This document shows positions 1-64,000 of a stretch of DNA of 64,000 nucleotides, in pieces. The translations under genes and the position numbers were made by a program. The DNA is from Alcanivorax sp. 1008. GTDB lineage: Bacteria > Pseudomonadota > Gammaproteobacteria > Pseudomonadales > Alcanivoracaceae. Where the stretch lies: contig NZ_JAFMPS010000006.1 of NCBI RefSeq assembly GCF_020667895.1, positions 1 to 64,000 of the forward strand, read 5' to 3'. Every line of letters starts with the position of its first letter. The first letter of the stretch is position 1. Under the pieces are notes generated by a model, which was not told where the DNA came from, ran no database searches, and saw nothing but the letters and a program-made list of their open reading frames with translations.

Positions 1-50
1 TTATTGGTGATGGCAACTGGGTGTCGCTGGCGGAGCGTGGCTGGCTCTAG
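1..50 (+). CDS. radC: RadC family protein, C-terminal end only
   Basis: The last 15 codons of a gene that enters from the left edge, read in the frame beginning at base 3 and ending with TAG at 48-50. The tail reads IGDGNWVSLAERGWL, which matches the conserved C-terminus of RadC (JAB/MPN-fold protein, historically called a DNA repair protein). RadC directly upstream of rpmB-rpmG is the usual order in gammaproteobacteria, which supports the call. Nothing can be said about the rest of the protein. Confidence 0.8.
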   Translation, partial: IGDGNWVSLAERGWL

Positions 51-128
51 ATCCTGCCTGGTTAAGCCCTGAGTGGCCCGGCAAAGGCCGGGTGCCGCCG
101 GTCATATTGGGCATTTGGCCATTGTTGC

Positions 129-157
129 TTGTGTGCCTGATGCCCTTCTGGTATAAA
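129..157 (+). promoter_or_regulatory. Probable sigma70 promoter of rpmB-rpmG
   Basis: TTGTGT (129-134) and TATAAA (152-157) are separated by 17 bases and lie about 50 bases before the rpmB start. This is a good sigma70 spacing and a strong -10 box. The preceding 51-128 stretch contains a short CCCGGC/GCCGGG hairpin without a T-run. Confidence 0.6.
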
Positions 158-209
158 ACGCGCCTTTTCCGGGGGCGTCTCCCCCGTTGATTGATGTCGG
201 AGCAAGACA

Positions 210-446
210 ATGTCCAGAGTTTGCCAAGTTACCGGGAAGCGCCCCATCACGGGCAACCATGTTTCTCACTCGAATATTAAGACCAAGCGTCGTTTCGAGC
301 CGAATTTGCACCATCACCGTTTCTGGGTTGAGTCCGAGAAGCGTTTTGTGCGTCTGCGTGTCTCGTCAAAGGGCATGCGGATTATCGACAAGCTGGGTAT
401 TGATGCGGTGTTGGCCGACATCCGCGCCCGTGGCATCAAGGCCTGA
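210..446 (+). CDS. rpmB: 50S ribosomal protein L28
   Basis: The 78-residue protein is the standard length for bacterial L28. It begins [12 protein letters not shown], the family signature, followed by the basic [15 protein letters not shown] segment that contacts 23S rRNA. A GGAGC ribosome-binding site lies just before the ATG. It is 12 bases upstream of rpmG and almost certainly cotranscribed with it, as in most gammaproteobacteria. The role is structural in the large ribosomal subunit. Confidence 0.98.
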
Positions 447-458
447 GGAGAGTAAGTC

Positions 459-629
459 ATGGCAAAGAGCGGCGCTCGCGAAAAGATCAAGCTGGTTTCT
501 AGCGGTGGTACTGGCCACTTCTACACCACCACCAAGAACAAGCGTAACCACCCGGAAAAGCTTGAAATGAACAAGTTCGATCCGGTGCTGCGCAAGTATG
601 TTCCGTACAAGGAAGGCAAGATCAAGTAA
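459..629 (+). CDS. rpmG: 50S ribosomal protein L33
   Basis: A 56-codon gene beginning [15 protein letters not shown] and containing the L33 motif [14 protein letters not shown]. It lacks the paired CxxC zinc ribbon, so it is the zinc-independent form. A GGAGAG ribosome-binding site precedes the ATG, and the gene follows rpmB after 12 bases. A strong hairpin terminator lies 26 bases after the stop, closing the rpmB-rpmG operon. Confidence 0.97.
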
Positions 630-654
630 GCACTTGCTGAAACAATCCGGCCTC

Positions 655-687
655 ACGAAAAAGCCCGGCAATGCCGGGCTTTTTCGT
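655..687. terminator. Bidirectional terminator between rpmG and the desaturase
   Basis: A perfect inverted repeat, GAAAAAGCCCGGC and GCCGGGCTTTTTC around AAT. It has an A-tract on one side and a T-tract on the other, so it can terminate both rpmG (plus) and the convergent desaturase gene (minus). Confidence 0.9.
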
Positions 688-722
688 GTTTGCGATAATC
701 CTGCCGCCCGATGGCAACGGCA

Positions 723-1907
723 CTAAGCCGTTGCTGGTTGTAAGGTGTAGGACTTCAGCTGCGCGGAGAACTCCTGCAAGGCGCGAATGCCGGAAGCTTC
801 TGCCTCACGGCACCATTCACACAGGGCCTCGACCATTTCCTGAGAGTTGGCGCTGGTGCGAGACCATATGGCCTGTAAGCGCAGGCGATGCTGGTAAATA
901 GCTGCCAGTGTCTCATTTTCCGAAACCAGCTTGCTCAGGTTCTCCCGGCCGCGCTCGGAAATCAGACTCTCCTCGCGGTGGAGCAGGGCGCCGGCACGCC
1001 GTAGAAATGCGCTGGTGGCTTCAGAGGCACGGGCTTTTTCCTCGCGAAAGACCGGCGCAATCACTTCACGGCGGTAGCGAGCCATGACTTGAAAGCGGTT
1101 TTGCATCAGGGCGCGAAGGGTATCGATATCGATGCTTGCCTTGTCCTCGGCGAATACCGGCCGCGGCGGCACCTTGTTGACCTTGGCAAGCCTCAGGGTC
1201 TCGAACAGGCGAATCCAGGCCCAGCCCATGTCGAACTCGAAACGGCGTACCGACAATTTAGCGGAGTTAGGATAGGTGTGGTGATTGTTATGCAGCTCTT
1301 CGCCACCAATGAGGATGCCCCACGGGACAATATTGCGTGACGCATCGCGGCATTCAAAGTTGCGATAACCCCAGTAGTGACCAATTCCATTGATTACCCC
1401 GGCAGCAAACAGCGGGATCCAAATCATCTGGATAGCCCAGATGGTAATGCCAATAGCGCCAAAACAGATCAGGTTAATAGCGCCCATCAGAGCAATGCCC
1501 AGATTGGGAAAGCGGCTATACAGATTGCGCTCAATCCAGTCGTCCGGTGTGCCGGCGCCGAATCGGTCCAGGGTTTCCTGATTACGTGCTTCCGCCTGAT
1601 ATAGCTCGGCGCCTTCACACAGCACCTTGCTGATGTCATATATTACCGGGCTATGTGGGTCATTTTCAGTTTCACAAAATGCGTGATGTTTACGGTGAAT
1701 CGAAGTCCACTGCTTGGTGTTGGTGGCGGTGGTAAGCCAGAGCCAGAAGCGAAAGAAATGGGCCAGTGCCGGATGCAGGTCGAGGGCCCGGTGGGCAGAG
1801 TGACGGTGCAGATACACGGTGACGCTGACGATGGTTATATGGGTCAGGACAAGGGTGATTAACACCACCTGCCAAGCGGAGGGAGAAAACAGGCCATTAA
1901 GACTCAT
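723..1907 (-). CDS. Acyl-CoA delta-9 fatty acid desaturase (DesB-like)
   Basis: A 394-residue integral-membrane di-iron desaturase that would introduce a cis double bond into acyl-CoA chains to make monounsaturated fatty acids. The three histidine boxes are visible: HRHSAHR near residue 34, HRKHH near 71 and GEELHNNHH near 208. Hydrophobic segments lie before and between them. The C-terminal third (from about 250) is a soluble, charged, helical extension. The length equals the Pseudomonas aeruginosa DesB type (394 residues), known from that family. It is convergent with rpmB-rpmG and divergent from mutM. No DesT-type regulator is adjacent. Confidence 0.9.
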   Translation of the reverse strand: MSLNGLFSPSAWQVVLITLVLTHITIVSVTVYLHRHSAHRALDLHPALAHFFRFWLWLTTATNTKQWTSIHRKHHAFCETENDPHSPVIYDISKVLCEGAELYQAEARNQETLDRFGAGTPDDWIERNLYSRFPNLGIALMGAINLICFGAIGITIWAIQMIWIPLFAAGVINGIGHYWGYRNFECRDASRNIVPWGILIGGEELHNNHHTYPNSAKLSVRRFEFDMGWAWIRLFETLRLAKVNKVPPRPVFAEDKASIDIDTLRALMQNRFQVMARYRREVIAPVFREEKARASEATSAFLRRAGALLHREESLISERGRENLSKLVSENETLAAIYQHRLRLQAIWSRTSANSQEMVEALCEWCREAEASGIRALQEFSAQLKSYTLQPATA

Positions 1908-2047
1908 GGGATTCCACTGCGGGTTTATAATCGTGAATGATGCATATCAGAACACAGATTGTTGGCGAAGTTGCGCCTGACATACAAGGCCGATGGTGCC
2001 AGTTTTACAGAGTCGCCCGCATTGGCCCTGCTGCCCGGATATCAAGT

Positions 2048-2857
2048 ATGCCCGAACTACCTGAAGTGGAAACCACATGCCGTGGCATTGCCCCCTACCT
2101 TAGGGGGGTGAAGATTCTTAGTGTGCGGGTACGTCAGCCGCAGCTGCGTTGGCCGGTACCAGCTGAGGTCATGGGGCTGCGCGATATGCCGGTGGTGGGA
2201 GTGCGGCGGCGGGCCAAATTCGTGTTGATCGATCTGGCCCAGGGCCAGTTGCTGATCCATTTGGGAATGTCTGGCAGTCTGCGCGTGCTGCCGGTGGGCA
2301 CGCCGGCAGGCAAGCATGACCATGTGGATGTGCTGCTCGATAGCGGCCAGCTGCTGCGTCTCAATGATCCGCGCCGTTTTGGTGCGGTGCTTTGGAGCGA
2401 GCAGATCGATGGTCATCCGTTGCTGGGGCATCTGGGGCCTGAGCCGCTGCAAGCGGGATTCGATGGTCAGTGGCTGGCGGCACGCGCTGCGGGCCGCAAG
2501 CAGTCGGTGAAGACCTTTATTATGGACAACCGCACAGTAGTCGGCGTTGGCAACATCTATGCTCAGGAGAGTCTTTTCCTGGCCGGCATCCACCCTTCGC
2601 GGCAGGCCGGCCGCATTAGCAGGGAGCGTTATATCAGACTGGCGGAGGCTATTCGTACCGTACTGGGGCGGGCAATCGAGGCGGGCGGCACCACCCTCAG
2701 GGATTTTAGCCGGGTAGATGGTCAGCCTGGCTATTTCGCTCAGGACCTGTCGGTTTATGGTCGAGCCGGCCAGAGTTGTCTCATTTGTGGGACGATTTTG
2801 AAGGGGGCTCGCCACGGCCAGCGCACCACGTGCTATTGCCCGCAATGTCAGCGCTGA
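2048..2857 (+). CDS. mutM: Formamidopyrimidine-DNA glycosylase (Fpg/MutM)
   Basis: A bifunctional base-excision repair enzyme that removes 8-oxoguanine and formamidopyrimidines and cleaves abasic sites. The start is set by MPELPEVET, because proline 2 is the Schiff-base nucleophile and glutamate 3 the general acid. The open frame extends 37 codons further upstream but that part is not conserved. At 269 residues it has the usual length. The C-terminal zinc finger CxxC...CxxC spans the last 26 residues (CLIC and CPQC). Its neighbourhood with coaD a few genes on is common in this group. Confidence 0.96.
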   Translation: MPELPEVETTCRGIAPYLRGVKILSVRVRQPQLRWPVPAEVMGLRDMPVVGVRRRAKFVLIDLAQGQLLIHLGMSGSLRVLPVGTPAGKHDHVDVLLDSGQLLRLNDPRRFGAVLWSEQIDGHPLLGHLGPEPLQAGFDGQWLAARAAGRKQSVKTFIMDNRTVVGVGNIYAQESLFLAGIHPSRQAGRISRERYIRLAEAIRTVLGRAIEAGGTTLRDFSRVDGQPGYFAQDLSVYGRAGQSCLICGTILKGARHGQRTTCYCPQCQR

Positions 2858-2975
2858 TGGGTTGCCGCGATGGAATCAAAGGTGTAGATTGTAAGCAATT
2901 GCCGGTTTATTAAGAACTTAGAAGCCATAATGGCAGCGTTACATTAACTATAACAAGCAATTAGAGGGTTCCATC

Positions 2976-3329
2976 ATGCTGCGAGCAAAGCGCCCATTTC
3001 TGGCCTCGTTCCTCGCCTTTAGTATCTTGTTCGCAGGCGTGGTGCCAGTGGCGCACGCATTTGACCCGGACAGCGATCGTCCGGGTGAGTTTGCGATGAT
3101 TGCAGATACATTCTTGGCCCGTCCGGCTCTGGCGACTATTTCCCTGATCGGTTTGGGGATATTCACGCTGGCGCTGCCTGCATCGATCCTCGGCGACAAC
3201 GTTGATGAGTCAGCGGAGAAGCTGGTTAAAGCGCCTGCGAGATCTACTTTTCTGCGCTGCCTGGGTTGCACTCCAGCGCAACACGATTTTCTGCAGAGCG
3301 AAAGAGCAACGGATAAAGCGAACCGCTGA
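2976..3329 (+). CDS. Small exported or membrane protein of unknown function
   Basis: A 117-residue protein with an N-terminal signal peptide (residues 1-28, ending AHA), then FDPDSDRPGEFAMIADTFLA. One hydrophobic helix follows at about 45-70, and then a conserved-looking NVDESAEKLVKAPARSTFLR stretch. Similar small proteins occur in Pseudomonas as hypothetical or mis-named transporter proteins; I do not know their function. A GAGGG ribosome-binding site lies before the ATG. It precedes an outer-membrane barrel gene by 64 bases on the same strand, so an envelope role and cotranscription are likely. Confidence 0.75.
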   Translation: MLRAKRPFLASFLAFSILFAGVVPVAHAFDPDSDRPGEFAMIADTFLARPALATISLIGLGIFTLALPASILGDNVDESAEKLVKAPARSTFLRCLGCTPAQHDFLQSERATDKANR

Positions 3330-3393
3330 TGCCAGCCCGGCACAACGTGCCGCAGTCTGCCAGCAGCGCAAGAATTTCTGACGGAGAAGAAAA

Positions 3394-3930
3394 ATGAAAA
3401 GAGGTTTTATCGGCCTGTTTGCTGGCGTGATAGCGAGCCTTGGAGTTGTGGCGCACGCGGGTGAAAGCAATGCCTATATTGGCGTCAACTATATGATTAT
3501 CGAGCAGGATAGTCGTTTCGTTCCGGGAGATACTATTGATACCGGCGAGACAGTTGTTCGCTTCGGTGGCGAAATCAATGAGTACTTCTCTTCCGAATTG
3601 CGCGTTGGCATGACCACTGCCTCCGTTAAAGATGGTGCTGCGGAGCTGAAGAATCTGTATTCCATTGGTGGCCTGCTGCGGGTGCGTAAAGAGTACGGCT
3701 CGCTGACACCTTATCTTGGACTGGGTTATATGTGGACCCGAGAAGAGCTGTCCGGGGCAGGTCCACTTTCCGGTGAGGCGACTGTTGCTGATGTGGCGGC
3801 AGCGGTTGGCGTGGATATTTCTTTGGGTGAAAACCTGGGACTGAATCTTGAGTATTTTGCACTGACCATGAAGCCAATAAGTGATATCAACCGGACGGGC
3901 CCATCAGCGGGCGTGTTCTGGCGTTTCTGA
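3394..3930 (+). CDS. Outer-membrane beta-barrel protein
   Basis: A 178-residue protein with a signal peptide (MKRGFIGLFAGVIASLGVVA, cleaved near AHA-G). After it come alternating short amphipathic beta strands such as AYIGVNYMIIEQ, LRVGMTTASV and YLGLGYMWT, and a C-terminal aromatic residue (FWRF), the BAM recognition signature. It fits the OmpX/OmpA-like eight-stranded barrel family (PF13505 type). A GGAGAAG ribosome-binding site is present. The next gene, a large lipoprotein, starts 58 bases later on the same strand. Confidence 0.8.
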   Translation: MKRGFIGLFAGVIASLGVVAHAGESNAYIGVNYMIIEQDSRFVPGDTIDTGETVVRFGGEINEYFSSELRVGMTTASVKDGAAELKNLYSIGGLLRVRKEYGSLTPYLGLGYMWTREELSGAGPLSGEATVADVAAAVGVDISLGENLGLNLEYFALTMKPISDINRTGPSAGVFWRF

Positions 3931-3988
3931 TTGAACAGATTTGGCAGCCAGGGTGACCGTGCTGCAGAGCGATTGTCGGGGAAAAGCG

Positions 3989-6544
3989 ATGAATAAGTAT
4001 AAAAGTCTGGTAATGATTGTTCTGGCATCTCTGGGGCTATCAGCCTGTGGAGGTTCCTCTTCCGGCGACGGTCTGGTGCTCGGCTCGCCGGGCGTTGAAG
4101 TGGTCGGTCTCGAAGCGGGTCAGTCGGTTAGCGTGATCCTTTCGCAGAGTGGCACGGATTATGAAACTCTTGGCTTTACCACTAACACCACGCAGCGCTT
4201 TACCCAGCGTGTTTCCAATGCGGCCCTTCATACGGTACGACTAGGCACGGCTACCGGTGCCACTTGCCGTTTTGGTTCATCCACGCAATCGGCGTCCAGT
4301 GATCCGAAATTCGTCCACCTGCTGTCCTGCGGAACAGCGGTGCCACCGGTTGATCCGGGTGACCCGACTGATCCCACCGATCCCTCGGCTATTCAGCTGA
4401 CGGGGACCCTGCTTGATGCAGGTGGCGTGCCTGTTGGCTCCACGGATCGTCCGATCCGTGCTGACCGTGCTGGCATTTTTTCTGTGACGGTTACTGATTC
4501 AGGTGTCCCGGTTGCTAATCGTGTGGTTAATTTCTCTGTAACCCTGGGCTTGTTGGTGCCAAGTAGTGGCACCGCACTTACCGACGCCAATGGCGTTGCC
4601 CGAGTGACGTTGCAGGCAGGAGAGGCGTCTGGTGCCGGTGGTATTGAGGCCAGTTATGAAGGTGCTACTTTCACCAGCTATTACCAGATCGATGCAGGTG
4701 ATGGCGGCGGCACTCCAGAAGAGCCACCGGTAACGGAGACCCTGCTGTTCGGTAATGGCAGTGGAGTAGGGTTTACCGAGGGTGAGCTCGCTGTTTCTGC
4801 AACTTCCACCGGTGTCGGCTCTAGCGTTTCGGTTCAGGCTTCAATTGTGGTTGATCCGGGCAATGCCCTGTGGACTGGTGGCATCGCGCAGGTTAATTTT
4901 TCTTCGGACTGCGTCGACAGTGGCTTCGCCCAGATTGATTCACCAAGAACAGCAGTCGGCGGCAATGTAAGCACCACCTATGAGCCAGCCACTAACTGTA
5001 CCTCCGATGTTATTCGGGCCACCGTCACTTTGGGCGGCGAGGCGCAGGCTGCCGTATCTCCGCAGATCACTGTCGCTCAGTCTCCGAGTAGTTCGATTTC
5101 CTTCCTTGAGGCTGACCCAACCGTGATTGGTTTGAAGGGGGCTGCTCAGGCTGGCGTGCCGGAGGAGTCGGTGATGACCTTCCTGGTTCGCAACCAGAAT
5201 GGTGAGCCGGTGGGCAGCGGCGTTTCGGTAGAGTTTGAAGTCACCGCCGGTGCTGGTGGCTTTGATATTACTTCTGGCCTGATTGGTTCAACAAATGCGA
5301 ATGGTGAAGCGCGCGTTACAGTAACTAGCGGTACTGTGCCGACTATTGGCAGCGTTCGTGCTCGCGTAGTGGGGTCCAATCCAGAGATTCTTGGTACGGG
5401 CTCGGTTTCCGTTCAGGTTGGTTTGCCTGAGCAGGAACGTTTCTCTATCGCTACGGAGTTCCTTAACCCCGGGGTTGGCAACCGCGTGGCCCAGGAAGTA
5501 CCTGTGGTAATTTCCCTGCAGGATCGTATGGGGCAGTTGGTAGCTGATGGCACGTTGGTTAACTTCACCACCGAGCTGGGTGGTATTACCCCAAGCTGCG
5601 AAACTATTGACGGTGTCTGTAATGTGACCTGGACTAGCCCGGGTATTACGGTGAATAAATACGATGCCACTCGTGCTGCACGTGCATGTGGGGCTCCAGA
5701 GTTTTTCTCTGGTACTGCGCTGGACCGCATCAAGAATGGCCTGGTGGCAGACATGCCATGTGGTGTACACGATCGTTTTGGGCGCACCACTATTACCGCC
5801 TGGACAGTCGGTGAAGAGAGCTTTGATGACGCGGTTAACCGCAACAACGTCTTCGATTTGACAGAAGAGTGGCGGGCACTCCCCGAGGCTTTCCGCGACG
5901 ACAATGAAACCGGCGTTCGTACCAGCGCACCACAGTCTGCGGCTAACGACTTCATGGATTTTGACGAAGATGGACAATACACCCCAGCGGGTACGCTGTT
6001 CCGGGGCCTGAGCTGTTCGGCAGCTGCCAAGGCGGCAGGTCACTGCGCGTCTTTGGCTAACGTGCGCACCTCGACCACCATGGCGTTGTCGACAGATGCC
6101 TCATATGCCTATGTGTTTCCAGTGGATACTGATTGGATCTGGGAAGATCGGGATGGTGGCGCACCGCAGAACTGGGGCCGTACGGTGATCGTTGGTGACA
6201 GCTCTGGAGCAGACCCGACTATCTTTGATTCCATTGCAGCGGACGGCCAGATCCAGAACATCACCGCTAACTCAGCTACTTTCAAAGTGGTGGTTGCTGA
6301 TGCTAACGGCAATGCTCCCATCAGCGATGGAGAGTCAACCACTTCGGTGCTGGCAACGGCGGTAAATGGTCAGGCAGACGTGTTTGGCGCTCAGTGTTCT
6401 GCTTTCAACAGCACTGAGCCGCTGGTCTGTTTCTTCACCATGATATTCCCGGCGGCCATTCCCTCCGGCACAGTGGAGGCTATTCAGGTGCGGGTGTCAT
6501 CAAGGGTTGAGACGGCAAGGGTATTTACCGTTACCAAGCCCTGA
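3989..6544 (+). CDS. Large Ig-like (Big_1-type) surface lipoprotein
   Basis: An 851-residue lipoprotein. The start MNKYKSLVMIVLASLGLSAC gives a lipobox with lipidated Cys20; the upstream 16 codons of the open frame are not signal-like. After a serine/glycine linker come repeated bacterial Ig-like units with the recurring TDANGVARVTLQAG pattern (near residue 220) and TNANGEARVTVTSG (near 435), separated by Gly/Pro/Asp-rich linkers. The C-terminal 250 residues are less repetitive and contain cysteine pairs. Such Big_1 proteins act as surface adhesins or invasin-like stalks; the partner is unknown. It closes the 2976-6544 envelope cluster and is followed by a terminator. Confidence 0.8.
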   Translation: MNKYKSLVMIVLASLGLSACGGSSSGDGLVLGSPGVEVVGLEAGQSVSVILSQSGTDYETLGFTTNTTQRFTQRVSNAALHTVRLGTATGATCRFGSSTQSASSDPKFVHLLSCGTAVPPVDPGDPTDPTDPSAIQLTGTLLDAGGVPVGSTDRPIRADRAGIFSVTVTDSGVPVANRVVNFSVTLGLLVPSSGTALTDANGVARVTLQAGEASGAGGIEASYEGATFTSYYQIDAGDGGGTPEEPPVTETLLFGNGSGVGFTEGELAVSATSTGVGSSVSVQASIVVDPGNALWTGGIAQVNFSSDCVDSGFAQIDSPRTAVGGNVSTTYEPATNCTSDVIRATVTLGGEAQAAVSPQITVAQSPSSSISFLEADPTVIGLKGAAQAGVPEESVMTFLVRNQNGEPVGSGVSVEFEVTAGAGGFDITSGLIGSTNANGEARVTVTSGTVPTIGSVRARVVGSNPEILGTGSVSVQVGLPEQERFSIATEFLNPGVGNRVAQEVPVVISLQDRMGQLVADGTLVNFTTELGGITPSCETIDGVCNVTWTSPGITVNKYDATRAARACGAPEFFSGTALDRIKNGLVADMPCGVHDRFGRTTITAWTVGEESFDDAVNRNNVFDLTEEWRALPEAFRDDNETGVRTSAPQSAANDFMDFDEDGQYTPAGTLFRGLSCSAAAKAAGHCASLANVRTSTTMALSTDASYAYVFPVDTDWIWEDRDGGAPQNWGRTVIVGDSSGADPTIFDSIAADGQIQNITANSATFKVVVADANGNAPISDGESTTSVLATAVNGQADVFGAQCSAFNSTEPLVCFFTMIFPAAIPSGTVEAIQVRVSSRVETARVFTVTKP

Positions 6545-6562
6545 TTAAAATAAGCTGTGATG

Positions 6563-6592
6563 AAAAGGCCCGCAAAATGCGGGCCTTTTTTT
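6563..6592. terminator. Terminator between Ig-like lipoprotein gene and ggt
   Basis: The hairpin AAGGCCCGC / GCGGGCCTT around AAAAT is followed by a run of T on the plus strand and preceded by AAAA. It probably terminates the envelope cluster and also serves the convergent ggt gene. Confidence 0.88.
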
Positions 6593-6598
6593 AGTCCT

Positions 6599-8287
6599 TC
6601 AATCCTTCCTTTCAGGCTTCCTTACCAAGGCCTCTCCTATTCCTCTGGGATCGGCTGCCGCCTGCAATGAAGCGGTTTTGCTATCCCACAAGATGGCCTG
6701 CATATTGCCGTAGCGTCGGCCGGTGGACTCCATCTGGTGGCCCCTTACCAACAATGATTTACCTGCCTCGGTGCCAACAAAGTCTGGCTCTCCCTGAACC
6801 ATGTCGGGCATATACTGGTGGTGGAAACGGGGTCTGGATACCCAGTCCTCAGCCGGCTTTCCCTGTAGCGCCTCAAGAGCTGCCAGCATCACCATGCTGA
6901 TAATACGGCTGCCTCCTGGCGTGCCGAGAATGGCAACTTTGCCGTCCCACTCGATAAAGGTCGGCGTCATGGAAGACAGAGGGCGCTTACCGGCGGCAAT
7001 GGAGTTGGCTTCGCCGCCGATTAATCCGTAGGCATTGGCGCTGCCGGGGTTGGCAGAAAAATCATCCATCTCATTATTCAGCAGCAGGCCAGTTTTCGGT
7101 ACCACGAAGCCTGAGCCAAACGGGAGGTTGATGCTCAGTGTGGCGGAGACCCGGTTACCCTGCTGGTCAATAATTGAAAAATGGCTGGTGTGATTGCCCT
7201 GCTCAACGGTGATCGGCTCGCCAAGGCTTGCCGACGGGGTAGCCTGATCGAGTTTAATGCTGGCGGCCAGAGCGGTTGCGTAGTCCTTGTCGAGCAGCCG
7301 GTTAATGGGCATGTCGACAAAGTCCGGGTCACCAAGGTGTAGCGCTCTGTCACGGTATGCACGACGCATACTTTCAACAGCAAGGTGTGGCAGCAAGGCT
7401 GGATCGGGCTGGCCGTTATTGAAGCGCTCGAGAATATTCAGGGCTTGAATCAGTACTACTCCGCCGGAGGAAGGCGGCGCAGCGCTGATGATTTTTGCGC
7501 CACGAAAAGTGCCGGTAACGGGTTCTCGTTCAACCACTTGATAGTTGGCCAGATCTTCCATCGACCAAAGGCCGCCATTATTGATCACCCCGTCCACAAG
7601 CTTTTGCGCCAACTCACCGCGATAGAAGCCGTCATGGCCTTGATCCGCAAGCAGCTCAAGGAGGCGGGCGAGTTCCGGTTGCACAATCAGGTGGCCAACC
7701 GGTGGCACCTCACCATTATTCAGAAAAATATGCCGCGCTTCCGGGGAACGGTTCAGTACATCGCGTCGATAATTTGCCATGCGCCGGTAGTGTTCTTCGA
7801 CCTGGAAGCCGTCTTTCGCCAGCCGGATGGCCGGTGCAAGTGTTACCGACAGGGGGAGTTTGCCGTAACCTGCAGCAAGGTGAGCCAGTGCAGCTGGCTG
7901 GCCGGGTATGCCGGCAGCGCTGGGGCCGTTGATTGCCCAATCCCGTACTACCGCACCGCGATTATCCAGATACATATCGCGGCTAGCTGCGCCAGGCGCT
8001 TTTTCCCGGCCATCGATCATCACATTGCGGCCGTTGGCAGCGTCGTGCAGTAGCCAGAAACCGCCGCCACCCATTCCTGAGCTATACGGCTCCACCACGG
8101 CCAGCGCTGCGCTGACCGCAATAGCGGCATCGAAGGCGTTGCCGCCCTGATCAAGAACTGCGAAGCCGGCCTCGGTCGCCAGAGGGTGTGCCGAGGAAAT
8201 TGCCGCCGCAGGCAGGCGGGCATGACCGGTGGCGGCGATGACAAACAGCAAAATAGCGGCAAACGGGCCGCGCAGGGTCCACTTCAT
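6599..8287 (-). CDS. ggt: Gamma-glutamyltransferase / glutathione hydrolase
   Basis: A 562-residue periplasmic Ntn-hydrolase that cleaves the gamma-glutamyl bond of glutathione and related peptides. The start chosen (MKWTLRGPFAAILL) gives a clean signal peptide and has a GGAGAA site upstream. The proenzyme self-cleaves before the catalytic Thr, seen here as Thr367 in HTSHFSIIDQQGNRVSAT, an exact match to the family signature. The PLSSMTPT loop follows near residue 455. It is monocistronic between a terminator and coaD, on the same strand as coaD. Confidence 0.95.
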   Translation of the reverse strand: MKWTLRGPFAAILLFVIAATGHARLPAAAISSAHPLATEAGFAVLDQGGNAFDAAIAVSAALAVVEPYSSGMGGGGFWLLHDAANGRNVMIDGREKAPGAASRDMYLDNRGAVVRDWAINGPSAAGIPGQPAALAHLAAGYGKLPLSVTLAPAIRLAKDGFQVEEHYRRMANYRRDVLNRSPEARHIFLNNGEVPPVGHLIVQPELARLLELLADQGHDGFYRGELAQKLVDGVINNGGLWSMEDLANYQVVEREPVTGTFRGAKIISAAPPSSGGVVLIQALNILERFNNGQPDPALLPHLAVESMRRAYRDRALHLGDPDFVDMPINRLLDKDYATALAASIKLDQATPSASLGEPITVEQGNHTSHFSIIDQQGNRVSATLSINLPFGSGFVVPKTGLLLNNEMDDFSANPGSANAYGLIGGEANSIAAGKRPLSSMTPTFIEWDGKVAILGTPGGSRIISMVMLAALEALQGKPAEDWVSRPRFHHQYMPDMVQGEPDFVGTEAGKSLLVRGHQMESTGRRYGNMQAILWDSKTASLQAAADPRGIGEALVRKPERKD

Positions 8288-8464
8288 GATGCTAGTTCTC
8301 CTTGCAGTGCCGTGATCCGCACCACGGCGGTACGGCCCGGCGTCATGGCCGGGCATCGTTATCGTAAGCAGGCCAATAATGGGGATGTTTGCTGCCGAGG
8401 TCTATCAGACGGAGGGGCGAGTGGGCGGCCTGGCAAATGTTCCAGAGCCGCCAACTAAGGGTGA

Positions 8465-8971
<507 letters not shown>

Positions 8972-9035
8972 TTAGCAGCGAAGCGGCAAGGATAGCGACT
9001 CGGGGCGACGACCGGAAGGGCGCCGCCCCGGATGG

Positions 9036-10652
9036 TCAGGCCTGCAACCGGGTCGCCAGCCGGGTGGCGTTGCGTGCGGTCATGCCGTAGATGGTCAGCT
9101 GAGGGTTAACGCCCAGACTGGTGGGCAGCACCGAGCCATCAAACACGTACAGGTTTTCCAAGTGGTGGTAGCGGCCATCGCTGTCAGTCAGACAGCGGCT
9201 TTCATCGGCCCCCATGGTGCAGCCACCCATCACATGAGCACTGCCGCAGCCGGCCATTCCGGGAGCATATTTCAGCGTCGGAATAAGCTCCTTGACCTGC
9301 TTCCAGCTGCTCATGAACGGCATGTCGCCATGGCCGGCGCGAACAGACTGCGCCCCGGCAGCAAACAGCATTTCCGCCATCTTCAGGTGGCTATGGCGCA
9401 GCCCTTCGAGAACATAATCATTGAGTACATAGTCGAGCACCGCATCGCCATACTTGCTCAGCTCCACCGCACCACCCTCACTTTCATCGTGGAAGCCATC
9501 ACGCATCATGGCAATGGCGGCAGCATAATGAGGTAAGCGCGACACTTGAGTGCGGGCCAGGCTGCCGTAGCCGCCAATTAGTGAGGACATCAGGCCGGGG
9601 TGGGTCGGCATGACTTCCATCTTGTAGCCGATGGCGCCATCAACGCCATCTCGCCAGGTGAACTGGTCGGAGTACAGCGATTGCGGCGCACCATAGTAGC
9701 CGTCGACCCGCTCCTCAAAATCACCCAGTACCAATGTGGTTGGATGTAGAAAAGTACGCTTGCCGAGCCGTTCGTGGGGATCAGGCACGCCGGCCCGCAT
9801 CAGTAGCGCAGGCGTATTGATGCCACCGCCCGCTGCTACAAACGTCTTTGCAACTACCCGTACGGTTTTGCCAGTGGCCTGACGCCGTCCATCCAGTGCA
9901 TTGCAAACCACAGCAGTAACACGTGTGCCGTCATGCTCCAGCGTGCGTGCCTCGGCGCTGTGCACTAGCGTGGCACCATTTTCCATGGCAGATGGAAGTG
10001 TGGTCACCAGCATGGATTGTTTTGCGTTTGTCGGGCAGCCGGTGCCGCAGTAACCGAGGTTCCAGCAGCCATCAACATTGCGCGGGATCACGCTCCAGCC
10101 CCAGCCGAGCGCCTCGCAGCCATTTTTCAAGGCGTTGTTGTTGCTGTTGGGCGGCATCGCCCACTTGCTGACCCGCAGGCGCTTTTCCATTTTCTCAAAC
10201 CACGGATCGAGCTCGCCGCGAGACAGGCCGGTGACACCAAAATTATCTTGCCAGTAGGACAGAGTTTGCTCCGGGGTGCGGAAACTGGAAGTCCAGTTAA
10301 CCACCGTGGTGCCGCCCACGGCACGCCCCTGAAGAATGGCGATGCTGCCATCTTTGGCTGCTCTGGCAGCGCCCTCCTGATAAAGATCGCGGTAGGCTTC
10401 GCCCTCGTCCATATTGAACTGATCAGTGCTTTTAAGTTTGGCGGCTTCAATGATCACCACACGAAGGCCAGACTGACTCAGGATTTCTGCACTAACACCG
10501 CCGCCGGCGCCGGAGCCGATAATCGCCACATCCGCTTCAATGGTTCGGTCTTCATTCAACTGCGATGCGTCGATAACGGACCAGCCTGCTGCCACGCCCT
10601 CTTTCCACGGATCGCGGATGCCTCTTACTTCGAGCTTGGATAAGTCGTTCAT
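9036..10652 (-). CDS. GMC-family FAD oxidoreductase (membrane-linked alcohol dehydrogenase type)
   Basis: A 538-residue flavoprotein. The Rossmann motif VAIIGSGAGGGVSAEILS is near residue 45, and the C-terminal GMC segment has HVMGGCTMG and GVNPQLTIYGMTARNA. The start at MNDLSKLEV has an AAAGGTGG site and overlaps the stop of the upstream gene in ATGA, so the two are translationally coupled. That upstream gene is a small Tat-signal subunit, as seen in multi-subunit GMC dehydrogenases. With an aldehyde dehydrogenase before both, oxidation of a (probably long-chain or terpenoid) alcohol via the aldehyde to the acid is a reasonable inference. Confidence 0.85.
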   Translation of the reverse strand: MNDLSKLEVRGIRDPWKEGVAAGWSVIDASQLNEDRTIEADVAIIGSGAGGGVSAEILSQSGLRVVIIEAAKLKSTDQFNMDEGEAYRDLYQEGAARAAKDGSIAILQGRAVGGTTVVNWTSSFRTPEQTLSYWQDNFGVTGLSRGELDPWFEKMEKRLRVSKWAMPPNSNNNALKNGCEALGWGWSVIPRNVDGCWNLGYCGTGCPTNAKQSMLVTTLPSAMENGATLVHSAEARTLEHDGTRVTAVVCNALDGRRQATGKTVRVVAKTFVAAGGGINTPALLMRAGVPDPHERLGKRTFLHPTTLVLGDFEERVDGYYGAPQSLYSDQFTWRDGVDGAIGYKMEVMPTHPGLMSSLIGGYGSLARTQVSRLPHYAAAIAMMRDGFHDESEGGAVELSKYGDAVLDYVLNDYVLEGLRHSHLKMAEMLFAAGAQSVRAGHGDMPFMSSWKQVKELIPTLKYAPGMAGCGSAHVMGGCTMGADESRCLTDSDGRYHHLENLYVFDGSVLPTSLGVNPQLTIYGMTARNATRLATRLQA

Positions 10653-11188
10653 GCAACCACCTTTCTTGGTGGGCCCGGATAACCGGTGCCTTTGGCAATC
10701 TCGGGGTCGGTGTACCAGGCCAGCGTCAGTGGTTGGCACAGGCCATTAAACGCAAGTCGGGCAAAACTGTTTTGCTTGCGGCTCCAGCTCGCCAGCCCCT
10801 GATCAATTTGCTCAGCACTCAATGTGCCGGGGTGCGACCAGGCATCCATGGTCCACCAGCGAAAGGCACCCAGCTGCAACACATCATAGAGCTGAAAAAT
10901 GGCGTCGCGGCCACCCTGGGCTGGGCTGTCGAGCAAGGTATCCAGGCGCTGCAGCACTCTGGGTACATCTGCGTCAGCATTTGGCAGGGCGCCAGCTAAC
11001 AGTACCGGGATCATTGGAGTAAGTAGTTCGATATCTGCCTGGCGCAAGTGCAGGAAGCCGTCAGCCGGTACCTTGGCGGCACTGCATCCGCTCAGCGAGG
11101 CAACGCCGGCTCCGCCGGCCAGCAGGGCAGAACCAAATAAGCCGGCGCGCAGAAATGCGCGCCGGTTCAGGGCCAGAGTGTCGTTCAT
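10649..11188 (-). CDS. Tat-signal small subunit partner of the GMC dehydrogenase
   Basis: A 179-residue protein with a twin-arginine leader (NRRAFLRAGLFGSALLAGG) and a cysteine after it (LSGC), so it may also be lipidated. The rest is helical, resembling the gluconate 2-dehydrogenase subunit 3 (Gluconate_2-dh3) family. These small subunits accompany GMC flavoproteins. Its TGA stop overlaps the ATG of the GMC gene by four bases, and it starts 7 bases after the ALDH stop. All three genes form one operon. The family call is by character, not by a strong motif. Confidence 0.7.
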   Translation of the reverse strand: MNDTLALNRRAFLRAGLFGSALLAGGAGVASLSGCSAAKVPADGFLHLRQADIELLTPMIPVLLAGALPNADADVPRVLQRLDTLLDSPAQGGRDAIFQLYDVLQLGAFRWWTMDAWSHPGTLSAEQIDQGLASWSRKQNSFARLAFNGLCQPLTLAWYTDPEIAKGTGYPGPPRKVVA

Positions 11189-11195
11189 CTGTGCC

Positions 11196-12638
11196 TCACT
11201 TCATCAGATATTTATAAATGAACTTGTGCATACCGCGGCCGAAGGGCGGCAACACATTCTTGGTTGGGTTAATGCGACCGCGGCGGAAAACACCCTTGGC
11301 GTTGGAGAAGGTCAGGAAGCCCTCATAGCCATGATAGTGGCCCATGCCGGACGGTCCGACACCACCAAATGGAATGTCATCAACACCTACCTGAGTCATG
11401 GTGTCATTCAATGCGGCACAACCGGAGTGGGTGTTGTTCAACACATAGCGGGCGCGCTCGCTGTTCCAGTCAAAGTAATACAGGGCCAGAGGACGTGGGC
11501 CGGCGTTAACGAAATCGATTGCCTGCTGCACAGAGTCATACTCATGGACGATCATCAGCGGGCCGAAGATTTCATCGTCAGCGACTTTCATATCTGCGGT
11601 GACGTTTAGCAGCAAGGTAAATGGAATCTTGCGCGACTGGCTGAAGTCTTCGTTGGCTGGATTGATCTGAATAACAGTAGCGCCCTTCTCGCGGGCATCT
11701 TCAATATAGCCAATCAGCCGTTTGTGCTGTCGCTCATTAACCACCGAGGTCAGATCCGGATTGTTCAGCATGGTCGGATACATGCCGCTGACCTGATCAT
11801 TAAAGGCTTTAACGAACTCGTCCGTCTTGCCCTTTGGCAGCATGACGTAATCGGGAGAGACGCAGGTTTGACCGGCGTTGAAACACTTGCCAAAAGCAAT
11901 GCGCTCCACCGCGTCCGGAATTGGGAAATCATCGCTGATGATGCAGGGGCTTTTGCCGCCCAGCTCAAGAGTGACGGGCGTCAGGTTCTCAGCCGCAGCA
12001 CGCATCACATGGCGACCGATAGAGGTGGCTCCAGTAAACAGCAGATGATCAAACGGCAATTTCGAAAATGCCGCGCCCACATCCACTTCGCCATTGAAAA
12101 CGGCCACATGATCCTGTTCGTAGACTTCGGCAAGAATTTTCCGCAGCAGCGCGCCGCTTGCCGGAGTGGATTCACTCATCTTGATCATCACCCGGTTGCC
12201 GGCCGCCAGTGCGCCGATCATAGGGCCAAGGGCGAGGTAGAAAGGATAGTTCCACGGCGAAATGATGCCGACCACGCCCACCGGCTGGTAGGTCACCATG
12301 GCCGACCCGGGCCACTGGGCGGCGCCAACTTTGCGCTTTTGCGGCTTCATCCATTTGCGCAGGTTCTTGGCGTAATAGCCGACGCCCTCAAGACTGGTGA
12401 GGATCTCCGCGAGCCGGGTTTCGTCAGCCGAGCGGCCACCGAAGTCGTTATTCAGGGCGTCACAAATCTCATCCTGATACTTGAGCAGCAGGGGGCGCAG
12501 CCTGTTCAGGTGGTCAATGCGCTCTTCCGCGCCCGGATAGGGATGGCGGGCAAAGGCCTCTTTCTGCGCCTGGAAGATCTGCTCCATTCGCTGGATTTCT
12601 TCGTTCTGGCTATGCAGGGCCTGAATATCGGCAACCAT
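11196..12638 (-). CDS. Coniferyl-aldehyde-dehydrogenase-type NAD(P)-dependent aldehyde dehydrogenase
   Basis: A 480-residue ALDH of the class-3/CalB type. It carries ELGGKSP near residue 233 (general-base Glu) and the catalytic cysteine in FNAGQTCVSPDY near 266. The C-terminal segment is hydrophobic (HKFIYKYLMK), as in membrane-associated fatty aldehyde dehydrogenases. The start MVADIQALHSQ has a CAGGAGAG site. It is the first gene of a three-gene operon with the Tat subunit and the GMC enzyme. It is divergently transcribed from a TetR gene with a palindromic operator between them. Confidence 0.88.
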   Translation of the reverse strand: MVADIQALHSQNEEIQRMEQIFQAQKEAFARHPYPGAEERIDHLNRLRPLLLKYQDEICDALNNDFGGRSADETRLAEILTSLEGVGYYAKNLRKWMKPQKRKVGAAQWPGSAMVTYQPVGVVGIISPWNYPFYLALGPMIGALAAGNRVMIKMSESTPASGALLRKILAEVYEQDHVAVFNGEVDVGAAFSKLPFDHLLFTGATSIGRHVMRAAAENLTPVTLELGGKSPCIISDDFPIPDAVERIAFGKCFNAGQTCVSPDYVMLPKGKTDEFVKAFNDQVSGMYPTMLNNPDLTSVVNERQHKRLIGYIEDAREKGATVIQINPANEDFSQSRKIPFTLLLNVTADMKVADDEIFGPLMIVHEYDSVQQAIDFVNAGPRPLALYYFDWNSERARYVLNNTHSGCAALNDTMTQVGVDDIPFGGVGPSGMGHYHGYEGFLTFSNAKGVFRRGRINPTKNVLPPFGRGMHKFIYKYLMK

Positions 12639-12674
12639 GGGACTCTCCTGAAGCTGCAATAAATAAGTGGAAAC

Positions 12675-12713
12675 TTGACTAGTGATTTTTAGAGCAATTA
12701 CTCTAACTGTCAA
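12675..12713. promoter_or_regulatory. Divergent promoters with TetR operator palindrome
   Basis: The sequence TTAGAGCAATTACTCTAA (12689-12706) is an 18-base palindrome with one mismatched pair. On the minus strand it lies in the spacer between TTGACA (12713-12708) and TAAAAA (12691-12686), aimed at the ALDH operon. On the plus strand TTGACT (12675-12680) and TTACTC (12698-12703), 17 apart, face tetR. Binding of the TetR protein here would block both promoters, which is typical autoregulated repression. Assigning this palindrome to this TetR is inference from position. Confidence 0.65.
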
Positions 12714-12769
12714 TCCCTGCTGCCCAACTGGCTGCATCAGCACCTTTTTAACAGGACTTCTGGCCCGAT

Positions 12770-13444
12770 ATGACCAGCACCAAAGAGCGCATCCTTGCCA
12801 CCAGTCTTGAGCTATTTAATCGGCTCGGCGAACGCAACGTCACCACCAACCATATCGCGGAGGCGCTGGGTATCTCGCCGGGTAATCTCTACTACCATTT
12901 CCGCAATAAGGCCGACATCGTATTTGCCCTGTTCGAGCGCTATCAGGACACGGTGAAGGCATTTCTGCAGGTGCCGCCGGGCCGTCCACTGACCTGGCAG
13001 GACAAGGTGGGGTACTTCGAGTCGATTCTGCAGAGTATGTGGGGGGCGCGCTTCCTGCATCGTGATATGGCCCATCTGCTCAATCAGGATGAGCGTTTGC
13101 GATCCAGCTACAGTGACTTTGTGCGTCGTAGTCTGGAGCAGGGCCTGCAGGTGTATGAGGGGTTGCGCGCCGCCGGGCTGATTGATGTCGGCGACGAGGA
13201 AATGCAGGCGCTGCTGGTCAACACCTGGGTTATGGCGGCGTCCTGGGCCGGTTTTGTGCACAGTATGGTGCCAGCGGAGCGACGTGACGAAGAGTTGGAC
13301 AGAACGTTGCTACGTCAGGGCATCTATCAGATTGTCTGCCTTGAGGCACCCTACTTGCGAGGAGAGGCGCTGGAGCACCTCAACGCCATGAAGACGCGCT
13401 ACAGCAAGGGCAATACTCTGGAGTTGCTGTTGCCGCCTTTATAG
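12770..13444 (+). CDS. TetR/AcrR-family transcriptional repressor
   Basis: A 224-residue protein with an N-terminal helix-turn-helix (residues 5-52). It includes TTNHIAEALGISPGNLYYHF, a very typical TetR recognition helix with the YYHF signature. The C-terminal ligand domain belongs to the DUF/TetR_C group with a conserved tryptophan-rich segment (WVMAASWAGF). It is divergent from the ALDH-GMC operon and shares the 131-base control region with it, so it most likely represses that operon until an alcohol, aldehyde or acyl ligand binds. Confidence 0.9.
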   Translation: MTSTKERILATSLELFNRLGERNVTTNHIAEALGISPGNLYYHFRNKADIVFALFERYQDTVKAFLQVPPGRPLTWQDKVGYFESILQSMWGARFLHRDMAHLLNQDERLRSSYSDFVRRSLEQGLQVYEGLRAAGLIDVGDEEMQALLVNTWVMAASWAGFVHSMVPAERRDEELDRTLLRQGIYQIVCLEAPYLRGEALEHLNAMKTRYSKGNTLELLLPPL

Positions 13445-13450
13445 CCATCA

Positions 13451-16180
13451 CTACATCATCTGCCGTAACACATAGTGCAGAATGCCGCCGTGGCGGTAGT
13501 ACTCCACCTCCGTAGCCGTATCCAGTCGTACCAGCGCGGCGAAGGTTTGTTCTTCGCCATTTTTGCGGACTCTTACACGGGTGATGCCGTGTGGCACCAG
13601 ATCATCCAGCAGATCTGGAATATCGATCTCCTCGCTGCCATCCAGTTTCAGGGAATGCCGGTCAACGCCTTGCGGGAACTGCAGTGGCAGAATGCCCATG
13701 CCGATCAGGTTGGACCTGTGGATGCGCTCAAAACTTTCCGCAACCACCGCTCGTACGCCAAGCAGATTCGTGCCCTTTGCTGCCCAGTCCCGTGATGAGC
13801 CGGTACCGTATTCCTTGCCGGCAAATATCACCGTGGGCACGCCATCGTTCAGATAGCGCATTGCTGCACCGTAGATGGGAAGTACCTCGCCTTGCGGCAT
13901 ATGTTTGGTAACACCACCCTCACTGCCCGGTACCATTTCGTTTCTGATGCGGATATTGGCAAAGGTGCCGCGCATCATGACTTGGTGGTTGCCGCGACGG
14001 GAGCCATAGGAATTGAAATCCTTTGCTTGCACGCCGTGGCTTTGCAGATAGTGACCGGCCGGACTGTCCGCCTGAATGTTGCCAGCCGGGGAAATATGGT
14101 CCGTGGTAATCGAGTCGCCGAACAATGCCAGAATGCGCGCATTACTAATGGCGCTTAGCGGCGTTGGTGTTTTTGTCAGCCCATGGAAATATGGCGGATG
14201 CTGAATATAGGTGGAGTCATCCTTCCATTCATAGGTATCGGCGGTGGGCGCCGGCATGGCTTGCCAGTGAGCATCGCCGTCGAATACAGAGGCATATTGA
14301 TGGCGAAACATGTCGCCGCTGACATTTTTTAGCGCGCTCTGGATTTCCGCGTTGCTTGGCCAGATGTCGCGCAAGTATACCGCTTTGCCCTGACTATCAC
14401 GGCCTACCGGGTCTTTGCTCAGATCAATCTTTACTGAGCCAGCCAGTGCATAAGCGACTACCAGAGGTGGAGAGGCAAGCCAGTTTGTTTTGACGCTCTG
14501 GTGCACCCGTCCTTCAAAATTACGATTGCCTGATAGCACTGACGCAACCATCAGGTCACCTTGATGAACTGCTGTTTCGATCACCTCCGGCAAGGGGCCG
14601 GAATTACCGATACAAGTAGTGCAGCCATAGCCCACCAACTGGAACCCCAGAGCATCAAGGTCATCCTGCAGTCCGGCTTTGGCTAGATAGTCGGTCACTA
14701 CCTTGGAGCCAGGCGCCAAAGATGTTTTTACCCAGGGCTTTCTGCTCAGGCCGTGCTCTCTGGCTTTTTTCGCCAGCAGCCCGGCAGCCATCATTACTGA
14801 TGGGTTGGAGGTGTTGGTGCAGGATGTGATTGCCGCAATGACCACATCACCGTGGCTCAGGTCATGCTGCTGGCCTTCAATCTCAACAGCAACGACGCCA
14901 GGTGTGCTAGCAATCTCGGGCTGGATGCCGCCCTCGCTTTGCATCGCTGCCTCGTCGCGCACCGGAATTTGTTTGCTTTGCAGGTGAGTAAAGGTGGCGG
15001 CCACTTTGTTAAGGTCGACCCGATCCTGGGGTCGCTTCGGGCCTGCCAGGCTGGCTTGTACGGTGCTCAAATCGAGTGTTAGCAAGTCAGTAAATGTGGG
15101 CTCTTTCATGCCGGGTTCGCGCCACAAACCTTGAGCTTTGCTGTACTGCTCCACCAGCGCAACGCTATGGCCATCGCGACCGGATAGGGTCAGATATTCA
15201 AGGGTCCGCTCATCAATCGGGAAGAAGCCACAAGTGGCGCCATATTCCGGTGCCATATTGGCAATGGTGGCGCGGTCAGCCAGCGGCAGTTGATTAAGTC
15301 CGTCGCCGCAGAATTCGACAAACTTCCCGACTACGCCACGCTTGCGCAGCATTTCCGTAATCGTCAGCACCAGATCGGTGGCGGTAATTCCGTCTGTCAG
15401 TTTACCCACCAGACGAAAACCGATTACTTCCGGAATCAACATGGATACGGGTTGGCCAAGCATGGCCGCTTCCGCTTCAATGCCTCCCACACCCCAGCCA
15501 AGTACGCCAAGCGCGTTGATCATGGTGGTGTGCGAGTCTGTGCCCACCAGAGTGTCCGGATAGGCCCACAGCTCGCCGGATTTTTCTTCTGACCAGACGG
15601 CCTTTGCCAGATATTCCAGATTGACCTGATGACAGATGCCGGTGCCCGGTGGCACCACGCGAAAATTATTGAACGCCTTCTGGCCCCAACGCAGAAATTC
15701 GTACCGTTCGCCATTGCGTTCGTATTCACGACGAACATTGTCGGTAAAGGCGTGATCGGAGGCGAAGTTGTCCACCATCACCGAGTGATCGATAACAAGG
15801 TCCACTGGGGTGAGTGGATTGATGCGTTGCGGATCACCTCCCGCGGCAGCAATAGCGTCACGCATGGCAGCCAGATCTACCACGCCGGGCACGCCGGTAA
15901 AATCCTGCATCAGCACCCGTGCCGGGCGAAAGGCAATTTCCCGATCCGAGGTGCGCGTTTCCGTCCATTTAACCAGTGCGCGAATATCGTCTTTGCTGAC
16001 ACTGACGCCATCCTCAAAGCGCAGCAGGTTCTCCAGCAGCACCTTGAGTGAGAAGGGGAGTTGATCAAGATTGCCCCAGCCTTGATTGGCCAGTGCGGGC
16101 AGAGAAAAGTAGCGGTACTGGCGACCATCAAGTTCGAAGCTGGTGGCGGTGCCGAGGGTATTATTGCCGAACGTGGTCAT
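13451..16180 (-). CDS. acnA: Aconitate hydratase A
   Basis: A 909-residue [4Fe-4S] enzyme of the TCA and glyoxylate cycles that interconverts citrate and isocitrate. Visible signatures are AAITSCTNTSNPSVMM with the first cluster cysteine, GCTTCIGNSGPL with the other two, and GSSRDWAAKGTNLLGVRAV in the swivel domain. Length and architecture match the AcnA/IRP-like monomeric type, not AcnB. It converges with tetR, 6 bases between stops. A GGAG ribosome-binding site precedes the ATG. Confidence 0.97.
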   Translation of the reverse strand: MTTFGNNTLGTATSFELDGRQYRYFSLPALANQGWGNLDQLPFSLKVLLENLLRFEDGVSVSKDDIRALVKWTETRTSDREIAFRPARVLMQDFTGVPGVVDLAAMRDAIAAAGGDPQRINPLTPVDLVIDHSVMVDNFASDHAFTDNVRREYERNGERYEFLRWGQKAFNNFRVVPPGTGICHQVNLEYLAKAVWSEEKSGELWAYPDTLVGTDSHTTMINALGVLGWGVGGIEAEAAMLGQPVSMLIPEVIGFRLVGKLTDGITATDLVLTITEMLRKRGVVGKFVEFCGDGLNQLPLADRATIANMAPEYGATCGFFPIDERTLEYLTLSGRDGHSVALVEQYSKAQGLWREPGMKEPTFTDLLTLDLSTVQASLAGPKRPQDRVDLNKVAATFTHLQSKQIPVRDEAAMQSEGGIQPEIASTPGVVAVEIEGQQHDLSHGDVVIAAITSCTNTSNPSVMMAAGLLAKKAREHGLSRKPWVKTSLAPGSKVVTDYLAKAGLQDDLDALGFQLVGYGCTTCIGNSGPLPEVIETAVHQGDLMVASVLSGNRNFEGRVHQSVKTNWLASPPLVVAYALAGSVKIDLSKDPVGRDSQGKAVYLRDIWPSNAEIQSALKNVSGDMFRHQYASVFDGDAHWQAMPAPTADTYEWKDDSTYIQHPPYFHGLTKTPTPLSAISNARILALFGDSITTDHISPAGNIQADSPAGHYLQSHGVQAKDFNSYGSRRGNHQVMMRGTFANIRIRNEMVPGSEGGVTKHMPQGEVLPIYGAAMRYLNDGVPTVIFAGKEYGTGSSRDWAAKGTNLLGVRAVVAESFERIHRSNLIGMGILPLQFPQGVDRHSLKLDGSEEIDIPDLLDDLVPHGITRVRVRKNGEEQTFAALVRLDTATEVEYYRHGGILHYVLRQMM

Positions 16181-16241
16181 GGCGAGCTCCCGTCTGATCC
16201 GTAGGGGGAGCCCTTGATACTACGCCCTGCAGCCGGGGTAC

Positions 16242-16574
16242 TCAAAGAGCGCTGGAAAATACGCCGTCAAGTTGATGTAACAGATCAATAATAGCCTGGG
16301 TGTCCTGTTCGATATGCTTTAGCGACTCTTCCGCCATGGGCGCGATCTGGCAGCGTTCTGGCAGCGGTAGCGCTCCTTCAATCAAGGCGCGAAAGCGAGG
16401 TAGCAATACCCACTGCAGCCATTCGTCAAAATTCATCCGGTCGGCAAAAAATGGCACATTACTGGCGAACGCCTCCGGCGACGGAGGCTGGCCTGACCAG
16501 ACCCCCAAATTACGTAGCTCTATTTCGATATCATCCAGTAGTACAGAGACAGTGGGTGCGCGAGGGTCAGTCAT
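16242..16574 (-). CDS. yqcC: YqcC-family (DUF446) protein
   Basis: A 110-residue helical protein with the YqcC pattern: LLDDIEIELRNLGVW near the start, FFADRMNFDEWLQWVLLPRF in the middle and the PMAEESL turn. Function is unknown; in several gammaproteobacteria it sits next to truC or a HAD gene. I chose the ATG at 16574, which overlaps the stop of the HAD gene by 8 bases, so the two are cotranscribed and coupled. Confidence 0.8.
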   Translation of the reverse strand: MTDPRAPTVSVLLDDIEIELRNLGVWSGQPPSPEAFASNVPFFADRMNFDEWLQWVLLPRFRALIEGALPLPERCQIAPMAEESLKHIEQDTQAIIDLLHQLDGVFSSAL

Positions 16575-17274
16575 CAAGCATTGCCAAAAGATCGCTCAGT
16601 TCGTGCAGATTGTGGATGCGATGGGGGTGGCTGTCCAAGTGTTGTGGCCAGGACTGGTCGAGCAGATTGGCCCAGACCGCATGAAAGCCTTGCTGGCGGG
16701 CGCCATGAATGTCTTCTTCTGGATGGTCGCCAACATGCACTGCCTGCTCGGGCTTTACCCCGGCGGACTGCAGCGCTGCCTGAAATATCTCCGGTTCCGG
16801 TTTGCGCCGGCCAATGGACTCCGCTGAATGATGAAAATCGAACAGCTCATGAATGCCAATTTTTTTCAGGTCCGCGTTGCCATTGGTCAGCGCGCCCAGT
16901 TGATAGCTGCCAGCCAATAGTTCCAGAGTCTCAAGGGCTCCCGGGAAAAACACCACTTCGTTACGGGCATCATGGAATACGCGGAAACCCTGACCGGCCA
17001 GTAGTGCGGCTTCGTTGGTGCAGTAGCCCGCCTCACGAAAGCCAAGCGCCAGTGCATCACGGCGCAGGGCTGTCAGGTTGTGGATGTAGCCAGGTTTGTC
17101 GCGTAATAGCTGATTGCGGATGCGCACCATGGTATCGCGCCCCATATAGGCGGCAGCATCAGGGTGTTTCTCGGCAATCCATTCTGCGCAACGGCGCTCC
17201 GCCCGGCGGATCACTTCATCCACCGGCCAGAGGGTGTTATCCAGATCAAATGTGATCAGCTTTAGTGCGGCCAT
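16567..17274 (-). CDS. HAD-superfamily phosphatase (YigB-like)
   Basis: A 235-residue haloacid-dehalogenase-type hydrolase. Motif I is FDLDNTLW (residues 9-16, nucleophile Asp10). Motif II is LTNG near 132, the lysine motif KPEP near 161, and the acidic motif HVGDHPEEDI near 183. The cap is C1. It resembles YigB, an FMN phosphatase, but substrate cannot be told from sequence. It is divergent from the hydroxyacid dehydrogenase gene and coupled to yqcC. Confidence 0.85.
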   Translation of the reverse strand: MAALKLITFDLDNTLWPVDEVIRRAERRCAEWIAEKHPDAAAYMGRDTMVRIRNQLLRDKPGYIHNLTALRRDALALGFREAGYCTNEAALLAGQGFRVFHDARNEVVFFPGALETLELLAGSYQLGALTNGNADLKKIGIHELFDFHHSAESIGRRKPEPEIFQAALQSAGVKPEQAVHVGDHPEEDIHGARQQGFHAVWANLLDQSWPQHLDSHPHRIHNLHELSDLLAMLDD

Positions 17275-17380
17275 AGGTACGATGTTAGCCCGCCTTGTAT
17301 GGCCGGGTCATTACCGGTTGGCGGCTGCTGCTATTATCAGTCCTTCTAATGAGACGCCGTCTACAAACCGGAGGGGAGCT

Positions 17381-18343
17381 ATGCGCGGAGTGGTACTGGA
17401 TCTCGACACCTTGCATCCGCAGGACCTGTCATTGGACGACCTGCAAGCCAGTTTGCCGGATTGGCAGTTGTTTGCCGGCACCAGCCCGGAGGATACGGCG
17501 GCGCGGATAGCGGGTTGTCAGGTTGTGGTTACCAACAAGGTGGTAATTGACCGGGCGGCGATGCATGCCTGTGCTGACCTGAAGCTGATCTGTGTGTCTG
17601 CCACTGGCACTAACAACGTGGACCTGCAGGCGGCCACAGAGCGAGGCATCGTGGTGTGCAATGTGCGTGACTATGCGGCGGCCAGTCTGGCGCAGCATGT
17701 TTTCGCACTGCTATTGGCGTTGGCCACCCGCTGGCACCAATATGCGGCTGATGTGCAGGCTGGAGAATGGTCGCGCTCACCCATGTTTTGCCTGATGCAC
17801 CGGCCGGTGATGGAGCTGGCAGGCAAGACATTTGGAGTGATCGGCTACGGGGTGCTTGGCCGGGAGGTGGCCAGGCTGGCACAGGCTTTTGGCATGCGGG
17901 TGCTGGTTAGCGACAGTCTGCGCCCCGGTGTGGCGTCCCAGCCTGATCGGGTGCCACTGGCGACGCTGCTTAGGGAAAGTGATGTGATCTCGCTGCATTG
18001 CCCACTGGATAAGGCCACCGCTCAGCTGGTAAACAAGGATTTTCTGGCGGCCATGAAGCCAGGTGCAGTGCTGATTAACACGGCCCGTGGCGGCCTGGTT
18101 GACGAGGCGGCACTGAAGCAGGCGTTGCTCGATGGGCAGCTGGCGGGGGCTGCGCTGGACGTGCTCAGCGTGGAGCCCCCGCCTGCGGATCATCTGTTGC
18201 TCGATGCGGCGATCCCGAATCTGATTATTACTCCTCACAACGCCTGGGTGAGTCGTGAATGTCGCCAGCGCTTGCTCGATGGCGTGGTGGCAAATATTGA
18301 GGGCTGGAAGGCAGGCAAGCCGGTTAATCCAGTGCTGGCCTGA
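17381..18343 (+). CDS. D-2-hydroxyacid dehydrogenase (glycerate dehydrogenase-like)
   Basis: A 320-residue NAD(P)-dependent enzyme. The start MRGVVLDLDTLHPQDL follows a strong GGAGGGGAGC site; the frame is open further upstream without conservation. The NAD-binding motif FGVIGYGVLGREVARLA is near residue 150. The catalytic residues are Arg in NTARGGLVDE, Glu in DVLSVEP and His in TPHNAW. Similarity to HprA/hydroxypyruvate reductase is the best guess, but family members act on many 2-oxoacids. Confidence 0.85.
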   Translation: MRGVVLDLDTLHPQDLSLDDLQASLPDWQLFAGTSPEDTAARIAGCQVVVTNKVVIDRAAMHACADLKLICVSATGTNNVDLQAATERGIVVCNVRDYAAASLAQHVFALLLALATRWHQYAADVQAGEWSRSPMFCLMHRPVMELAGKTFGVIGYGVLGREVARLAQAFGMRVLVSDSLRPGVASQPDRVPLATLLRESDVISLHCPLDKATAQLVNKDFLAAMKPGAVLINTARGGLVDEAALKQALLDGQLAGAALDVLSVEPPPADHLLLDAAIPNLIITPHNAWVSRECRQRLLDGVVANIEGWKAGKPVNPVLA

Positions 18344-18430
18344 GTGTGCTTTTTTGTTTGCCGTCGCGATCTGGCATGATGCCGCCCTGCTTGCGTCGTG
18401 ATCGGCGCACCCTCTGTCCCCGGAGATGCC

Positions 18431-18772
18431 ATGAGTGAGTTACCCAATTGCCCGAAATGTGGCAGCGAATACGCCTATGAAGATGGCGTCATGTTGGTCT
18501 GTCCGGAATGCGCCCACGAGTGGTCGAAGGACACAGAGCTAGAGTCCCAGGATGATGCTCCGGTGATTAAGGATGCCAATGGCACGGTACTGGCTGACGG
18601 CGATACCGTCACCGTGATCAAGGATCTGAAACTGAAAGGTTCGTCCCTGGTTGTAAAGGTCGGCACCAAGGTAAAGAACATCCGCCTGGTTGACGGTGAT
18701 CACGACATCGATTGCAAGGTCGATGGCATCGGAGCCATGAAGCTGAAGTCCGAATTCGTCAAGAAGGTTTGA
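18431..18772 (+). CDS. yjdM: YjdM/PhnA-family zinc-ribbon protein
   Basis: A 113-residue protein with an N-terminal zinc ribbon (CPKC...CPEC within residues 6-29). The C-terminal PhnA/YjdM beta domain contains [20 protein letters not shown] and [20 protein letters not shown]. The name PhnA is historical; the E. coli protein is not proven to be a phosphonoacetate hydrolase. The start follows a CGGAGATGCC site. It is a single gene, convergent with the lipoprotein at 18813. Confidence 0.92.
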
Positions 18773-18812
18773 TGGCAGGGGCCATCGGCGCAGGGGCTGG
18801 TAATCTGGCTCC

Positions 18813-19457
18813 TTACTCTCCCTGTTCCGCAATCCAGCGCAGAAACTCGCGGCGTTCTTCTGCTGTCGCATTACGCCAGCTTGCCTTGAGTAAATCGCTA
18901 TGGCTCAGCCCTTCTGCGGCGGGTGCCACCGAGTTATACAGCGGTGCAGGCTGTGCCGTTGGCACGCTTAGAAACCCCTGACTGAGCATCATGCCGCTGG
19001 CTTCTGTGGGGCGGCGCTGGCCAGTGGACAGATCAACGCTGTAACCGCTGAACTGCTTTGCCATCTGCTTTGCCGCCTCAACATCCGCCGGCACATCGAA
19101 AGCCAGACGGTGGCGCTCGCCTGCCTGACCGGTGACACGAAACAGCACCGGATCTGACTTGACCACGTCATGCTCGTTGTCCGACAGCTCGAACAGGTTT
19201 TTGTAATAGGCAGTGATGCGGTAGTCACCGGGCTGTAATTGCAGGGTGCGATCGCCAAAACCGAATAGTTTGTTGATGCCTTCCAGTCGACGATCATTGA
19301 TGGTGACGATTTCCAGTTCCACTGGCACGTCGATAAGTAGCAGCTGTTGAGGCGGCAGCTCGCTGCCCTCGTAAAGCTTGATCACCGGGCTTTGGGCGCA
19401 GGCGCTGAGCAGGGCGAACAGTGTGATTGCTGTTAGACGCATTGCAGTCAGGTGCAT
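18813..19457 (-). CDS. Putative lipoprotein of unknown function
   Basis: A 214-residue protein with a lipobox (LFALLSAC, Cys about residue 20). The start MHLTAMRLTAITLF has a GAGG site 6 bases upstream; a second ATG lies five codons later. The mature part contains a repeated LQPGDYRITAYYKN-type beta segment and a charged C-terminus (TAEERREFLRWIAEQGE). The PEGA-like wording of the beta segment suggests an envelope-facing sandwich. I do not recognise the family. Confidence 0.6.
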   Translation of the reverse strand: MHLTAMRLTAITLFALLSACAQSPVIKLYEGSELPPQQLLLIDVPVELEIVTINDRRLEGINKLFGFGDRTLQLQPGDYRITAYYKNLFELSDNEHDVVKSDPVLFRVTGQAGERHRLAFDVPADVEAAKQMAKQFSGYSVDLSTGQRRPTEASGMMLSQGFLSVPTAQPAPLYNSVAPAAEGLSHSDLLKASWRNATAEERREFLRWIAEQGE

Positions 19458-19543
19458 GGCATACCTCGTTTGGCCGGGCAAATCAGGAGCGACAGCTTGG
19501 CCCGCTATGATGACATTTATGTGTCAGTGGCTGTTGGCTTGAT

Positions 19544-19831
19544 TTAGTAGGAGCCAGGGCGCAGACGGCGTATTTGCGTTTCAGACTCCTCCGCCGCTGC
19601 ATCACAGGTCTGTTGACAGTCCTGCATTGTTTCAAATGGCACTGTGCCGTCACAGCCTCCCCAGATAAAGGCCTTGCAGGTGCCGCTTTGCGGGTCAAAC
19701 CAGTAACGCTCAATGGCTGCTCGACAGCGTCCTGATTCGGGCTTTAGCTGGCATTGTTCAGGCAATCTTTCCTCGCTGGTCTGGCAGCCGGCCAGTGCCA
19801 GTAGTGCTGCTGCAAAAAACGCATAGCGCAT
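19544..19831 (-). CDS. Kunitz/BPTI-domain lipoprotein
   Basis: A 95-residue protein. A lipoprotein signal (MRYAFFAAALLALAGC, Cys16) is followed by one Kunitz-type inhibitor domain. Its six cysteines are spaced 9, 16, 8, 12 and 4 residues apart, against 9, 16, 8, 13 and 4 in BPTI. Signature residues FIWGGC and the GRCRA turn are present. The residue after the second cysteine, the P1 position, is Arg, which predicts inhibition of trypsin-like serine proteases. A GAGGG site precedes the ATG. It starts 4 bases after the metallo-beta-lactamase-fold gene and is cotranscribed with it. Kunitz domains are mainly animal proteins, so a bacterial surface copy is unusual. Confidence 0.85.
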   Translation of the reverse strand: MRYAFFAAALLALAGCQTSEERLPEQCQLKPESGRCRAAIERYWFDPQSGTCKAFIWGGCDGTVPFETMQDCQQTCDAAAEESETQIRRLRPGSY

Positions 19832-19835
19832 GGGG

Positions 19836-20477
19836 TCACCCTCGATGATCGCTGACAAATGGATTGCTGCGTCGCTCCTCGCCAAAGGTCGACATTGGAC
19901 CATGGCCGGGGATAAAGGCAACGTCATCACCCAGCGGAAACAGTTTTTCCCGAATAGAGCTGACCAGCTCGGCATGGTTGCCGCGGGGAAAATCGCTGCG
20001 CCCGATGGAGCCGGCAAACAGTACGTCGCCAACCACAGCGAGGCGTGACTGCGGCTCAACAAACACCACATGACCGGGAGTGTGGCCCGGACAATGCAGC
20101 ACATCCAGTTTGGTATTGCCAACGGTGACGGTATCGCCATGTTCCAGCCAGCGGGTCGGAACGAAGGTTTTTGCCGGTGGAAAACCAAACATTTGTGACT
20201 GCTGTGGCAGCATGTCAATCCAGAAGCTGTCTTCCTTTTGCGGGCCTTCGATGGGCAAGCTGAGGCGTTCGGCCAAGTCTGCCACGGCACCGGCATGATC
20301 AATATGCGCATGAGTGACCAGGATTTTCTCTACGGTGCCACCAATCTGCTGCAGGGCATCAACAATGCGCTCAATGTCGCCACCGGGATCGACCACCGCC
20401 AGATTGCCGGTTTGTTCGCATTGCAGTATCGAGCAGTTCTGCTCGAAAGCAGTCACCGGCAGGATTGCGTATTTCAT
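19836..20477 (-). CDS. Metallo-beta-lactamase-fold hydrolase (YcbL / glyoxalase II-like)
   Basis: A 213-residue single-domain enzyme with the binuclear metal motif THAHIDHAG (residues 55-63), further ligands His in HCPGHTPGH and Asp in VVGDVLFAG, and a terminal FIPGHGP. It matches the YcbL type II glyoxalase-like group, which hydrolyses thioesters such as S-lactoylglutathione; the true substrate is not visible. It is the first gene of a two-gene operon with the Kunitz lipoprotein. Confidence 0.88.
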   Translation of the reverse strand: MKYAILPVTAFEQNCSILQCEQTGNLAVVDPGGDIERIVDALQQIGGTVEKILVTHAHIDHAGAVADLAERLSLPIEGPQKEDSFWIDMLPQQSQMFGFPPAKTFVPTRWLEHGDTVTVGNTKLDVLHCPGHTPGHVVFVEPQSRLAVVGDVLFAGSIGRSDFPRGNHAELVSSIREKLFPLGDDVAFIPGHGPMSTFGEERRSNPFVSDHRG

Positions 20478-20512
20478 TCACAGGTCCGCGTCATCAAACG
20501 AGCCGGCAGTAT

Positions 20513-20542
20513 AGCAAAAAGGCCCCTTGCGGGGCCTTTGCT
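20513..20542 (-). terminator. Terminator after the P450 gene
   Basis: The hairpin AAAGGCCCC / GGGGCCTTT around TTGC carries a T-run on the minus strand. It ends P450 transcription 14 bases after its stop and insulates the divergently placed MBL gene start at 20477. Confidence 0.85.
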
Positions 20543-20556
20543 GTATGCAACTGTTG

Positions 20557-21927
20557 TTACAGGCGTTCTATGGTTACTGGCAGGCCGTCTTTTGGCATTG
20601 CCAGGGGCACCAGTTGATAAGGAGCTTCATAGCCCGGCCGCACTGATACCTTGTAAGTGCGCAGGAAGTGGAACAGGAAGATCTTTGACTGCAGTTCGGC
20701 GAAGTTCAGTCCAATGCACTTGTGATGGCCGCCACCGAAAGGCACCCATTGGTAGAAATGTTTCTTTTCTTCGGCGCGCTCAGGAGAGAAGCGCAGCGGA
20801 TCAAAGGTGTAAGGGTTGCTCCAGTACTCCTCCATATAGTGAGTATGCAGCGGGACAATGCTGACCAGAGTATTTTTGGGGATTTTGTAGCCCTTAAACT
20901 CGGTGTCTTCGATGGCGCGGCGTGGAATGGTCGGCAGCGGTGGATACATGCGCAGGGCTTCCTTGAATACCCAGGTGGCGCTGTCCATTTTGTCGAGGTC
21001 TTCGTAATCAAGATGTTCCTTACCCAGTGCATTGAACTCCGCGCGCAAGCGCTCTTGCCATTCCGGGTTTCTTGCCAGTGCGTGGATGATCGAGCTGAGC
21101 GTGCTGGTGGTGGTGTCGTGAGCAGCAAATAGCAGGAAGATCATGTGGTTCATGATGTCTTCATCGCTCAGTGTTAGCTCACCTTCCTCGTCCACTGCCC
21201 GGCATAGCTCAGAGAAAAAGTCAGTGCCATTGCCAGTTCGTTTTTGCGGAATCAGGTCGGTCATAAACTTTTCAAGAAAGCGTCGGCCTTTCATTCCCCG
21301 ATACCAGATGGTGCCTGGGATTTCGACGCGCAGTACGGCCAGAGAGGCATCCACCTCCGCCACGAAGGCTTCGTTGACCTGCTGTGCTTCCGGGCCCATT
21401 TTCAAGCCCAGGAATGTACCCGCGCCGACGTCCAGTAACAGCGATTTGATCGCTTCAAAGAAGCTGAACTCTTTGCCCTGCGGCCAGTTCTGGATGCCAC
21501 TGGCGATATGCGGGTTCATGCTGGTCATGTAGCTGGTCAGGGCCGGCTTCTTGAAGGCCTGCTGCAGCAGGCGGCGATGAAGCTTGTGGTCGGTAAAGTC
21601 GCGCATCATCAGGCCGTTGGTAAACAGCTTTTCCAACATAGGGTTCCAAGCGGCTCGGCTGGAAAACACATGGGCCTGATCGCGCAGGACAAATTCGTTG
21701 GCTTCCGGGCCAAGCACGGTCAGGCCGCGCTGGAAGAAGATGCTGCCCTTGAACACCGGCCCGTATTCGGCGGCGCCCCGGTTCACCAGGCCTTGAAAGT
21801 CGCGCAGGAACTCGAAGGTCTGGCCGAACAGCGGCAGGCCGTACTTACCCGGAATGTGGTCGAGCTTGCGCTGCGGGAAACGGGGCAGGTGAGCGGCCTT
21901 CTGCTGGGCTGATTGCATGGTGTTCAC
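20557..21927 (-). CDS. Cytochrome P450
   Basis: A 456-residue soluble P450. The heme loop FGGGHHKCIGLNFAE has the thiolate ligand Cys404. The oxygen-activating I-helix reads FAAHDTTTSTL near 270, and the K-helix ExxR is KEALR near 327. It resembles the CYP120/CYP26/CYP51-like branch that takes sterols, retinoids or other isoprenoids more than CYP153 alkane hydroxylases; that is a judgement by eye. A GTG start at 21927 is favoured by GAGGA 8 bases upstream; an ATG follows three codons later. No ferredoxin or reductase gene is adjacent. Confidence 0.9.
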   Translation of the reverse strand: MNTMQSAQQKAAHLPRFPQRKLDHIPGKYGLPLFGQTFEFLRDFQGLVNRGAAEYGPVFKGSIFFQRGLTVLGPEANEFVLRDQAHVFSSRAAWNPMLEKLFTNGLMMRDFTDHKLHRRLLQQAFKKPALTSYMTSMNPHIASGIQNWPQGKEFSFFEAIKSLLLDVGAGTFLGLKMGPEAQQVNEAFVAEVDASLAVLRVEIPGTIWYRGMKGRRFLEKFMTDLIPQKRTGNGTDFFSELCRAVDEEGELTLSDEDIMNHMIFLLFAAHDTTTSTLSSIIHALARNPEWQERLRAEFNALGKEHLDYEDLDKMDSATWVFKEALRMYPPLPTIPRRAIEDTEFKGYKIPKNTLVSIVPLHTHYMEEYWSNPYTFDPLRFSPERAEEKKHFYQWVPFGGGHHKCIGLNFAELQSKIFLFHFLRTYKVSVRPGYEAPYQLVPLAMPKDGLPVTIERL

Positions 21928-22059
21928 GGCGTGATCCTCGAGTGAATCTATTGGTATACACCGAATCTACTCCGCCCCATCAAGCAAGGCCATGACCTGT
22001 CAGTAACTGTCAAAGCAGACTGTCAGTCGCGGTCTGGCAGTGAATATGGGCCATAAGGA

Positions 22060-22950
22060 TTACAGAACCTGCTGGGCGCAGAGCTCCGGGATATGGTCCT
22101 CCGGCAGGCTGGTTTCGCAGCGCCATACGCCCGGCAGCCCGGTGGGCACCAGACGGAACCGATAGCCCTCCATGCCGGCGATGGCATTGCTGAATTCGTA
22201 CAGGATGGCGCCATCGCTCTCCAGTCCGAAACGACGGAAGTTGGGGTCGCTGGAGCGGTGCGCCTCGGGCAAGCCAATCTGCTCATTGCTGGTAGCCGGC
22301 ACCCCGTTTTGCTGAAAAAACCGGCTGATTTTTTTGCGCATGCCGCGGTCAGCCCGAACCCGGTCTGCCAGTATCTGGCGCACTTTTCCGGCGCGTTGCA
22401 GGAGCGGGTCCTGATGCTGTTTGAGCGCTTCCCGTACCGGTGTGGGAAGAGTGGGCAACGGACCTGTGGTCAGGGTCTTGGCAACTATCGGGTTGCTACT
22501 GCGGCAGCTCGCCGGGCGCAGCTCCCGGGGCAGGGTGCCGCCCTCACAGCGCCAGCGTATGTCCCCCTGATCCAGCTTCTCCGGGATAAATATCATTGTG
22601 TGGCCACCCAGCTGAGCGGATTGGGCGGCAAATGTGACGGTGAGTAGAGAAGAGTTGCCAATGCGGATCTCTTCAATGATGTCATCGGCTTGCAGCAGGC
22701 TCTCATCCAGGCGCGCATCCAGCGCGCTGTTGGGCCAGAAGCCGGTGCGTTGGATGAATTCTCGCAGCGGCTGCTGAACGGCTTCGCTCCGCTGCAGGGC
22801 ATGGGCCAGCTGGCGATCGCTGTGCCATTGACTGATCCAGTCACGCCCGGCGAACCAGTAAAAGGCTGCCAGCAGGATGCCAATAATGATGATGATTGCC
22901 AGAGTCAGCAGACTGGCGAGGCGAAATCTTTTCAGGCCAATTGTTGCCAT
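22060..22950 (-). CDS. Membrane-anchored protein with pilin-like domains
   Basis: About 296 residues. One N-terminal transmembrane helix (residues 10-35) is followed by a long periplasmic region. Around residues 125-150 it carries IRWRCEGGTLPRELRPASC, which closely resembles the C-terminal W-x-C...G-T-LP...LPASCR signature of type IV pilin (PilA, PF00114) domains. An amphipathic helix with QPLREFIQRTGFWPN precedes it, as pilins have. The final 120 residues contain a second cysteine pair. It lacks a prepilin peptidase site, so it is not a classical pilin. Confidence 0.6.
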   Translation of the reverse strand: MATIGLKRFRLASLLTLAIIIIIGILLAAFYWFAGRDWISQWHSDRQLAHALQRSEAVQQPLREFIQRTGFWPNSALDARLDESLLQADDIIEEIRIGNSSLLTVTFAAQSAQLGGHTMIFIPEKLDQGDIRWRCEGGTLPRELRPASCRSSNPIVAKTLTTGPLPTLPTPVREALKQHQDPLLQRAGKVRQILADRVRADRGMRKKISRFFQQNGVPATSNEQIGLPEAHRSSDPNFRRFGLESDGAILYEFSNAIAGMEGYRFRLVPTGLPGVWRCETSLPEDHIPELCAQQVL

Positions 22951-23015
22951 AGCGGTTGCGTCCATTCAGTCGCGCGGTTTTCAATCGGCCCGACCTTACA
23001 CCATGGGAAAGTTTC

Positions 23016-23918
23016 ATGACACTGACTTCCGGCACTGTCAGCAGCAATGGCATTGAGTTGTTTTATGATGCCCGAGGGCCGGAGACCGGCGAACCGATTG
23101 TCTTCGTTATGGGGCTGTCGGCGCAGATGGTGTTCTGGCCAGAGCCTCTATTAGATCAGCTGGCGGATAGTGGCTATCGGGTAATTCGTTTCGATAACCG
23201 CGATGTCGGTCTGTCCTCCAAGTTGCGTGCCCCGGCCAGTCATGGCCCGGCCGCAGCCGTGGCGCGTTACTTCGTTGGCATGCCGGTACGTGCTGCTTAC
23301 AACCTGTATGACATGGTGGCTGACACCGTCGGCTTGCTGGATGCGTTGGAGATCGAGCGCGCCCATATGGTCGGTGCCTCCATGGGAGGCATGATCAGTC
23401 AGCTGATGAGCGCCACACGACCGGAGCGGGTGAGAAGCCTGACCTCTATTATGTCCAGCCCCAATACCCGCTGGCCCATCGCGCCACCGAAACCAGCGGC
23501 ATTAAAGACTCTGGTTGGCCCAAACGTCAGAATTGAAAACGCCGATCAATTCGTCGCCTTTGGCAAGCAGATGATGCGCACCCTTGGTGGCTCATTGCAG
23601 ACCAGTGACGCGCTGGCGGAACAGATGTTCCGCCAGAGCTGGGAGCGCGGACTGCACCCCCGTGGTGTGCGTCAGCAGTTTATGGCGGTGCTTTCTACCG
23701 GCGCATTCCGTAATCAGCTGAAGAAAATTCGCGTGCCAGCCACTGTTATTCACGGTAGTGAGGACCCGTTGATCCGTCCCGCCAGTGGTCGCGAGTCGGC
23801 AAAGGCGATTCCCGGTGCGCGCTTTGAACTGATTCGTGGCATGGGCCATGACCTGCCCGACCAGGCCCTGCCACAAATCGCTTCCCTTATTGAGGAGACG
23901 GCGCGTCGCGCGAGGTGA
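23016..23918 (+). CDS. Alpha/beta-hydrolase
   Basis: A 300-residue hydrolase. The nucleophile elbow is GASMGGM (Ser near 126), the acid is Asp in HGSEDPL near 247 and the base is His in GMGHDLP near 275. The oxyanion segment VFVMGLSAQM replaces the usual HG. It belongs with the broad esterase/lipase/peroxidase-like group; the substrate is unknown. The start MTLTSGTVSSNGIEL was chosen because the upstream 20 codons of the frame are not conserved in character. It converges with and overlaps the fatty acid hydroxylase gene by 32 bases. Confidence 0.8.
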   Translation: MTLTSGTVSSNGIELFYDARGPETGEPIVFVMGLSAQMVFWPEPLLDQLADSGYRVIRFDNRDVGLSSKLRAPASHGPAAAVARYFVGMPVRAAYNLYDMVADTVGLLDALEIERAHMVGASMGGMISQLMSATRPERVRSLTSIMSSPNTRWPIAPPKPAALKTLVGPNVRIENADQFVAFGKQMMRTLGGSLQTSDALAEQMFRQSWERGLHPRGVRQQFMAVLSTGAFRNQLKKIRVPATVIHGSEDPLIRPASGRESAKAIPGARFELIRGMGHDLPDQALPQIASLIEETARRAR

Positions 23919-24846
23919 CCGTTGCCGGTTCGCTGCGCTGCCACTCCGGCGGCATCCACAGATGCTTCAGGCGTGACAGCAGCGGACCTGACTGGGCCAT
24001 ATCCCGAAACATATCCTGATACTCGTGGGTCCACAGGTGAATCAGGTTGTTTGAGCGTGGCGGCCGGGTAATGCCGTACTCAATCTTGCCCTTGTCTTCC
24101 TCGCGGACAAAAGTGCCGAACATACGATCCCAGATAATCAGCACGCCGCCGTAGTTGGTATCGATGCAATCCGGATTCTTACCGTGATGAACTCGATGAT
24201 GGCTTGGCGTGTTGAAAACGAACTCAACGGCCGGGTGTAGCTTATCCACCAGCGTAGTGTGGACAAAGAACTGATAAACCAGCGACAGGGCATAGGCGAC
24301 GCCGATCCACACCGGGTTCAGGCCGATCAGTGCCAGCGGCACATAGAACAGCCAGTTACCGTTAAAAATATTGGTGGCGTTCTGACGCATGGCGGTGGAA
24401 AAGTTCATCCGCTCGGAGGAGTGATGCACCACATGGCCGGCCCAGAACCAGCGCACCCGGTGGCCGGCGCGATGCATCCAGTAAAAGCAGAACTCCACGC
24501 CGATAAAGGTTGCCAGTGCGGTCAGCCAGGTTAGCTCGATATCGAACAAACGGTGGTGGAAGGCAAAGGCAAACACCGGGAAGGCGATGATGCCGGCGAA
24601 CAGTAATTCGGTTACCTGATAACCGGCGCCGAGCATGAAATTGCGAATGGCCTCGGCCACATTCATGCGGCTGGGGTCGTGGCGGATGCGACGATATTCC
24701 CATACCGCAACGCCGACAAAGAACGGCGTGGCGATAACAAAAATCAGTTGGCGCAGGTCCAGTGCCAGCCACGGGGCAACCCGGTTCCACAGCTCAAGCA
24801 GCCCGCTCTGGGTCAGCATCTCCGTCATCATTTCGATCAAGTTCAT
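23887..24846 (-). CDS. Sterol desaturase / fatty acid hydroxylase family protein
   Basis: A 319-residue integral-membrane di-iron protein (PF04116) with the eight-histidine pattern: HRAGHR near 135, HVVHHS near 147 and HRVHHG near 220. Four or five hydrophobic segments surround these. Family members hydroxylate or desaturate sterols, alkyl chains or carotenoids. The start MNLIEMMTEML follows a CGGAGACACC site. It is divergent from an AraC regulator with 128 bases between, so it is the likely regulated target. Confidence 0.88.
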   Translation of the reverse strand: MNLIEMMTEMLTQSGLLELWNRVAPWLALDLRQLIFVIATPFFVGVAVWEYRRIRHDPSRMNVAEAIRNFMLGAGYQVTELLFAGIIAFPVFAFAFHHRLFDIELTWLTALATFIGVEFCFYWMHRAGHRVRWFWAGHVVHHSSERMNFSTAMRQNATNIFNGNWLFYVPLALIGLNPVWIGVAYALSLVYQFFVHTTLVDKLHPAVEFVFNTPSHHRVHHGKNPDCIDTNYGGVLIIWDRMFGTFVREEDKGKIEYGITRPPRSNNLIHLWTHEYQDMFRDMAQSGPLLSRLKHLWMPPEWQRSEPATVTSRDAPSPQ

Positions 24847-24974
24847 CGGTGTCTCCGACAATAAGCGCCGGGCAGGGCGCGATAACACCTATTCTGACCA
24901 GCACGCCTGTGTCTTTATTGACGAAAAACGCCTATATTTTGACAATAGACGCCACCTGGTGGATGGGGATAGAT

Positions 24975-25982
24975 ATGGCGGCAATGATGCGGGTAACCGG
25001 TGCCTGGACCGGGCTGTTGAGTGACTGGCTCGACCAGCGAGGTTTGCCGGCCATCGAACTGCGTGCCCGGCTGAGCCGCTGGGCGGCGGACGATATCGTG
25101 CCGTTGCCGGTGTGGAGTGACCTGCTATCCGCTGGCATGGCGCTAGCCAGCGATGAGCCAGCGCCGGAGCTGGCCATCGGCGCCATGGTGCAGCCACGCC
25201 ATGTTGGTGTGCTGGGCTATTTGGTGCTGGCCGCTGACACCCTTGGCGAAGCCATGCTCGCTTACCAGCGTTATGAAAAGCTGTTTTACGGGGTAGGTCT
25301 GGCGGAGCTGACGGGCTTGGGTGATCAGATCGAAATGCGCTGGGCAAAGCAGACCGCCGAGCTTGGACAGGACGGCGACGGGGTGGCCATCGCCGCCCTG
25401 ATAACCTTTATGCGCAATCAGGTGCCGGATCCGCCGCCGCCAACCCTGGTCAGCTTTGCCCATCCGCTATCTGATTCTCGTCGCGCTGCCTACGAGCAGT
25501 TCTTCCAATGTCCGGTACAGGATAACGACAGCCATATCCGCGTGCGTTTCCCGCTGGGCTATTTGCAGATCCGTATGCCCCATGCGGACCCAGGGCTTAA
25601 AGCCCTGCTTGATCGTCAGGCTGAAGCGCTGTTGCGAGCCTTGCCCGGCTCCGATGATTTTGATCGTGCGTTGCAGCAGGTGTTGCTGCGCCTGTTAGCG
25701 GATGGTGAGGCGACGCTGGAGCGTGCCGCATCTGTTATGCATCTGGCGCCGCGCACATTACAACGCCGGCTGGCAAAGCATGGCCTTAGCTGGCAGCAGT
25801 GGCTGGATCGAAACCGCGAGCAATTGGCCCGTCAGTATTTGCAGGATCGCGGGCTGGGGTTAAGTGATATTGCCTTGCTGCTCGGCTTTTCCGAGCAGAG
25901 TGCGTTTAACCGCGCCTTCAGGCGATGGGTGGGTGTGTCGCCGGGGAGGTATCGGCGGGATGCGGGGGGCATTCATGCGTAA
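24975..25982 (+). CDS. AraC-family transcriptional regulator
   Basis: About 335 residues. An N-terminal arabinose-binding-like domain (PF12625) carries the pattern MVQPRHVGVLGYLVLAADTLGEA near residue 65. The C-terminal double helix-turn-helix includes MHLAPRTLQRRLAKHG and LSDIALLLGFSEQSAFNRAFRRW. The start chosen has GGGGATAG before ATG 24975; an ATG four codons upstream is an alternative, and the long open frame before that overlaps the divergent gene. It probably controls the fatty acid hydroxylase gene from the shared 128-base region. Confidence 0.88.
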   Translation: MAAMMRVTGAWTGLLSDWLDQRGLPAIELRARLSRWAADDIVPLPVWSDLLSAGMALASDEPAPELAIGAMVQPRHVGVLGYLVLAADTLGEAMLAYQRYEKLFYGVGLAELTGLGDQIEMRWAKQTAELGQDGDGVAIAALITFMRNQVPDPPPPTLVSFAHPLSDSRRAAYEQFFQCPVQDNDSHIRVRFPLGYLQIRMPHADPGLKALLDRQAEALLRALPGSDDFDRALQQVLLRLLADGEATLERAASVMHLAPRTLQRRLAKHGLSWQQWLDRNREQLARQYLQDRGLGLSDIALLLGFSEQSAFNRAFRRWVGVSPGRYRRDAGGIHA

Positions 25983-26011
25983 GCTGCGTCCAATTGATCT
26001 GGCTTGTCAAA

Positions 26012-26863
26012 TTACTCCATGATACAAACATTCGAAACGCAAGAGTCTCTATAATAAAGACCACATAAAGTCGTACTAGTACCTGGGTTGGTTATCAGCC
26101 ACTTTTGATACGCGTATTCACTTTTAAGGGTATCTAACACCTCTTCATCGACTGCCTGAATTGAATAAGCTTTGGCCTGAAAATTACAAAAATCTTCATT
26201 TATATCTATATTAAATGTCCTGCAATCAGCGTAGCTCTGACAAGATTGCACGCTTGCATCTATCAGGTTATGAGCTTCGTTCTTTATTCGGCCCATTTCA
26301 CTCCTAGGGTGAGGTTGTGAAGTCCCCGATGTTAAGTCAATTTTTACACTAACAATTGTATGATCTGTACGGAAGTAATTGGCACACGCCGCCTCAAAAT
26401 ATAAAGTAGCTCTATTCTCCTCAAAAACGATCTCGCCAGTTGTCTCTAGAGGTCGTACCTCCCCGCATGTTTCACAGCTCCAGCCTGGCTCCCTTGCGTT
26501 GAAAAATAAATTTCCATCTGGATCTATTTCTCCAAAAACTGATCCTGAAGTCCCAGTGTTTAGCTCGACAGCGTTTCCTGAAATGCCGAGAATTGCTTTA
26601 CCGCCCCCTCCGCACGAATAGATAGACCGCCAATAACCAGAGTAATATTCATCATAGTGCTTGCTAAGCGGGTTAGGTAAAAAACCAAAACCTAGCAGAA
26701 GCCCAACAGGCTGCAAAATAATAGAAGCGCCACCATTCTGAATCGAATCGTTGCTCTCGCTTCCCCCGCCACAAGAAGCCAGATTTGTTGCTAAAAAAAT
26801 GGTGAAAATAGTTATAAGTGGTTTTTTCAAAATTTTTCCTAGCCTACTTGGTCTTGCCCGCAA
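26012..26863 (-). CDS. AT-rich hypothetical lipoprotein at the edge of array 1
   Basis: A 283-residue protein whose signal (LITIFTIFLATNLASC) gives a lipobox cysteine at about residue 31. The mature part is rich in Gly and Cys (CGGGG, CETCG, CQSYADC, and a C-terminal cluster LCGLYYRDSC). Disulfides and an envelope location are likely. Codon use is visibly AT-richer than the flanking core genes. The first 11 codons overlap DNA resembling a degenerate attC half, so a TTG start near 26830 behind AGGAAAA is possible. I see no attC after its stop, so its status as a cassette is uncertain. Confidence 0.6.
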   Translation of the reverse strand: MRARPSRLGKILKKPLITIFTIFLATNLASCGGGSESNDSIQNGGASIILQPVGLLLGFGFLPNPLSKHYDEYYSGYWRSIYSCGGGGKAILGISGNAVELNTGTSGSVFGEIDPDGNLFFNAREPGWSCETCGEVRPLETTGEIVFEENRATLYFEAACANYFRTDHTIVSVKIDLTSGTSQPHPRSEMGRIKNEAHNLIDASVQSCQSYADCRTFNIDINEDFCNFQAKAYSIQAVDEEVLDTLKSEYAYQKWLITNPGTSTTLCGLYYRDSCVSNVCIME

Positions 26864-26883
26864 AAAGTGACGGCGGAAATTTA
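26849..26883 (-). repeat. attC half left of the IS3 element
   Basis: The bases GCAAAAAGTGACGGCGGAAA match the internal part of the two full 105-base attC sites (GCACAAAAGATGACAGCGGAAA at 30046-30150 and its copy at 59607-59711). The other half of the site lies beyond IS3 (27996-28016) and ends beyond IS110 (29223-29229). The R' half seems to be deleted towards the lipoprotein gene. Confidence 0.6.
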
Positions 26884-26917
26884 TGATCTTCCCCTGATAA
26901 AATGGACACGCTTCTTT

Positions 26918-27589
26918 TCACGCAGCCATTCTCTCGAATTCCATTGGGCTCAGATAGCCCAAGGCCGAGTGCAGCCTGCTTAGGTTGTAAAATTGGTTGA
27001 TGTATCCGGATAGCGCCAGTCGTAGCTCCGTTTCATTTCCAAACTCCTCTCCGTGGATTAGCTCCGCCTTCAGGCTGTGGAAGAATGACTCCATGTGTCC
27101 GTTGTCTGTGCAACGGCCAGGTCGATTCATACTACAACGAATGCCGTGACGCTCAAGCTTATTCTGTAGTATATGTGCGCCACTATCTGGCGACCCTGAT
27201 ACAGGTCAGGTCCGCAACCCACTGCTGATCCACCGCCGTCGGCGAACCGGCATCCACCCTCAGGTTCTGATGGCGGGCAAAGAACTTCTCTAGGCCGAGA
27301 ATCCTCCGGTACAGCGTTGCCGCCCGACCCACCAGGCCTGCATCCCGCATAATACACTCCACACGTTTCTTGCCGACCCGGATACCTTGCCGGGCCAATA
27401 CCTTATGCACCCGCGGGCTGCCGTAGCGCCCATCGCTTTTCTGATGAGCCCGCTCAATGCGCCGGGAAAGCCAGCGATCTTCAAGCGCTCGCGCACTCGC
27501 AGGACGCTTTAGCCACGCATAGTAGCCACTCCGGGAAACCCCGAGCCATGTACACAGGTATATGACGCCTAGTTCTCATCCGTGGACTT
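26918..27589 (-). pseudogene. IS3-family orfB transposase, internal deletion
   Basis: The N-terminal part reads (in the -1 frame relative to orfA) from YLCTWLGVSRSGYYAW through DGRYGSPRVHKVLARQGIRV to WVADLTCIRVA. It then runs straight into a different frame encoding DSGAHILQNKLERHGIR and the C-terminal SFFHSLKAELIH...LHSALGYLSP. About 75-80 residues of the DDE core are absent around 27175-27185, including the catalytic region after DLTYIR. The deletion also shifts frame, so this copy cannot make active transposase. Confidence 0.88.
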
Positions 27590-27949
27590 GGATGAATCCA
27601 AATCGCTCTGATGTTGTTCCGCCAGATACCGTTGCCACTTTTCTAGGAGATCGCTCTCCTTCTTGAGGCGATCGTTCTCCCGCTTCAGCGGAGCCATCTC
27701 GTTGAGCTCTGCAGTACTAGGGGTTTTGGGATTCTTCATCACTGATACACGCTTGCGGCCGTCAGCCCTGATCTTGCCTTCCCGGTACTCTTTGCGCCAG
27801 CGCGACAGCATGAAGGGGTGAATGCCCAGTCCCTCGGCAACTTGCTGGATCTGAATCCCTTCCTGATAGCTCATCTCGACAGCACGGATCTTGAACTCGT
27901 CCGCGTACCGCCAGGTCTTTCTCGGATTGTTGTACTTCGGTATTTCCAC
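27569..27949 (-). CDS. IS3-family orfA (HTH protein)
   Basis: A 126-residue protein. The N-terminal helix-turn-helix reads YADEFKIRAVEMSYQEG and VAEGLGIHPFMLSRWRKEY. A leucine-zipper-like coiled coil follows (MAPLKRENDRLKKESDLLEK). OrfA binds the IS ends and is fused to OrfB by -1 frameshifting near its stop. Intact here, but without functional OrfB it could only act as a repressor of, or partner in trans for, related elements. Confidence 0.9.
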   Translation of the reverse strand: MEIPKYNNPRKTWRYADEFKIRAVEMSYQEGIQIQQVAEGLGIHPFMLSRWRKEYREGKIRADGRKRVSVMKNPKTPSTAELNEMAPLKRENDRLKKESDLLEKWQRYLAEQHQSDLDSSKSTDEN

Positions 27950-27995
27950 ACCTCCTCGGTTAGGAGAAGGTGTCCACTAAATCGGGGGAACTACA

Positions 27996-28016
27996 TTGTC
28001 GCGTGCATGGCCTTGT
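27996..28016. repeat. attC segment between IS3 and IS110
   Basis: These 21 bases end GGCCTTGT. Joined to TAGGC at 29225-29229 they rebuild GGCCTTGTTAGGC, a canonical attC end with core GTTAGGC. A close relative is found beyond the solo IS3 end at 58882-58907 (TGGCCTTGTTAAGG). Confidence 0.75.
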
Positions 28017-28071
28017 ATGATCGAAAAGCCCCCATTTTGACTGTCTCCCCGATCGCGATAAGGTGAGGCCC

Positions 28072-28205
28072 AAACCTGTAGCCGCAGGTTTTCAGTGTGG
28101 TAGCCCGATGCTTTGCCGGCGCCCGAGTGAGCCCGTTAACAAGCCGGGGCACCACACTGATTCGTTTGTCTAACTCGAACAGTCGAAAGAGCCTCGAGCT
28201 CGAAT
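28072..28205 (+). ncRNA. Putative IS110 bridge RNA
   Basis: Three successive stem-loops are visible. First is AAACCTG/CAGGTTT (28072-28078 with 28085-28091). Second is CAGTGTGGT/ACCACACTG, a perfect 9-bp stem (28093-28101 with 28151-28159) enclosing a 49-base loop. Third is ATTCG/CGAAT (28160-28164 with 28201-28205). The second loop contains TAACAAG (28137-28143), the complement of CTTGTTA in the attC target. The third contains ACAGTCG (28179-28185), identical to the right end of the element (29213-29219). This is the order 5' stem-loop, target loop, donor loop known for IS621 bridge RNA. Boundaries are approximate. Confidence 0.6.
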
Positions 28206-28218
28206 GTAGCAAGGGTGA

Positions 28219-29181
<963 letters not shown>

Positions 29182-29223
29182 ATTAAGTCGGCTACGGGGT
29201 TGATTTGGGATCACAGTCGCTTG

Positions 29224-29625
29224 TTAGGCAAGCTCTGTAATGGAATCTTCATAGTTAACTCTTCCACGAACCACATACCTGGCTTCAGCAGTTAACTGGG
29301 CGCCGTCCGAGAATATGGCGTTTGTGATGATAAAAACCTTTGGCGGAGCAGACCCCATAAAGACTCTAGCAATTATAGACTCGCCACTTTCAAAAAGTTC
29401 TTTCTCGATTTCAGCGTTAAAGACCAGGCGCTCAAAGAGATCGCTAGGCCTTTGGTACGAAGAATCCGTAGCCTTCAATTCGATCTTTCTCGGCGGTTCA
29501 CCTTGCTCGTCGAACCAGAGGTCAAAGCCTTGGTCACCCGCAGCCTTGTCTCTGAACGTACACGTTGGATGACTGAATTCGGTTAGCAAGTACGCCCTTG
29601 CTTTGTCTTCAATAGCTCGAGTCAT
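29224..29625 (-). CDS. Cassette protein with PD-(D/E)XK-nuclease-like motif
   Basis: A 133-residue cassette gene. After AAGDQGFDLWFDEQG comes KIELKATDSSYQRPSDLF; a GxD-x(n)-E-x-K arrangement of this kind is the core of PD-(D/E)XK nuclease folds and of DUF3883-like domains. No target-recognition domain is visible. The stop TAA overlaps the attC R'' core and the start follows the R' core of the next attC by 9 bases. Function is unproven; nuclease, antitoxin or defence roles are all possible. Confidence 0.6.
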   Translation of the reverse strand: MTRAIEDKARAYLLTEFSHPTCTFRDKAAGDQGFDLWFDEQGEPPRKIELKATDSSYQRPSDLFERLVFNAEIEKELFESGESIIARVFMGSAPPKVFIITNAIFSDGAQLTAEARYVVRGRVNYEDSITELA

Positions 29626-29633
29626 ATTTGTCT

Positions 29634-29726
29634 GCCTAACGACTCAGTAACCGGCGGCTGGAACGAAGCGAAGCGCAGTGCAAGCCGTCCGGCGCCGCAG
29701 GCGCGTAGTTGACTGGCTTGTTATGT
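29634..29726 (-). repeat. attC site (93 bp)
   Basis: Plus-strand GCCTAAC at 29634-29640 (R' = GTTAGGC on the cassette strand) and GTTATGT at 29720-29726 (R''). Between them are imperfectly paired, GC-rich arms with a central CGAAGCGAAGCGC loop. It belongs to the cassette whose gene is 29731-30039. Confidence 0.85.
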
Positions 29727-29730
29727 GCTT

Positions 29731-30039
29731 TCATGGGTAGCCCACCTCGTGCATTAGCCAATGCTCGTCCACGTATTTTCGGCGCCCGTCGGGGGTAAGA
29801 GTAAAGCCAATACAGTCCGTGGCGCCAATGCACTTAAAGAAGTACCACTTTGTCAGTTGAACCACCAGAAGCACCTCTTGATCAGGAAAAATCTCCGCCC
29901 AAACTGCTGGAAAGTATCTCTTCCCTTCAATGCTGATCGGAGCCATCTTTCTCCACTTCACGGACGATACTTCCTCGTAAGACAGGTCATCATAGTGAGA
30001 CCGCATTTCCTCTAGTGCACTCCTAACGCGTGGATTCAT
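29731..30039 (-). CDS. Cassette protein of unknown function
   Basis: A 102-residue protein beginning MNPRVRSALEEMRSHYDDLS. The open frame continues 22 codons upstream, but those codons lie in the attC site at 30046-30150 and are not protein-coding in character. The middle is beta-rich (MAPISIEGKRYFPAVWAEIF, VLLVVQLTKWYFF) and resembles small immunity- or SMI1-like folds only in a general way. I do not recognise the family. The stop lies 5 bases from the R'' core of its own attC. Confidence 0.6.
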   Translation of the reverse strand: MNPRVRSALEEMRSHYDDLSYEEVSSVKWRKMAPISIEGKRYFPAVWAEIFPDQEVLLVVQLTKWYFFKCIGATDCIGFTLTPDGRRKYVDEHWLMHEVGYP

Positions 30040-30045
30040 AGACTC

Positions 30046-30150
30046 ACATAACGACCGGCTCACCGGGTAAATTTTTGTTGGCGGCTTTTGTGCGGCTTCA
30101 TGCACAAAAGATGACAGCGGAAATTTGTCCGGTGCAGTCGCTTGTTATAG
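30046..30150 (-). repeat. attC site (105 bp), same type as 59607-59711
   Basis: Plus-strand cores ACATAAC (30046-30052) and GTTATAG (30144-30150). The outer arms ACCGG/CCGGT pair, and the apical stem TTTTGTGC/GCACAAAA closes a short loop. The sequence is about 85% identical over its whole length to the site at 59607-59711 in the second array, with the same length. Confidence 0.88.
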
Positions 30151-30151
30151 C

Positions 30152-30547
30152 TCATGCTGCCACCAGCAAAGCAATAACAGAAACAATCAATGCAAGTATT
30201 GCGATGAATGTATTGGCTCCTGGATTAAGATTCAAATAACGCATAAATCTCTCAAAACCACTTTCTAAGCCTATGCTATATCCAGTTTCTGTAATGAAGT
30301 ATGTTCCATCTGGATGCTCTTCCAATAGGCCTCTTGCTACAAGCTCTTGAAACACTGATTCCAGTCCGTCTCCTAAAGTGTCGCCAACGTAGTGTGCTTG
30401 CAGGATCCTCATTAGCGCTGGTTCATCGGCTAGAATGCTGTAGCTAAAACACCATTCAGACAATTTGCTTACAGACTGGCCATGTTCTTTTTTATATAGA
30501 ACACAAAGCTCTCTGAGAAGTTTTCTAATGATTTTATTGCTTAGCAC
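30152..30547 (-). CDS. Cassette protein, winged-helix-like with C-terminal membrane helix
   Basis: A 131-residue protein. I start it at GTG 30547, which has a perfect AAGGAG site 6 bases upstream; the ATG ten codons earlier lies in the attC core. Residues 1-100 are helical and end LVARGLLEEHPDGTYFITETGY, the look of a winged helix wing. The last 20 residues (FIAILALIVSVIALLVAA) form a tail anchor. A membrane-tethered regulator or sensor is possible; the function is unknown. Confidence 0.6.
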   Translation of the reverse strand: MLSNKIIRKLLRELCVLYKKEHGQSVSKLSEWCFSYSILADEPALMRILQAHYVGDTLGDGLESVFQELVARGLLEEHPDGTYFITETGYSIGLESGFERFMRYLNLNPGANTFIAILALIVSVIALLVAA

Positions 30548-30561
30548 GTTCTCTCCTTGAG

Positions 30562-30635
30562 CTATAACGACCTGCACAGCGGCGCACGATGTGCGTCCGG
30601 GCCCAAAGGGCCTTTACTGGTGCTGCTTGTTATAT
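30562..30635 (-). repeat. attC site (74 bp)
   Basis: Plus-strand cores CTATAAC (30562-30568) and GTTATAT (30629-30635), with GC-rich pairing arms (GGCGCAC...GTGCG, GGGCC...GGCC) between. The stop of the 30614-30955 gene lies inside it, as is common for cassettes. Confidence 0.8.
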
Positions 30636-30955
30636 GCTGCACAGTAGTAGCTGGAACGCAGATACCGACCCAATGTACTACTAGCAGCCCCCGAATCAAT
30701 GCTCATGCCTTGATGCGCTTTGTTCAAGGCTACGATCAACTCTCTACTCCCCACATTCGCCTCTTGATCGAGACATCCAATGGAGCGAAGTAGTTCAGTG
30801 CTACTGTATGAGTACCCCGACACCCAAAGCATGGTCTCCATTTTCGAGCCACCCTCGAGATCGAACTCGATCAAGTCAGGCCCCCAATCGTCGGATGAAA
30901 GTGCCTGGCCTGGCATAACTAAAGCGAAGATTGTGATGATCTCTCTTAGCTTCAT
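30614..30955 (-). CDS. Small exported cassette protein
   Basis: A 113-residue protein with a signal peptide (MKLREIITIFALVMPGQALS). The mature domain has two or three cysteines (GCLDQE, YYCAAY) and an ELLRSIGCLDQEANVGSRELIVALNKAH helix region. The start codon follows the attC R' core by 4 bases and the C-terminus is encoded inside the next attC. Family not recognised. Exported proteins are common among integron cassettes. Confidence 0.6.
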   Translation of the reverse strand: MKLREIITIFALVMPGQALSSDDWGPDLIEFDLEGGSKMETMLWVSGYSYSSTELLRSIGCLDQEANVGSRELIVALNKAHQGMSIDSGAASSTLGRYLRSSYYCAAYNKQHQ

Positions 30956-30958
30956 GGC

Positions 30959-31013
30959 ATATAACGCTTAACTCAGCCGACGCGAAGCGATCGGCTGCAG
31001 TTTCTTGTTATGT
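30959..31013 (-). repeat. attC site (55 bp)
   Basis: Plus-strand cores ATATAAC (30959-30965) and GTTATGT (31007-31013), with arms CAGCCGA/TCGGCTG around CGCGAAGCGA. A short, well-paired site. Confidence 0.82.
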
Positions 31014-31345
31014 GCCTCAATCTGCTCCATGCAGATGTGGGCCTGTTCTTGCCATGCTTTCACCTTCGCCGGCCAAGCCTTCATCAACGCATCCTCTTGC
31101 TTCCAGGTTAAGGGGCTCAAGAATTCATCTGCCTCTTTGAAGAGACGCTCGATGCTCTCAGCGGTGTCAGGCGGAATCAGACCTTCCTCAACTGCCCCGC
31201 TGAGATAGTCAAGAACAATGAAATCAAAGTTCTCATCCATCACCGATTCAGAGCCAGACAGCAAAGCCAGTCTTTCTTCGTGATCCGCGCAGATAACCCG
31301 CAATCCATCAAGAACCACTTTTAGATTAAAGCTCATATCGCTCAT
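30968..31345 (-). CDS. First cassette protein of array 1, unknown function
   Basis: A 125-residue acidic helical protein (MSDMSFNLKVVLDGLRVICADHE...) with a central DENFDFIVLDYLSGAVEEGLIPP segment. No signal or membrane segment. It is the first gene after the boundary of the array at 31349-31355 and so would be the most strongly expressed if a promoter lies to the right. A short leader frame (31397-31326) overlaps its start. Its C-terminus is encoded in the 30959-31013 attC. Family not recognised. Confidence 0.6.
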   Translation of the reverse strand: MSDMSFNLKVVLDGLRVICADHEERLALLSGSESVMDENFDFIVLDYLSGAVEEGLIPPDTAESIERLFKEADEFLSPLTWKQEDALMKAWPAKVKAWQEQAHICMEQIEAHNKKLQPIASRRLS

Positions 31346-31397
31346 AGCACATAACAGTTATTAGACAGCGTGCTGTGTTTCCAGAAAAAAGCAGCAT
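31326..31397 (-). CDS. Possible 23-codon leader peptide across the array boundary
   Basis: A short frame ATG...TAA of 23 codons (starts MLLFSGNTARC) reads through the boundary core and ends 20 bases inside the first cassette gene. GGAG lies about 10 bases before it. Such a leader overlapping the first cassette start is known for attI1 (ORF-11), where it boosts translation of the cassette. A similar arrangement is present at the second array, which is why I list it. Confidence 0.3.
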   Translation of the reverse strand: MLLFSGNTARCLITVMCYERYEL

Positions 31398-31407
31398 GCT
31401 GTCTAAC
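31349..31407. repeat. Boundary core and hairpin at the proximal end of array 1
   Basis: ACATAAC (31349-31355) is the last cassette core. Next to it, TTAGACAGCGTGCTG (31361-31375) and CAGCATGCTGTCTAA (31392-31406) form a 15-bp stem with one mismatch, ending in GTCTAAC, itself a perfect RYYYAAC core. This may be an attI-like site or a decayed attC. The rest up to 31551 holds a GTGTAAG/CTTACAC hairpin near 31458 and no gene. Confidence 0.5.
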
Positions 31408-31551
31408 TCCGCTCTGATCCGATTGTTGGTAGGGATTATTCAACAAAATCAACGCCCCGCGTGTAAGCCATTTCTTACACTGCCGAAAAACACAGCAGGG
31501 GCTGCTATCTAATTATTTATACTGTACAGATGGATAGTATTGTGTGCTGCC

Positions 31552-32487
31552 TCAAGCCCGTTCCGTCGGAAACGCTAGTAGCTCCCGTATATCGCCAAAG
31601 CCAAGCTGCGCCATCAGTACTCGATCAAGCCCCATGGCCACACCGCTGCAATCCGGCAATCCGTGTTGCAGTGCGGCGAGCAGGTGGGGGTCGGCGGTCA
31701 TGTCGCGCTGGCCGTGTTGCTGGCGTAGCTGGCGATCCTGCTCAAAGCGTGCTGCCTGTTCGTTAGCATCTGTTAGCTCGTGGTAGCCGTTGGCGAGTTC
31801 ATAGCCGCCAAAATAGATTTCGAAGCGCTGGGCCACCCATTCGCCGTCGTGGTCCTGATGTTTGCGCGCCAGGGCGGCAGCCCAGCCGGGAAAATCATCG
31901 ATTATTACCAGTTGGTCTTTTGCCAGGGCCGGCTCGACCACGGTGGCCATCAGCCAGTCCACCAGGGCCGGTTTGTCGAGTCCGTCCGGGGCGCCATTTT
32001 GCTGCGCCCGCTGGGTCAGTTCGCTGGCGGATGCGGTGAGCGGATCAAGTTCGGTGTGCTGGTGGAATACGTCGCGAAAGTGATGGCGGGTTACCGCAAC
32101 AGGTTTCAGTAGTGGCGATAGCAGCGCCACGCATTCATTAATTAGCTGATCCAGAGAAAAGCCTGGCCGATACCATTCCAGCAAACTGAATTCAGGATTG
32201 TGCCGCTGTCCGGCCTCGCCGTGGCGAAATACCCGGCTGATTTGCCAGATCGCGCCGCTGCCGGCGGCGAGCAGGCGCTTCATATGATATTCGGGGGAGG
32301 ACTGCAGGAAGCCGTAGCCGGGAACTTCGATGCACTGGATATGCAGATCAGTGACGCCGTGGCGCGCCAGACAGGGGGTTTCTACTTCGAGAACATTGCG
32401 CTCGGCAAAGAACGCACGAACTTGAGCGAGTAGACTGGCGCGCGCGGCGAGGGCTTCGCGAGCCGTGGCCGGGCGCCAGTCTGTCAC
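31552..32487 (-). CDS. epmA: EF-P--(R)-beta-lysine ligase
   Basis: A 311-residue class II aminoacyl-tRNA-synthetase-like enzyme, the LysRS catalytic core without an anticodon domain. It attaches (R)-beta-lysine to elongation factor P. Motif 2 is FRHGEAGQRHNPEFSLLEWY (residues 87-106) and motif 3 is GVAMGLDRVLM near the end. It lies 3 bases downstream of efp, forming an operon with its own substrate. The mutase partner epmB is divergent next to efp. Confidence 0.96.
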   Translation of the reverse strand: MTDWRPATAREALAARASLLAQVRAFFAERNVLEVETPCLARHGVTDLHIQCIEVPGYGFLQSSPEYHMKRLLAAGSGAIWQISRVFRHGEAGQRHNPEFSLLEWYRPGFSLDQLINECVALLSPLLKPVAVTRHHFRDVFHQHTELDPLTASASELTQRAQQNGAPDGLDKPALVDWLMATVVEPALAKDQLVIIDDFPGWAAALARKHQDHDGEWVAQRFEIYFGGYELANGYHELTDANEQAARFEQDRQLRQQHGQRDMTADPHLLAALQHGLPDCSGVAMGLDRVLMAQLGFGDIRELLAFPTERA

Positions 32488-32490
32488 CGA

Positions 32491-33060
32491 TTACTCCTTG
32501 ACGCGGCCGACGTATTCGCCAGAGCGGGTGTCCACTTTGACAATCTCGCCAGTCTGGACAAACAGCGGCACTCGCACCACCGCACCGGTGGCCAGTTTGG
32601 CGGGTTTGCCGCCGGTGCCGGCGGTATCACCTTTGACACCCGGGTCGGCTTCGATGATTTCCAGTTCGACAAAATTCGGCGGGTAAACCACCAGCGGCAC
32701 ACCATTCCACAGCGTCACCTGGCAGTTGTCCTCTTCCTTCAGCCACTTGGCACTATCGGCAACGGCGGCTTCGCTAGCAGCCAGCTGCTCGAACGAGGTC
32801 GGGTGCATGAAGTGCCAGAACTCGCCGTCGCTGTACAGGAATTGCATTTCCTGATCGACAACGTCGGCACCTTCCAGCGTATCGCCGGAACGGAAGGTGC
32901 GTTCCCAGACCTTGCCATTCTTCAGGTTGCGCAGACGCACCCGGTTGAAAGCCTGTCCTTTGCCCGGTTTAACGTATTCGTTCTCGAGGATGGCGCAGGG
33001 GTCGCCGTCGAGCATTACTTTCAGACCGGGTTTGAAATCGTTGGTAGAATAGTTGGCCAT
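32491..33060 (-). CDS. efp: Elongation factor P
   Basis: A 189-residue three-domain factor that rescues ribosomes stalled at polyproline stretches. The modified lysine is Lys34 in KPGKGQAF, the beta-lysylation form, in agreement with the adjacent epmA and epmB genes. The C-terminal [16 protein letters not shown] signature is intact. The 27-base gap to epmB means that its promoter must lie partly in the epmB coding sequence. Confidence 0.98.
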
Positions 33061-33087
33061 TGGTCACCTGTTGCAGGGTCGGATCCC

Positions 33088-34110
33088 TTGAAAGAGCGCG
33101 CAATCATAGCGCAGACGCTGCCGCCCCGCGACTGGGACGGCAGCGCTGCCGATATCATCACTGATCCGGCCGAACTTCTGCGGCTTGTTCAGCTCGATTC
33201 TGCCTGCCTGCCAGCGGCGCTGGCCGCTTCCCGGGACTTCCCCTTGAGAGTGCCGCGCAGCTACGTAAAGCAAATGCGCCTGGCCGATCCTGCGGATCCA
33301 TTGCTACTGCAGGTGCTGAGCCGGGCCGAAGAGCTGGATGAGGTGCCAGGCTATAGTGCGGATCCGCTGGAGGAGGCCGAGCACACTCCAGTGCCGGGCA
33401 TTTTGCATAAATATCAGGGCCGGGTGCTGCTGATGGTCACCGGGGCATGCGCCATTCATTGTCGCTACTGTTTTCGCCGTCATTTTCCCTATAGCGAGCA
33501 TCTGCCTACGCGGGATCGTCTGGCCGCTGCTCTGGACTGGCTCGCCCGGCAGACGGATATTAGCGAAGTCATCCTCAGCGGCGGAGATCCCCTTAGCGTC
33601 ACCGACCGTCGTCTGGCAGAGCTGCTGGCCGCGTTACAGGCAATTCCGCACCTCAAGCGGCTGCGTATCCACAGTCGTCTGCCGGTGGTGATGCCGGAGC
33701 GTGTAAGTGAGTGCTTGCTAGCCATGCTGGGTGCTTCAAGGCTGAAGCCGGTTATGGTGGTACATGCCAATCATGGTGCTGAATTAGGGCCAGAGGCGGG
33801 CGCTGCGCTGGCCGCTCTGGGCGCCGCCGGGGTGCAATTGCTGAACCAGTCGGTGCTGCTGCGCGGGGTTAATGATGACGCGGCCACGCTGGCCGCCCTG
33901 AGTGAGCGATTGCTGGAGGTGGGCGTGTTGCCCTATTACCTGCACCAGCTGGATCGGGTGGCGGGGGCAGCCCACTTCGCTGTCAGTGACCAGCAAGCGC
34001 TGCAACTGCTCGTTGAACTGCATGCCAGATTGCCCGGTTACCTTGTCCCCAGGCTGGTTCGTGAGGAGTCCGGGGCGGCAGGTAAGACGCTGCTTGAGAC
34101 TTCTGGTTGA
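33088..34110 (+). CDS. epmB: EF-P beta-lysylation protein, lysine 2,3-aminomutase-like
   Basis: A 340-residue radical-SAM, PLP-dependent enzyme that converts lysine to (R)-beta-lysine for EF-P. The cluster motif is CAIHCRYCFRRHFPY (CxxxCxxC). A PLP-binding lysine is expected near the C-terminus (ESGAAGK). The open frame runs back into efp on the other strand; I place the start at TTG 33088, giving LKERAIIAQTLPPRDW, which aligns in length with the 342-residue E. coli protein. The exact start is uncertain. Confidence 0.92.
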   Translation: MKERAIIAQTLPPRDWDGSAADIITDPAELLRLVQLDSACLPAALAASRDFPLRVPRSYVKQMRLADPADPLLLQVLSRAEELDEVPGYSADPLEEAEHTPVPGILHKYQGRVLLMVTGACAIHCRYCFRRHFPYSEHLPTRDRLAAALDWLARQTDISEVILSGGDPLSVTDRRLAELLAALQAIPHLKRLRIHSRLPVVMPERVSECLLAMLGASRLKPVMVVHANHGAELGPEAGAALAALGAAGVQLLNQSVLLRGVNDDAATLAALSERLLEVGVLPYYLHQLDRVAGAAHFAVSDQQALQLLVELHARLPGYLVPRLVREESGAAGKTLLETSG

Positions 34111-34255
34111 TTTACAACACCTTGGCCAATGCCTTAAAGTTCTGTTTCTAGCACAAAGCAAAATAAATCAAGCGCTTGTCTGGGTTTATTAATACGTTGC
34201 CTGAGAAGGATGTCGGGCTCCAGAGAGCGCTCCCTCACCTGAGGATTTGGTTGGC

Positions 34256-36076
34256 ATGGAGCAATCCGCACAGAAAATTCGGTTGAAGCTCCCCGAGCAG
34301 GATCTCCAGTACCTGACGATTGGCAGTGATCAGCCGAAAAAGCTGCAGGCCTGGGTCAGCGAGCTGCCGCTCATGAACATGGGCGAAACCTCTCGGCAGC
34401 TTTACCAGTTTATTCAGGAACTGAATCGTTTTCAGGTGCCCACACCGCAACGTTTTCAACTTCTGGAAATTATTCGTCCTGTGGTGCTGCACGTGTGCCG
34501 CTCCCTCGGCAAGCATTATCTCAATCAGGCGTTGGTGTTGCCTGACAAGGCCCGTCGTGTTGCCAGTCTGGCGCAGGCACTGCAAACCCATCTCGCGGCG
34601 GGCTACAAGCTCACCGCCGTGCGTGGTATTCGCAGGCTTAATGAGCGCGATGGAAAGACCCTGGTGGCCTGTTCCATTCATCGGGCGATCAGCGCCCAAA
34701 CCGATAATTTGGTGCGCAGTTATCAGCTGTATTTTCCTACCCCTCGCCACCTCTGGCTTGAGCTGCATCAGCTGTTCCTGTTAGCCGAAATGAACAAGCT
34801 GGATCGGGCTGAAGTGTCTGATCCGGACTTCAAGGCAATTGAAACCAGCACCGTCAAAGAGGCCTACGGTAGAGCTTTATTGCTATCTACGGCCAAGCCG
34901 AACCAGCTGCGCCAGCAGGAGATTGCCCTGCTTTATCGGGCAACAGAAGAGTGGAGCTCGCTGATTGATATCAAGCCGGCCGGTGCAGATGACGATCTGT
35001 TCGTTTTTGATATGCAGACAGATCGGCCGCCGACCTATCGGACCCACGCTTCTGTGGCTGCAGAAAACAGCCGCTATATTGACTCAAAGGAATTGGTGGG
35101 CGAGCTTTCCGCTGCTATTGCCGGGAAGCCGCACGACGGATTTTTTGTCCCGGACGGTATTCCCGATAACTTGCTGGTGCATTTGCAGCAGGCCTGGGGT
35201 GCACTGGCAGAGCGCTCGTTCCGCCGCGTTGGCCAGACCGGGCCCATTGATATCTGTCTCGGTTTGTCGGCCCTGCATAGCCACCTTTCCGGCGGTATGG
35301 ATTTCGAGAGAATGGTCCGGGGCGGCGAGCTGCAGGTGTTGGCTCAGGGGGCGGCGGAAAACCCGTTCCTCGCCGGGCGCGCCAAGTCAGCGTCTGGGCC
35401 ACAGGACGACGACGCCTGGTCCAAAGCCTTTGATGGCGGTGGTCACCGCATGTCCGAAGACATGCTGGACTCCATCGACGTTAGCGGCATCACCACTCGG
35501 CTGCAGCAGGCACAGGATAGCCAGATAGCTGCCAAGCCAGCGCTGGAGCACTTTACCTGTCAAAAGATCAACTCCAGTCCCGGCGGTTACTGTCTGGAAT
35601 GGGTTGGTGCCAGCCCTGCGGCCCTGCGTACCGGTGAACTGGTTGGTGTGCGTGAGCTGGGCCAGAATGAATGGGCCATTGGTATCGTGCGCTGGGTCAA
35701 GCAGTTGGCCCATCAAGGCGCCCAGTTTGGTGCTGAGCTGTTGGCTCCCCGGGCCACCCCGGCGGCTGCCCGGGCGCTGCGCAAAACCGGTGATTCTGGT
35801 AACTTTATGCGCGCTTTGTTGTTGCCAGCCCTGCATGCCATTGGCCAACCGGCTACACTGTTGGTGCCAACTGTGGGGTTTCAGGCTGGTGGCAAGGTTG
35901 ATATGGTTGCGGGCAATGAAAGTCAGCGCGTGACCTTGCACCGTAAGGTCAATGGTACGGCCAGTTTTGGCCAGTATGAATTCCGCGTCGTGCAACCCGG
36001 GGGGGGTGCGCCGCAGGCAGAGCCTGAAGAGAAAGATGGTGGAGAAGATTTCGACTCCATCTGGACCAGTCTCTGA
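34256..36076 (+). CDS. PA4958-like protein with C-terminal PilZ-like domain, partner of FimX
   Basis: A 606-residue cytoplasmic protein. The N-terminal 270 residues are helical (ELNRFQVPTPQRFQLLEIIRP). A beta-rich C-terminal domain (about 460-570) includes RTGELVGVRELGQNEWAIGIVRWV, the layout of a PilZ fold, but the RxxxR and D/NxSxxG ligand residues are not obvious. It is 24 bases upstream of fimX; the same pair is known in Pseudomonas (PA4958-PA4959). A role in c-di-GMP or type IV pilus control alongside FimX is inferred from this linkage. Confidence 0.65.
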   Translation: MEQSAQKIRLKLPEQDLQYLTIGSDQPKKLQAWVSELPLMNMGETSRQLYQFIQELNRFQVPTPQRFQLLEIIRPVVLHVCRSLGKHYLNQALVLPDKARRVASLAQALQTHLAAGYKLTAVRGIRRLNERDGKTLVACSIHRAISAQTDNLVRSYQLYFPTPRHLWLELHQLFLLAEMNKLDRAEVSDPDFKAIETSTVKEAYGRALLLSTAKPNQLRQQEIALLYRATEEWSSLIDIKPAGADDDLFVFDMQTDRPPTYRTHASVAAENSRYIDSKELVGELSAAIAGKPHDGFFVPDGIPDNLLVHLQQAWGALAERSFRRVGQTGPIDICLGLSALHSHLSGGMDFERMVRGGELQVLAQGAAENPFLAGRAKSASGPQDDDAWSKAFDGGGHRMSEDMLDSIDVSGITTRLQQAQDSQIAAKPALEHFTCQKINSSPGGYCLEWVGASPAALRTGELVGVRELGQNEWAIGIVRWVKQLAHQGAQFGAELLAPRATPAAARALRKTGDSGNFMRALLLPALHAIGQPATLLVPTVGFQAGGKVDMVAGNESQRVTLHRKVNGTASFGQYEFRVVQPGGGAPQAEPEEKDGGEDFDSIWTSL

Positions 36077-36100
36077 TTATCGTCTTTCCGGCGGATCTGA

Positions 36101-38176
36101 ATGAGCTATACGCTTGAACATGTTAGGTTGCTGATCGTCCATGATTCTCAGGACGATGCAGAGCAGCTGATGAACTCGCTGCGTAATGCCGGCAAGGTTA
36201 CCCGTGCCGAAATTGCGCTCAGTGAAGATGACTTTATTCGCGCCGTTAAAAGTGGCAGCTGGGAACTGATTGTCTGCCGGCCAGAAGTTGCTGGCTGCAG
36301 CTACCAGAAAATCCTTGCTCACCTGAACCGTCTTGGTAAAGCGCTGCCGATGATCGTTCTGGTTGATGCGCTCACCCCGGCGGTTATGGCTGAAGCACTT
36401 AGTGCGGGCGCCAGGATGGTGGCTCCGATGTCGGAGCGCGATCTATTGATGCTGGTGATTGACCGGCAGATTGAATACCTGTCCCTGCGTAAAGAGCTGC
36501 AGTATAGCCAGCTCGCTCTGCATGACGCAGAGAAACGCCTGTCTGTGCTGATGGATCAGAGTCGTGATGCCATCGCCTATGTGGTGGATGGCATGCATAT
36601 TCATGCCAACGACGTTTATCTTGAGCGGTTCGGTTACGCCAGCTCCGATGATCTTGCCGGCATGCCGATTATGGACATGGTGTCCGCGGCGGATCACGAG
36701 AAGTTGAAAAAGCTGCTGCGCAGTCGCGCGCAGAACGAAAACCAGACCAATGAGCTGGAATGCCGGGGTATTGGCCCGGGCGGCAAGGAATTTGATGCAG
36801 TCTTTACTTTTTCTGCGTCCACCTATGATGGCGAAGCCTGCACCCAGATCGTTATTCGTGCGGCCGAGGTAGACGAGAGCGCCATACAGGAAAGGCTGCA
36901 GGAAATGAGCCAGATCGACCAGGTCACTGGTCTGTATAACCGCGGCTGGTTCCTTGATCAGGTTGATGCTTCTTTGGCCAACGCGGTGCGGACAGGCCAT
37001 ATGTATGCGGTGTCCCTGATTCGTATTGATGACTTCGAGACGCATCAGAGTGCTGTGGGTCTGGATGGCGCTGATGAGTTGCTGCGCCAGCTGGCCACAC
37101 TGATTAGCCAAAGCGCGGATGCTGACTCCAGCCTGTCGCGCATTGATGGCGAAGATTTTGCGGTGCTGAGTCCGGTTAATGATCGAGAGGTTGCCGGCGA
37201 CTGGGCGGAAAAGGTTCGCGCCGGCATTGAGAAAATGATGCCGGCGGTAGCGTCGCGCACCCTGAAGGTAACTGCTTCTATTGGTGTTGCCTTTGTTACT
37301 GATGACACCCGTTCGGCTCAGGCTACAGTGAATAAAGCACTGGAATGCTGTGTGCGAGCGCGCGATGAAAGCAAGGGCAAGGGCAACACGGTGTATGTCC
37401 ACAGTCCAATGGATGATGTGGAGGCAGGGTCCAGCGAGGCAGTGGCCCTGGTATTGCGCGACGCCCTGGAGAAGGGCGCGCTAGCGCTGCAGTATCAGGC
37501 GATCATGAACCTGGAAGACGACAGCAGTCATTTCTTCGAAGTGTTTGTGCACTTGCCGCAGGCCGATGGCAGCATTCTTCAGCCCGCCCAGTTCATGCCA
37601 GTGGCGGGCGAGCTTGGCATGGCAGGCAAGATCGATCGCTGGGTGGTGCTTAATGCAATCAAGGCCGCAGCAGCTCAGAAGCACTCGGTGAAGGTGCTGA
37701 TTAATTTAAGTGGATTTTCCCTGCAGGATAATGGTTTTTCTGACTGGGTAGGCAAGGCCATAAAAGCCTCGAAAATCCCCGGTAAGCAGGTGGTGTTCCA
37801 GTTCTCTGAAGTGGATGTTAATAATCACCTAAAGCAGGCTGCCGATTTCGCTGGCAAGGTGCAGCCCATGGGCTGTGCTGTGTCGGTTAGTCGATTTGCC
37901 GGCGCCCAGGAGCCACTCAAGTTGTTTGATCATGTGCCAGTTAACATGGTCAAGTTCGACGGCAGCTACACGCAGGATCTTGCTAACAAGGAAAGCAAGG
38001 AAAAATTCGCCAAGCTTATTGGTGAGGTGTCCGGCAAGGGCAAGCAGGTTATGGTCGGTTTTGTCGAAGCTGCCAGTCAGATGCAGACACTGTGGACCAT
38101 GGGCGGGGTGAATTTCCTGCAAGGCTATTATATGCAGCCGCCTGTGGGGCATATTCAGGTTGATGAAGGCGAGTAA
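36101..38176 (+). CDS. fimX: FimX-like degenerate c-di-GMP receptor (REC-PAS-GGDEF-EAL)
   Basis: A 691-residue protein, the same length as P. aeruginosa FimX. A receiver-like domain (1-125) is followed by PAS (140-265). The GGDEF domain has its motif degenerated to DGEDF (349-353). The EAL domain begins with EVF at Glu480 in place of EAL. As in FimX, both enzymatic motifs are lost, so it should bind c-di-GMP and not make or degrade it. FimX directs type IV pilus assembly at one pole. It is followed convergently by serB, the same as in Pseudomonas. Confidence 0.88.
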   Translation: MSYTLEHVRLLIVHDSQDDAEQLMNSLRNAGKVTRAEIALSEDDFIRAVKSGSWELIVCRPEVAGCSYQKILAHLNRLGKALPMIVLVDALTPAVMAEALSAGARMVAPMSERDLLMLVIDRQIEYLSLRKELQYSQLALHDAEKRLSVLMDQSRDAIAYVVDGMHIHANDVYLERFGYASSDDLAGMPIMDMVSAADHEKLKKLLRSRAQNENQTNELECRGIGPGGKEFDAVFTFSASTYDGEACTQIVIRAAEVDESAIQERLQEMSQIDQVTGLYNRGWFLDQVDASLANAVRTGHMYAVSLIRIDDFETHQSAVGLDGADELLRQLATLISQSADADSSLSRIDGEDFAVLSPVNDREVAGDWAEKVRAGIEKMMPAVASRTLKVTASIGVAFVTDDTRSAQATVNKALECCVRARDESKGKGNTVYVHSPMDDVEAGSSEAVALVLRDALEKGALALQYQAIMNLEDDSSHFFEVFVHLPQADGSILQPAQFMPVAGELGMAGKIDRWVVLNAIKAAAAQKHSVKVLINLSGFSLQDNGFSDWVGKAIKASKIPGKQVVFQFSEVDVNNHLKQAADFAGKVQPMGCAVSVSRFAGAQEPLKLFDHVPVNMVKFDGSYTQDLANKESKEKFAKLIGEVSGKGKQVMVGFVEAASQMQTLWTMGGVNFLQGYYMQPPVGHIQVDEGE

Positions 38177-38186
38177 CTCGCCTTCA

Positions 38187-39431
38187 TCACTTGGTGCTGC
38201 CGGACGCCAGTAGTTCTGCCTGGTCCCTGTCACGTACTCCGATTAGATACAGAATGCCGTCCAACCCGAGCGTGGAGATGGCCTGCTTGGCTGTTTCCTT
38301 GACCATCGGTTTGGCGCGGAAAGCGATTCCCAGTCCGGCAATGCCGAGCATCGGCAAGTCGTTAGCACCATCTCCCACTGCGATTACCTGCTCCAGGCTG
38401 ATGCCTTCCTGGTTGGCGATTTCCCGAAGAAGCTCCGCCTTGCGCTGCCCGTTTACGATCTGCCCGGCTACCCGGCCGGTAACTTTGCCGTTTTCGATTT
38501 CCAGCTCGTTGGCATGCACGTGGTCAATGCCTAGTCGCTCCTGCAGATGGCGTCCGAACCAGGTGAAGCCCCCGGAAAGAATGGCAGTGCGATAACCCAG
38601 TGCTTTCAAAGTGGCAACCAGCCTCTCCGCGCCTTCGGTTAGCTTCAGGCGTGAGCGCACCCGTTCCAGCGCCGCTTCATCCAGCCCCTCTAGCAGGGCG
38701 ACGCGGCGGCGGAAACTCTCATCGAAGTCCAGTTCGCCACGCATGGCCTTTTCAGTAATCTCGGAAACCTGTTCGCCCACCCCGGCTTCGCGGGCCAGTT
38801 CATCAATGACTTCCGACTCGATCAGGGTGGAGTCCATATCGAAGGCCACCAGCCGCCGGTTGCGGCGGAAGGCAGTGTCCTTTTGGAAGGCGATATCCAG
38901 ATTGCGCTCGTTGGCAATGCGTAAAAAATCGGCGCGCATTGCCTCGCTATTGGCCGGTTCGCCGCGCACGGAAATTTCGATGCAGGCACGGGCATCTTCA
39001 TCCATGCCTTCGCCTTCCAGATGTACCCGGCCGGAAAGGCGGGTAATGCTTTCGATATTCAGCTCGTTGCGAGCCACCACGGCGGTAACGTCACTGAGCT
39101 GCTCAGCGGTAATTTTTCGGGCCAGCAGGGTGATGATGTAGCGGTCTTTGCCTTGGCCGGCGACCCAGTCTTCGTAACGGTCGTAATCAATGGGGCGAAA
39201 GCGTACGGAGATATTGAGCTTATGTGCTTCGAACAGAAGATCCTTCAGTACTGGCGACGTTTCCCGGCCCGGTGGCACTTCGATAAGGATGCCGAGTGAT
39301 AGCGAGTCATGGATCACGGCCTGACCGATATCAAGGATATTCAGCTGATACTGGGCGAGTATGCTGGTAAAGGCGGCTGTCAGGCCGGGTCGGTCGCCAC
39401 CGGATACCTGAATCAAAATAATCTCGCGCAC
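38187..39431 (-). CDS. serB: Phosphoserine phosphatase with N-terminal ACT domains
   Basis: A 414-residue enzyme for the last step of serine synthesis. Two ACT-like regulatory domains fill residues 1-170 (ILIQVSGGDRPGLTAAFTSIL at the start). The HAD domain has nucleophile motif VAFDMDSTLIESE, LSGGFTWF, and GDGANDLPML. The tandem-ACT form is typical of Pseudomonas (SerB2). It is divergent from the cyclase-like gene. Confidence 0.95.
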   Translation of the reverse strand: MREIILIQVSGGDRPGLTAAFTSILAQYQLNILDIGQAVIHDSLSLGILIEVPPGRETSPVLKDLLFEAHKLNISVRFRPIDYDRYEDWVAGQGKDRYIITLLARKITAEQLSDVTAVVARNELNIESITRLSGRVHLEGEGMDEDARACIEISVRGEPANSEAMRADFLRIANERNLDIAFQKDTAFRRNRRLVAFDMDSTLIESEVIDELAREAGVGEQVSEITEKAMRGELDFDESFRRRVALLEGLDEAALERVRSRLKLTEGAERLVATLKALGYRTAILSGGFTWFGRHLQERLGIDHVHANELEIENGKVTGRVAGQIVNGQRKAELLREIANQEGISLEQVIAVGDGANDLPMLGIAGLGIAFRAKPMVKETAKQAISTLGLDGILYLIGVRDRDQAELLASGSTK

Positions 39432-39518
39432 AGCGGTCTCCTTGTGAGGTGGCGCACAGTATAACGTGCTGTGCGGATGGCTGCTGCTATACTGCGCGCC
39501 AGAAACGGAGGGTCGGGC

Positions 39519-40667
39519 ATGCCCGCAGATAAAGTCGACTGGCGCAACTGGTGGCAGAAAGAGCAGCAGCTGATTCGTGAGCTGGCGCTGATGCTGCTGA
39601 TGGCTGTGGTGGTCGGGGTGTACTTTCTTGAGAACGCCAGAGTGGCAGTGGAGCAGGGGCAGCGCCGTTCCGCTGAGGCGCTGGCGCAGCAGCTGGCCAC
39701 CAGCGCTTCCGAATACCTCGCCTCGGGCAACCTGGTCAGCTTGAATGTGATGGCGCAGCAGACGGCCGCATTGGGGATGGTGTCCCGGGTGGAGATCCGT
39801 AATCCTGCCGACAGGGTGCTGGCCAGTGCTGGCGATGAATCCGTTGGTAGTATTTCTGCCAGTCGTCCCGTCCGGATTGATGATCAGGCTCTGGTTGGTA
39901 CCGCAGTGGTATGGCCCCGACGAATTGATGCGGCACAGTCTCGCCAGCTGGAAACACGCTTTGTGCTGGTGGTGCTTAGTCTGCTGGGCTTTCGTCTTTT
40001 AGTAGAGCTGGCCTGGCGCCGACTGCGGGCCGAGCCAGAAGTGTTGCCGGAGGAGGAAACTCTGGAAGCGGATCTGGTGCCGGTGCTCACCATGAACCAG
40101 ACCAGCGAGGCGCCGCGCGCCTGGCTACGTATCGGTATCGTCAACTTTGACAGGATCAGAGATCGCTATGCGGCCGATATGGTCAGCGAAATGCTGAACG
40201 GTTATGGCGCTTTGTTGCAGCAGGTGGCCGAGGTTTATGGCGGCCGTGTATTGCAAAATATCGGTGCCGAAGCAGCCATGGTGATTGGTGGAGAAACTCG
40301 TGCTGAGGCTTGCTTTCAAGCGCTTTGTGCGGGAACCCTGTTCCGTCGCCTGGCGCGCGAACTCAGTGAGCAGCGTAAAGAGCAGGGTCGGACTCCACTG
40401 GAGTTCAAGCTGCTCGTTACTACCAATGGTGACATGGCGCATAGCTGGGCGTTGGCGCTGGCTGGGTTGCCCGGTCGAGTCCATGTGCCGGAATCGGAAA
40501 TGGCGCGCTACGAGCTGGATACCCGCTTGTTATTTCAGGGTGAGCGCTGTCTGCACGTGTTGTCCGATGGTGAGACTATTCGGGTGCAGCCCATCGAGCA
40601 GCTGGCCCAGCGTTATCAAAAGTTGATTGCTGACCAGGCTGCCAGATTGCTGCAGGAAAGTGTCTAG
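39519..40667 (+). CDS. Membrane protein with class III cyclase-like domain
   Basis: A 382-residue protein. A TM helix (about 20-40) is followed by a small periplasmic sensor segment (QQTAALGMVSRVEIRNPADRVLASAGD). After a second TM (about 150-170) comes a cytoplasmic domain with RIGIVNFDRIRDRYAADMV and YGGRVLQNIGAEAAMVIGG. That pattern fits the class III nucleotide cyclase fold, but the paired metal-binding aspartates are not clearly kept, so catalysis is doubtful. The start after GGAGGGTCGGGC is preferred. Position beside serB matches the Pseudomonas PA4961 neighbourhood. Confidence 0.6.
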   Translation: MPADKVDWRNWWQKEQQLIRELALMLLMAVVVGVYFLENARVAVEQGQRRSAEALAQQLATSASEYLASGNLVSLNVMAQQTAALGMVSRVEIRNPADRVLASAGDESVGSISASRPVRIDDQALVGTAVVWPRRIDAAQSRQLETRFVLVVLSLLGFRLLVELAWRRLRAEPEVLPEEETLEADLVPVLTMNQTSEAPRAWLRIGIVNFDRIRDRYAADMVSEMLNGYGALLQQVAEVYGGRVLQNIGAEAAMVIGGETRAEACFQALCAGTLFRRLARELSEQRKEQGRTPLEFKLLVTTNGDMAHSWALALAGLPGRVHVPESEMARYELDTRLLFQGERCLHVLSDGETIRVQPIEQLAQRYQKLIADQAARLLQESV

Positions 40668-40687
40668 TCGGTAACGCTCGGCTCCAG

Positions 40688-41548
40688 TTACTTTACTTCG
40701 CCGAGCTTCTGTCCCATCTGTACCGGGCTGCCTTCGCCAAGCCCTTTCAGGAAGCTCGCCTTACCCTCGGGAAATAGCAGAATAGCGGTGGAGCCGAGCA
40801 GGAAGCGGCCCAATTCATCACCTTTTTCCAGGCTAATCTCACCCCGTGCCGCATATTGCGTGCGCACGATGCTGCGCGGTTGCGGTGCTACCTGACCGGC
40901 AAATACGGTTTCAATGCCGGCCACAATCATGGCGCCCACCAGAATGACCGCAAACGGGCCGTTGTCTGAATCAAACACACAGACGGCCCGTTCATTGCGG
41001 GCAAACAGATCCGGAATCTGTCGGGTGGTTACCTGATTCACTGAAAACAGCCGGCCGGGAACGTAGATCATTTCACGCAGGGTGCCGGACAGTGGCATAT
41101 GCACGCGGTGGTAATCCTTCGGTGACAGATACACCGTGGCAAAGCTGCCGCTAATAAATTCACTGGCCAGCTCGCTATCTCCGCCGACCAGTTCGTACAG
41201 GGAAAAGTATTGCCCTTTGGCCTGCATTACATCAGAGCCGCGGATGCGGCCCAGCTGGCTGATGGCACCATCAGCGGGACAAACAATCGCTGAAGACTCT
41301 TCACAGATAGGCCGGGCGCCTTCTTTGAGAGCGCGGGTAAAAAACGCATTAAAGCTGGCGAATTGATCCGGGTCCTCAATCTGCGCTTCGCTCAGGTCGA
41401 TTTTAAATTGCTTGCGAAACAGGTTGATAAAGATGGTCTTGATCCAGGGGATCTCACTACGCGCCAGTGTGCCCACCAGCCGTGATAGCAGGTGGTGCGG
41501 TAAAATCAGTTGCAGCAGGCCGAACAGCTTTTCAAGAAACGGATTCAC
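40688..41548 (-). CDS. psd: Phosphatidylserine decarboxylase proenzyme
   Basis: A 286-residue proenzyme that makes phosphatidylethanolamine at the inner membrane. Autocleavage occurs at the LGST motif (RFLLGSTAILLF near residue 252), where the serine becomes the pyruvoyl group of the alpha chain. The catalytic ADGAISQLG and YLSPKDYHRVHMP segments are intact. It shares direction with rhdA and rsgA downstream of the orn region, as in Pseudomonas. Confidence 0.97.
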   Translation of the reverse strand: MNPFLEKLFGLLQLILPHHLLSRLVGTLARSEIPWIKTIFINLFRKQFKIDLSEAQIEDPDQFASFNAFFTRALKEGARPICEESSAIVCPADGAISQLGRIRGSDVMQAKGQYFSLYELVGGDSELASEFISGSFATVYLSPKDYHRVHMPLSGTLREMIYVPGRLFSVNQVTTRQIPDLFARNERAVCVFDSDNGPFAVILVGAMIVAGIETVFAGQVAPQPRSIVRTQYAARGEISLEKGDELGRFLLGSTAILLFPEGKASFLKGLGEGSPVQMGQKLGEVK

Positions 41549-41576
41549 GGTAAGCCTCTTTTTGTCAGAAATTCAG

Positions 41577-42395
41577 TCAGTATTTCTCTACCGGGGTGTC
41601 GGGGTGGTTGCCCCACTCGGACCAGGAGCCGGCATAGCCACGGATGTTCAGTCCCAACAGGCGCCCCACCAACCAGCTATAACTGGAGCGGTGATGGGTT
41701 TGGCAATGGACAATAATTTCTTTGTCTTCGGTCAGGCCGAGCTGAGCCATTTCGGTCCGTACTGCATCCAGATCGCGAATGCGCAGATGACGACCCCGAT
41801 CCATCGGCTCGGTCCATTCGTAATGGATGGCGCCAGGAATATGGCCGGCCTTTTGTGCGTAGGCGCGCAGCCCGGCAAATTCCTCTTCGGAGCGCGCATC
41901 CCAGATCGCCACAGTGGGATCACCAATACGGCCCAACAGTTCCTCAAGGGTGATATCGGTGTGCTCAAGAATACGTTCGATGCGGTACTCGCTGGCGACG
42001 CGCTGCTCGCTATGCATGTCGGTGGGCAGGCCCTCGGCCAGCCACGCATGAATGCCACCATTAAGCCAGGAGTAACGGGTGTGGCCGATACTTTCCAGTA
42101 CCCACAACAGACGGCCGGCCCAGCCGCCGCCCTCGTCATCGCAGGCCACCACGTGGGTTTCCGGAGTCAGGCCAAGATCACTAAAAAGCGCCTCAAGAGA
42201 TTCTTTGTCTGGCAGCAGGCCGGGTGCCGGCTGGCTTCCTTTTTGCAGCGCCCGATGGTCCAGATGTACGGCTCCCGGGATATGCGCCTGCTGGAAAACC
42301 TGTGCCTTGCCAAGGTCAATAACCAGCAGCTGTGGCTCGCCCAGCCGTTGGGCCAGCGTCTGAGGTTCCAGAAGTAGGGGCAGAGTGCTGCTCAT
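41577..42395 (-). CDS. rhdA: Thiosulfate sulfurtransferase (rhodanese)
   Basis: A 272-residue tandem rhodanese that moves sulfane sulfur from thiosulfate to acceptors. The inactive N-terminal domain has ACDDEGGGWAGR; the active C-terminal loop is IIVHCQTHHRSS with the catalytic cysteine. The CQTHHRS loop matches the Azotobacter/Pseudomonas RhdA type. AAAGGACACC precedes the ATG. It is 28 bases upstream of psd on the same strand. Confidence 0.94.
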   Translation of the reverse strand: MSSTLPLLLEPQTLAQRLGEPQLLVIDLGKAQVFQQAHIPGAVHLDHRALQKGSQPAPGLLPDKESLEALFSDLGLTPETHVVACDDEGGGWAGRLLWVLESIGHTRYSWLNGGIHAWLAEGLPTDMHSEQRVASEYRIERILEHTDITLEELLGRIGDPTVAIWDARSEEEFAGLRAYAQKAGHIPGAIHYEWTEPMDRGRHLRIRDLDAVRTEMAQLGLTEDKEIIVHCQTHHRSSYSWLVGRLLGLNIRGYAGSWSEWGNHPDTPVEKY

Positions 42396-42490
42396 GGTGG
42401 TGTCCTTTGGCGACGTCAGGGCGCCATTCTACCTGAAACGTCATCCGCCGGCGGCCTGTGTCGGGATAGTGCGTCCATCCGTAGCGCCAA

Positions 42491-43531
42491 CTAGTACCTT
42501 TCTCGACCTTCCTCATCAAGGGTGTCGGCGATACGGTAAAAGTTATCCAGCCGCTCGGCGCTGATGCTGCCATCTTCCGCCGCCAGTCGCAGGGCGCAGC
42601 CGGGCTCGTGGCGATGAGAGCAATTGCGGAATTTGCAGTGTCCGGCCAGCGGTGCCAGATCGCAGTAGCCGCTCAGCAGCTCCTCTTCACTGATATGCCA
42701 AAGGCCGAACTCGCGCACCCCGGGGGAATCGATCAGCTTGCCGCCGCCGGGCAGATCAAACAGCTTTGCGGTCACGGTGGTGTGCTGGCCCAGCCCGGAG
42801 CGAGTGGATAGCTCACTCACCTCCAGCCCGGCATCCGGCAACATGGCATTTACCAATGAGGACTTGCCTACTCCAGACTGGCCGACAAATACGGAAGTGT
42901 GCCCGGCTAGCGCCTGATACAGGGGCTGCAGCCCGTCGCCCTCGGTGGCGGATACCTCCAGTACCTGATAGCCGATACCACGGTACAGTTGGCACAGGGC
43001 ATCAATATGGTCGCGATCATCGGCGCTGATCAGGTCGGCCTTGTTGAGGATCAACAGCGGTGTGATGCCACTGAGTTCTGCGGCCACCAGATAGCGGTCC
43101 AGCAATCCGGATGATGGGGTCGGCTGTGGCGCAAATACCACCAACATCAGGTCAACATTGGCTGCCACAGGTTTCAGATTGCCGTACTGATCCGGACGCC
43201 GCAGCACCGTTTGCCGAGGCGCGATGGCCGTGACCACCCCGGTTGCTACGCCGGTTCCCTCATCCTTGGGAGGCTGGAAGAGAACCTGATCGCCCACCAC
43301 CAGCTGTTCCAGAGTGGCGCGGAAGTGACAGCGAAAAGCCTCGCCGCGATCGTTGTTAACGATGACCTGCTGACCATAGTGTGTCACCACCAGGCCGTGC
43401 TGCTCCTCGCCGAATGTCTCGGCTGCCGGCTCGCCGTCGCGGGCAGAGCGTTTCGCTGCCCGGGCCAGACGCTCTTCCTGAATCTTGTCGATGCGCCATT
43501 GCTGTCGGCGGCTGAGATTACGTTTGCTCAT
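42491..43531 (-). CDS. rsgA: Ribosome small-subunit-dependent GTPase RsgA
   Basis: A 346-residue circularly permuted GTPase for late 30S assembly. An OB fold comes first, then G4 NKAD, G1 GQSGVGKSSLVN, G3 DSPGVREFGL, and a C-terminal zinc knuckle (Cys/His in CKFRNCSHRHEPGC). The start MSKRNLSRRQQWRIDKIQ is the conserved one; the frame opens 12 codons further. In Pseudomonas motAB lie between this gene and rhdA; here only 95 bases separate them. Confidence 0.96.
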   Translation of the reverse strand: MSKRNLSRRQQWRIDKIQEERLARAAKRSARDGEPAAETFGEEQHGLVVTHYGQQVIVNNDRGEAFRCHFRATLEQLVVGDQVLFQPPKDEGTGVATGVVTAIAPRQTVLRRPDQYGNLKPVAANVDLMLVVFAPQPTPSSGLLDRYLVAAELSGITPLLILNKADLISADDRDHIDALCQLYRGIGYQVLEVSATEGDGLQPLYQALAGHTSVFVGQSGVGKSSLVNAMLPDAGLEVSELSTRSGLGQHTTVTAKLFDLPGGGKLIDSPGVREFGLWHISEEELLSGYCDLAPLAGHCKFRNCSHRHEPGCALRLAAEDGSISAERLDNFYRIADTLDEEGRERY

Positions 43532-43655
43532 GGCCGGCAACATAGCCGCAGTGCGCCGCCGACACAATGTTCACGTGCTGCTGATACTGTGTGCTATTGG
43601 GTGTCGTGTCAGTTCGCGCTAGAGTGCGACAGGGCTGACTAATCAGGAGAAGATT

Positions 43656-44507
43656 GTGGGAGCCATGGCCATGCAAGGGAAAACCGTACTGATTACCGGA
43701 GCTAACAGTGGTATCGGCAAGGTGGCGGCCAGTGCCTTGGCGGGCATGGGGGCCACCGTGGTGCTAGCGTGCCGGCGCCCCGATGCGGCCCAGCAGGCCA
43801 TGGCAGATATACGCCGCGAGCATCCGCAGGCGCAACTTGATTTCGTTGCCATCGACCTGGCATCGCTGGCATCCGTGCGCCGTGCTGCCGCCGAGGTAAT
43901 GGCCAAGTATCCGGTTGTTGATGTGCTGATCAATAATGCCGGCCTCGCTAACATGCAGCGACAGACCAGTGAAGATGGCTTCGAAATGACCTTTGCGGTG
44001 AATCATCTGGGCCCGTTTCTTTTCACCAATCTGTTGTTGCCGGCGCTACGTGCGGGTAAAGGTCGTGTGGTCACTGTGGCCTCCGGGGCGCACAAGGCCG
44101 GGCGCATGCACTGGGCAGATTTGCAGCTTAGCCGTGGCTATTTTGTGTTGCGCTCTTACGCCCAGTCGAAGCTGGCTAACATTCTGTTCACCAAGGCGCT
44201 GGCTGCCCGCGTTGAAGCGGACGGTATTCACGCCAATTGCCTCCATCCGGGAGCGGTATCCACCAGTATCTGGCCAGAGCGTAACTGGGTGGAAAAAGCG
44301 TTCAGCAAGGTGCTGCGTCTTTTTCTGATTAGTGCGGAAAAAGGTGCGCGCACCTCCATCTGGCTTGCCAGCGGTGATGTCGGCGGCAAGGCCAGTGGCA
44401 GCTATTTTGAAAACTGCCGGGAGAAAACGCCGAGTCGTGCCGCTCGGGATAGCCAGGCGGCGGAAAAACTCTGGGAAATCTCTGCCAACCTCACGGGACT
44501 AAAATGA
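43656..44507 (+). CDS. Short-chain dehydrogenase/reductase (retinol dehydrogenase-like)
   Basis: A 283-residue SDR with the classical TGANSGIG cofactor motif (residues 15-22), NNAGL, and YAQSKLAN catalytic Tyr/Lys. An insertion near the C-terminus ([12 protein letters not shown]) resembles the retinol-dehydrogenase/WWOX-like group. The start is GTG 43656 with AGGAGA 6 bases before; an ATG follows three codons later. The stop overlaps the orn start in ATGA, so orn may be coupled to it. Confidence 0.85.
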
Positions 44508-45049
44508 ACAAGAAACGCGACAACCTGATTTGGATCGATCTGGAGATGACCGGCCTGAACCCGGACACCGATCGCATTATTGAAATCGCCACCATTGTCA
44601 CCGATGGTCAGCTAAATATTCTTGCCGAAGGCCCGGTGATCGCCGTGCATCAGAGTGATGCAGTGCTGAAGCAGATGGACGAGTGGAACACCAATCAGCA
44701 CGGTGGCTCTGGCCTGGTAGATCGAGTACGGCAAAGCGAGCACGACGAGCGCCGTGCGGAAAAAGAGACACTGCAGTTTCTTGAGCAGTGGGTTGAGCGC
44801 GGCATGTCCCCCATGTGCGGTAACAGCATCTGTCAGGACCGTCGTTTCCTGTGGCGAGGAATGCCACAACTGGAAGCCTACTTCCATTACCGCAATCTGG
44901 ACGTGTCCACCATCAAGGAACTGGCCCGCCGCTGGAAGCCGGAAGTGCTGGAAGGGGTGAAAAAGTCCGGAGCCCATTTGGCGCTGGATGATATCCGTGA
45001 CTCGATTGAAGAGATGAAATATTACCGGGGTCAGGTGTTTAGTATCTGA
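44504..45049 (+). CDS. orn: Oligoribonuclease
   Basis: A 181-residue 3'-5' exonuclease of the DEDDh class that degrades 2-5-nt RNAs and pGpG from c-di-GMP breakdown. ExoI is WIDLEMTGL (Asp and Glu), Exo[13 protein letters not shown], Exo[17 protein letters not shown]. The link with c-di-GMP turnover fits FimX in the window. It overlaps the SDR stop by 4 bases and is convergent with a hydrolase. In Pseudomonas queG follows, here displaced to 61.6 kb. Confidence 0.97.
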
Positions 45050-45909
45050 TCAAGAAACTTCAGATAGGCTGCCGCTACCTGGTTTGCTGCTTCCATTTGC
45101 GGGTAGTGACCAATCTCGGGCAGCTCTGCCAGAAAGGCCAGGGGTAGTTCCAGTTCCTGGAAGCGCGCCACCATGTGCGCGCCTGATACCGGATCGGCCG
45201 AACCATTGATTAGCGCAACCGGCACCTTGGCATCGCGAATCGCCGCCACCCAACGTTCGCGATGCTCTCGGCGATCACGCATATAGGTGATCAGGTTGTG
45301 GAAGATATGCTTGCCGTCGTTATGCATTACCAATGACCAGTAATCTTCCAGCTCCCTGGCATCCGGCTTGCTGTTCGGCCCGAATACCCGCGACATGGCG
45401 CCATCAAAGGTACGCTTGTTAGAGAGCTTGTTAATCAGCGGGCCGAGTGGACTGAGCAACAGCTTTTGAGTGAGCAGGGCGCGATGGGTTTCCGGGAACA
45501 GGCCACCGTTAAGGAAACACACCGACAGCCATTCGCCCGCGCCCGCGCCGGCGTTCTGCCGAGCCAGCAGCTCCTGCGCTACGGTATCGCCATAATCGTG
45601 GGCCAAAACATGAAAGCGCTTGAGGTCGAGCTTGCGTACCAGCGCTTCCAGTAAATCAGCCTGCTCGTGAATGGAGTAGTGATGCCGTGACGGCTTGTCG
45701 GAAAAGCCGAAACCAAGCATGTCTGCGGCCACCAGGCGGTAATGCTGGCCTAGCGTTGGCCAGATTCTGTGCCAGTCCCAGCTGGCGGTGGGAAAGCCGT
45801 GAATCAGCAGAATCGTGTCCTGCTCAGTGGTGCCTTCATCCATGGCAAAAAGCTGGAAACCATTCACCGCGTGAAGGCTGCCACGGAGTTGCCATTGGTC
45901 GGGGCGCAT
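45031..45909 (-). CDS. Alpha/beta-hydrolase of haloalkane dehalogenase/epoxide hydrolase type
   Basis: A 292-residue hydrolase with an aspartate nucleophile (AHDYGDT) in place of serine, an [15 protein letters not shown] oxyanion segment, and a terminal His in EIGHYPQ. The Asp nucleophile is that of haloalkane dehalogenases and epoxide hydrolases; the two cannot be separated by eye. It overlaps the end of orn by 19 bases and begins the accessory block. A CAGGAGAAC site precedes the ATG. Confidence 0.78.
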
Positions 45910-46020
45910 GCTGTTCTCCTGAACACTGACGCGTTATTGAGCCGTCGTTGATATAGTCTGGCTGTGGCGATATTTATCAACATAATCGCAGCCTGACGAA
46001 CAATAACAGAAGAGGCCGTC

Positions 46021-47892
46021 ATGAGTGAGCAGCATTGGGACTATCTGATTCAGGGCGCTACCGTATTTGATGGTAGTGGTGCACCTCCCGTGCGTGAAGA
46101 TATCGCCGTGGCAGGCGGCCGCATTGCCGCCCGTGGCGCCAACCTGGATGGGGGCAATGCGCGCAAGGTTATTGATGCCAACGGCCGCTGGGCCATGCCC
46201 GGCCTGTTCGATATTCACACCCATTATGATCTGGAGCTGGAAGTGGCTCCGGGCCTGCCGGAATCCGTACGTCATGGCACCACCACGGTAGTGATTGCCA
46301 ACTGCAGTCTCGGTCTGGCCTTTGGGGCTCAGCGTAAAAATGGCGCCGATCCCATCGTTGACTGCTATGCCCGGGTGGAAAATATTCCGAAGTCCGTATT
46401 GCGCGCCACCGCCGATAAAGTCGACTGGCATAGCCCGCGTGAATATTTGCAGCACCTGAATAAACTCAGCCTTGGCCCCAATGTGGTCACTCTGCTGCCG
46501 CACTCCATGCTGCGTATTGAAGTGATGGGCTTTCAGGACAGTATTTCCCGTGATCCCACGGAAGAAGAGTTGCAGAAAATGGAAGCCTTGCTGGAGCAGG
46601 CGTTGGACGATGGCTATGTCGGCATGTCTACCGATGCGTTGCCGTTTCATTATCTGGCCAATCAGCCGAACACCGGCAAAACCATACCAACCCAGTTCGC
46701 CAAATACGCGGAGATCAAGCGACTCACCGAGGTGCTGCGTCGGCGCGGCGCGGTGTGGCAAGCAACACCTCCGAAAGATAGCACCATCGGCACCATTCGC
46801 ACCTTTCTACTCAGCTGCGGCCGGCTCCATGGCAAACCGCTGAAGACTACCGTGGTAGCGGCGCTGGATGTGCAGGCGAACAGAAAAATCGTGCGTCTTG
46901 GCCGGCTGCTGGCGCGCGTCTTGAACTCCCGTTTTCTCGGCGGTGACTTTCACCTGCAGGCGCTGGCGGCGCCGTTCAAAGTTTGGTCGGATGGTGCGGT
47001 AACGCCACTTTCCGAGGAAATCCCCGAGCTGCGCGCACTAAATGAAATTGATCTGGAAGATCGCCCCGCGCGCCGCCGAGTGTTGGATGATCCGGCTTAT
47101 ATCGAACAGTTCAAAGCCATGTGGATGCACGGCAAGACTGGCTTCGGCCCCGCGCGACTAAAACGTCTGCTGCGTCTGGAAGACTACGCCTTCAACCGCA
47201 CCCTGGAAGACATGGTGATTGACCTGTGTCCGCTAAAGGTCTGGCAGGGTATGAATTTCCAACAAGTTTTTGATCGTGTGCTTAACGCCAATAGTAAAAT
47301 GGGGGCAGCCCCCGCCGGCGAGGAGCAGCAGGTCATAGCGGAGTTCTTTGCTCAGGTGCAAGACGAAGCCGATTTTATGCTGGGCATGCTGCGCGCCTTT
47401 GATCTGGAGCTGAGCTGGTACACCGTGTCTGCCAATCGCGACGAAAATATGGTGCGCGAATTGCTCATGGATCCGCTGCTGCTACCGGGCTTCAATGACT
47501 GTGGCGCTCACCTCACCAATATGGCGTTCTACGATGGCAACTTGCGGGCCCTGAAGTTGGCCGCCCAAGGTGGCCAGCAGGATGTGGCCTATATGGTTAA
47601 ACGCCTGACTCGTGATGCTGCCGAGGTATTTCGGGTAAAGGGCGGGCGCATGGAAGTTGGCGATCAAGCCGACTTGATTCTCATTGATCCCGAAGCGCTG
47701 CAGCAATTTGATCATCACGACAGTGCGCGGCGCATCTACCGCGACGAGTTCCAACACGATCAACTGGTGAATCGCACCGATGGCGTCGTGCCGCTGGTGA
47801 TGGTCAATGGCCATCCCGCCTGGAGTAGCGATCACTTTGAAGCGCCGTTTGGCAAACAACAGTTGGGTACGGTGCTGGAGACCGTGTTTTGA
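46021..47892 (+). CDS. Amidohydrolase of N-acyl-D-amino-acid deacylase type
   Basis: A 623-residue metal-dependent TIM-barrel hydrolase. The metal motif DIHTHYDLELE is at about residues 64-74. The dihydroorotase/D-aminoacylase start region (IQGATVFDGSGAPPV) and end region (GRMEVGDQADLILIDPEALQ) are both typical. Physiological substrate unknown. Its stop overlaps the start of a methyltransferase, so the two work in one operon. Confidence 0.82.
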   Translation: MSEQHWDYLIQGATVFDGSGAPPVREDIAVAGGRIAARGANLDGGNARKVIDANGRWAMPGLFDIHTHYDLELEVAPGLPESVRHGTTTVVIANCSLGLAFGAQRKNGADPIVDCYARVENIPKSVLRATADKVDWHSPREYLQHLNKLSLGPNVVTLLPHSMLRIEVMGFQDSISRDPTEEELQKMEALLEQALDDGYVGMSTDALPFHYLANQPNTGKTIPTQFAKYAEIKRLTEVLRRRGAVWQATPPKDSTIGTIRTFLLSCGRLHGKPLKTTVVAALDVQANRKIVRLGRLLARVLNSRFLGGDFHLQALAAPFKVWSDGAVTPLSEEIPELRALNEIDLEDRPARRRVLDDPAYIEQFKAMWMHGKTGFGPARLKRLLRLEDYAFNRTLEDMVIDLCPLKVWQGMNFQQVFDRVLNANSKMGAAPAGEEQQVIAEFFAQVQDEADFMLGMLRAFDLELSWYTVSANRDENMVRELLMDPLLLPGFNDCGAHLTNMAFYDGNLRALKLAAQGGQQDVAYMVKRLTRDAAEVFRVKGGRMEVGDQADLILIDPEALQQFDHHDSARRIYRDEFQHDQLVNRTDGVVPLVMVNGHPAWSSDHFEAPFGKQQLGTVLETVF

Positions 47893-48557
47893 GTGATCAG
47901 GAACAGCAGATACTGCATAGCTGGGAAGTTAACGCTGCGCCGTGGACGCAGGTGGTTCGCAATCAGGAGATTGCCAGCCGAAAGCTGGTGACGGATGCCG
48001 CCATTATCGAAGCGATAAAGATACGTTGCCCAGCCACCGTACTGGACATCGGTTGCGGCGAAGGCTGGTTGGCGCGCAGGCTGGCAGACCAGGGCATGCA
48101 GGTAACCGGTGTCGACGCTATTCCTGCATTGATAGGCACCGCCCGCGCGGCGGGTGGGGCAGACTATTACCAGCTTAGCTACCAGCAACTGGTGGCCGGA
48201 GAGCTACGGCAACGCTTCGATGTGCTGGTGTGTAATTTCTCCTTGCTCGGAGAGACATCGGTAGAAAACCTGCTGGCGGGTTTGCCCGCCATGCTTAGTC
48301 CTGGTGGTAGCCTGCTCATACAAACTTTGCATCCGACAAGTGCCTGTGGAGACCAGCCCTATCAAGACGGCTGGCGCGAAGGAAGCTGGCAGGGGTTTAG
48401 TGATGCATTCTCCCGCCCGGCACCTTGGTATTTCCGCACGCTAGAGGGATGGTTGGCACTGTTTGCTCACACTGGCTGGCAGTGTGAGCAGCAGATTGAG
48501 CCGGCTTATCAGGATGGGCGAATAGCGTCGGTGATCTTTGTATTGGCACCATCTTGA
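47889..48557 (+). CDS. Class I SAM-dependent methyltransferase
   Basis: A 222-residue methyltransferase with motif I VLDIGCGEGWLARRLA, motif II VTGVDAIPALI, and FDVLVCNFSLLGE. Start is TTG 47889, which overlaps the amidohydrolase stop as TTGA; no better start is seen. Small-molecule type; the substrate may be the product of the amidohydrolase step (inference from coupling). Confidence 0.82.
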   Translation: MSDQEQQILHSWEVNAAPWTQVVRNQEIASRKLVTDAAIIEAIKIRCPATVLDIGCGEGWLARRLADQGMQVTGVDAIPALIGTARAAGGADYYQLSYQQLVAGELRQRFDVLVCNFSLLGETSVENLLAGLPAMLSPGGSLLIQTLHPTSACGDQPYQDGWREGSWQGFSDAFSRPAPWYFRTLEGWLALFAHTGWQCEQQIEPAYQDGRIASVIFVLAPS

Positions 48558-48589
48558 TAGCACGGCTCGCTGTCTGAGCTAGTGCCTGG

Positions 48590-48841
48590 TCACGCCTTCT
48601 TAATCAGGCTGATTAGGTAGAGCAAGATAACCGCGCCGATGGTGGCCATAATAATGGAGCCCAATAGGCCTCCCGCTGTTATTCCGACCAGGCCGAATAG
48701 AAAGCCACCCAGCACAGAGCCAATAATGCCGACAATAATATTGCCGATCACGCCAAAGCCTTTGCCTTTAACGATGTTGCCAGCAAGCCAGCCGACCAGT
48801 GCGCCAATTGCCAAAAAGATAAGAAAGCTGATGATATCCAT
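48590..48841 (-). CDS. GlsB/YeaQ/YmgE-family small membrane protein
   Basis: An 83-residue, four-helix, glycine-rich protein (FLIFLAIGALVGWLAGNIVKGKGFGVIG...) of the transglycosylase-associated protein family. Members are often induced by stress; no enzymatic role is established. The start MDIISFLIFLAIG was chosen; GGAGAC lies just before. Monocistronic. Confidence 0.88.
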   Translation of the reverse strand: MDIISFLIFLAIGALVGWLAGNIVKGKGFGVIGNIIVGIIGSVLGGFLFGLVGITAGGLLGSIIMATIGAVILLYLISLIKKA

Positions 48842-48931
48842 GTCTCCTCCAGTTTTGTTTCCAGTCCAAAAGGTATATGACAGCAATAGTGGCCGCAGCG
48901 CCAGTGTCAATGATGGTGCCAGGAAAGCCTA

Positions 48932-49765
48932 TTAATATCCTGTAGTTAGCCAGTCAGGCAGGGCGATAGTCGCGCCATCACTCTGCGCATCAGTGGCCTT
49001 GGCGAGCCTTTCGATACGCTTTTCTGTCAGCGGGTGAGTGGCCAGTATTTCCGGCATCAATCCCGACCCCATTGTTTGAAGCTTTTCAAACAGGGTGGCA
49101 GCGCCATTCAAGTGGCCGTAGTGCGCTAGCATGGCCTCTATGGCTTGCTGATCAGCAGCGTTTTCCTGCCCGCGAGAGAAGCTCAGCCCGGTGAGCATGC
49201 CTACGTTGCCGACGATTCGTTGCGCCATTGCCGAATCAGATACGCCGCTGATTGCGCTTAAACCAAGCGCCACTGCTGCGCCACGCCCCAGCGCCGTTAT
49301 TGGATCACGGTGTTTGATATGGGCGATTTCGTGGGCCATCACCATGGCCAGCGCGTTTTCCGTATCGAGGCTATTGAGCAGGCCGCTGTAAATGACAACG
49401 TTGCCACCCAGAGTGGCAAATGCATTGATAACCTCGTCATCTTCCACGTAGCGCACATGAATGGTTGTGTCTGGCCCCAGATCCATAGCGGGAGAAAGGC
49501 GGTCCGCAAGATCTTGCAGCCAACGCTGTTTGCGTAATGCGGTTTCAGATAGCTCTACAGGTCGCTGGGCTAGATAGGCGTCAGACCAGCGATTTTCCTG
49601 AGCCATTGGTATCTGGCGCGCCAGCCAGCCTGCGCCCAGTGACAACGCTAGCACTAGCAGTGTTGCCGCTAGCGCGACCGCGGCCAGCATCCAGAAAAAG
49701 TCCACTAGCGGATGCTGGTCGCTGACATTGATGCCTTCCGGCGGCGGGCGGTTTTCGTATTCCAT
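48932..49765 (-). CDS. M48-family metallopeptidase
   Basis: A 277-residue membrane-anchored zinc protease. One TM helix spans about 25-50. The HEIAH zinc site (AMVMAHEIAHIKHRDP) is near residue 145, with a third ligand expected in the QENAADQQAIE helix. The C-terminal THPLTEKRIERL is typical. Like HtpX/BepA-type enzymes it may act in envelope quality control. The stop-start overlap with the upstream YbjQ-like gene (TAATG) makes an operon of three genes 48932-50535. Confidence 0.88.
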   Translation of the reverse strand: MEYENRPPPEGINVSDQHPLVDFFWMLAAVALAATLLVLALSLGAGWLARQIPMAQENRWSDAYLAQRPVELSETALRKQRWLQDLADRLSPAMDLGPDTTIHVRYVEDDEVINAFATLGGNVVIYSGLLNSLDTENALAMVMAHEIAHIKHRDPITALGRGAAVALGLSAISGVSDSAMAQRIVGNVGMLTGLSFSRGQENAADQQAIEAMLAHYGHLNGAATLFEKLQTMGSGLMPEILATHPLTEKRIERLAKATDAQSDGATIALPDWLTTGY

Positions 49766-50217
49766 TAGTCAGTCTTGCCCGCCACAAGTGCGGTGCCGTA
49801 GGCATACACCTCTACGCTGAAGGATTGTCCTGAGGTGCCCTGACCGATGGACGAGGTTTCCAGCTTTACGTTGAAGATCTGGGTGGCGCCATGTGCTCGG
49901 GCTTCCTCTTTCATACGCAGAATAGCTTCCCGGCGCGCTCGCTCTACCAGCGTTTCGAATGAGGTTACGCGGCCGCCTATAAGGTTGCGCAGCGCGGCGG
50001 CGGTCATTTTGAAGTAGTCCACTGCTACCACCACATTGCCGCCTACCAGTACAGGTGTTGTGGGCGTAGAGCTCGGAGGAGGAAAGCGTGCACTGAAGGC
50101 AAGCACGTCGCGATATTCTTCCTCGCGAGTGCGGATTGATATGAAATGCCGCTTTTCCGCAATCCGCCCGAACACATAGCCCGTGGTTAGCAGGCCAAGG
50201 AGTATCAGAATATCCAT
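49765..50217 (-). CDS. YbjQ-like (heavy-metal-binding, UPF0145) protein with N-terminal TM
   Basis: 150 residues. An N-terminal TM (ILILLGLLTTGYVFG) is followed by a YbjQ/DUF74 domain (TSFETLVERARREAILRMKEEARAHGATQIFNVKLE). The second of two YbjQ-domain genes in a row, here membrane-anchored, coupled to an M48 protease. Function of the family is not established despite the heavy-metal name. Confidence 0.8.
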   Translation of the reverse strand: MDILILLGLLTTGYVFGRIAEKRHFISIRTREEEYRDVLAFSARFPPPSSTPTTPVLVGGNVVVAVDYFKMTAAALRNLIGGRVTSFETLVERARREAILRMKEEARAHGATQIFNVKLETSSIGQGTSGQSFSVEVYAYGTALVAGKTD

Positions 50218-50220
50218 GGT

Positions 50221-50535
50221 TTACTCCAGAACAACGGCCGTGCCGTAGGCAAACAACTCCGCGGCTCCCGCTGAGACAGACGAAGTGGAGAAGCGCACAT
50301 TGATAACCGCGTTAGCGCCCATGCCCTTGGCCTGATCGACCATCCGCTGAACCGCTTCATCTCGAGCTTCCTGCAGCAATTCGGTGTAGCCCTTCAGCTC
50401 GCCTCCGACGATGTTCTTCAGGCCGGCGAGAAAGTCCTTGCCCAGATGCTTCGCCCGCACGGTGTTTCCCTGTGCCATACCCAAGTGCTTAATCACCTTG
50501 CGGCCGGGAATAATCTCGATATTGCTTACCAGCAT
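50221..50535 (-). CDS. YbjQ-family (UPF0145) protein
   Basis: A 104-residue protein with the complete YbjQ pattern: IEIIPGRKVIKHLGMAQGNTVRAKH, then GGELKGYTELLQEARDEAVQRM and GANAVINVRFSTSSV. It probably forms a pentameric ring as in solved relatives. First gene of the YbjQ-YbjQ-M48 operon, 3 bases before the next gene. Confidence 0.9.
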   Translation of the reverse strand: MLVSNIEIIPGRKVIKHLGMAQGNTVRAKHLGKDFLAGLKNIVGGELKGYTELLQEARDEAVQRMVDQAKGMGANAVINVRFSTSSVSAGAAELFAYGTAVVLE

Positions 50536-50846
50536 GAATGTTGCTCCAGTTGTTCAGGGTTAAATGGAAGGGCGGCTGCCGGAATGCTGGCGTGTCGCTC
50601 TCAGTGAGTTATACCCCATAAGCGAATGGCAGCGAATAGGGTCGCTGGAAGCTGTCCAAGAAAACTATCGAACTGCTCTTCATTAACGTGCCTTCTTATT
50701 GCTCTGGCGACGTCTCGTATGGCAGTTCCAGTTGAGAGTCAGCGGCGACACGCCTGCAGTACACCTGGTGTCATGGTGTCGATACCTTGCATACGCAGGG
50801 AGCTATGCTTGCTAATTAAAGAGCCAATGCATTACGCGATCTACTT
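50536..50846. other. Intergenic region without a supported gene
   Basis: 311 bases between lysE and the YbjQ operon. A minus-strand frame with an in-frame TGA encodes a segment like IRDVARAIRRHVNEEQFDSF (about 50790-50605), faintly reminiscent of a DUF2267 tail, so a decayed gene is possible. The 74-codon plus-strand frame at 50626 has no recognisable composition. I call neither. Confidence 0.4.
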
Positions 50847-51464
50847 CTAGGTCTTTGCTATTAGATATAAGCCTGAGCCTGTCATCACTCCACCGGCTGT
50901 CACCTTGAGTGCGCGCCCTGCGCCATGGCTTTTTGCGAAAGACACTATGGCTGTGGCGAAGTATGCGTATGCTAATTTAGCGCCACCAACTGTAGTCACG
51001 GTTAAAGCCGAGATCATTAGTATATCCACCTCGGTAATATTGGCCAGATCAACGAAGGCTGGGAAAAGGCTTGCGTAGAAAAATATTGCTTTTATGTCTC
51101 CCAGGGTGAGAAGTAGCCCGGAGAAAAAGCTCGCCGATAGTTCTGGTCTTGACTGATCAAACTTCGCAATTGGCATAGAAGCGCTTGATTTCATCAGGCC
51201 TATGCCAAACCAAATAAGATAGGCGCCTGCCAAGTACCTCAGAATAAGAAAAAAAGCACCCATGGTTTCCGCTAACGCCGCCATCCCTAGAATGGCACAA
51301 AGCACAAAGACGAGGTCGCCGACTACGATGCCTGCCGCCACGGCGCAGCCGTTGATAAATCCGGCGGAGGAGGAGCGCGCAATGACCAGTGCAACACTAG
51401 CGCTGGGCACTAAGGCTAGACCTGCCATTACAGCAAACAAAGCCAATATTTCCATTAAGCCCAT
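50847..51464 (-). CDS. LysE/RhtB-family amino acid exporter
   Basis: A 205-residue inner-membrane protein of six hydrophobic segments. Start at MGLMEILALFAVMAGLALVPSASV; the frame extends 53 codons upstream without conserved content and overlaps the next gene. The LysE signature appears as PSASVALVIARSSSAGFINGCAVAAGI and LGDIKAIFFYASLFPAFV. Substrate unknown; family members export lysine, homoserine or threonine. Confidence 0.85.
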   Translation of the reverse strand: MGLMEILALFAVMAGLALVPSASVALVIARSSSAGFINGCAVAAGIVVGDLVFVLCAILGMAALAETMGAFFLILRYLAGAYLIWFGIGLMKSSASMPIAKFDQSRPELSASFFSGLLLTLGDIKAIFFYASLFPAFVDLANITEVDILMISALTVTTVGGAKLAYAYFATAIVSFAKSHGAGRALKVTAGGVMTGSGLYLIAKT

Positions 51465-51633
51465 ATCGGCTCCTGTGCCTGATGGTGGCGAGTCGATTCG
51501 TGATAGCCTAAGCCTAGGTGATGCGAAATCATAGGGCTCCATATGAACGGCTGGCAACTCGGGAAACATCCCAGAGCGGTTCCCAAAAAAGCGGCCGATT
51601 AAGAAGTCTAATAAAGAATCCAAGGTTGGGGCT

Positions 51634-52086
51634 ATGGACTTCTTCGATTCCTACATACTGCAGGGCCTGTCGGTTTTCTTCCTGAGTTTCTGGAAGACCT
51701 GGTTGGGCCCGGCTCTGAGTGCTCCCTACGGATTCTCCTATTGGGAAATGATCTTCTGGAACGTAAGTGGCGCCATGCTCAGTGCCACAGTGACGCTTCA
51801 CTTCAGTCGTAACATAAATTTGTTGGTTCGGCGGCTGCTGCCAAAAAAAGATACCACACCGAGATTTCGCGGGAACTTGAGACGGTACGTACGGTTCTGG
51901 CGACGTTATGGCTTCTATTTTGTAATGTTATTGACGCCTGTGCTTGTTGGCATACCTTTGGGTGCCTGGATTTCAGCAAGGCTTGGTACGCGCAAGTCGC
52001 GTATTTTATTGATGCTGGCCACTTTCTCGGTGTTGTGGTCTTCGGCACTATATTACGCAGCTCTTTTCGGCATTGCTTTCATATAG
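51634..52086 (+). CDS. Small polytopic membrane protein
   Basis: A 150-residue protein with three or four hydrophobic segments (about 10-30, 40-58, 95-113, 122-148) and a basic loop (RRLLPKKDTTPRFRGNLRRYVRFWRRYG). The look is of a shortened DedA/SNARE-associated or small-multidrug-export protein, but no diagnostic motif is visible. AT-richer than average. It converges with the AraC gene and overlaps it by 8 bases. Confidence 0.6.
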   Translation: MDFFDSYILQGLSVFFLSFWKTWLGPALSAPYGFSYWEMIFWNVSGAMLSATVTLHFSRNINLLVRRLLPKKDTTPRFRGNLRRYVRFWRRYGFYFVMLLTPVLVGIPLGAWISARLGTRKSRILLMLATFSVLWSSALYYAALFGIAFI

Positions 52087-53134
52087 TGGCAGCTAAAGAA
52101 ATCCTGCCGCCGCCATGGACGCGTTGCCACTTGAGCGGTGTCATCTGGCGCCACCCTTTGAAGGCGCGAATAAAGTTTGTCGCCTGCCGGTACCCTAACT
52201 GATATGCAATCTCCTCAATCGAAAAGTCTGTTGTTAGCAGCAGTTGCTCCGCCAACGCCTGTCGCGTCTCTTCCAATAAGGAGGCGTAATCCATCCCTGT
52301 TTTAGCCAGATGTCTGTGCAACGTGCGCCGGTGCATGCCCAGGTCCTCACATACGCGCTCCAGTGGCGCGCCAGCACACAGGTGTCGCATGATGCTCTGG
52401 CGCACCCGGCCGGCAAGTCCACCTCCTCTATGGCGATGACTGTCGAGCAGGCGCTCGCATTCCTGTTCACAGCGTTTGAAGAATGCCGTGTTGTGGCTGG
52501 GCAGCGGCAGCCCGCCAAGCGACCGGTGCATGCCGATAAGGTTTTCCGGCTGGTCGTAAGCCACACGCGCGCCGAAGTACTCATCCACAGCGTTGTGGTA
52601 GGGCGGTCGCGGGAAGGTGCAGGTAACCGTAGTAAGCGGCACATGCAGCGGCACCATGCTGCGCTGGATGCTGATCAGTATGGCGGCGTCGCGTTCCAGC
52701 AGGAACTGGCTAACGTCCGCCGGCAGGCCATCCACGCTCACAGTCATCAACGCCTGCTCGCCCCGGTCAAGGACTCGCGGCTGGCACCAGGCCGTGGTCA
52801 GGCGGGCATAGCGCACGCCCACTTCCACCGCCTGACGCATGGTCCGGGCGTTGAGTACCGCAAAGCCCCAGATGCCAAAGCTGGTGGCCTGATAACGGCG
52901 CCCGGCGTGCAGGCCCAGTGGCAGGCCATCGCCGAGGTGTAAAAGCAGGTTGCGGATCAGGCGCAGTTCCTGGTCAGCGCTTATCTGGGCCTCGAGGTTA
53001 GCCAGAACCTTAGCTGCGATACCGGTGCCTGCCAGACACTGGGCCCGCGTCAGGCCATATTCCTCGCCCACCTCCACGAGGATGGCGGCACTGGCTATGG
53101 GGCGGGGGAAATCCCAGTGAGCAGCAATGGCCAT
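52079..53134 (-). CDS. AraC-family regulator, divergent from MpaB-like gene
   Basis: About 351 residues. The N-terminal arabinose-binding-like domain has SFGIWGFAVLNARTMRQAVEVG, typical of this PF12625 family. The C-terminal HTH pair includes LGMHRRTLHRHLAKTGMDY and IEEIAYQLGYRQATNFIRAFKGW. The start at 53134 is preceded by AAGGACAGG. It faces away from the MpaB-like oxygenase with a 97-base gap and probably regulates it. It is the second such AraC/oxygenase divergent pair in the window. Confidence 0.88.
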   Translation of the reverse strand: MAIAAHWDFPRPIASAAILVEVGEEYGLTRAQCLAGTGIAAKVLANLEAQISADQELRLIRNLLLHLGDGLPLGLHAGRRYQATSFGIWGFAVLNARTMRQAVEVGVRYARLTTAWCQPRVLDRGEQALMTVSVDGLPADVSQFLLERDAAILISIQRSMVPLHVPLTTVTCTFPRPPYHNAVDEYFGARVAYDQPENLIGMHRSLGGLPLPSHNTAFFKRCEQECERLLDSHRHRGGGLAGRVRQSIMRHLCAGAPLERVCEDLGMHRRTLHRHLAKTGMDYASLLEETRQALAEQLLLTTDFSIEEIAYQLGYRQATNFIRAFKGWRQMTPLKWQRVHGGGRISLAATI

Positions 53135-53231
53135 GCCTGTCCTTAAAAGATTACTTATCGGCATGGTAGGCCATGGGGTCGCGCGCACGCTAGTCATAGT
53201 CTGGAGGCACGCTCACAGGGGAGATCCGCAT

Positions 53232-54284
53232 ATGACCCGCTCACAACAGACGCGCGCCCGCATCAGGCCGCACAAGGATTACGGCCTGTTTGGCCCGGAT
53301 TCCATCACCTGGCGGGTGTTCCGCTTTGCTGGCTCGGTGACGCTGGGCTTCCAGCGCACTGTAGTAGTTGAAATGTTCGAGCCGTTCCTGCTCGCCTCGG
53401 TGGATCACACCGAGGCAGTGATGAACCGCCCGGCAGTGCGTTATGACCGCACACTGCAGTACGTATCCACCATTGCTTTTCACGACAGCTCGTCGGCGGT
53501 GACCGCGGCCGACACTCTGATGAAGATTCACTCGCGTATTCGCGGCATCGAGCCGCTTAGCGGGTTGGAATACGATGCCAACCAGCCGCATGCCCAGCTG
53601 TGGATTCACCTGACCCAGTGGCACTCGGTGTTGTATGTGTACGAGAAGTTCGGCCCCGGCCCGCTGACTGAAGCGGAGGACCGTCAGTACTGGGCCGAGT
53701 GCCGTGAGGCGGCAAAGTTCCAGAGCATCAATCTTGATGAGGTGCCGCGGAACCGCGCTGAGATGCGCGCCTATTACCAGCGCATGCGGCCGCACCTGTG
53801 CGCCACAGAAACCACGCAGAAAACTGTGGCCCACCTGCTCGGCGCATCGAAGTTCCTGCTGGAAAAGGCGCCCTGGTATCTCAAGCCCGTGGCGCCGGTG
53901 GTGAACGAGGCGTTCCGCCGCGGCACCATCGCCACGCTGCCGCGTTGGCTGCGTGAGCTTGGCGGCATTCGCCAGAGTCGTGCCACAGATACGGTGATGG
54001 TTGCGCTGATGAAGGTCACCGCGCGCGTGGTGCCGAAAGGCCCGCGCACGCAGATCGGCATCTTGAAAATGATCTCACCGAACACGGTGCCGGTGGTGGG
54101 GCCAGCTTTGCTGAGACTGGCACCAGAAAACCCGGTCACTGTCAGTGCCAAGCAGGCATGGGCGACCGCCGGGCGGCCACTGCCGCGCGAGCAGTATGAT
54201 CACTTTCTTGCCACACGCCCGGTAAGGGCCGCCGCGCAGGCACCAAAAGACGAGGGTGAGGCGGCGCTGCTGCAGTTTGGTTGA
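53232..54284 (+). CDS. MpaB/Lcp-like oxygenase family (DUF2236) protein
   Basis: A 350-residue protein of the ER-bound oxygenase MpaB / latex-clearing-protein (DUF2236) group. It shows DSITWRVFRFAGSVTLGFQRTVVVEMFEP, NRPAVRYDRTLQYVSTIAF with the conserved Arg, and HLTQWHSVLYVYEKFGPG. The family contains heme b oxygenases cleaving isoprenoid or rubber chains, with many uncharacterised bacterial members. Start at MTRSQQTRARIRPHKDYG. Convergent with MOSC gene. Confidence 0.8.
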   Translation: MTRSQQTRARIRPHKDYGLFGPDSITWRVFRFAGSVTLGFQRTVVVEMFEPFLLASVDHTEAVMNRPAVRYDRTLQYVSTIAFHDSSSAVTAADTLMKIHSRIRGIEPLSGLEYDANQPHAQLWIHLTQWHSVLYVYEKFGPGPLTEAEDRQYWAECREAAKFQSINLDEVPRNRAEMRAYYQRMRPHLCATETTQKTVAHLLGASKFLLEKAPWYLKPVAPVVNEAFRRGTIATLPRWLRELGGIRQSRATDTVMVALMKVTARVVPKGPRTQIGILKMISPNTVPVVGPALLRLAPENPVTVSAKQAWATAGRPLPREQYDHFLATRPVRAAAQAPKDEGEAALLQFG

Positions 54285-54307
54285 GCGGCCTCAATGGTTA
54301 AAATATA

Positions 54308-54949
54308 TCAAACCACTACGCCGCTTCTTTGTTGAATGATGTCTCTCGCGATCATTGAGATTGGCGAATTCAACGCCTTTTTTGCCATAGATTGAGACCA
54401 TGATTTTCTATGCCACTCAATAAATATCTCATTTATAGTCGCGTAATCCTGGTCGGTGGGTTGCCATTCAATTTCACATCCAGCCTCTATCTCTCCCGGC
54501 ACTAACACTCTGGCGTAAGCACCGGGCCTTTGCGCAGCAATGAATTTTTTCGCAAATGAGCCATCCCCCATCCTTGTTGTAAATTGAGCGCAGGGAACTC
54601 TTGGGGCTGAGATTTCCAAAAGCACAGTGCCAGCTAGCAGCAAACGATCTCCAACGCGCAAATCGCCATCGTGATAGTCACTGATAGTAAGGTTCTCGCC
54701 GAAAATTCCGGGCTGAAGTTCACGGCCTAGCTGGTCTTGCCACCAGGCGTAGTCCTTCGCACTATAAAGGTATATAGCCTGATCGACCCCGCCATGAAAT
54801 TTCTTGTTTACAATCGTATCGCCGCTCAATCCAAGCTCATTAATTAAAATTGAGCCATTTTGAGGCTTCTTGAATATTCCGGTTATAACTGACTTTTTAC
54901 CAACCTGAAGTTTTTCTGGAGTAGCAGTGTTAATAGATACTACTTTCAT
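54308..54949 (-). CDS. MOSC-domain protein (YiiM-like)
   Basis: A 213-residue protein of the MOSC family. Motifs are KKFHGGVDQAIYLYSAKDYAWW, GIFGENLTI, RVGDRLLLAGTVLLEISAPRVPC with the conserved cysteine, and QRPGAYARVL. Family members bind sulfurated molybdenum cofactor or act on N-hydroxylated bases (YiiM). Visibly AT-richer than core genes, so likely acquired. No attC next to it, so not a cassette on this evidence. Confidence 0.88.
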   Translation of the reverse strand: MKVVSINTATPEKLQVGKKSVITGIFKKPQNGSILINELGLSGDTIVNKKFHGGVDQAIYLYSAKDYAWWQDQLGRELQPGIFGENLTISDYHDGDLRVGDRLLLAGTVLLEISAPRVPCAQFTTRMGDGSFAKKFIAAQRPGAYARVLVPGEIEAGCEIEWQPTDQDYATINEIFIEWHRKSWSQSMAKKALNSPISMIARDIIQQRSGVVV

Positions 54950-54974
54950 ACTAACCTCGCCACGTGGGGTTTCC

Positions 54975-55196
54975 TCATAGAAAAGACGTAGAGATATAAA
55001 GATTCTCTACCTGCTCTCTGGCCCATGGTGTTTTTCTCAAAAACTTCAGGCTGGATTTCACAGAGGGATCGTTCTTGAAGCAGTTTATGTTAATTCTAGT
55101 CGCCAGTTCTTCCCAGCCATAGTGCTCGACAAGCATTACCACGACCTTCTCAAGAGTGACGCCGTGCAATGGATTATTTGGTTGCTCGCCACTCAT
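54975..55196 (-). CDS. VF530-family (DUF2132) DNA-binding protein
   Basis: A 73-residue protein. [19 protein letters not shown], then [19 protein letters not shown] and [19 protein letters not shown], all diagnostic of VF530. The family has a DNA-binding-like helical fold; its role is unknown. AT-rich like the neighbouring MOSC gene and probably cotranscribed, with 25 bases between them. Confidence 0.92.
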
Positions 55197-55477
55197 GTCT
55201 GAATGCGCCTGTAGATTGATTGTCGTTGAATGCCGCCGTGACAGTACTACTATAATCCATACTGAATTAACCTTTTATGCTTAACGTCGCCAACAGGAGA
55301 GCCGGCAAGGTGTCCTGATCTTCGTGGTAAATCCGGCAGCAGCCCGTCAACTGGCGGTAATTGTCATGTTATTGGCCAGATTTGCGTATGCCAACTGCGG
55401 TTTAATGCGCACGGCGCCGCGCAACAGCGCCGTCAGCACCGTCATGACAATAACTAATCACGCGGAGATGCACGGCC

Positions 55478-57601
55478 ATGAAGCGATCTTACTGGCTAGC
55501 CCTGGTGGCACAGGCCCTGATCTGGACCACCACAATTCACAGCCCCGCCGCTCTGGCCGGCGCCACCGACGATGCCGTCTACCAGATGGCGCAGCAATGC
55601 TATGCCATCCGTTCACCGGGCACGGGCAAGTATCTGCAAAACCGCAATGGCGTGTTCCAGTTTGCCACCACCGATGTCAATCAGGCCGAGAAGTTCTTCA
55701 TGAAGCCGGCGCGACTCGGCGACTTCCTGATGACCGACCGCAACGGCCGCTACCTCAGCAGCGTGGTGCCTTTGGTGGAAACACCGGCTTCCAATCCGGG
55801 TCTTGCCGCCGAATGGGACATCAGCGCTGCGCAGGTCAGCAGTAGTCATTTCCGCTTCCGCTTCAAGAACCGCCTGACCCAGGCACCGGTCCAGTATGAG
55901 TGGATAAAGAGTACCAAACATAGCTGGTGGCGCTTTACCTGGTACACCCATGAGCCGCGTCTGGAGCAGCATTTTGATGTGGTACGTCGCGGTGATTGCC
56001 GCTCCTATCCGGAAATTGCCTCTGGCGTGCGCGGCGACCGCAATCGGCTGAAGGGCAACGTCACTGATCCAGTGCGCGGCTTTGTTGATGCCCACGCCCA
56101 CATCACCTCCTATGAGTTCATGGGCGGCAAGGTGATCCATGGCGCGCCATTCCACAAGTACGGCGTTCCGTATGCGCTCAGTGATGCGAAGGAGAGTCAT
56201 GGACCGAATGGTCAGCTCGATATCATCGGCAAACTTGAGGTGAAGGGCGACCCCACATTTACTTATGACACCAGGGGCTGGCCGCATTTCCCCTATTGGC
56301 CTTCAAAGGATGCAAAAACGCATACTGGTTACTACTGGTCGTGGATTGAGCGGGCCTGGTTGTCCGGTCAGCGCGTCCTGGTGACGCAACTGGTAGAGAA
56401 TCAGGTGCTGTGTCTGGCGCAATCCACCCTCAACCCGATTGGCTGGCTGCCGCACAACAGCTGCGACACAATGGCCAGCATCCGGCTTCAGGCAGAACGC
56501 ATCAGACAACTGCAAGACTACATTGATGCCCAGTATGGCGGGCCAGGCAAAGGCTTCTTCCGTATCGTCACTTCCCCGCAGCAGGCGCGTCAGGTGATTG
56601 CGCAGGGCAAGTTGGCCGTGATTATGGGGGTGGAAGCCTCTGAAACACTGAACTGCGGCGTTCGTGATTTCTGCAGCATATCGAAAATCGAACAGGGACT
56701 GACGGAGCTTTACAATCTGGGTATCCGCAGCATTTTCCCTACCCACAAATCAGATAACCAGTTTGGAGGCTCCATCCTCGCTGACGGATTCGTGAACATC
56801 GGCCAAGCACTGGCTACCGGCCACTACTTCGAAACCGAGCGCTGCGACGACAGAACCAGAGGCATGAACATGACCTCCGGCTTCCCGGTGATCGGTGAGG
56901 TTCCGGTGGTGCAGGATCTGCTGGCACAGATCGGCGCAAGCCCGAGCTATGATGACCACGGCGATCACTGCAACCGCCACGGGATCACCCCGTTTGGCAT
57001 ATACCTCGTCAACCGCATGATCGATCTCAACATGATCATTGATCTGGACCATCTTGGCTCGGATACCACCAATCAGGTGATGCAGATCGTTGAAGCGAGG
57101 AACTACAGCGGCATCGTCAGTTCCCACAGCTTCATGCACAGCGCCAAGGACGGGAGCACCCATGTCAACAAGCAGAAAATGCTGGATATGGGCGGCTTTG
57201 TGGCCACCTACGTGCAGGATGCCGATGGTGGTGGCTATGCCCGTGATCTGGCGGCGGTGAAGAAGACCCCGTACCTGAAAGCCGTTGGTATCGGCACCGA
57301 CACCTCTGGCCTGTCAGCTCAGCCTGGACGTCGTGGCAGCGCCGCATCCAGCCCGCTGCCTTACCCCTTCACCACCGAGTTCGGCCTGACCTTCGATCGC
57401 CAGGTGTCCGGCACACGCACCTTCGACCTCAACAATGAAGGACTGGCCCACTACGGCCTGCTGGCTGATCTGGTCCAGGACACCCGCCTGCGTCAGGGTG
57501 GCGAGGTCTACGATGCGATCATGAACTCGGCGGAGGGCTATCTGCAGATGTGGGAGCGTGCCGAGGCCAATAACAGCAGCGGACATATCAACCCTTTCTG
57601 A
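55478..57601 (+). CDS. Exported M19-like metallopeptidase with extra N-terminal beta domain
   Basis: A 707-residue exported protein with a signal peptide (1-28). Residues 35-165 form an added beta-rich domain with repeats like CYAIRSPGTGKYLQN and DFLMTDRNGRYLSS, resembling a beta-trefoil (fascin/ricin-like) layout. From about 200 a metal-dependent TIM barrel begins with FVDAHAHIT, continues with VIMGVEASE and LNMIIDLDHLG, and ends with IGTDTSGL. The amidohydrolase/membrane-dipeptidase (M19) type is the best match; the barrel has long insertions. A GGAGATGC site precedes the start. A terminator follows. Confidence 0.72.
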   Translation: MKRSYWLALVAQALIWTTTIHSPAALAGATDDAVYQMAQQCYAIRSPGTGKYLQNRNGVFQFATTDVNQAEKFFMKPARLGDFLMTDRNGRYLSSVVPLVETPASNPGLAAEWDISAAQVSSSHFRFRFKNRLTQAPVQYEWIKSTKHSWWRFTWYTHEPRLEQHFDVVRRGDCRSYPEIASGVRGDRNRLKGNVTDPVRGFVDAHAHITSYEFMGGKVIHGAPFHKYGVPYALSDAKESHGPNGQLDIIGKLEVKGDPTFTYDTRGWPHFPYWPSKDAKTHTGYYWSWIERAWLSGQRVLVTQLVENQVLCLAQSTLNPIGWLPHNSCDTMASIRLQAERIRQLQDYIDAQYGGPGKGFFRIVTSPQQARQVIAQGKLAVIMGVEASETLNCGVRDFCSISKIEQGLTELYNLGIRSIFPTHKSDNQFGGSILADGFVNIGQALATGHYFETERCDDRTRGMNMTSGFPVIGEVPVVQDLLAQIGASPSYDDHGDHCNRHGITPFGIYLVNRMIDLNMIIDLDHLGSDTTNQVMQIVEARNYSGIVSSHSFMHSAKDGSTHVNKQKMLDMGGFVATYVQDADGGGYARDLAAVKKTPYLKAVGIGTDTSGLSAQPGRRGSAASSPLPYPFTTEFGLTFDRQVSGTRTFDLNNEGLAHYGLLADLVQDTRLRQGGEVYDAIMNSAEGYLQMWERAEANNSSGHINPF

Positions 57602-57621
57602 GCCTCTGCGCACCGGGCCAG

Positions 57622-57652
57622 GCCGGCCCCTTCGGGCCGGCTCTGTGTTTTC
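57622..57652 (+). terminator. Terminator of the M19-like gene
   Basis: An eight-base-pair stem GCCGGCCC/GGGCCGGC with loop CTTC, 20 bases after the stop, followed by T-rich CTCTGTGTTTTC. Confidence 0.75.
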
Positions 57653-57730
57653 ACGCTAGAGCAGGGTGTTTGCGCTGCATTATACGATCACGGCTATGTG
57701 GCCTTTCCAGGCTGTCTTTTTGGCCGCAGG

Positions 57731-57940
57731 CTACGGCTGAGATTCATCCTCAATGAATTTACAGGCGTCCTCGAACTGATAATCCAGACCCACCCAAACT
57801 GTATAAGAGTCTGCGTTCACAAATCCCGGCGCCGGCCCTGAATGCTCGCCACCGACATATATAGGCACACCGTTCAACTCTAATGTGAGCTTTGCATTAA
57901 AGGCCTCTGTTCTATCGATGGTGCTAAAGAGCTTTTTCAT
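57731..57940 (-). CDS. Small cassette-like protein, distal in array 2
   Basis: A 69-residue protein beginning MKKLFSTIDRTEAFNAKLTL, with NADSYTVWVGLDYQFEDACKFIED. No signal or TM. Same strand and AT-rich style as the cassettes. A core-like GCATAAC at 57954-57960 lies upstream. I see no attC after its stop, where the DNA to 57653 lacks a GTT core, so this is perhaps the truncated last cassette. Family not recognised. Confidence 0.5.
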   Translation of the reverse strand: MKKLFSTIDRTEAFNAKLTLELNGVPIYVGGEHSGPAPGFVNADSYTVWVGLDYQFEDACKFIEDESQP

Positions 57941-57953
57941 TTACTCCTTCCCG

Positions 57954-57996
57954 GCATAACGTTGCCCGCATGGCTAGGCTGCATTACTTAGCTCGG
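57954..57996 (-). repeat. Degenerate attC-like site
   Basis: GCATAAC at 57954-57960 fits an R' core; the other end only has an ATTACTT near 57983-57996 and lacks GTT. Included because of position between two cassette-like genes. Confidence 0.35.
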
Positions 57997-58591
57997 TCTT
58001 TGCTGAGGAAATAACGCGAAACGCAGACCGATACAATAGAACAAGAAGTGCTAACGCTATAATTATGTCAGGCCAGCCTGACCCTAATAACCAAACGCCT
58101 CCAGCAGCAACAATTACTGAAAGGTCTGACGCAATGTCGTTGCGTGAGCATTCCCATACTGAGCTCATATTCACATCTTCATGGCGGTGACGCCAAAGAA
58201 GGAAAAGGCATGCGAAGTTTGCAATAAGGCTTAGAGTTCCGAAGATACCCATTGCCTCGAAAATAGGCACGCTTGGCACTAAAAGCTTGTAAATTATTTG
58301 GCCTGTTACAATTAATGCTGCCAAAAGAATAAGTGCGCCTTTGAAAAGAGCAACTTTAGCTTTAGTGCCCGTACCACGGGATACAGCATATAAACTTAAT
58401 GCATAAGTCAGAGCGTCGCCGAAACTATCAAAGCTACTAGCTAGTAAGGCGGTAGAGTCACCATATATGGCAGCACAAACAATCACCATGAACATGATGG
58501 CATTGATGCCTAATACTATTTTTAGTGTTCCTCTTTGTCGTTCTTCTTGAAGTGCATTTACCGAACATCCTCCGTCACAACATCCGCTCAT
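57974..58591 (-). CDS. Cation-efflux-like membrane protein (CDF transmembrane part)
   Basis: A 205-residue protein starting MSGCCDGGCSVNALQEERQ, a cysteine-rich metal-like tip. Six hydrophobic segments follow. DSFGDALTYALSLYAVSR in TM2 matches the CDF DxxxD/HxxxD site, and SVWECSRNDIASDLSVIVAAG is the NDxxxD version of the TM5 site. There is no cytoplasmic C-terminal domain. CDF proteins expel Zn, Co or Cd. Found here as a probable gene cassette, with a degenerate attC after its stop. Confidence 0.8.
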   Translation of the reverse strand: MSGCCDGGCSVNALQEERQRGTLKIVLGINAIMFMVIVCAAIYGDSTALLASSFDSFGDALTYALSLYAVSRGTGTKAKVALFKGALILLAALIVTGQIIYKLLVPSVPIFEAMGIFGTLSLIANFACLFLLWRHRHEDVNMSSVWECSRNDIASDLSVIVAAGGVWLLGSGWPDIIIALALLVLLYRSAFRVISSAKTELSNAA

Positions 58592-58605
58592 ATGTCTATT
58601 CTCAT

Positions 58606-58644
58606 CTGTAACGACTACTCATAAATCGCTATTCGCAGTTAGGT
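58606..58644 (-). repeat. Short attC-like site
   Basis: CTGTAAC (58606-58612) and GTTAGGT (58638-58644) bound 25 bases of poorly paired DNA. Cores fit the consensus with one mismatch, but the site is short (39 bp), so it may be a deletion product. Confidence 0.4.
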
Positions 58645-58742
58645 TGCTGAAACCAGGGCGATGCATAGCTAAAAAGGCCAGCATCGCCCAGAGCGAAGGA
58701 TTGGTGGTCAAGAATAACCTGGGCAATGAGTTCGGCTCTCAT
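58629..58742 (-). CDS. Possible 37-residue cassette peptide
   Basis: Starts MRAELIAQVILDHQSFALGD and stops at the attC-like core 58638-58644. An upstream in-frame TAA limits it to this length. No good ribosome-binding site. Listed only because the position relative to the core is what cassette genes show. Confidence 0.25.
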   Translation of the reverse strand: MRAELIAQVILDHQSFALGDAGLFSYASPWFQQPNCE

Positions 58743-58831
58743 ATATTAAAGGGGCACGGTTATCCCTAAGGCATAAGACACACTTATATATGATGGGGCG
58801 GCGAAAAAATCGATATCTTCCATTCATTTTA

Positions 58832-58881
58832 ACACCTCCTCGGTTAGGAGAAGGTGTCCACTAAATCGGGGGGGAACTACA
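58832..58881. mobile_element. Solo right end of the IS3-family element
   Basis: Fifty bases nearly identical to the right end of the IS3 copy at 27947-27995, including CTCGGTTAGGAGAAGG, GTGTCCACTAAATCGGGG and the terminal CTACA, with two extra G. No orfA or orfB remains. It is followed by an attC end, as the complete copy is. Likely the scar of a deletion from a larger element. Confidence 0.85.
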
Positions 58882-58893
58882 TCCCTGCTTGCC

Positions 58894-58907
58894 TGGCCTT
58901 GTTAAGG
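58894..58907 (-). repeat. attC end adjoining the solo IS3 end
   Basis: TGGCCTTGTTAAGG with core GTTAAGG (58901-58907), 9 bases from the stop of the LRR-like gene. The rest of the site is lost beyond the IS3 scar. It matches the attC end rebuilt at 28009-29229. Confidence 0.6.
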
Positions 58908-58916
58908 AGTCGAACT

Positions 58917-59600
58917 TTAATCATAATTATCAAACCACCGACATTTTAGGTCTGGCCTAATTACCCGAAGCTGGTCGAAACTGCTTTTTGGGGCAAATCT
59001 TGCTACAGAGAAATACTTTAGCTTCGGGTTGCTCGCAACATAATCCAGGTTCTTATCCTTGAGCTGCACGGAGGACATAAAGAGCGCCTCAAGTTCAAGC
59101 ATATTAGAAAAGGGCTCCAGAGAATCGACTTGTTGCTTGGTCCATATGTCTCCCTCTACTCCAAGGGCAACCAATTTCTTTGCGCCCTTAAGAAACCAAT
59201 AATCAGTGATCTCTTTTGACTCCTTAATCCAAAGCTTCTTTAGGCTTGGCATATCCTTAAGTCTGTCTAGGCCCTCGCAGGGCTTGCACTTAACCAAAGC
59301 TAGATATCTCAAGTTGGGCAAGCCCTCCAGTCTTCCGATGTCCTCGACCTCAATCTTTGAGAGGACTAGACTATCTAGGGTCTTTAGACGGCATATTTCG
59401 TCAAGAAAGGAATCATTAACGGACGTGGCTGTTAAATGCTCCAAACTCTCAAGCTGCCCTATTCCAATGTGAGAGTTCTGCTTTCTCCAAAAATTAAGAT
59501 ATTTAATTTCCTTTGGAATCTCCGCGGAGCGACGATACAAGTCCTTGTGATGATACCTCTCACGATATATGTCATGTGACTCTGCATCGGACGCTGACAT
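58917..59600 (-). CDS. Leucine-rich-repeat-like cassette protein
   Basis: A 227-residue protein beginning MSASDAESHDIYRERYHH. The open frame continues 34 codons upstream, but those lie in the attC 59607-59711; AGGAG from the R' core itself sits just before the chosen ATG. Residues 45-200 contain regularly spaced leucine-rich units such as LEHLTATSVNDSF, LDSLVLSKIEVED, LRYLALVKCKPCEG and LKKLWIKESKEI. These suggest a small LRR solenoid for protein binding. Function unknown. Confidence 0.65.
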   Translation of the reverse strand: MSASDAESHDIYRERYHHKDLYRRSAEIPKEIKYLNFWRKQNSHIGIGQLESLEHLTATSVNDSFLDEICRLKTLDSLVLSKIEVEDIGRLEGLPNLRYLALVKCKPCEGLDRLKDMPSLKKLWIKESKEITDYWFLKGAKKLVALGVEGDIWTKQQVDSLEPFSNMLELEALFMSSVQLKDKNLDYVASNPKLKYFSVARFAPKSSFDQLRVIRPDLKCRWFDNYD

Positions 59601-59606
59601 GCCAAC

Positions 59607-59711
59607 TCCTAACGCTATGCTCACCGGGTAAATTTTCGATGGCGGCTTTTGTGCGGCCTTATGCACAAAAGGTGACAGCGGAAATTTATCCGGTGCAGCC
59701 AATTGTTAATC
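59607..59711 (-). repeat. attC site (105 bp), same type as 30046-30150
   Basis: Plus-strand cores TCCTAAC (59607-59613) and GTTAATC (59705-59711). Same length and about 85% identical to the site in array 1, with the TTTTGTGC/GCACAAAA apical stem conserved. The neighbouring gene's stop TAA (59706-59708) is in the R'' core. Confidence 0.88.
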
Positions 59712-60317
59712 GCGACTCAGGTGTGGCCGCACCAAGTCCTCTATCTTTGCGATCGCCTCCCGTATAGCAGGAGATAATGTATCAGTTTCCATCTCAGAGG
59801 CATTTAAATCTGAGCGTATTCGGACGGCAAAATCTCGATCTCCAAAGTCTTGATGTCCAGAGTACTCATTTCGAATGAATGCATCTATTGAGGCTCGGAG
59901 CCTAACCGCAAGGCGCCTGAGTTCCTGCGCGGCGTCTTTCACTGCAGTCCCCCAAAGCGCTTCCGCCTCGAGTGTGGCAGAGTCAAACTCCTGGACCGCA
60001 TCCATTACGGGTTGCCACCTGTTCTTATAGACATGCACCCAGGCATCGCCTTTCTCATTGGAACTGTAGTTGCCTAGCGCCCCTTGATATCCCTCGGGAA
60101 ACTCGGAAGCAGAAACAAAAGGAGAGCGACAGTCTTGAATTTCATTCCTTAATCTATAAACGGACTTCATGAACTGGCGTGCAACTTCAAAGTTCGTTCT
60201 ACCAGAAAGCTCCGCTTTCCACTTCTCAAGACCTCTATACGCCACAAATGCAGTAGTGGCTGCGGCACCAGCAAGAAATATATCTTTGAGAGCCGTGAAC
60301 ACGTCCGCTGCGCTCAT
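59706..60317 (-). CDS. Cassette protein with N-terminal membrane helix
   Basis: 203 residues: MSAADVFTALKDIFLAGAAATTAFVAYRGLEKW at the N-terminus is a TM anchor with short lumenal side. The remaining 170 residues are helical, with FEVARQFMKSVYRLRNEIQD and KDAAQELRRLAVRLRASIDAF. This N-TM plus helical layout is common in phage-defence and integron proteins of unknown role. GGAGTGATAA precedes the start. Confidence 0.65.
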   Translation of the reverse strand: MSAADVFTALKDIFLAGAAATTAFVAYRGLEKWKAELSGRTNFEVARQFMKSVYRLRNEIQDCRSPFVSASEFPEGYQGALGNYSSNEKGDAWVHVYKNRWQPVMDAVQEFDSATLEAEALWGTAVKDAAQELRRLAVRLRASIDAFIRNEYSGHQDFGDRDFAVRIRSDLNASEMETDTLSPAIREAIAKIEDLVRPHLSRD

Positions 60318-60331
60318 TTATCACTCCATTC

Positions 60332-60392
60332 GATTAACGCCCGCGCAATAGGCGCGAATTTATGCGCGTCCTTAATGACGCACTTGTTATAT
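60332..60392 (-). repeat. attC site (61 bp)
   Basis: Plus-strand cores GATTAAC (60332-60338) and GTTATAT (60386-60392), with arms GCCCGCGC/GCGCG and TGCGCGTC. One mismatch to the consensus in the first core. Confidence 0.75.
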
Positions 60393-60394
60393 CC

Positions 60395-60763
60395 TTATAC
60401 TTCACGTGTGAAACTTTGTAACTGTGCAATTAGGCTGCCTAAATCCTTATTGTCTGGATCTTTATCAAGAGCGTTCTTAAGCTCAAATACTGATTGATCT
60501 AGCTTGCCATAGTGAGCGTAAATTTGAGCTTTTTGAATATAAGGCAACTTAGTGGAAGCCAAGACAGAAGAAGAAATAATGCCATCAAAAATAATGCGTT
60601 TTCGATGAAAAGAGTAATTTAGAGCACTTAATATAACTAGGCATAGAACTGCCACTAGAGAATAAAAAGGCTTGGTCTGGAAAATAAAGAAATGAAAAGT
60701 AAAAGCAGAAATGGCTACTAGGATAGCCATTGCCTGAATTACTTTTTTATCCTCTTTTCTCAT
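60395..60763 (-). CDS. Two-TM cassette protein with TPR-like C-terminus
   Basis: A 122-residue protein starting MRKEDKKVIQ; the open frame extends 13 codons upstream into the next attC, so this ATG is preferred although no ribosome-binding site is clear. Two TM helices (about 10-28 and 34-50). The C-terminal IQKAQIYAHYGKLDQSVFELKNALDKDPDNKD is a good single TPR-like unit. Stop is 2 bases from the R'' core. Function unknown. Confidence 0.6.
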   Translation of the reverse strand: MRKEDKKVIQAMAILVAISAFTFHFFIFQTKPFYSLVAVLCLVILSALNYSFHRKRIIFDGIISSSVLASTKLPYIQKAQIYAHYGKLDQSVFELKNALDKDPDNKDLGSLIAQLQSFTREV

Positions 60764-60784
60764 ATTGCTTTGATGCCCGTGTAG

Positions 60785-60843
60785 ATATAACGCTTCAAAC
60801 ACCGGCCCAGTTTACTGCGTCCGAGTGCTTTGATTTGTTAGGG
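60785..60843 (-). repeat. attC site (59 bp)
   Basis: Plus-strand cores ATATAAC (60785-60791) and GTTAGGG (60837-60843). The stop of the 60812-61327 gene lies inside the site. Confidence 0.75.
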
Positions 60844-61327
60844 CCGACTCCGGCACACCGCGCGACCGAAGCAGCTCTTTGATTTCAGAGAGCATCTCAA
60901 CACTTTCACTATATCCTTGCTCTCGCCACTTTCTTGTTTCCTCATCATCACCATCAACCGGCAAAGCCCATTCTGGGCCAAAGACAATAGGATGCTCTTT
61001 TCTGTAGGCTGCCATTAATTCTACGTATCCATCAAGATTTGATGTAACTTCAGGAAGAAAGAATTCAGAAAGAAGTTTATTGCCTGACTTTCGATACATC
61101 ATGTATCTATGCAGCCCAATATCTATATTCAGCTCAAACAAATGGACAACGTTTTCAATCTTGTCTTTTTCGATTGATGCCAGCTGGTGGCGTGACAAAG
61201 CACCCTGAACAATTTCCTCAAGTAGACTTAAATTTCTGATGCCCTCCTTAAATCCGTAAAAGACCCCGCCAGCAAAGCTAATTGCCGAGAAAAGTAGTGC
61301 CGTAGTCAATGCTGCGATTTTATTCAT
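60812..61327 (-). CDS. First cassette protein of array 2, exported or anchored
   Basis: 171 residues. The N-terminus MNKIAALTTALLFSAISFAGGVFYGF is a signal or anchor. The rest is helical and acidic (KIENVVHLFELNIDIGLHRYMMYRKSGNKLLSEF...). Family not recognised. It is the first gene of the array from the right-hand boundary, and a tiny upstream frame (61367-61320) overlaps its start. Confidence 0.6.
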   Translation of the reverse strand: MNKIAALTTALLFSAISFAGGVFYGFKEGIRNLSLLEEIVQGALSRHQLASIEKDKIENVVHLFELNIDIGLHRYMMYRKSGNKLLSEFFLPEVTSNLDGYVELMAAYRKEHPIVFGPEWALPVDGDDEETRKWREQGYSESVEMLSEIKELLRSRGVPESALTNQSTRTQ

Positions 61328-61367
61328 TATCTAGCTCTAACAGTTTATTCATTCGAAGCGTCGACAT
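61320..61367 (-). CDS. Possible 15-codon leader peptide across the array 2 boundary
   Basis: A frame coding MSTLRMNKLLELDNE crosses the boundary core GTTAGAG and stops 8 bases into the first cassette gene, so its TAA overlaps the ATGAATAA start region. The same arrangement (leader across the core) is seen at array 1. In class 1 integrons such an overlapping leader (ORF-11) raises expression of the first cassette. No strong ribosome-binding site. Confidence 0.3.
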   Translation of the reverse strand: MSTLRMNKLLELDNE

Positions 61368-61580
61368 AATTCTTTGCCTACTTAACCCCTTTCGAGTTTT
61401 GTCGACTAGGTAGGTAATGATTATTCACATCAACCACTTACCAAGCCACAAAAAATAGTAGCGATATGACAAAACTCGATACGTCGATATAATTCGGTGT
61501 CTATAACGCGCAATGTCACTCTAATATCACTTCCAAAAATCAGTTAGTTAGCTATGCCTGCTACGGTGGATTGCAGTAGT
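61328..61580. promoter_or_regulatory. Right boundary of array 2 with repeats
   Basis: Boundary core CTCTAAC at 61335-61341, sharing AATAA(A)CTGTTA (minus strand) with the array 1 boundary. A 19-bp imperfect direct repeat (61354-61372 and 61477-61495, 16/19 identical). A 12-bp inverted repeat TCGAGTTTTGTC (61392-61403) and GACAAAACTCGA (61468-61479). A TATAAT at 61488-61493 could be a plus-strand -10 box. No gene is supported otherwise. Confidence 0.45.
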
Positions 61581-62645
61581 TCACCCGGCGGTCGTTGAGC
61601 AAAGCCTTTCAAGTGCCCAGTCCACATGCTCCTTTACCATTTCCGGCACGTCCTTTTGCCGCTGCTGCAGCGCGGCAATCACCTCCGCGGACCGGGATCC
61701 ATTTCCCAGTGCTACAGCCAGGTTCCTCAACCATCCCGCATAACCAGTGCGGCGAATCGGAGAGCCTTCGGTGCGGTGCAGGAATTCTTCTTCAGTCCAC
61801 ATGAACAGTTCCAGCAGGGAGGCCTGGTCCAGTCCGTGGCGTGGTTGGAAGTCGCCTTCCTCGCTGTGTCGGGCAAAGCGATTCCACGGGCACACCAGTT
61901 GGCAGTCGTCGCAGCCGAAGATGCGGTTGCCGATCAGCGGGCGCAGCTCGGTAGGGATGGCACCTTTGTGCTCGATGGTCAGATAGGAAATGCACTTGCC
62001 CGCGTCGAGTTGATACGGCGCGATGATTGCTGCGGTAGGGCAGATATCGATGCAGGCACTACAGGTGCCGCAGTGGTTGCTGGCCGGTTGGTCCAGCGGC
62101 AGGGGCAGGTCTGTGTAGATCTCGCCAAGAAAGAACCAGCTGCCTGCTTTACGGTTGATGATCAGGGTGTGTTTGCCTTGCCAGCCGAGGCCGGCTTTTT
62201 CCGCAAGGGGCTTTTCCATTACCGGGGCGCTGTCGACGAAGGCGCGGGCCAGTTCGCTGTCTTTTACTGCATGGCGAATTTGCTCGGCCAGTTTGCCCAG
62301 ACGTTTGCGGATCAGCTTGTGATAGTCCCGGCCCAGGGCGTAGCGCGAGATATAGGCCTTGTCTGGGTCGCGCAGCAGTTCCATGGTGGCGATGTCGGCG
62401 GGTAGGTAGTCCATGCGTAGCGAGATGACCCGCAGGGTCCCCGGTTCCAGGTCCGCCGGGCGGCTGCGTTTGCGGCCGTGGGCGGCCATCCAGTCCATGC
62501 CCGCCTGATGGCCGTCGGCCAGCCAGGCATCCAGCCGCTGTTCAGCCAGGGTCAGGTCGATGTCGGCAATACCGACCTGCTGGAAGCCGAGTTCACGGCC
62601 CCAGTGTCTGATTTGTGTCGCCAGTTCGCCAAGATCTACAGACAC
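61581..62645 (-). CDS. queG: Epoxyqueuosine reductase
   Basis: A 354-residue cobalamin and [4Fe-4S] enzyme for the last step of queuosine synthesis in tRNA. Two ferredoxin-type cluster motifs are HCGTCSACIDICPT (about 190) and GCDDCQLVCPWN (about 244). The DUF1730 N-terminal domain and the APVMEKPLAEKAGLGW segment are standard. It is divergent from nnr, the usual neighbour in Pseudomonas; orn normally lies beside it and is here 16.5 kb to the left. Confidence 0.96.
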   Translation of the reverse strand: MSVDLGELATQIRHWGRELGFQQVGIADIDLTLAEQRLDAWLADGHQAGMDWMAAHGRKRSRPADLEPGTLRVISLRMDYLPADIATMELLRDPDKAYISRYALGRDYHKLIRKRLGKLAEQIRHAVKDSELARAFVDSAPVMEKPLAEKAGLGWQGKHTLIINRKAGSWFFLGEIYTDLPLPLDQPASNHCGTCSACIDICPTAAIIAPYQLDAGKCISYLTIEHKGAIPTELRPLIGNRIFGCDDCQLVCPWNRFARHSEEGDFQPRHGLDQASLLELFMWTEEEFLHRTEGSPIRRTGYAGWLRNLAVALGNGSRSAEVIAALQQRQKDVPEMVKEHVDWALERLCSTTAG

Positions 62646-62703
62646 ATCATGAGCTCGCCTTCAGGGAGGGCTATAATCGGCGGCAATTACACAGGGTGCA
62701 AAT

Positions 62704-64000
62704 ATGACGGCCACACAGTTTCCGGAAATGCTGCATGACGCCGCCGGCGTACGCGAGCTGGATCGGCGGGCCATTGAGCAAGCCGGTATCGCCGGCGAGA
62801 CGCTAATGGTGCGGGCGGGGGAGGCGGCGTTTCGGCGGCTGCAGGAGCATTGGCCCCATTGCCAGTCGCCGGCGGTGATCTGTGGGGCAGGCAATAATGG
62901 CGGTGATGGCTATGTGGTGGCGTTGCTGGCGCAGAACGCCGGGCTGCACCCCCGGGTATATGCCACCGTGGCGATTGAGTTTCTGCGCGGCGATGCCCGC
63001 ACCATGGCAGAGCGGGCCCTGGCGGAGGGGGTCCCGGTGACCGTGTTGGCGGATGTGCTGCCGGACCTGTCAGGCCATGATCTGGTGGTCGATGGTCTGC
63101 TTGGTACCGGGCTGGCTGGTACGGTGCGACCGGCATTGGCGTCGCTGATCGGGCATATCAATGCCAGTGGCTTGCCGCTGTTGGCGCTGGATATTCCCTC
63201 CGGGCTGAGTGCGGATACTGGTGCGGTGCTGGGCGCCGCCCTGAGCGCCAATGTCACCACCACATTTGTTGGCATGAAGCGCGGCCTGCTAACGGGGGCC
63301 GGGCCGGCCCTCACCGGCCAGCTGTACTTCGAGGATTTGGCCATTCCAGAGTCGGTTCAGCTCTCCCTTGCCGCCGATTGCCGCATGGTGGATATGCATC
63401 AGCTGAGCAGGTTCTTGCCCCGTCGGCGCCGCGATGCCCATAAGGGTGATCATGGTCATGTGCTGGTGGTGGGGGGGGATTATGGTTACGCCGGTGCGGT
63501 GTTGCTGGCGGCGGAGGCGGCGGCCCGCAGTGGTGCCGGTCTGGTCAGTGTGGCAACGCGGCCAGAGCATGTTACTGCGCTGCTCGGGCGACGCCCGGAA
63601 ATCATGGTGCGCGGCGTTGAGCATGGCGATGATCTGGGTTCGTTGCTGAAGCGTGCAAGCGTGGTTGTTTGTGGTCCCGGTCTTGGTCAGGACGCGTGGG
63701 GCTTTGGCTTGCTTGGCAAGGTGCTGGAATGTGGCCTGCCGCTGGTGCTGGATGCGGACGCCCTCAATCTGATTGCCCAGCACCAGTTGCATTGGCAGGC
63801 GCCGGCGGTGTTGACGCCCCATCCCGGTGAAGCGGCGCGACTGCTGAACGCCGATGCCCGTGCCGTGCAGGCGGATCGCTTTGCCGCTGTGCATGAGCTG
63901 GCCTCACGCTACCAGTCCACGGTGCTGCTGAAAGGTGCGGGCACTCTGATTGCCTGTACCGACCAGCCGGTGGCACTGGTGCATGCGGGTAATCCGGGCA
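62704..64000 (+). CDS. nnr: Bifunctional NAD(P)H-hydrate repair enzyme, 3'-truncated by window
   Basis: At least 432 codons, open to the window end. The N-terminal epimerase domain has VICGAGNNGGDGYVVALLA; the C-terminal ADP-dependent dehydratase domain has KGDHGHVLVVGG, VCGPGLGQDAWG, LVLDADALNLI and LTPHPGEAARLL. The fused YjeF type repairs hydrated NAD(P)H. It starts with ATG 62704, 58 bases from the queG start; the tsaE gene that normally follows is outside the window. Confidence 0.96.
   Translation, partial: MTATQFPEMLHDAAGVRELDRRAIEQAGIAGETLMVRAGEAAFRRLQEHWPHCQSPAVICGAGNNGGDGYVVALLAQNAGLHPRVYATVAIEFLRGDARTMAERALAEGVPVTVLADVLPDLSGHDLVVDGLLGTGLAGTVRPALASLIGHINASGLPLLALDIPSGLSADTGAVLGAALSANVTTTFVGMKRGLLTGAGPALTGQLYFEDLAIPESVQLSLAADCRMVDMHQLSRFLPRRRRDAHKGDHGHVLVVGGDYGYAGAVLLAAEAAARSGAGLVSVATRPEHVTALLGRRPEIMVRGVEHGDDLGSLLKRASVVVCGPGLGQDAWGFGLLGKVLECGLPLVLDADALNLIAQHQLHWQAPAVLTPHPGEAARLLNADARAVQADRFAAVHELASRYQSTVLLKGAGTLIACTDQPVALVHAGNPG

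Follow-up and report, generated by a model that had tools for sequence, protein, structure and literature searches.

Kunitz inhibitors are usually treated as tools of animals, and the report on a bacterial member of this family suggests borrowing from hosts. Bacterial Kunitz domains are already known: Pfam detects them, and a protein from Acinetobacter baumannii, F6W77_19310, has been reported. This protein contains five Kunitz domains and is described as a secreted exotoxin, for which the authors raise transfer from host animals (PMC11511053). Its domains with Arg at P1 prolonged clotting, and one was an in vitro inhibitor of factors Xa and XIa (PMC11511053). The other relevant system is ecotin, a dimeric inhibitor of the periplasm that acts on a broad range of targets (PMC9904509), which shields Pseudomonas aeruginosa from neutrophil elastase and is mostly found in bacteria without proteases of the inhibited class (PMC5893882).

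The Kunitz protein described here is encoded in the window, that is, the entire 64,000-nucleotide stretch of Alcanivorax sp. 1008 DNA that was analysed (Table 1). The gene starts with ATG at 19831, its stop codon ends at 19544 on the minus strand, and its 95 codons specify the protein MRYAFFAAALLALAGCQTSEERLPEQCQLKPESGRCRAAIERYWFDPQSGTCKAFIWGGCDGTVPFETMQDCQQTCDAAAEESETQIRRLRPGSY. A profile search of the whole source genome retrieved this gene as the sole Kunitz match. Only 4 nt separate the end of the gene for the metallo-beta-lactamase (MBL)-fold hydrolase from the Kunitz gene start, and this spacing, together with the GAGGG located before the MBL stop codon, makes it probable that the two genes are co-transcribed or coupled; a promoter and terminator scan of positions 18700-20700 found no sigma-70-like promoter. 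The hydrolase has no evident functional tie to the Kunitz gene. Elsewhere in the window (26012-27130, minus strand), a TTG-start open reading frame (ORF) encodes a lipoprotein-like protein of 283 aa with several cysteines, and beside it lies an ORF resembling the end of an IS3-type transposase.

Table 1. The Kunitz lipoprotein gene, its functional elements and its syntenic neighbours (window positions)
Feature	Position	Strand	Basis
Kunitz/BPTI lipoprotein gene, 95 aa	19544..19831	-	ORF and PF00014 match; single copy in genome
Kunitz domain, residues 27-76, short C38-C51 loop CDGTVPFETMQDC	19604..19753	-	Pfam coordinates, AlphaFold core, BPTI fold
P1 residue Arg37 (BPTI Lys15 position)	19721..19723	-	Alignment to BPTI-type chains; K/R in 36/36 six-Cys family members
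Lipobox L13-A14-G15-C16, Cys16 lipidation, +2 Gln	19784..19795	-	Sequence; lipobox Cys conserved in family
Shine-Dalgarno-like GAGGG	19839..19843	-	Sequence; 7 nt upstream of Kunitz gene, just before MBL gene stop codon
Upstream neighbour, MBL-fold (GloB-like) hydrolase, syntenic anchor	19836..20477	-	PF00753 (3.5e-33) and synteny
Downstream neighbour, DUF2057 lipoprotein-like protein, syntenic anchor	18813..19436	-	PF09829 (6.1e-20); synteny at 24 loci and empty sites

Residues 27-76 match PF00014 with an E-value of 1.6e-15 and 57.5 bits which, against the Pfam cut-off of 21, is far above chance. No NCBIfam model covers the protein, and the ecotin model PF03974 is absent both among its Pfam matches and from the whole source genome. 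The six Kunitz cysteines and the FIWGGC core that a sequence-only reading of this DNA had pointed out are all present, and the arginine which that reading assigned to P1 is confirmed as Arg37, a position where K/R is conserved in the family. The P1' residue is Ala38, and the combination of a basic P1 with a small P1' is that of Kunitz-type trypsin inhibitors (MEROPS I2). The BPTI spacing is retained for C5-C14, C14-C30, C30-C38 and C51-C55, whereas the C38-C51 segment is one residue shorter than that of animal-type Kunitz domains with Asn43 and contains VPF instead. The lipoprotein signal recognized in the same reading likewise stands: the signal peptide, MRYAFFAAALLALAGC, ends in the cysteine of the lipobox LAGC, as in bacterial lipoproteins, and this cysteine, Cys16, is kept among the Alcanivoracaceae members read, the LPAM_1 (Pfam) match being 13.7 bits, under the cut-off of 20. 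The Gln at +2 predicts an outer membrane location, where such a lipoprotein may be oriented to the periplasm instead of the surface; the surface anchoring proposed in the sequence-only reading is thus one of two possible orientations.

An AlphaFold model, one of the checks proposed along with the sequence-only reading, was built on an alignment of 61 sequences. The pLDDT is 88-90 across the Kunitz domain and 75.2 on average with the floppy ends included; only two of the five models exceed 70. In Foldseek, BPTI-type chains match the prediction with probability 1.00, a TM-score of about 0.8 (of target) and an rmsd of mostly 1.3-1.9 Å, and in VIA-align, the superposition covers 57 residues with Z 8.9 and an rmsd of 1.6 Å. 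Thus, as far as prediction can tell, the domain does fold as Kunitz/BPTI. Among the nearest solved chains in the PDB are smCI, tick boophilin, TFPI, bikunin and BPTI; boophilin, TFPI and BPTI are proven inhibitors. In addition, two viral predicted structures from BFVD match the model. Dendrotoxin-like chains fit about equally well in both Foldseek and VIA-align, some venom Kunitz peptides act on ion channels, and the fold alone is no proof of inhibition. The protein might then be a Kunitz-fold binding module devoid of protease inhibition, for example, an adhesin or an envelope-structure protein, an alternative that is weighed below against the conservation of the reactive loop.

The survey of relatives proposed in the same reading turned up many. 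By profile search, the Kunitz gene is represented, with one match each, in 38 of the 46 Alcanivoracaceae genomes and in 35 of the 41 genomes of good quality. Beyond the family, matches are sporadic: 2 genomes in the order sample, one of which contains a degenerate frame with stops that was left out of the gene count (L034 in G122), 3 in the class and 1 in the phylum. A recurrent gene order is found across the family, P450, MBL hydrolase, [MscS-like], Kunitz, [112-aa membrane protein] and DUF2057, and in six genomes without the Kunitz gene, the same neighbours are adjacent, with Kunitz missing between them. On an aconitase tree, employed as a species-tree proxy for 44 genomes, the Kunitz state changes three times. 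The picture is that of an old, vertically inherited gene that was lost a few times. The searched plasmid and phage collections contain no Kunitz match and hence give no sign of a mobile carrier. In G003 (3,120,143 bp), which carries neither Kunitz nor ecotin, the neighbours flank a short open frame (L170, 6701-6830, plus strand) that resembles a leftover Kunitz signal peptide whose lipobox Cys has become Gly.

The distribution of ecotin in the family is complementary to that of the Kunitz gene: 38 of the 46 genomes carry Kunitz only, five ecotin only (PF03974 in G020, G021, G031, G032 and G033, all without Kunitz), three neither (G003, G034 and G001, the last one 64% complete), and none both (Fisher p 4e-5, treating as independent genomes that are related). 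Four of the ecotin carriers (G020, G021, G031 and G032) form one clade in the aconitase tree, with support 100/100, and G033 is placed weakly, which implies one or two switch events. The ecotin locus (L176-L178) differs from the Kunitz locus. Outside the family, ecotin occurs in 0 of 35 Kunitz genomes, a count that is uninformative given the general scarcity of ecotin, which is present in 18 of the 294 genomes from the order. The simplest reading of the pattern in Alcanivoracaceae is that Kunitz would be a functional replacement of ecotin.

The five intact non-family matches from the unbiased profile searches (L033 and L035-L038) also have a short C38-C51 loop, with Pro-Phe/Tyr at its centre. 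The 60 listed PDB chains, which read as animal proteins and engineered variants thereof, are one residue longer in the aligned stretch and lack the short VPF loop. A scan of 84,980 species genomes for the pattern WGGCxGxVPF, which by design selects for the signature itself, yields 215 loci, and the best 80 of these come from Bacteroidota, Neomarinimicrobiota, Desulfobacterota, Campylobacterota, Spirochaetota, Myxococcota, Patescibacteria, archaea and others. In a small tree of Kunitz domains, which has too few columns for the inner branches and is used here for the animal-prokaryote split alone, seven animal domains are separated from all prokaryotic ones with support 96. The Alcanivoracaceae domain belongs to a widespread prokaryotic subfamily, so that the statement of the sequence-only reading that Kunitz inhibitors are mainly animal proteins is true of the described members and does not extend to this domain. 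A lipoprotein of a Methanophagales archaeon (L105, and also L096) combines one Kunitz domain with Arg at P1 and six Kazal inhibitor domains, and such a fusion speaks for protease inhibition as the likely trade of the subfamily.

Several other architectures are found among the short-loop proteins. A Saprospiraceae secreted protein of 378 aa (L100, 8001-8150 and flanks) consists of six tandem short-loop Kunitz domains with, in order, K, E, K, E, K and R at P1. Acidic P1 residues (Glu/Asp) are present in 17 of the best 80 of the 215 loci (for example, L084, L092, L101, L104, L138 and L153), mostly from Bacteroidota, Neomarinimicrobiota and Woesearchaeota, which suggests that these domains may have targets other than trypsin-like proteases. 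In Syntrophaceae metagenome-assembled genomes (MAGs) and an alphaproteobacterial MAG (L087, L089 and L122), Kunitz forms a fusion with a secreted protein that matches DUF2330 weakly.

The best-known Kunitz domains come from animals and, in the order outside the family, only two genomes matched, one of them degenerate; these facts might call to mind contamination or a gene recently acquired from an animal by horizontal transfer. Such an origin is highly improbable in view of the gene neighbourhood shared across the family, the lipobox and bacterial context, the short VPF loop that the listed solved chains lack, the animal-prokaryote split, and the deep divergence under purifying selection. We reject contamination and animal transfer given the conserved neighbourhood, the synteny of the empty sites and the tree.

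The Kunitz gene is under purifying selection, with dN/dS values of 0.00-0.38 (median about 0.08) in 15 close pairs. The 36 six-cysteine members of the family show no variation in the cysteines, W35, GGC and VPF, and several exposed positions vary freely. The P1 residue in these members is R in 23 and K in 13, P1' is A in 35 and G in 1, and P2' is A or S. In contrast, among the 60 non-family loci within the best 80 of 215, P1 is K/R in 35, acidic in 17 and F, L, Q or N in 8. A basic P1 in 36 of 36 family members against 35 of 60 outside indicates that this residue is a kept choice rather than a by-product of the fold.

In two genomes from two genera, G025 and G044, Cys14 and Cys38, which are disulfide partners in BPTI, are both replaced (by G and S, and by G and G, respectively), and the remaining four cysteines are kept; the loss of Cys14 alone or of Cys38 alone was not seen among the members read. 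The four-cysteine loci lie at about 8019-8171 of L062 and 7980-8132 of L059, both on the minus strand. Of the predicted disulfide pattern 1-6, 2-4, 3-5, the 2-4 bridge (C14-C38) is backed by these two double losses, and the other two bridges we infer from the model. In an analysis of Kunitz sequences, the 14-38 bridge was missing mainly in nematodes (PMC6436896). The four-cysteine members retain Arg at P1 in G025 and have Thr in G044. The latter substitution, where the 14-38 cysteines are lost, would be compatible with a binding module that inhibits no protease. Nevertheless, the basic P1 in all the six-cysteine members, the arginine retained in the four-cysteine protein of G025, the Ala/Gly at P1', the ecotin exclusivity and the archaeal Kunitz-Kazal fusion argue against such a module, which we regard as improbable.

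Accepting some uncertainty, we favour as the probable explanation that the protein is an outer-membrane lipoprotein that acts as a canonical inhibitor on trypsin-like S1A proteases, most likely foreign ones, and fills the role of ecotin. The Kunitz domain would act as a standard-mechanism, substrate-like inhibitor, in which the rigid loop around Cys14-Arg(P1)-Ala(P1') fits the active site of trypsin-like (S1A, Asp189-pocket) serine proteases, which would be blocked tightly and reversibly. The lipid tether would place this inhibitor on the outer membrane so that envelope proteins are shielded from trypsin-like proteases arriving from outside, potentially from competitors, predators or decaying animal matter, a role that would parallel that of ecotin in other proteobacteria. 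The inhibition, the outer-membrane location and the foreign origin of the target are all inferred from the features described above.

The source genome encodes a secreted S1A protease in a 574-aa open frame, with a trypsin-type pocket and Asp (Asp189) before ACFGDSGGP, and therefore, the target could be internal. Under this alternative, the mechanism of inhibition is the same, and the targets are the bacterium's own secreted trypsin-like S1A proteases, either in the periplasm or at the surface, the protein serving self-protection or regulation. Clear S1A matches are present in most Kunitz-positive genomes of the family, whereas proteases of the inhibited class are missing from most ecotin bearers (PMC5893882); furthermore, G034, which has neither inhibitor, has an HtrA-type protein as its best trypsin-family match. 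However, G043 (99% complete) and G045, in which the best trypsin-family match is an HtrA-type protein with the active site NPGNSGG, still keep a basic-P1 Kunitz protein, G003 has S1A matches yet no inhibitor, and an S1A gene does not recur in the conserved Kunitz neighbourhood. The sequence-only reading had named both roles, defence against host or predator proteases and control of the bacterium's own surface proteases, and the two are only partly separable. The ecotin exclusivity and the two genomes with an HtrA-type best match lean toward foreign targets; we consider endogenous targets less likely, albeit a serious alternative.

Alcanivoracaceae are free-living marine oil degraders. Nearly all members of the family carry Kunitz, and the few without it often carry ecotin, a pattern suggesting that the need to block trypsin-like proteases has been maintained over a long time in this group. 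More tentatively, and with slightly less than even confidence, we propose that the lipid-anchored Kunitz protein is a core envelope shield of a free-living marine family, an ecotin replacement drawn from an old prokaryotic subfamily; if so, attack by trypsin-class proteases would exert steady selection away from animal hosts. In this family of oil degraders, a distinct prokaryotic subfamily is nearly universal, vertically inherited and mutually exclusive with ecotin, and accordingly, the purpose of ecotin-type inhibitors in environmental bacteria becomes testable in non-pathogenic, culturable strains with a one-residue P1 mutant. The natural P1 variants (Arg, Lys, Glu, Asp, Phe and Leu) and the four-cysteine domains should be useful for structure-function work. 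In the literature, of which our coverage is incomplete, we found no description of a near-universal lipid-anchored basic-P1 Kunitz protein in Alcanivoracaceae, nor of the Kunitz-ecotin exclusivity or the short-loop prokaryotic subfamily.

Compared with the known systems, the Alcanivoracaceae protein shares with ecotin (MEROPS I11, PF03974) the predicted role of an envelope inhibitor of trypsin-family proteases, and the two alternate in the family, but they are unrelated in sequence and fold and occupy different loci. F6W77_19310, compared here by its description, is likewise a Kunitz protein in a gammaproteobacterial genome but has five domains. With the animal Kunitz/BPTI inhibitors (PF00014, MEROPS I2; smCI, boophilin, TFPI and BPTI), the protein has in common the six cysteines, the fold, the position of the reactive loop, the basic P1, the small P1' and the GGC core; it differs from them in being a single lipid-anchored domain in a bacterial neighbourhood, in the C38-C51 segment shortened by one residue, in V-P-F replacing the Asn43 region and in Trp instead of Tyr35. 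The prokaryotic short-loop Kunitz proteins (215 loci) share WGGCxGxVPF with it, and many of them are lipoproteins, but their P1 residue is often Glu, Asp, Phe or Leu, and some contain several Kunitz domains or are fusions with DUF2330-like, Kazal or other domains.
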